From Manis javanica (taxonomy: Eukaryota; Chordata; Mammalia; Pholidota; Manidae): a stretch of 64,000 nucleotides of DNA. This document shows, in pieces, positions 1 through 64,000 of the stretch (the first letter of the stretch is position 1; the number at the start of each line of letters is the position of its first letter). The stretch covers positions 118,496,991-118,560,990 of the forward strand of contig NC_133166.1 of NCBI RefSeq assembly GCF_040802235.1. The letters run 5' to 3'. A model generated the notes under the pieces. That model ran no database searches and was not told the DNA's origin. It saw nothing but the letters and a program-made list of their open reading frames with translations. Position numbers and translations under genes: made by a program.

Positions 1-3000
1 CCACAGTGGAGCAGATGGGACTCATGAAGGCCAACCCCATCTTCTTCCTGCTCTACCTGCTGCATATCCTGCTGCTGGATGTCGCTGCCTGGCTCACTCT
101 GCGGGTCTTTGGGACATCCTTTGTGCCCTTCCTCCTCTGTGCAGTAATGCTCACCACAGTTCAGGTGAGGCCCCTGGCTTCTCAAGAGCATAGCTGTCCT
201 CCTCTATCCTGGGGGAAAGAAAGCTCTTTGTACCCCTCAGAAGGCCAAGGAATCCTGTGCAGAGCTGAGGGTGTGTGGGAGAGTTAGTGCAGGAGGGGAA
301 CATGTATTCTCTGGTCTGTGACTTTTATTTGCTCAGCAGCCACATGTGCACCATTTCTCTCACTGCCTCTTCAGCTGCTCCTCCCAGGATTCCCTCCTAC
401 CTGCAGAACCTTCTCTGAAACTCAGTTTCAGGTTCAGCCACAGCCTAAGTGTACCAAGAACCAAGATTCTGTTTTCTCAACAGAGCTTGACTCCCTCCCA
501 CCACATTGCTCAACATGCTAGTAATCCTTGGGCCCTAACACTTGGCTGTCAAAACCCATTTTATCAAGCATCTACTTTTCTCTGAGTTTGTCACTCTCTG
601 TCCTTTTCTGTGGTTTGGATGTTCAGCCCACCATAAGTCACTGAACTCTGGAGCCCGGGACACTGGAGAATAGGGAAGGGATAGTGATTTGCCCCAACTC
701 TCGTGTGCATTAGTGGCAGAGCCAGAGTTAGAGCTCTGGCTTCCTAACTCCTTTCCTGATGTGCTCAGTTAGGATTTGCAGCCATCACAGGCCTAGGTGG
801 ATGAAGGAAGAAGTAGAGGCTGAGGATCTGCTGAGGTCAGTGTGAGGGATGCTGGGCTGGTAGGCTGTTCTCAGCACTAACCTCTCTTCCCAGGCCCAGG
901 CTGGCTGGCTGCAGCATGACTTTGGGCACCTGTCCGTCTTTGGCACCTCTACGTGGAACCACTTGCTACATCATTTCGTGATTGGCCACCTAAAGGTCCA
1001 TGGGATAAGGAGGGGCTCTCTGAAACTCCGACAGTGAAGGGCTGCCTGGGGTTTGGGGTGACACTAGACTTTCAAACTTATGTCTGCTTTTCTGTAGGGG
1101 GCCCCTGCCAGTTGGTGGAACCACATGCACTTCCAGCACCATGCCAAACCCAACTGTTTCCGCAAGGACCCAGACATCAACATGCATCCCTTCTTCTTTG
1201 CCTTGGGGAAGATCCTCTCTGTGGAGGTGAGCTGAAGTATCTGTGGAAAGGTCTGGCGAATGGGAACTAGCCACACACGGGGCTTTGTGGAAATGCTCAT
1301 AATGCTGGCAGTGTGAGTGACACTGGGGGCTGGGCTGGTTGGCTCTTTGGAAGCTGTAGGAGGCAATAGGCAGTAAATGGGCTGCCCAGGACAATATCAC
1401 TTATCCTCCCTAGTGAGTTCAAGTCAGCTAAGAGTTATTACATAAAGGTGCCTCATGCTGTAAAGGCTCCAAAAGACAACCAGATTATTGTGCAAACCCC
1501 TGCTTATCCTTAAAGGGGATGGATGGCCCTCCCTGGGATGCTTTTTTAGACACTCCTACCCCAGGCAGTTGTATTCCACAATTGGTGTTCCTTGCTTACA
1601 CTTTGATATCCTACTGTGTCCTCCTTGTCAAAGGCTGGAATGTCTTACTCTTCTCTGATGCTCAGTGCCTGGAACATTCATTCACTGAGTAATTTTTCCC
1701 ACCTACCTGATCCCAGTCTAACTTCCAGGGTGGTCAGCATTGAGTTTGAGTTGCCATCTGAGACTATGAGCAAAAATCGTAGTGCAATTGCCAGAGGAAG
1801 AATGCCCAGGGGTGGCGATCTGGTAAGTTGAGTGAACACTAGGCAATAGGAGAGTATTTGAATGGCCAGCAGAGTTCTTTGAAAAATTCATTAAAAACCC
1901 TTTGTCTCAAAGCTCTAGGCTGTAGTCAGAGTTCTGCCAGGTCCCCTCCCCTACTTTATGACATTTCAGCATGCCAAGAATTAAACTGTTAAACACGTCT
2001 CAGTTCCAGGCATGAGTTCAAGGTAGCCTGGCTCTCCTTTTCCCTCTGTGGGAAGGTTTTGGCAGCACTGGCTGTCCTGGTACAAGAAGCCTCTAGTTTG
2101 AGACTTAGGCCCCACCTGTCCATAATGCCCTGATTTTCCCCACTCCTAAGGAACTTTCTTGGTTTGTTACACATTCAACAGTGTGTTATGATCAACAGTG
2201 GGCAGATGATGAACCAGCCCTGGCCCTACTTGGCTCAGGTGACTACATCAACAGCAGCATGGTTAATTTACTGGGTAGAGCATGGGGTTCTTGGTAGCAC
2301 TTCTATTGTCACTATAGAGGTGGGAGTCTCACAGTCGCGGCTCTTCACTGGTGGGGGTGGCGTGGTGGGTGTTGCATAGCAGGGCTGTGCCAGGACCTTG
2401 GAGGACAGAAGTGGGCTAGGGGGACAGCTGCCACTGGGCCTGCCCTCTGGGCCACACCACCAACCTGAGGAGACTCTTAGAGCCTTTGCACAAAGCCAAA
2501 GTCCCTGCCCCCCCCTCCCCAGGGAGCTCTCACCTCTCCCATGGTGGAGGACTCTGTCTGCCCCGGGTCCTCAGAGCTGAGCAGGTTGTGCCACTCAGAC
2601 CCCGAGCCACACACACCCTTGGGCTGCCTGGCAGCAGTGGCATCCATATGGGGGTCACTGATGGATGGGGTCAGGGCTCAAGGGCTGGAGGCTGGAGTAC
2701 CTCTTCAAGGCAGGGTGTCTTTCCAATGGTGGATCAGTTTCCTGATGGAGGGACAGGGAGACTTGTCACCTCCAACACCCCAAGTTCCCACGTGCTCCCT
2801 GTGGGCACAGGGCTCCCCAGCACAGCCCTGTGCTTACTGGAGGACTCCTTGCTGCTCCAGGTTGTACCTACCTCCATCCCACATGGCTACATTGTGCATA
2901 GCCTCAATGGCCCAGTCAGTGGCTTGGAGGACATCCTGTTCCAGGCCCTCGGGGGAGGGGATGGGCAGTTAGACCTGGAGCCAGGTGAACATACTGAGCC

Positions 3001-6000
3001 CAGGTCCAGCCTGGGTGCAGGGTAGTCAGGACCACAGATTAGAGCTAAAGCCTGGAATGTCAGACATGAACACAGACAGCTGAACTAGAATGTGAAATGG
3101 GCTTCTCAAACTATGTCACTCAGGGAGCTGGAGCATGGGGTGGTCCCATGCTTCTGCTTTACATATTGGGGCCCCGCTGAGGATTTTACCTCTAGCTAAG
3201 ATGTGTCTGAAAACCAGAGGTCCAGAGCACAAACACAGCTTGAGGCCAGGAGTACAAACCGAGTCTGTCTCCCATTTGGCTGAGAGCCCAGCAGGGAGCC
3301 TCATGTCTGGACCCCTTAACATGCCACTCTGGGTCTCGCTAAGTGGACAAGACACTTCTCACATCACTGCCTTTATTACTAGATACTACGGTTTTCAGAA
3401 AACTCCCATCTGCAGACACTAAAAATAGAGAATGATCTAGGACCAAAACAGCCCCATTTTTGGCCTAGTTACATGTCTGATAGGCTGCCCATTAATAAAT
3501 GCCTGGGTTACATACAGGCTGCTTGGTGTTTGGTTCAGCTCCTCTGGGTAGTTAAACTGTACACTGACCCTCATGCGGATCCAATGGCATCTACCTCGGT
3601 GCTTCTCAACTCTACAGGAGAACAGGACGTACAGGGGACACTTCACCCTAATACAACCTTTCTGGCCTCCAAGAGTCAACACAATAGGGCAGATATTATG
3701 GTCATAATAGCATTTTTCCACCATTCAAGGGGATGGGGCTCCCTTCCATAACAGTTCCATAATAGAGGGCGTGAGTTCTGCCTTCCCACCCCACCAAACA
3801 GGACAGATCCTCTCTTCTGGCTTTCCTGTCAGTTAATGTTGCCTGGAATGGGATAAACTTCACTCCCACATCCAGTTCGTCAGCAGGCCTTGTTAATACT
3901 GCCTCTAAAACATATCCTAAATCTATTGACTTCATTTCCAGTGCTTCCCATCCCCCTGTGTGGTCCAGTCCCAATCTGCATTATTGTTCCAACCTCCTCA
4001 CTGGTCTCCCTGCAACTGTACCTAGCCACTACACTTCACTCCCCCCACCTCCAACTAGTGTGAGCCTTTTAAAACACAAAGCAGATCATGCCATATCCTT
4101 TGAAAGACTTCCAGTGGCTTCCCATCCCATGGAAAAAAACCAAACTCCTTACTGTGGCCTTACCAGGGCTTTCTAAGGTCCGACATGATTTGACCATCCC
4201 TAGCTTTCTGACTTTATCAGCTACTCTCCCCTGTTGCTTACTATTCCCGGGCACACTGGACTTCTTTCCGTCCCTTGAACATCCTCAGTTAGGTGGTGTT
4301 CCCTCTGCTTTAAATGCTCTTCCCCTGAATTTTTGCATTGCTAACTCCTTCTCATCATTTGAGTCTCAGTTCAGATGTCAGCCTCTCAGGCCATATCTGC
4401 CCATCCTAACCAAATGCTGCCTCCCTCATTTTCTGTCATATTTTCCTGTTTTTAATCTGTAGTTATCTTGAGCTCTGTTTACAAATTTCTCACCAGCTTC
4501 CTCTCCTTAGATTATAAGCTCCTTGAGGGTAGGAACTTTGTTTTGCTTACCTATGTATCTTCAGCACCTAGAACACTGCATGGCACATAGTAGGTTCTCA
4601 ATAATTTGTTGAATACATCAGCTAATACAGAAATACTGTTTCATTTAGCAGAAGTGCCATGCACAGAATAAACTCTCAATAAACAGCCTGTCAGAACAGT
4701 GGGTGGACATGTGAGAGGATGAGCCAGCATTCTGCTTTGGGGTAGAGCTCCTCCTGTGCCCTGTGGCCATCTGGTTGCCAGAACTAATGGGGGTAAGAAT
4801 AAACTGAGCCATCAGTGAGGCAGCAGAGCCTTACTGTCATGCCTGTGTGCCCACACCAGGGGTTCAGGCCGACTGGCTGACTTCCTGGCCCCAGCCCGTC
4901 TCTTCAACAGTTAGGCTTATGAAATAACCACCGCCTAACTGAGGAAAAAAACCTGGCTGGAGACTTCAGATCACTGAGTTGTTCCTGCCATTCTTTCCAC
5001 AAATATTTGCCAAACTTTGCTTAGATTTCAAGCGATTTTATAAAGCTCATGTTGAAGTCAAGAAAAAAGATTTTGATGGAGAAGATCAGGGGCTACATGT
5101 GGAGGGATACTGATGTGCATAGGGGTAAAATGGTCCATGGAGTCCTTGAAGACTGATGTCAGATGGGAGAAAAGAAGGGAAGAAGGTGTCTTTGGAGGAA
5201 CATGAAGAGCCCTGAGGACCTGCAGACACTTGTGCACGTGCCTCACGTGGACATAGGCCAGTGAGCTACTTGCCAGATCTCAGCCTGGATCCTCATGTGC
5301 CAGGTACTGTAGGTAAAGATGGGCCCACTGGAGCCTTCCAATAGCATCGGCATGCTGACAGCTCAGAGCAGGACTAAACTCCTGAGCAGGGCAAAGTCAA
5401 GGTCACAGGGGGAGGGGATGGGTGACTAGTCTGTGGCTACTGATCTGTGGTTGCTTTTCTTCATAGCTTGGGAAACAGAAGAAAAAGTATATGCCGTACA
5501 ACCACCAGCATAAATACTTCTTCCTGAGTGAGTGTCCTCATCCAGCACAGGGGACTGCTTTGGGTGGGATGGTGAAGGGATGTGGGGAGGAAGTATTCTC
5601 CACAGGGTTATGGTATTTCAAGTAAAGGCTGGAGGAGGTACCCAGTAACCCCGCAGGTTACTCCCTGTGTGGGAGCAGTCAACCATCTCAACAGAGTCAA
5701 GTCTGTGTCAGGCTACCATTGAGTCATAGGTCATTTGTGTGGAGGCACACCAGTTCCTCCAGTCCGCTCCTGGCCTCCACGAGGACTGAACAGTTGGGGA
5801 GCAGGGGTGGGGCAGGGGCATCTGGATTAAGCCTTAAACCTCACCTTATACCTTGTCAAAGAGATGTGAGCTGAGGTGACCCGGTGGGCGCAGTCCAACC
5901 TCCAGGGGACAAAGGTAGACATAGCCATGGGAGGACAGGACTGCAGAAGCGGGGGGAAGGACTGTTGGAGCTGAGGAGGAAACATTAAGGTGGTTGTCTT

Positions 6001-9000
6001 AAGCTCTTTCTGAAGAGTGCTATTGCCTGCTTTAAAAATCTGCTCCATAATGCCTGAAATTTTGAGTTTTAGAAGTTCTTTGGAAATGCCGATTTTTAAA
6101 GGGAGGAGATGATTCCACTGACCCTAATTAAGTTCAAAGGAATTTATCCTAACTGCTTTTTACCAACCATCCCTACTGGTGAAAGGATTGGGTAGGGTAG
6201 AGCAGAAATGTTCAGAAGAAAGGATATGGGAATCCATGGCACAAGAGGATGGAGTAGCTGTGGGTGGGGCATTTTAATGCAGGGGGTCACATGCAGCGTC
6301 AAGGCCCTGCTGAGAAGGGCTACAGAAATGGGACACTTAGGAGGTGAGCCATTCCTTCAACTCCCAGTTTTAAGAGAAGCCCCTCCACCCCTTCCTATAG
6401 CCAATGTCCAGGGCTTCTGGGTGGGTAGCACAAACTCATTTCCCTGGTCCAAGGAAGTGAACTTTTAGCCCATGAAGGATCAGTAAGGTACTTCCCACAC
6501 ACTCACACGCTTTTCTGCTCCTGCCCCTTCACCTGCTGGGTGGAGCAGCCAGGAACACAGGGAAGGTGACTGCAAGGGCAGATGTACAGCCAGTGGGAAG
6601 GCCCTTGGCAGGGGCAGGGCTGTGGTCAAGGCAACTCGGAATATTAGCATTATGCCCTTTGAAAGGTATGGAGGCAGAGCAAGTTAATGCGTGGAGCTTG
6701 AGTTTCCCCAGCTGCCCTCTTCTACTGGAAAAGAATGTCACTCCCTACCCTCACCCTCCTGGCATGCTCTTGGGAGATTTTGCCCTCTTCAGACTTGCAT
6801 TCATGCCTATCTTCAGTGCCTGCTGGTTCCAGTGGATTGAGGAGTGACAAGTCAGCCGAAGAGGCCACAGGGGGTGACAGGGGCCGCCTGTTGCTGGAGG
6901 CCACCTCTCCAGCACTGATCAGGCCTCTAGTGACCCTCATATTGCTCATGCCTCCTTCCTGTCTCCGTTTCCTCTACAGTTGGGCCCCCAGCCTTGCTGC
7001 CTCTCTACTTCCAATGGTATATTTTCTATTTTGTTATCCAGCGGAAGAAGTGGGTGGTAAGTATCCATTTCCAAAGAGTCCAATATCCTTTGTCGCTAGT
7101 ACCCTGAGGGGGAGATACCCTCATTTCCCAATGTCCTGTTTCATTTAGCCAGTATCTCCTGAGGTTCTTGTGCTGGGCATAAATCCAGGGGCCAGGCCGG
7201 GGAGTGGGGAAGATGAGTAAGAGATGGTATCTACTCTTAGGAAACTTCTGGTGAAGCAGGATGTGGTTGACACCAGAGAAGAACAGGCAGAAGGTCTGGG
7301 ATTCCAAAAGGGGCCTGACTACATCTGGTTGTATGAAAGGCATCAGAAAATGCTTTGTGGAGTCATGTCTCTAGCTGGCTTAGGACAGGCAGAGGTAGGG
7401 TTGGGGGAAGCTGGACTCTGAGAAAAGAAGCTAGAAGTGAGCGGCGAGGTTGGCTGTTGGACATGTCGAAGACTCAAGTGTTCTGCGAGTATATGCAGAA
7501 AAGTAGTTGGAGACTTGACCAGGGCACTGGCACAGACTGAGCCATGGTCCTGGAAGACTTAGTTTGGCTGCATAATGAAGGTATGAAGGATTTAGGTGGG
7601 TTGGAGGGAACTGGCAGCAGAGAGACCCTGGAGGCCTTTGCACCCATGAAGGAAATAGGCAAGGAGGGCTGGAGGTTGGGGGGTGGGGGAGAGGTGGCAC
7701 TAGAAATGAAGGGAAGGAACAGTGGCACTAGATATTGCAGGATTGGGCACCTGAGAGAAACTAACAGTAACTGAGTGTTCCAGCCTCGTACCCAGGAGAC
7801 TGGCACATCATGCAGAGACATGTAAAGTGAGAGGAAAAGGAAGAGGTGCTCTGTGCCAGTCATAATGCTCTCTGCCTCTCATGCAGGACTTGGCCTGGAT
7901 GATCACCTTCTATGCCCGCATCTTCCTCACTTACGTGCCACTGTTGGGACTGAAAGGCTTACTGGGCCTGTTCTTCATGGTCAGGTAGTATTTGATGGGA
8001 GAGCAGGGATGGGCAAAGGAAACCAGGTGTTGGGATTAACCACTCTGGTCTGGAGGCTGTGCTGGGGCTCCAGGTAGTGCACTGGGTGACTGAAGTGTGG
8101 GCTTGAGAAAGGTGGCCAGGCTGGAGCAGTTATCTGAGGAAGAGTTTAACTGGGCTTTACCTGTGCTGTTGTCGTGTGCCATATCCTCTAGGTTCCTGGA
8201 AAGCAACTGGTTTGTGTGGGTGACACAGATGAACCATATCCCCATGCACATTGATCATGACCGGAACGTGGACTGGGTCTCCACCCAGGTGAGGAACAGG
8301 CACTTAGACCTGGGCATAACACAGCTAATAACAAAAGTGGGTGGGGAACAATGACAACAGCAAAAGCTGCCAAACGGGAGTGCATTAGCTTGAAGCTTCT
8401 CTCTGGCCATCATGCGGAGAAGGGAGTGACAGCGGCAGTCCCATACTCCCTCGTCTGGGCCAGCTTTACCTGGAGAAGGCTGCGCTGGTCTTTCCATCTG
8501 GTACCCAGGGCCCTGCTCTCCCCTGACCTTTTCAGCTCCAGGCAACATGCAATGTCCACAAGTCTGCCTTCAATGACTGGTTCAGTGGACATCTCAACTT
8601 CCAGATTGAGCACCAGTAAGTAGGGAGACCTAGGAAACTGCTGTTCGGGGTGTGTGGGAACAGAGGAGTAGGAGCCACTAACTGTCCTGTTCTCCCTGAA
8701 GTCTTTTCCCTACTATGCCTCGACACAATTACTACAAAGTGGCTCCCTTGGTGCAGTCCCTGTGTGCTAAGCATGGCATAGAGTACCAGTCCAAGCCCCT
8801 GCTCTCAGCCTTTGCTGACATTGTCCAGTAAGTATCTCAGCCTGGGAGGATGGGTGGTAGGGCAGGGAGAGGGTGGGGCGGTGGGGTTTAGTGTGGGTTG
8901 GGGGCCCCAGGAAGGTTTCCTCAGTTCTCTGGAGTGGAGATCAAGGCAAAGGCAGGGTTCTCTATGGTCCCGTGGCCAGGTCAGGCCTCTGCTCGTGTCA

Positions 9001-9237
9001 TGGCCCAGGCTCTTTCTCAGAAGCAAAGGGGAGGAAAGCATTCACATGAAAGGGGGCCTTATGTCATGAAGATTGGCCTCCGTGCCTCTGTGAGAGCCTT
9101 ACTACTACACTTCTGACAGATGGTTCAGCCTTCAAAGTTGCTTCCGTTGGTCTCCCTCACTGCCCGCTCCCATCTTGCCCCACAGCTCACTGAAGGAGTC
9201 CGGGCAGCTCTGGCTAGATGCCTATCTTCACCAATAA
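1..9237 (+). CDS. FADS1: FADS1, acyl-CoA (8-3)/delta-5 desaturase, 3' portion (exons 3-12)
   Basis: ER membrane desaturase that introduces the delta-5 double bond, turning dihomo-gamma-linolenate into arachidonate and 20:4n-3 into EPA. Exons that keep one open frame: 1-164 (exon 3, cut by the window edge), 894-995, 1098-1226, 5467-5527, 6980-7056, 7887-7984, 8192-8288, 8536-8615, 8702-8827 and 9186-9237 (stop TAA 9235-9237). Three diiron histidine boxes are visible: HDFGH in the 894 exon, HFQHH in the 1098 exon, and QIEHH split over the 8536/8702 junction. Several hydrophobic membrane segments are present ([11 protein letters not shown] near the start). The C-terminus LDAYLHQ matches FADS1 rather than FADS2 or FADS3. 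The N-terminal cytochrome b5 domain and the promoter lie outside the window. The donor after 995 (GTCCAT) is weak; all other introns have good GT-AG ends. Identification is from family knowledge plus these motifs. Confidence 0.96.
665..770 (-). repeat. MIR fragment
   Basis: Contains the reverse MIR core pattern (gatttgccccaactc ... ggcagagccagagttagagctctggcttcctaactc). It lies in FADS1 intron 3. Confidence 0.55.
2390..3030 (+). other. GC-rich block with open frame in FADS1 intron 5, unclassified
   Basis: This part of the 4.2-kb intron is clearly richer in G+C than its surroundings and carries an open frame of 179 codons at 2486-3025. I do not recognise the translation. No splice-site pair joins it to FADS1 in frame and no A-tract follows it. 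It may be a decayed retrocopy or chance openness in GC-rich DNA. Confidence 0.3.
3925..4620 (+). repeat. LINE-2 (L2) 3' end
   Basis: The block follows the known L2 3'-end pattern: a pyrimidine-rich body, the 'ccagtggcttcccat' segment, 'aagctccttgagggtagg' near 4518, and a tail resembling 'cagcacctagaacactg ... ataatttgttgaata'. Sense orientation within FADS1 intron 5. Confidence 0.8.
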
Positions 9238-10208
9238 CAACAGCCCTGTCTGGAAGAAGAGCTTCTGGAGCCAAAGCAGAGGGGAGCTGGAGGGACAATG
9301 CCACTAAATGCTAATATTCAGAGGGGGTGGGTTTGAGGAGATAAAGGGGAGGGATCAGAGTGAGAACCTTTATCTCTAGGCACAGACCTAGGACTTGGAG
9401 AGGGGTAGGGAACATCCCTTGAAGAGAGGGATGGAGCTTTTTTTTGGACCAGGAAGTTGAGTTCCATTGTTTCTTTTTTCTAGTTTGGCAGATATAAATG
9501 GTTGGTGAGCAAAGAGAAAGTCAGAAGGGTTAGAAAAACAGGGAGGACCTACCCAGCCTGGAAATCAGGAAGAGATTTAGCACCAAAATTCCACCCAGGA
9601 AAAGAAGGGGTGAGCTCATCTCACTGGTTTACTTCTCAGTACCTTTTCCTCCCTCACTTGCAGACCTCAGAGGTTCACAGGCTGAAGGGAGACAGAGCAT
9701 CCAAACCTTTTGAGCAAGATTTAGAAAGGAAGCATTAGCGCTTAGAATTCCGAGGCCTGGCATAACACAGTGCTTAGAGGAAGCTCGGATCACTCTAGGG
9801 CTTGGCGTGACCTATGTCTGCCTCAGGATCCTGGAGAAGCCGTTGTCCACTTTGAGAAGCAGGCAGGGCCAAGGCCACAACTGTTACTGGAGGCAGACAT
9901 CTGACCTTGAAGGATCCTGGCCCTACTGATTTTGGTCTCATGTCCCAGCCAGGGTATATCTCTTGGGAGCACTAGGTTTTAGGTCTTGCCAAAACAGCAG
10001 AGAAGGTTGCTGGCCATTAAAAATCCCTTTAGCTTTTGATTCACCTTTTCTAAACACCACCCAAGGAAAAGAACACTCCTAGGACAGTGAGTCCACTTCT
10101 TTCAAGTGAGCAGATAGGGTAACTAGTCTTCTTCGTGGAAACATGGGGCTCCCAATGGTTTTCCTTTGCTTTCCTACCTGTAATTCCAAGTTCAACAAAA
10201 TAGCAGTC

Positions 10209-10214
10209 AATAAA
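10209..10214 (+). terminator. FADS1: Possible proximal poly(A) signal in FADS1 3' UTR
   Basis: AATAAA in the context GTCAATAAACACAG, about 970 bases after the stop codon. It could define a shorter FADS1 mRNA; this is inferred from the motif only. Confidence 0.35.
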
Positions 10215-11535
10215 CACAGTGGTTAAGTTGGGAGATACTGAATTACTAGTCATGAGAAAACACAAGTGTCTATCATAAACAGCCTAAGGGCTGTAAGAAA
10301 TGTATAGCCTAAATATGTTACAATACTTTGGTGTAGGAGCAGTGGATTAAATACAATCGTGTCATAGTTCTAAACCAGTAATAGGGAGATAGAACCACAG
10401 AAGTTGTGATGCCATTGCTGTCGTTAGGCATCTCACTGTCAATTCTGTTCAAGTACCTTTCTCTGGTGGCAACCGGGTAGGAATTTAGCGTAATCTCTTA
10501 AAAAGCTTATCGGTTCAATGCTGAAATACAACTTTTAAATCTGGTTTTTAAAGAAAAAAAAAAACAAGTTTAACCCACCTCTGTAGAGAGAACATTGGAA
10601 TGTGCCCCAGGATCTTGTCACCAGTATTCACATGGCTTCCCTCCCCACACCCTCCTTTCAGTTCAGGTGGCGTATCAGTCGCCTGTTCTGCATCTACTCT
10701 AAGCATACTGAGCACTCTGGACACTGAAGGAGGGAACCCCAAACGAGAAGGAAAAAGCAGAGCCCTAGAGAGTTCATATCCAGTTTGGGGAGAGACTGGC
10801 AAGTGGGGAGATAAAGGTCCTAAGACAGGTGGAGATGGGGTTAGAGGCCCACCTATGGAAAGGCTATTGTGATTACTTAGAGGTTTGTCAAACAAAGACA
10901 GATGAAAAAAGACAGATGGAGGAGAACAGGCTGTGGAAGAGTTCAGCTCTTTTCCATTCGGAGAAAAGCTGGTTTTAAACAGCCTGGGTAGAAAAACTGG
11001 CAGAACTGGAGAGTTCTATTTTCCTTGGCTTCCTCACTCCATAACAGGTGCTGATTCTTCCTCATCTCTGTTCCCTGCTACCTAATTTGTGTGGTGTCAC
11101 CAGCCTGTCAAGCCATCTGGCTTTGGGCCCAGGCTGCCCAGTTTAAGCCAGTGAGGCTTATGGAGCCAAGCAAGTCCAGGTCCTCAAAGCACCTCAACCA
11201 CTGTGGCCTTCTCTCATTGGTCTAGACCAGTGTGGTCTCACACAGCCACAAATGGACATACCAGTAGCAAAAGGCTCAGCCTGTTACAATGATGACATGA
11301 GCAATCTCAAATCCAAACAATGACACATGCGCAAATATGCTTAGACAGGACAGGTCATCTCCAGTACAGGTTGTGGCAGAACTAACATTTGAACTTGCTT
11401 TTTAAAAACAATTCGTATGTTTATCTTTGTTACTTTAATATTCCTACCACTTGGCAGAGGCATTTTCTTTAAGTCCCACATCAGTATCCTTTTTGTGTGT
11501 GCCAGTTTTGTTACTGTGTCCCAATGAAGCTGAAA

Positions 11536-11541
11536 AATAAA
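11536..11541 (+). terminator. FADS1: FADS1 main poly(A) signal
   Basis: Canonical AATAAA in the context GAAAAATAAAGTTGC, followed within 30 bases by a T/G-rich stretch. It is the last good signal before the intergenic gap and the convergent FEN1 gene. Confidence 0.65.
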
Positions 11542-11560
11542 GTTGCTTTTGACTGAATGA

Positions 11561-13110
11561 AGTCCATTCATTTGTAATCCACAGTGCTCTTCTGCACGTG
11601 TTGACAGGACTCCTGCGTCTCTGCTCTAAGTTACTATCCACCACTACAGCTTTTCTTTCTGAACATGCATTCCCATGTGGACTCCCCTTTGCATAAGCCC
11701 TGTGGGCAGAGGAACATCAGGACCCTCCAGAAAATGCCAAGGAACAGGTGGACTATGGCAAGGAAGAGAAAAGCCAACCACTTCCCATGGCACCCATATG
11801 TTCCAATGCTAGATTTCCTAGATACACTAGTCAGGATTTACCTGCATGGCTTCCTCCTGTCATGACACGGAATCCTCACCCTCTTAATTCATTTCTAGTT
11901 TCAGTCCCCATTAAATCTTTTCGCCTAAATCTTTGCTCTGCAGGCACAATACCTCAGAGCTGGACTGCAGAGCAATGCCCTTTTAACTAGCACAGTTCTC
12001 TTTGAATATTAGAACATGTTAAATAGAAACAGCAGAACTGATCATCCCTGCAGTGTGCAGTTATTAAACTTTTCGAAAAGACCAGGCAACTCACCTTCAA
12101 AAAAAAGAAGAGGAAAACAAATCACTACCTGCTTGACTACCTTAGAGTACAAGCCTTACCACCTCCAGAGTTGCAGTACAAACCCCATCACCTTTATCAC
12201 AGGCTTAGAATCTAATTACAGTACTTAAATCAGAAAATGGAGCTCAGATAAACTGTGTGGCTTGGCTCAATATGGGATAACTGGTTTCATTCATCAACTG
12301 CTTGAGACAGAGCAGTGAACAAAACCAAGACCCCTGCCCTTTAAGATAGGACTGTCTACATCAGTGTTTCCAGACACCCCTGGTTACAAGAACATTGCTG
12401 GGGAGACTATATCCCATTTCTGCTCCAACCAGAGGAACTCTCATACCCAGAGATTTCACCTGCAAAACAGGTTGCTCTATAAAAAACTTTGAGAATCATT
12501 GATGTTTAGGCTTCTACATCCTTAATCTGTTAAAAACATTGTCAACTTAAATTTCAGACCACTTAAGTGTCCTTGTTAACTTCAAAATGCAGTAAATGAC
12601 AGGAATGATAAAAAGTTAGAAACTTAAACAGGATAGCTTCAGACCAAGTTTGGTTAGCATTATAAAACTTTCAAAGCACAAGGACACTGCATCTCTGAAA
12701 CAGCAACCTGAACCTGCTATCACAAAAGAAACAATGTGATGTTTGAATGGACAAATTTTGAACTGGTAAATGCTTGGATGCTATGATGTAGTTCATTTAA
12801 ATAGTGGGACTTTCTCGAAGGAGCTCCTTTATCTCACACACTAAGTAGAAAATTAGAAATTCATTGAAATCATTCAAACTCCTTTCCCAGCAAGATAAAT
12901 GGCTTCTTCCTCCAAACGGCTGAAGTACCTACCACCAAAGCTGCTCCGGCCATTCTGGGGGCATGGCGCCATCTTGTGGCCACACTCAAGTGACCTTAAT
13001 AAGGCGCAATTCCAGTGTGTTACCTTATGAGTGACAAGGGGAACATCACAGATGGCCTGAAGCCTGGGGCACGAGATGTTTGTTTTCAGGTATTCAAAGA
13101 ACAGGACATT
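11561..13110. other. Intergenic DNA between convergent FADS1 and FEN1
   Basis: About 1.5 kb of AT-richer DNA between the inferred 3' ends of two genes that point at each other. No convincing coding exon, RNA gene or dated repeat was recognised. The only conspicuous site is a YY1-type motif at 12963-12976. Confidence 0.6.
12963..12976 (-). promoter_or_regulatory. YY1-type motif
   Basis: Read on the minus strand the sequence is CAAGATGGCGCCAT, which contains the AAGATGGCGSC core of YY1. It sits in a small GC-rich island inside AT-rich intergenic DNA. Binding is inferred from the motif alone. Confidence 0.4.
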
Positions 13111-13835
13111 CTGTTTACTTTTATAATTTTATTGGCTCTTTCCTTATATCTTCAAAATGAAAACAGCATCTTATCCCAAGTATCAACTCAGCTGATTGCT
13201 TCAGAAGCTAGGGGGACTCTGACACATTATACTTCTGAATATACCACTGTAAAGACTTAAGTTACATAGCAAGTTTAAGTTCCTGCCCACCCCAGGACAT
13301 ACAGCAAATAATCAAGCCCTTGCTGCCAACTCTGGGACTCCAGGTCTCTGCCTATTTCTCAGTGGCCCTTCCCATCCGTTCAGACTGGGTCTTCCTGATG
13401 GCTATCCTTCAGGGTGGGTCAAAGCTGAGCCTGAGAGAAGTGCAGTCTGGTTCCACCATCAGCTCCTACCAGCCACTAGCTTGCCAGCCAGGAAATCATT
13501 TCTGTACAGTCTTTTCTCTCCACTGTTTTATCTCCCTCTCCCTTCTTCAAAACTTGTTTCTATCAACTTCACCTAACAATGGATTCAGTGTCCATTAAAT
13601 TGCCTGAGAGGTGGTTTGAGCCTGACACACTTTCCTGAGCTAAAAAGAAAGAAAACAAAGTATCTCTGAGACCTTCCTGCTAAAAGATCAGGTGTAAAAG
13701 GCAAATGCACTACCAAAATGGGTAGTGCTGGAGAAGCAACCCCCCACCCACCCCCACCCCCACCGCCATGCCCCCAGGGAAGTTTCTCTAGGGCTGGGTA
13801 TTCTGGGTCAAGGAGGTAAAGGAGGGGAAACCCAT
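13110..13835 (-). other. FEN1: FEN1 3' UTR
   Basis: Runs from the FEN1 stop codon down to a canonical poly(A) signal at 13128-13133. Two features stand out: a G-run block on the transcript strand at 13740-13775, and a second possible AATAAA only about 20 bases after the stop codon (TTTATT at 13815-13820 on +). The 3' boundary is inferred from the signal. Confidence 0.6.
13128..13133 (-). terminator. FEN1: FEN1 poly(A) signal
   Basis: TTTATT on +, so AATAAA on the minus strand, about 705 bases beyond the FEN1 stop codon. It faces the 3' end of FADS1. Confidence 0.6.
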
Positions 13836-14978
13836 TTATTTTCCCCTTCTGAACTTCCCCGCTGCCCCAGTCTTCGCCTTCTTCTTAGCAGATCCCTTAG
13901 GTTCTGGCACCTTGCGCTTAGCTGAAGAGAGTGAGCCGGTCACCTTAAAGAAATCATCCAGGCGGCCCTGGGTGCTGCCCTGGCGGCTCTTGCTCAGCCG
14001 CTTGACCCCACTACGGATTCGCTCCTCAGAGAACTGCTTTTCACCACACATGAACTTGACAAGCTCTTCCTCATTCGGTTCACTCCATTTCAGCTCCACA
14101 GACTCCGGGTCAAGCACCTCGGGCTCCAGGAAGAGATGCTGGGCCTCCCTGTGGAGCCAATTTTCCGGCACAGGGTACTTGTTGGGGTCGAGCTGACGCA
14201 CAATCTCCTCAATGCTCTTGTGCTTCCGGATGAGGTCCACAGCCCGCTTGGGCCCAATACCCCGAATGCTCTCACAGTAGTCACTGCCCAGCAGGATGCA
14301 CAGATCTACAAACTGCTCCTGGTTCAGGCCGAGCTCCTGCAGAATCCGGCTCAGGTGGAATTCCTGGATGGGCAGCTTCTTGGCCTCACTGGCAGTCAGG
14401 TGCCGCATTAATACGGGGCTGCCAAAGGTCAGACAATCCATGTCCTCTGTGGCTGCGGCGTAGACTTTGCCAGCCTTCACCAGGGCGGCACAGCTGGCCT
14501 CTGCCTCACTGGGTGCATCGAGGTATGGGATGCCCATGAGGTTCAGTAGGTGCTTGCACTCATCGTTGTGCTGCTTGGTGACCTTCACCAGCCGTTTAGT
14601 AAACTTTTCCACCTCCTCCTCGGCCCCAGCAGCCTGAGCCTGCTGCAGCTGCTTCTCCGCCTCAGCCCGCCGCTCACTGCGTTTGGCCAGCTCACCTGAC
14701 TTGAGCTGTGGTGGCTTGCCATCAAAAACATAGACGGGCTTGATGCCATTCTCCATCATACGGATGGTACGGTAGAACATGCCCATCAGGTGGCTGGTGG
14801 TCTCACCCTCCTCATTCTGCAGCACATCCCCGCCCTGACGAACAGCAATCAGGAACTGATAGATGCTCATGGAGGCATCAATGGCCACCTTGCGGCCGAA
14901 GTAGCTCTTGATGTCATTCTCCCGAATGGCACTGGGGGCCACATCAGCTATCAGTTTAGCCAGGCCTTGAATTCCCAT
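13836..14978 (-). CDS. FEN1: FEN1, flap structure-specific endonuclease 1 (complete)
   Basis: Structure-specific 5' flap endonuclease and 5'-3' exonuclease that removes Okazaki-fragment flaps and acts in long-patch base excision repair in nucleus and mitochondria. The 380-codon frame is uninterrupted, which is the full vertebrate length. The XPG N domain starts at residue 1 ([10 protein letters not shown]). Metal-binding acidic residues are all present: D34, D86, E158, E160, D179, D181 and D233. The helix-hairpin-helix region is GIGPKRA (about 240-246). The PCNA-binding PIP box QGRLDDFF is at 337-344, followed by a lysine-rich nuclear localisation tail. A 3' splice site lies just upstream (TTTTTTAG ending at 15000), so the coding exon carries only 21 bases of 5' UTR and the rest comes from an upstream non-coding exon. 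Confidence 0.98.
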
Positions 14979-15632
14979 AGCAATACAGAGGAGGGACAGC
15001 TAAAAAAGAAAGGCAGGTAAAACAAGGAGGAACTTAAAGAATGCCAAAGGAGCAAGGGTTATAACTGGTGAGGTCTCATCAACTTCATGCCTTAAGTTGA
15101 ACAAATTAAGCACAATAAAAAGGACACCCAATTCTGCACTGCTGAGCTAAAGCAATAAACAAGACACAGTCTCCAGTCTCAAGAAAATTACAGTCTAGCA
15201 AGGGTGTCTACTTGATCAATTCTAAGGTTTCCTGATCATCAGGACTAAATTGGTGCTAAGAGGAATAAGACACAGTAATGGATGTCCTCGAGGACGGACA
15301 AGGCAGCAACAGAGCTAGCATGCAATAGGAGCTGCAGCAGATGTCTGCTTCAAGGACCATCCAAGTCCAGAGCACAGCACCTGGCTCAGCTCAAGGAGTC
15401 CAGGGATCTTAATGGTAGAGCTAGGTCCTCAATGAAAACAAATACTGGCTCAACAAAGACGAAATCAGGTACAAAAACAACCATAATACACAACTGAGTG
15501 TGTAAAGTGGTAAAACGAACATGTGTATCTACCTTATTGCCAAATTGTTAACAACACATTCACTACTCCTTTGTACCTTCATACCAGTCATTGAACAGCC
15601 CCAGCTAATCCCTCCAGCTCACCTCCTCTAAG

Positions 15633-16310
15633 CGGCTGTGATAGCGGCTGTGATAGTCTTATGTGTCAACCTGGCTATAGTTCCCAGTTATTTAATCAAA
15701 CGTAAATCCAGGTGTTGCTGTGTAGGTACAGCTGACCCCTGAACATGAGCTTGAATTGCACGCGTCCATTTATACACGAATATTTTTCAACAACTACATT
15801 GGAAAATCTTGCGGAGATCTGTGACAAACTGAAAAAACATTCTCCCTTCTCTAGCTTGCTTAATCACAATACAGTATATAATATAGATACACAAAAAATT
15901 CTGTTGACTATGAATTCAAATAAGGCTTTCAGTCAACAATAGGCTATCAGTAGTTAAGTTTTTATTGATCAAGTTATACACATATTTTCAACTGCATGGG
16001 GGGTCGGTACCCCTAATCCCTGCTCTGTTCAAAGGTCAGCTGCATTTTGTAGATGTCGTTAACATCTAATGCGGGTGAGCCTCCTATCAGCTGAAAGGCC
16101 ATGAAATCAAAAACTAAGGTTTCCCAAAGAAATTCTGCCTCAAGACTGCAGTACCTACTCCTGCCTGCGTTTCCAGTCTGCTGACTTTTCCTACAATTCT
16201 CAAACTTGTCAACCCCTACAATCACTTGAACCGATTCCTTAAAATAAACCTATATATACATATCCATATCCCCTATGTTCTGTTTCTCAGGAGAATCAGC
16301 TGATCTTATG
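15633..16310 (+). repeat. Old interspersed repeat, split by a MITE (family not named)
   Basis: The two halves, 15633-15728 and 16043-16310, read as one mammalian repeat (cttatgtgtcaacctggct ... ccttaaaataaac ... ttctgtttctc). I recognise the pattern as a common ancient repeat but cannot name the family with confidence. Confidence 0.55.
15729..16042 (+). mobile_element. Tigger/pogo-type MITE
   Basis: The element has inverted termini: left CAGCTGACCCCTGAACA, and right reading CAGCTGACCTTTGAACA on the opposite strand. The left flank is TA, the pogo/Tigger target dinucleotide; the right flank is CA, a likely mutated TA. At 314 bp it is non-autonomous. Confidence 0.8.
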
Positions 16311-17291
16311 CAGTATCTGTGTCTTATCAGTTATATTTTACTATGTGTTAAGTGTGTAACTATTAAAAAGGATTTTCTGGGTGCCACTTAAGGTCATCAT
16401 GTACTCACTGCGGGTACGTGTCCAACACTAAGAAATCTTATACTTAGGCTTCCCATTGAATTGTTCCCACTCTTCCTTTGCAGGGGGGTCTTTATGAATT
16501 GTTAGTGACCCTGTTACAATCCTCCGCCTAATTAAGTCCAAGCACCTCTGCACGGCATCAAGAGATCTTCCATGCTCTGGTTCCCACCCCACCTTCACGG
16601 TCCGGGAACCAATACAAAGGCTGGGATAAGGCCTGCCCTGTCTCACTTTTGCCAGCTGGGCCCTCCTTCTGCCATCCTCTAAACCCCTCCTTCAAGGTCC
16701 TCCTCATTTCGGTCGCCCTTCGAATGCCAGTGGCAAAGGCTGTGGCCTTGAATGTAGGCCCCAGCATCACTCACCTGTGTGACATCGCTAAGTCATTTAA
16801 ATGTGGTTTTCTTAGCTGTAAATAAGATAACCATAGCTGTCTTGCAGAATTACTGCCAGGGCTGATGACCTACACTAGGTACCCTGCAAACAAACGTCCC
16901 CCCTGCAGAACCCATCCAGTCCTCCGGTTCGTGCAAGCTGCCTGCCTTGCTAGAACGTGAACTGAGAACACAAGGCCTTGCCGGCGGGTATCCTCCCACA
17001 GCACCCAGTGGAGGTAGGCAGGAAAAGGGTCGGGGTCTGAACAAGCGAATTGGGTTTCTCATCCAGGGTCTTAGTCAAAATACACAACGGCCCCTTAAAG
17101 TGGAAGCTATTATCCTCTTTGTGCAAATGAAGAGAGCGGCTCGGGGGTTACGCGACCGGCCCAAGTCCCACAGCGGGGAAGTTGGCGGGACCGCGCTCTC
17201 GCGTCCGCCACACGCGCGGCAGCCTGCCTCCCACGGCAGTCAGCGCAGAGCCGACCCCGCCGCTCTCGGGGGCGCTTCCCTTGGGTCTCAC

Positions 17292-17430
17292 CTGGGCTCT
17301 GGGGCGCGAGGCTTCGGCAGCTAGTGCGTGGTCCGGTGATGCCCAGGATAGTCCTCAGCCCCGCTCCCTCTCCGCCGCGGACAGCCTCTCTCGCTCGCCG
17401 CCTTCCAAAGCCCGCGCTCATGTCACGTGA
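17292..17430 (-). other. FEN1: FEN1 non-coding exon 1 (upstream end approximate)
   Basis: On the minus strand GC-rich sequence ends in CCCAG followed by the donor GTGAGA. FEN1 is known to have an untranslated first exon. The transcription start is not visible; a point near the CACGTG at 17424-17429 is a guess. Confidence 0.5.
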
Positions 17431-17431
17431 C
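17422..17431. promoter_or_regulatory. Palindromic E-box GTCACGTGAC
   Basis: A perfect 10-base palindrome with the CACGTG core, the class bound by USF, MYC/MAX and TFEB-type factors. It lies in the FEN1-proximal half of the shared promoter. Confidence 0.6.
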
Positions 17432-17621
17432 CCGCAGCGCGCACGTCTTTCTCGGAAGTGTAGTGCAGGCCCCGCCCCCCCTCGACCAGCTTCCCTGAAG
17501 GCAAACATGCTCGCCAGGGCTAACGCTTTCAGCTCTCCGGTCCTGCCCTTTTCCACTGCTCGCTCTCACTCTATATTAGGGCCCCGCAGGCCCCGGCTCC
17601 CGCTACACCCGAAACCATAGG

Positions 17622-17640
17622 ACTACCAGTCCCACAATGC
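17622..17640 (+). promoter_or_regulatory. ZNF143 (Staf)-type site
   Basis: ACTACCAGTCCCACAATGC closely follows the ZNF143 consensus ACTACAATTCCCAGAATGC. Such sites are typical of CpG-island bidirectional promoters. Function is inferred from the motif. Confidence 0.6.
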
Positions 17641-17739
17641 CACTGCGCGGGTGCACTTCCTCTTCCGCCTGAACAGGGCGCCGGCTCCGCAGACGTGTTC
17701 TTCCGGTGGCGAGCGGCGGATTACCTGCTGGCGGGCGAG

Positions 17740-20055
<2,316 letters not shown>

Positions 20056-20672
20056 GCTCCCAAGGGTAAGAGCTGTGACAGGGCGGGACACTTGAGAAGC
20101 TACCGCCCTCCCACCCCGCATCAGCCGGGACCTCAGGCCTGTTCAACTGCTTGGTTAATGGAGAGAGCCTTAGAATGGGTAAGGCCATCAGACACATGGG
20201 CCTCTGTCCCTGTCCCTGATGGGGATTCGAGCCAAGTATGACCTACGTTGTCAGTTCTCAGTTCTGCACACTGCCTAAGGCCTTGATCTGGTTTTGGGAT
20301 GCACTGTGTAGGGCTCTGGGCACAAGGCTTCCTGTGGTTACATGTTTGCCTTACACATTAAATGCCAGTGACTTGGCAAGATCGCTGAGAGGTGGACTAG
20401 AAGGGAATCAGGACTGGGGACCTGTGATTTACTACCAAGAGTACCATTTTGATTATTCTGAGTATTTTCAGTCATTGAAATCTTGACCAAGTGATTTAAA
20501 AAAACAAAACTTGCCACAGGTAATCTACCTAAAAGGTCACTAATAATCACCTCTAGTGGCTCAGGCTTCAAAGTAGTGTGCCCAGTAGCCCTTGCCCCAG
20601 GAAGATAGGTCAGTGAGAAAAGGAGGTGTAAAGAAGGGTCACTGATCTCATTTTGATACTGCTCTCTTTCAG

Positions 20673-20785
20673 GTACCAGCCAGGCAGCTTCACCAAATTA
20701 CTGCTTTTGTAAATTAAATTTTTTTATTATTGCTGGAACTGTCCCAACCTGCTACTCTCAATAAAGGCAGGTATGTGACTGTGCT
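20673..20785 (+). other. TMEM258: TMEM258 3' UTR exon
   Basis: It starts after CTCTCTTTCAG and ends shortly after AATAAA at 20760-20765. The exon 3 donor GTAAGA at 20066 comes ten bases after the stop codon, so translation ends in exon 3. Confidence 0.75.
20760..20765 (+). terminator. TMEM258: TMEM258 poly(A) signal
   Basis: AATAAA in TCTCAATAAAGGCAGG, followed by a G/T-rich tract (TATGTGACTGTGCTGTGTCTGG), a textbook cleavage context. Confidence 0.8.
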
Positions 20786-21345
20786 GTGTCTGGTTCCCCA
20801 TTCTGCATGGCAGGGAGCAGGGATGCTGGGACCTACATGACTTCCTCAGTCCCGTCCCTCCCTGTTCTGCCTTTCAGATGGTCCCTGCTGGTGGGGAAAG
20901 CTCCTGCTTTCCATCTGTGAGGGGTGTCTTGTCCTTGGAATTTAAGGCTTACCTGTGGATAGGAGGGGGCCAAGCATACCCTTTTCTGTTGTTTCTAGAG
21001 CAGACTTCTGTGGGAACCAATCACGTTGGCCATGGGCCAGTTTCTTCCTCCAAATGCAGCCACCCTTCTCTGGGCTGGGAACCGTTGCAAGGCCCTGCTT
21101 GTCCCGTGAGGTTCTTCCTAAGGTGGCTGCTTTACCTCAGGTGCAGCAGTAGGCCTGGGGTGTGTGGCTGGGGGAGGGGGGCTGCTGAGTCCTGTTCCCA
21201 AGCCCCACATGAAGCCAAGAAGGATCACGGTACAAGGTATCCATCTGGCCCAAGGACCCCAGAGACTGCAGTTGGTCCTAGCCCCACATGCAACTCCATC
21301 TCCCACCAGGACAATCTCAAGAAGAGATGGGGAGGCAAGTTCAGA
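20786..21345. other. Intergenic DNA between convergent TMEM258 and MYRF
   Basis: About 560 bases separate the two inferred 3' ends. No gene, RNA or repeat could be supported. Confidence 0.6.
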
Positions 21346-21365
21346 TACAAAGCCGTATTTAAACA

Positions 21366-21371
21366 TTTATT
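21366..21371 (-). terminator. MYRF: MYRF poly(A) signal
   Basis: TTTATT on +, so AATAAA on minus, inside an AT-rich stretch (21355-21395) that contrasts with the GC-rich 3' UTR. Confidence 0.65.
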
Positions 21372-23278
21372 TATATAAGTATATTTACTTCAGAAGAAAA
21401 GGACAGTTCCGGGGAAGCAAGGAGGCCTGGGGCTGCCTCCCTCTGTCCACTCCAGTCAGAGTTGGTACACGATAAATATGAGTCAGCGCTCAGGTACAGG
21501 AACTGGGAGTTAACTGGGAGGGAGGGGCACTCTCCACATGTAGGCTTTTATGGGGGATATAACAGGCAGGGGGACTTGTGCATTGAGAGACCCTATGCAC
21601 AGCTTGAAGCTTGGGGGAGATTAGCCCAGCGGCTACAGGAATAAATGCCAAAGGGGAGAGGAAGGGAGGGATAGCTGCTGGAGCCCGGGTAGGGAATGGA
21701 GCCAAGACACCCACTCACCAGCGCCAGTGAAGCAGCCGTCAGCCTCCAGCAGGTGGCCCACTCCCCTGAAGCCCTTTTATCTTAACTGGGCTAAGGCAAC
21801 TTTGGTCCAAGGTTGACCCACCCCTTGAGCAGCTTGGAGCCCCAGCCTGGCCCCAATCCTTGCACTGAGGACCCCCTCCCCAGGCATGGAAACAGCCAGC
21901 TGCTAACCAGATTGGGGCTCTGCTGTGTCCAGATGGGCTCCAGGGAACAGTGGAGGGTCACTTCCAGTTAGGACTGAGGAAGCCTACAGTCCAAGAACAC
22001 GCACTCTCACCCAGAATCCTATTATAACCGGTAGGGCTCCGCAGTTTTAAGGCATTTAGGGAGGGCACCAGCAGCGGGGGGAGGGAGAACACAGTCGTCC
22101 TAAGGAACGAAGGAAGGCTCTGCCCCCTGTCTGCTGTGGGGAGCCATGTAATTCCTATGTCAGAATGGGGCGGGGGTGGGGGGAGCCACAACTGGGGAGG
22201 GGATGGGAGGCGAGGTATTCCTGCTATCCCCCGATTCCCCTCGTGTTTCCCTATCCTGAGGATAAGTGCTTTGAGATCCCTGGCAAGAGGGGAGCCCACA
22301 GTTCATAGGCTTCCTCTAGGTTCGCCTCCCCCGCAGAAAGACCTCCCACTCAAAGCTGAGAATGGGAGGTAGGAGACAGGCATGGCCTGGTTCCCAAAGA
22401 GGTGGCAGAACATGACAGGGCAAAGATGGCAGTTCTCATTCCCATTTCTGAACCCATGCAGATGGGGCCAAGTGTCTTCCACACTCCTTCCACAAGCCTG
22501 GGTGTGGCCTCGGAATGCTCCAGGCACCCTCTAAGAAAGGATTATATTGGCACTTGAGATAAGACTTCTTCCCTAACCCAAGCCCACCACTCTGCTCCTG
22601 GGAGGAGTAAGCAGAGGTGGGGCCTGCTGCTGAGCATGGGTCTCCCCAGCTTGGCTGTCCAAGCCCAGTACAGGAGCCCTTGATTTGGGGAGACAAGGTC
22701 ACCAGCCAACAAGAGTGGAGGGAGAGGCCAGAGTTTTGGTGGTCAGAATTGGGTGAATGTTTCCAGGCTCCCTGGGGTGAATTAGAGCCAGGGTCCTGTC
22801 TTGGCCTGTCCCCCAAGGGCTCTGGTCTGCTCTGGGCCTTCCATCTCCATCCTTCCAGCCTTCTGCCCTGGCTTAAGTGCATTTTAGTAATTTCATAACA
22901 GCAAACACTATTTGCATCCCCCCACAACCCAGACTGGCCTACTGCTTTGCAGGGATTCCTGCTCCTCTGCTCAGAGAGAATGATCGGTGACTGACACTGC
23001 TGCGGGCTCCAGAAACTCTCAGGCCATGGGGCTGCAACACGTTCCGGGGGGCTCACAGGGGACTTCCCTTCTGGGATACTCCAGGTTCAAGGGTCCAAGG
23101 CTTGCCTGGCCCACAGGCCCCTACTGGTTCAGCCAGGCATTAAGTGTACATAAGGCATGTGGTCAGTCTCTCCAGCCCATCCAGGGCTGGCTTCAGCTGC
23201 CCTGGGAGCTCTTGGGAACCAAGTTCCCCCAGGGAAAAGCGACCTCCTGGGCCACACTTAAAGCTTAGAAGTCCAAGT

Positions 23279-23777
23279 CCAGTGTAACAGTCAAACCCCA
23301 AAAAGTCCACCACCTAGCCACCTGCCAGGGAGCAGCTTCGAGGGTGAGGGATGTCTGCTCTTCACCAAGGCACAGGTCCAGCCAAATCCTTTAAGGCTGG
23401 ATCCAAGCCCCTGGCTGATCTCAGGCAGGCACGTCCTCTCCAAAAGAGGGGTGGCTCCCAGTCTCAAAAGAGGCACGGAGGGCAGGCTCTGGACAAAGTC
23501 AGGCTTCCCCTTGCCTTCAGGGCACTTGAAGCCAGCCCTCCAACCACCATATCTGGGCATCTGTGAATGGTCCTGTCCTGGCCCCAGGAGGTCTCTCTGG
23601 CTCCCTCTGTGGTAAGTGAGGGCTGACCAGCAGGAACAGCAACTCCAGTGTAAGGACTTCCAGTGTCACCAGTCACGGGGAGGGCCAAGCCCAGCCCAGT
23701 GTCGCCGAGGGAATACCAGCAAACGGCAGAGAGCTGGCGGGCGGCAGGCTCCAGTGTAACACCATTGCATCCAGTGT
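23279..23777 (-). promoter_or_regulatory. MYRF: Cluster of miR-199a/b-5p seed sites in MYRF 3' UTR
   Basis: On the transcript the heptamer ACACTGG occurs six times: + positions 23279-23285, 23645-23651, 23660-23666, 23696-23702, 23751-23757 and 23771-23777. Five are 8-mers (ACACTGGA); the one at 23696 is a 7-mer. The seed of miR-199a-5p is CCAGUGU. MYRF (formerly C11orf9) has been described as a miR-199a-5p target in oligodendrocyte differentiation. Confidence 0.75.
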
Positions 23778-23835
23778 GGAAGGGGCACCTGGGGAGTTCC
23801 GGGCCCTGGTGTGGTGCTGCCTTGGAGAAGGCAGC

Positions 23836-56794
<32,959 letters not shown>

Positions 56795-57274
56795 GTCCGG
56801 CCTGCCCGGCGCGCTCCACGCCCCGGCCCCTCTACAGCCCGGCCCGGGGGCGCGGCATTGCCGGCGCGGCCCGCGCGACAGTCCCGGCTCGGCTCCGGCT
56901 GCGGTCCCGTCCAGCCCGCCGCCGCGTTCGCCCCCAGCGCGGCCTGGCCCGGCCCCTGCCCGCCCTCCGCGCCCCGCCCGCCGCGCCCAGCGCCCCCTAC
57001 CGGCCTTCGCAGCGCAGCAGCCCCGCTTCGGGCAGGCTGCGCGCCGCTCCTCCAGGCGGCGCTCGGCTAGGGGGCCCTTCCCGGGCTGGGGGGGTCGCCG
57101 TGTGGTCTGCTCTCTGTGCGCGGAGGGAAGGGCGTGCGGTCTGGGCCTGGGCGCAGCAGCCAGTCCCGTCCCCTCGGGCAGGGGAAGATGGCAGGATTCG
57201 GAATCTTAGATTTTTCAGAAACAAACCTCAGAGACATCCCTCATTTCCTCACTTTACCCACCCCTCGTCTCAGC

Positions 57275-57420
57275 AATAATAACCGGCATTTAATGAACAT
57301 CTGTTTTGTGCCACACCAGCAGGCGTTACCTCATTTAGTCCTCCGAGGTGTGCTCCCAAGGAGATGCTATTATTATGTGCAGTTTACAGATGAGCAAACC
57401 AGGCTCAAGTGGTACTGTCT
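57275..57420 (-). repeat. MIR3-like fragment
   Basis: 'ttaatgaacatctgttttgtgcc' ... 'tattattatgtgcagtttac' ... 'agatgagcaaaccaggctc'. Confidence 0.65.
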
Positions 57421-57455
57421 GAGGAAGCGCTGTCCTGAGGTGTTGGTGATGCTCT

Positions 57456-57603
57456 GTGCGCTGTCCAGTATGGCGGCGACTAGCCACGTGCGACTATCGA
57501 GCACTTGACACGTGGCTCTGGAGACTGAGAAACTGACTTTTCAATTGTATTTAAGTAGCTCAAATTTAAGTAGCCACGTGTGGCTCCAGTTTGGACAGCA
57601 CAA
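57456..57603 (+). mobile_element. MER5A-type hAT-Charlie MITE
   Basis: The sequence has the family's hallmark 'ctagccacgtg' near the left end and 'gtagccacgtgtggct' near the right, separated by a T/A-rich centre, and is bounded by 'gctgtccag' and 'tttggacagc'. Confidence 0.8.
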
Positions 57604-57769
57604 GTGTGTGGATGTCAAGGCAGTGGGAGTCAAAGTCAGCATTCAGAGCCAGGTCCTGGCTGACCTGGGAAACTTGCCTCTCAGTCGCTGTGTGGTGGAG
57701 CAAGACCTAATGGTTCCATCCCCAGCTGTGTCCCGGATAAACCCACCACTCGCGTTCCTTTGTCTCCAC

Positions 57770-58520
57770 CCTTGCGAGCCGCTCCTCATCTCCGTTCTTC
57801 CCAGCTGCACTGCCTCTCTTCTCACTGATGTCCTCTTCAATCCTTCCAAATCACTCTTTTTAAAACACAAATTAGACCATGTCCTTCCTTTGATAAAACC
57901 AGTGGCTTCCCTTTGCCACTGAGGGAGTGGCTCAACTCACAGCTTCTCAGGATCCTCAGATGCAGTTAAGTCTGAGCTAGGAAAACCTGTCCCACCCTAC
58001 CGTTTAACAGATATGAAACTGAAACAAAGGCCCAGAGCAACGGGGGACTTGCTAGTAGATCAATATGCTAGCCTAGCCAGCCTGCATCTCTCAACTCGGA
58101 ACATATAAACTTCTTGCTCTGGTTTCTGGGGTCTTGTATGATTTGCTCCCACCTGTACAGCTGACCTCACTTCCTACTTATCTCTCCTTTGCTCACCAAG
58201 TCACAACCACCAAGGCCTCCTTGTCATCAAACATGCCAGGCACACAGCTGCTGCGCATGCTGTTCCATCTGTTTATAATGCTTGTCCCCACATGGCTGGT
58301 TCTTTCTCTGTAGTCAGGTGTCAGCTCACTCATCACATCTCTGACCAGCCTACCTAAAGCAATCCCCCCTTCTGAGGCCTTTCTTTCTTACCATGTAGAA
58401 GATTTTTGTTAGTTTTTGTTACCATCATTCTCTTTACTCTGGAATAGAGGCCCGAGGAGGGTAAGATATTTTTCTGGCTTGGTCATTGCTGGCTCAATAA
58501 CTATGTGTTGAATGAATGAA
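57770..58520 (+). repeat. LINE-2, interrupted by the 180-bp duplicated segment
   Basis: The left part 57770-57921 and the right part 58102-58520 read as adjacent L2 sequence (ccagtggcttccctttgcc ... aaacttcttgctctgg ... ataactatgtgttgaatgaa). The foreign 180 bases at 57922-58101 sit between them. Confidence 0.8.
57922..58101 (+). repeat. 180-bp direct repeat, copy 1 (inside L2)
   Basis: Starts AGGGAGTGGCTCAACTCACA and ends CTCTCAACTCGGAA. It matches 58603-58782 without a gap at 179 of 180 positions (A versus G in cttgctRgtagatc). It interrupts an L2, so it is probably the derived copy. Confidence 0.9.
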
Positions 58521-58602
58521 GGTTGGCATCATCAAATCTTAGACCTCTGAAACCTTGGATGCAAAGAACTCTGGAAGCCTGGACCCAGTGAATCATCTCA
58601 TT

Positions 58603-58782
58603 AGGGAGTGGCTCAACTCACAGCTTCTCAGGATCCTCAGATGCAGTTAAGTCTGAGCTAGGAAAACCTGTCCCACCCTACCGTTTAACAGATATGAAAC
58701 TGAAACAAAGGCCCAGAGCAACGGGGGACTTGCTGGTAGATCAATATGCTAGCCTAGCCAGCCTGCATCTCTCAACTCGGAA
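58603..58782 (+). repeat. 180-bp direct repeat, copy 2 (probable source)
   Basis: Same sequence as copy 1, 681 bases downstream. It lies beyond the L2 tail and looks continuous with its flanks. Confidence 0.9.
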
Positions 58783-60519
58783 TGCCACTGGCCCCCCAGT
58801 GGAGAGTTGGGGGTGAACTGGGCTGCCCAGTGGGGATGGGGTGAGAGACTGGGAAGCTGTTCCCACCCGGGCCACCCTCCCTTTCTCAGTGGCCAGCCAT
58901 GAGGGAGGGGCAGCTGGTGCTGGAACCCCAGATGTGGCCCAGTCAGGAGGCCCGTGGTGGCCCACTGACGAGGGTCAATGCCACGACAGTTCTGGGCTGG
59001 GGGAGGGGTGCCCAGGCCAGCGGGCGCCTCACAGGGAGGTTTTGTCCCTCTGGGGGCCGCTCTCGGAGCTGTTGCTCTTAGATAGAGTGGGATTCTGCCG
59101 GAGGCCCCAGCTGTGTGCGCTGACCAGCGCCCCCCCCCACAGGGCTGGGCCGAGAGGGGGGAGAGGGCCACACTGAGCCGCGTATTCTTTTCCAGCTGAT
59201 ACCCTCAGAGGTTTTTCTCCCTCTGCAGCCTCCCTTAAGACAATTGTTATTCTCTGCTCTGCCCGCTCCCCCACCCGGTCAGGCCTGCTTGCGGACAAAG
59301 TAGACACCCGCCTACACCATGTGATTTTTTAAAAAGAATTTATTTTAGGAATTGTCTAGGACCGGCTAAAAACCAACTTCTTTTTAATCCTCCACCCACC
59401 CATAGGTCTTTCCGCCATAACCCACATGGTGCCAGAATGTTCATCATTTGAGGGCCATGCCAATGAGCTAAATATTGCCCTTGTCTTGGTCATCACAGTC
59501 AGGGAGGGGTATATTTTGCCCTCAACACCTAACTCCTCAGGCTGGATTATTAAGCCTCTGGGGTAGCCTTGAAGTTGGACGGGTTGGAATGGGGCCTCCT
59601 GTTAATCCCGTGGGAGCTGGCCAGGCTTAGGGGGTTCTGGACCTGTCATCTCTCCTGACTCCACTAGGTCACTGAGCAAAGGAGCAACTGTCCCCAGGGC
59701 TTTTCATTTCTGGGGAGCGAGAGAGGGGTGACTGAAATGTCCCAGACTCCAGGGCTCAGCCGAGAGTCGAAACAGCCACCTCCCAACTCCATAATGAAGT
59801 TGGGGCCCAAGGGCTGGGGCTGGAGAGGGAGCCCCAGAGAGCTGTGTAACCAGGACCTTGAGGGGCCCACCCATGGAGAGAAGTCCCCATTTGCACCCCT
59901 CCTAAGCCCCAAGAGTGGGGGTCTGAGACTTCGGCCCTGGCCCAGCAGACATGGCTGTCCCCTATAGCTGTCTCTCCAAGGCCTGCCCTCTGGTCTTTGG
60001 AGGTGTCATCTGTAAATCAGCCTGTTATTTCCTCTCAGTATAGGTAAGGTGCTAGGGAAGTGATTGCTAAGTGGTGATTTCTACGATGCCAGGTCAGTTC
60101 CCAGCACCCACACTGGCCTCTGAGTGGCTAAGGAGATAGTACTGGGAGAAGGGAGGCACGACCCAAGGGTTAAGCAGTAACTAAGTAAAGCTAGAGGCTA
60201 GCCCCGAGAGGGTGGGGTTTCCTGATGGCCAGGCCTTGCTACCACAGGGCTCCCAGCCTGCCATGTGCCCATGCAGCCCTGGCATCTGCCCATTTTGCAG
60301 AGGGAGAGAAATCCCCCAGGGCCGGTGAGTGTGAACCCAGCGAATCAGTGAGGCCTGGACTAAGGGGAGAGACAATACCCCCGGTCTGGGGGCCCTGCAG
60401 GGTAACCTCTCTCCCGCCTCCCTCCCACCTGAGATGGCAGGGGCTGTCCTCAGATACTGAGTGGGGACTGGGAGGTAGAGTGCTTGCTGCTCCAGCCCTT
60501 CTCAGAACTGCCCCTCCCA

Positions 60520-60600
60520 ATTCCATTCTCTGGCTGTGTGACCTGGGGCAGGTCACAGAACCTCTCTGGCCCTCAGTTTTTTCTGCTCCACTAATTGGAT
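60520..60600 (+). repeat. MIR fragment
   Basis: 'ctggctgtgtgacctggggcagg' and 'ctctggccctcagttttttc'. Confidence 0.7.
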
Positions 60601-60684
60601 AGGATAGTCTGCAAACCAAATCAAACTATAGGATGGGAAGAACCTGTGAAAACCATGAGGTTAGGGTGAAGGCCTAAGTCCTAG

Positions 60685-60790
60685 GCTGACAGGCCTGGAT
60701 TCTGGCCCTAGGTCTGTCCCTGTAGCCTGAGTGTCTTGGACTCTTCACCCTTCCCTAGCCTCAGTTTCCTCTTCTGTTCAAAGACGGACG
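60685..60790 (+). repeat. MIR fragment
   Basis: 'ggcctggattctggccctagg' and 'cctcagtttcctcttctgttc'. Confidence 0.6.
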
Positions 60791-61639
60791 CTGTGGGTGA
60801 AGACAGGCACGGTGCTCTCACCCGCCCCAAGTCCTCATTAAATAAGGTCACTCTGGGCTTGGGGGTGGGAGGATGGGCAGTGTGGGGAAGGGGAAGACCA
60901 AGGTGGGGTCAGAGCTTGGCTGGGACAGGTTCTGCAGGTGTCTGTGGGACTGGCTGGAGGTACAGCGCCACCTGCTGTGTGGAGGGGGTAGGCCTGGGAT
61001 TGGGGCTGGCAGGAGACTCAGCTGCCTGCCCACCTTGGCCCTGAAACTGTCCCACAGGCCTCGCTGCCCCTGAAGCCAGGCTGAGCTGGGGTCCCTGGGT
61101 GCCTTGGGTCTAGCCAGGCATTTTACACCCTCCAAAGGAAGCCTCAGCAAAGACTTCCAGTGGCCATTTCATTTCAGTGCTAAGCCTCTGGGGGGTTTTG
61201 TGGAGTCCCACCCCTCTGCCCTGGCTCTCAGCATTGGGGAGAGGGGCTGGGCACTGTCAGACAAGCTTGGTTCCCCAATTGCTAGTTCTGTGGTCTTGGG
61301 GAAGCCTACTCACATTGTCTGAATCCCACACCCTCAGGGAGGAGAAAGGGACTAACGAGTCCCTCTTTCATGACTTAACGAGGTTATGAACACGGATGCC
61401 CTGGTAGGTCTCTCACACAGGCAGTGCTCAACACAGGACCTCCCCCATTCAAATGGGGCTTCGAGGGGCTTCTCGTCCCTCACTGCAACTCAAAGTGTGC
61501 TCCTGGACCAGAGCATCAACAGCAGAGAGAGCCAGTCTTCAAGGTCTCCTCCTGTCACTCTGCCATTGACCTCAGCGTCAAGCACCCCCCCACCCCCACC
61601 TGCTGGGAAGGGAGGTCACTCAAGGCAGCCAGTGTGCTT

Positions 61640-64000
61640 CTGCATCCAGTTTATACACAGCTCTATACAATATACAGAAATCTTTATATACAGATATATT
61701 TATAGAATAAGCTATATTAATTTGTCTCTCCTTTTTACAGCAATATTAGTTTGGATCTTTCATACATTAAGTAAGTACAAAAAACATCATAGGAGAATGG
61801 CATGTAGAGTGCATGAGTGTCTGGGGGCCTGGCTGCTCGCTACCGATTGCATATGGAGGTCACCCAGGCGCCTGGGAGGACAGACCAGCACACAGCTGGG
61901 AAGCTTGTGCTGCAGGTGTGGGGACAGAGTAGGGGTCAGTCTGAGCAGAGCTGGACTCAGGGGGTGGCTCAGACCCCCCAAGTGCAGTGTGGGGAGGAGG
62001 GAAGAGACCCAGAGCAGGCCTATCCTTCAGGGGTAAGGTGGGGAGAGGGCAGCTTAGGGATGGGCTGACCTGGGGCATCCAGGGCTGAGTCCAAGCCTGC
62101 CCCAGCCCCAAGCCTGTAACCCGGTGTGGTGGCAGACTTGGGGGTGGGGAGTCTGTCCCTGATGGCTCAGTCCTGGGCCTTGGTGGGTGCCATGCCCCCT
62201 TAGAGGTCCCAGAATCACCCTGGCAGAAGAGGAATTAAAAGGCCAGACACCGAGTCTCTCCTTGCTGTTGGCAGGGGGCTGGGGTGGGGATGTGGGGGGG
62301 CCTGCTGGAACTTAACTCTGATTTATGATTTCTCTCTTTTTTTTTTTTAACTCTAAGAGTCATTGATTCTGTCCTGCTTCTGTGCTGGGCCTAGGCTATG
62401 CCAGCAGCCGGGACCCTCGGCAAGGGCAGGGTCCTGGAGTCAGGGGAGGGGTGGGAGTCAGAGAGTGAGGGAGGGCCGGCTCCCAGGTCTCTGCTCTCAT
62501 CCGTCAGGGTGGCCAGGCGTCCCAGGGCAGAACCTGGGCCAGTCCCAGCTGGGTGTGGGGTGGAGGTCAGGACGCAGGCCACAGATGCCAGTGATCATGA
62601 GATGCGGGTCTTGGTCAGGGGTACCTAGCAGACCCGGAGAGGTCATGGCCAGGGCTGGGGCAGCACGCCTCCACGGAGACAAGGCACAAGCAGGCAGGCA
62701 ATACCTCAGCACTTGCCCGTTTTCCACACCAGGGGTTAGAGCAGCAGGTGAGATGAGGGAGACAGCCAATGTCCGAAACTGCACTGTCCTGTGCTATCCC
62801 CACGCCCCCAATGCACCCCCCCCACAGGCCCCCATCACATTTGCTAGCTGTCTTCCTGGCAGGCTGGGAAGAGGCAGTGGGCAGGCAGGGGTGGGAGCGT
62901 GGGGTGGGTACCCGGCAGCTCCTTCCCCAGGGGTGGCGCTCACTCACGCACATGCACACATGCCCCATGCCAGCATGCACAATCTTCCCCAGTCAGCCTC
63001 TGGGGAAAGGCTGGTCTCCACCTCTCATCTCTTTTCTGACCCATCAGGAAAGGAACCCAAGTGGGAGCTCTGGAGGTCTCAGGCTAAACAGGACAGCCCA
63101 CAGCCCTCAGCCCCACTGGGCCCACTCCCCCCGGAAGTGAGCAGAGCATTTCCAGCCAGACTCCACAATACTCCACTCTTGGCCCTACTTCCTGCCAACA
63201 GGAATACTGAGGGTGGGAGGGAAGAAAATCCTGTTCCCAGGACAGAGCCCAGACCAGCAAGGAGAGGCTGCTGAGGGGAGTGGCGGCGCGTTTGGTTTCA
63301 GATCCTAGGGCCTGGGGCTGCCTGGGCATGGGGGAGTGGGGAGGTGATATAAAGGGCTTACATGGGACCCTCAGAGGAAGAGGGATTTGGCTGCCCTCCT
63401 TCCCCGAGGGCACTGGCTCTGCAGCCAGGGTGATCACACCCTTTGAGTGGCCAGGATCCCTTGGGGTAGAAGGCTAGCTGGGAAGTAATGGGCAGGTGGG
63501 GCAGGCTCGGGTACCCACAACCCATTGACAGAGGGAATCAGCATGAGGGGCACCAAGCAGAGAAGGGGCAGACCTGACCCCATCCTCCTCCGGGCCCCTC
63601 CTGGCCCCATGGCTGCCTTGGGCCCCGTGGAGGATGGTCCCTGCCCTGCTCAGACAGGGGGCTACTGAACTTGTGATTGGGGAGCAGGGCCTGTAAGCCC
63701 AGGAAACCTGAGCCCAGCCCAGCAGCTTCTGTAAACATACACAGCACTGCAGACCACCTTGGTGGGAGGTCACCCCAGGGGGCTGGCCAGCAGGCACCAG
63801 ATCTGGGGAGTGGCCAGGGCAGATGCCAGCCTGGACCACAGATGAGAATACGTGGGATGGGGGCTGCTCTCCATCTTGGTCCTGGGAAGGCTGCTAGAGG
63901 GCAGTGATGGAGTGATGATGGCATGCCCGTTGCCTGTCCTGGAATGGGGGATGCCAGGCTGCCCCTGTGGGGCACAGTCAGACTGAGAGGGCTGCCCTGC
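61640..64000 (-). other. DAGLA: DAGLA 3' UTR (coding part outside window)
   Basis: DAGLA (sn-1-specific diacylglycerol lipase alpha, making the endocannabinoid 2-arachidonoylglycerol) is the gene next to MYRF in mammals and in this orientation its 3' end must lie here. None of the minus-strand open frames in the last 2.4 kb resembles the DAGLA C-terminus, so I take the whole stretch as 3' UTR, matching the roughly 2.5-kb human one. An AT-rich stretch at 61650-61790, unlike its GC-rich neighbours, would hold the 3' end. The assignment rests on synteny, not on protein sequence. Confidence 0.6.
61650..61700 (-). terminator. DAGLA: Probable DAGLA 3'-end signals
   Basis: On the minus strand there are several variant hexamers (TATAAA, AATATA) but no canonical AATAAA. 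The AT-rich block is the best candidate for the cleavage region. Confidence 0.4.

What the first reader, a model, noticed from the sequence alone, without database searches (positions are those of the whole stretch)
23279..23777. Six miR-199a/b-5p seed matches packed after the MYRF stop codon
The transcript contains ACACTGG six times in 500 bases, five of them within 133 bases; five are full 8-mers. A given 8-mer is expected about once in 65 kb. Neighbour distances of 15, 20, 36 and 55 bases include the range in which microRNA sites act together. A link between miR-199a-5p and MYRF in oligodendrocytes has been described, but such density suggests a strong, possibly cooperative switch on myelin-gene activation. 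The motif could also have spread by small duplications, since 'ctccagtgtaa' is shared by two sites.
Basis: partly seen in the sequence, partly recalled or inferred. Interest (0 to 1): 0.8.

Follow-up and report, generated by a model that had tools for sequence, protein, structure and literature searches.

The report
MicroRNA-199 site cluster in MYRF mRNA
The tail of the mRNA for the myelin master gene MYRF carries a real, far-from-chance cluster of six matches to the small RNA miR-199-5p, which most likely damps MYRF; the pairing was already predicted in 2010, so the density of sites is the only fresh part.

Summary
On the minus strand, six ACACTGG lie 59, 79, 134, 170, 185 and 551 nt after the MYRF stop codon; five are ACACTGGA. 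ACACTGG is the most over-represented 7-mer in the ~2.5-kb 3' UTR (6 seen, 0.25 expected, P 2.5e-7). Of 13,285 7-mers on the + strand, its complement CCAGTGT is the only non-homopolymer with five copies within 140 nt. Of 85 recalled miRNA families it has 6 sites; the other 84 have at most 2. The sites share the bases opposite miR-199-5p nt 2-8 plus A opposite nt 1 in 5 of 6; flanks show no significant similarity. That favours microRNA targeting over duplication. The miR-199a-5p/MYRF link, with three conserved human 8-mers, was predicted in 2010 (PMC2864763), and reviews cite rat inhibitor data. Cooperativity is untested: two of five neighbour distances fit 13-35 nt, one is borderline, and the RNA is GC-rich and not specially accessible. 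Verdict: a genuine, known target with unusually dense sites.

The parts
23836..23838 (-). MYRF stop codon (TGA); last coding exon begins at + 23916
   Evidence: MYRF identity from Pfam MYRF_ICA at 32845-33096 (-), E 2.2e-20
23771..23777 (-). miR-199-5p site 1 (UTR nt 59), 8-mer ACACTGGA (A at 23770)
23751..23757 (-). miR-199-5p site 2 (UTR nt 79), 8-mer
23696..23702 (-). miR-199-5p site 3 (UTR nt 134), 7mer-m8 (G at t1)
23660..23666 (-). miR-199-5p site 4 (UTR nt 170), 8-mer; overlaps a miR-145 7mer-A1 (ACTGGAA, 23658-23664)
23645..23651 (-). miR-199-5p site 5 (UTR nt 185), 8-mer
23279..23285 (-). miR-199-5p site 6 (UTR nt 551), 8-mer; best local AU context (0.53)
21962..21969 (-). miR-145-5p 8-mer AACTGGAA (UTR nt 1867); seed recalled
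21366..21371 (-). first AATAAA on the minus strand after the stop; taken as the MYRF poly(A) signal (UTR nt 2465, inferred; further AATAAA at UTR 3108 and 3929)

Best explanation
A cluster of genuine miR-199a/b-5p target sites at the start of the MYRF 3' UTR of a mammal, most likely placental. AGO loaded with miR-199-5p pairs by its seed to up to six sites and lowers MYRF mRNA stability and translation. With five 8-mers, repression should rise steeply with miR-199-5p level and be near-additive, with possible extra gain from the two close pairs (20 and 15 nt). Shown here: the sites, their position, their excess over chance, and a pattern that fits miRNA recognition. Inferred: AGO occupancy, repression, and the cells in which it acts.
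For: Most over-represented 7-mer in the UTR, P 2.5e-7; densest non-homopolymer 7-mer within 140 nt in the 64-kb window; 6 sites against at most 2 for the other 84 of 85 recalled miRNA families. The invariant block is exactly the nt 2-8 complement, with A at t1 in 5 of 6 (binomial P 0.002-0.003 against base or G-to-A frequency), although miRNA nt 1 is C, so pairing does not explain the A. miR-199a-5p sequence found in print (listing). No AATAAA lies before UTR nt 2465 and no ATTAAA in the UTR; the earliest weaker variant searched is at 1288, so use of any signal searched would keep all six sites. Human 3' UTR has three conserved miR-199a-5p 8-mers and two miR-145 8-mers by TargetScan (PMC2864763, passages); Myrf is listed under miR-199a-5p targets in a retina study (PMC5429617, passage); a review reports that miR-199a-5p antagomir reversed the loss of MRF in a lidocaine model, whose cited title names the rat (PMC11135050, passages).
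Against: No ortholog alignment could be made, so conservation of these six sites is untested here. A at t1 is 6 of 16 for ACACTGG elsewhere in the window; against that, 5 of 6 is only suggestive (one-sided Fisher about 0.07, my arithmetic). Flanking AU content is low (0.33-0.43 for the five clustered sites) and predicted 8-nt accessibility lies at the 10th to 69th percentile of the UTR, which predicts weaker sites. No AGO or reporter data for this UTR were seen; the rat paper (Zhang 2021) is not held and the antagomir effect may be indirect.
Confidence: 0.85

Rival explanations
1. The word multiplied by short local copying (microduplication) and has no selected function.
For: Three sites share TTACACTGGA, and T at t9 would not pair with miRNA nt 9 (U). 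UTR sites 185 and 551 share 13 of 14 nt, sites 79 and 551 share 12 of 12, sites 79 and 185 share CTCCAGTGTAA.
Against: Ungapped flank identity over 50 nt: none of 15 pairs below P 0.12. Gapped, seeds masked, pairs with non-overlapping flanks: none of 13, 13, 12 and 9 pairs at half-flanks 7, 12, 20 and 35 nt below P 0.05 (best 0.074); the closest pairs, 59/79 and 170/185, were too near for that test. No tandem array there; spacings are irregular and the best-matching pairs are 366 and 472 nt apart.
Confidence: 0.1
2. The repeated word is a binding site for an RNA-binding protein or a DNA-level element, not a miRNA site.
For: A six-fold word, and TTACACTGGA shared by three sites, do not by themselves prove a miRNA.
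Against: The invariant block ends exactly at the seed-match borders and extends only by t1 A in 5 of 6; the 239 nt holding five of the sites fold no better than shuffles (z 0.76; 154 of 200 fold as well).
Confidence: 0.07
3. The main role is outside the oligodendrocyte: the sites keep MYRF off in mesenchymal, mural and fibroblast cells, which make miR-199a/214 and miR-145, rather than timing myelination inside the oligodendrocyte lineage. (A variant of the best explanation, not exclusive of it.)
For: The UTR also holds a miR-145 8-mer (expected 0.05, P 0.05), and the miR-145 7mer-A1 word occurs twice, once in that 8-mer and once inside a miR-199 site (expected 0.24, P 0.02). That these miRNAs are mesenchymal or mural, and that MYRF acts in mesothelium, is recalled, from no call.
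Against: miR-214 sites (2) are no more than chance (expected 1.1, P 0.30). In human ES-derived cells miR-199a-5p is detected and falls about 8.6-fold from early to mid progenitor, then rises about 1.7-fold at the last stage (PMC2864763), which fits a timer. No paper testing the exclusion idea was seen in the listings.
Confidence: 0.3

Closest known systems
miR-199a-5p / C11orf9 (MYRF) prediction, Letzen et al. 2010 (PMC2864763; passages seen)
   Same: Same miRNA, same gene, 3' UTR; three conserved 8-mers and co-targeting by miR-145 proposed
   Different: Human, three conserved 8-mers reported; here six sites (five 8-mers) in an unnamed mammal, and one miR-145 8-mer rather than two
miR-145-5p repression of Myrf (Kornfeld et al. 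2021; seen only as cited in PMC10937391 and PMC11135050; original not held)
   Same: Reported direct repression of the same transcript; one miR-145 8-mer is present here
   Different: Other miRNA; reported as validated in primary OPCs, unlike the sites here
Multi-site targets of one miRNA such as HMGA2 and let-7 (recalled)
   Same: Many sites for one miRNA in one 3' UTR
   Different: There the sites are spread over kilobases (recalled); here five lie within 133 nt

Membership tests
Canonical miR-199-5p target | Perfect seed match (nt 2-8), preferably with A at t1, in the 3' UTR of a transcript | tested here: met
   Six 7mer-m8, five of them 8-mers, on the transcribed strand after the stop codon
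Canonical miR-199-5p target | More sites than base composition predicts | tested here: met
   6 against 0.25 expected, P 2.5e-7; shuffles
Canonical miR-199-5p target | Sites conserved across mammals | tested here: inconclusive
   No ortholog reachable (searches gave 0 matches; the genome search did not complete in six tries); three conserved 8-mers reported for human
Canonical miR-199-5p target | AGO occupancy and derepression on miRNA loss | not testable with these tools
   Needs CLIP and reporter data
Cooperative miRNA site cluster | Neighbouring sites about 13-35 nt apart (Saetrom range as cited in PMC2374997) or 8-39 nt (outer limits cited in PMC9875415) | tested here: inconclusive
   Start-to-start distances 20, 55, 36, 15 and 366: two of five within 13-35, three of five within 8-39. 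The papers may measure distance differently; as gaps between 7-mers the values are 13, 48, 29, 8 and 359
Cooperative miRNA site cluster | More-than-additive repression by paired sites | not testable with these tools
   Needs single and combined seed mutants

The most novel reading that the evidence does not exclude
The 5' end of the MYRF 3' UTR is a dense landing pad that makes MYRF mRNA hypersensitive to miR-199-5p, with miR-145 sharing one of the sites. It would act as a cell-identity barrier that shuts MYRF off wherever mesenchymal miRNAs are present, and site number would have grown by independent gains in some mammals beyond the three sites reported as conserved in human.
Probability: 0.25. 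Interest if true: 0.5.

Novelty: already known. Interest (0 to 1): 0.33.

Why it matters
MYRF is required for CNS myelination, and reviews report that inhibiting miR-199a-5p restores it in a spinal-cord neurotoxicity model. A cluster of this density names an exact 500-nt element to mutate, which would tell whether miR-199-5p acts directly on MYRF and whether close sites cooperate on a natural target.

Tried and rejected
Duplication origin: a first gapped flank alignment gave P 0.002 for sites 59/134, 0.022 for 59/170 and 0.035 for 79/185. The 59/134 flanks overlapped each other and neighbouring seeds were unmasked in all. Redone with all six seeds masked and overlapping pairs left out, nothing passed 0.05. 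Structured element: no excess folding of the 239 nt that hold five sites, no Rfam match at gathering score in the window. Read-through protein: a 123-codon open frame follows the stop, but the sites are not all in one frame (steps of 20 and 55), so coding does not explain them. miR-214 co-targeting: not above chance. Relatives: a degenerate pattern for [10 protein letters not shown] gave 0 matches in viral contigs and in genome contigs, as expected of collections of viruses and prokaryotes; the plasmid collection gave none for the UTR start. The window's own genome could not be searched: six tries, all unanswered.

Full report
What is there. The window carries MYRF on the minus strand. Of nine translated fragments scanned with Pfam, four matched a family: MYRF ICA domain at 32845-33096 (E 2.2e-20), NDT80/PhoG DNA-binding at 37416-37688 (E 9.9e-6, 26.4 bits, just under the cut-off of 27), FEN1-type XPG domains at 13839-14999, and DDE_1 at 27439-27714. 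The last MYRF exon begins at + 23916 and ends [26 protein letters not shown] with the stop at 23836-23838. FEN1 lies downstream on the same strand, its coding frame ending near 13836 and starting at 14978. Its 380-residue protein aligns end to end with flap endonuclease 1 of PDB entry 8yjh with 11 differences by my count. The call does not name that chain's species; I take it for human from recall, which would make this a non-human, most likely placental, mammal. The species was not determined.

The six sites. ACACTGG occurs at UTR positions 59, 79, 134, 170, 185 and 551; five are followed by A. The first AATAAA is at UTR 2465, beside AGTAAA at 2447 and TATAAA at 2461, and I take that as the end (inferred; later AATAAA are at 3108 and 3929). 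Weaker variants searched occur no earlier than 1288. All six sites lie before any signal searched.

Chance. The largest ACACTGG count in 2000 shuffles of the UTR was two. A Markov-1 model expects 0.25; six gives P 2.5e-7, the most extreme of the 7-mers present in the UTR. Of 13,285 7-mers seen on the + strand of the window, three reach five copies in 140 nt: two homopolymers and this one. Counter-evidence on rarity: in 32% of whole-UTR shuffles some 7-mer reaches six copies, and about one UTR with six or more sites is expected by chance over an assumed 200 families x 19,000 UTRs of this kind; five in 133 nt is expected about 0.001 times on the same assumption. So it is the packing that is unusual.

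Why miRNA sites. The column table for the six sites is invariant at exactly the seven bases opposite miR-199-5p nt 2-8. The next base is A in five of six; the other columns from 8 nt upstream to 9 nt downstream of the 7-mer agree in at most four of six. Because miRNA nt 1 is C, that A is not a pairing effect; an A opposite nt 1 is favoured by AGO (established knowledge). Against base composition the A has P 0.002-0.003; against ACACTGG elsewhere in the window (6 of 16 with A) it is only suggestive, about 0.07 one-sided by my arithmetic. Of 85 recalled families, miR-199-5p has six 7mer-m8 sites, miR-214 two, fifteen have one and 68 none. The mature miR-199a-5p sequence is held by 54 papers (listing only).

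Duplication. Ungapped flank identity over 50 nt gave no pair of 15 below P 0.12. With seeds masked and gaps allowed, no testable pair passed P 0.05, but the two closest pairs, 59/79 and 170/185, were too near for that test. Short matches of 13 of 14 and 12 of 12 nt that include the seed exist, so copies of a dozen bases cannot be ruled out; the matching sites are 366 and 472 nt apart and no tandem array lies at the sites.

Strength and cooperativity. For strength: 8-mers, early in the UTR, more than 15 nt from the stop, close pairs. Against: AU content of 60 flanking nt is 0.33-0.43 for the cluster and 0.53 for the sixth site; predicted accessibility is at the 31st, 69th, 10th, 62nd, 28th and 49th percentile. 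Spacing: 13-35 nt (Saetrom, as cited in PMC2374997) or 16-30 nt (PMC2374997 itself; passages), and outer limits of 8-39 nt that PMC9875415 cites and questions (passages). Start to start, the 20-nt pair fits all three, the 15-nt pair two, the 36-nt pair only the widest, and 55 and 366 nt none. A miRNA bound at site 185 would reach back over site 170 if its 3' half paired, so joint occupancy would need mostly seed pairing (inference).

Known before. Letzen et al. 2010 (PMC2864763; passages) report, from TargetScan, three conserved miR-199a-5p 8-mers and two miR-145 8-mers in human C11orf9 (MYRF) and propose co-regulation; miR-199a-5p fell about 8.6-fold between early and mid progenitors and rose about 1.7-fold at the last stage; they say additional validation is necessary. 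PMC5429617 lists Myrf under miR-199a-5p targets in retina (passage). PMC11135050 reports that miR-199a-5p antagomir reversed the loss of MRF in a lidocaine model (passages), and PMC13411285 says the same of its inhibition (passage); the cited original, Zhang 2021, is not held. miR-145-5p and miR-615-5p are reported to target MYRF directly (passages of papers citing the originals). I saw no report of a six-site cluster or of cooperativity at this UTR in the listings or in the passages opened; most subscription papers are not in that library, and TargetScan was not available.

Verdict. The target relation is known; the density is a detail, possibly specific to some species, that makes a direct test of cooperativity easy. 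Confidence in genuine miR-199-5p targeting is 0.85; in more-than-additive cooperation about 0.3.

Noticed in passing
27439-27714 (+): Fragment matching Pfam DDE_1 transposase (E 1.3e-5, 25.3 bits, cut-off 22), between mapped MYRF exons and antisense to them: presumably an intronic relic of a pogo/Tigger-like DNA transposon (type recalled).
   Followed up: partly
23278-23292 (-): Three seed matches overlap in 15 nt: miR-132/212 8-mer (UTR 544), miR-194 8-mer (546) and miR-199-5p 8-mer (551); seeds recalled. Expected about 0.02 each in the UTR for the first two.
   Followed up: no
23464-23835 (-): A 123-codon stop-free frame follows the MYRF stop codon in frame; probably chance in GC-rich sequence, not tested for read-through.
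   Followed up: no
21962-21969 (-): miR-145-5p 8-mer in the distal UTR, plus a miR-145 7mer-A1 embedded in miR-199 site 4; Letzen 2010 reports two miR-145 8-mers in human.
   Followed up: partly
literature, PMC11135050: This review's table credits Letzen 2010 with miR-214 acting on MRF, while the passages of Letzen 2010 that I saw pair miR-214 with MOBP.
   Followed up: no
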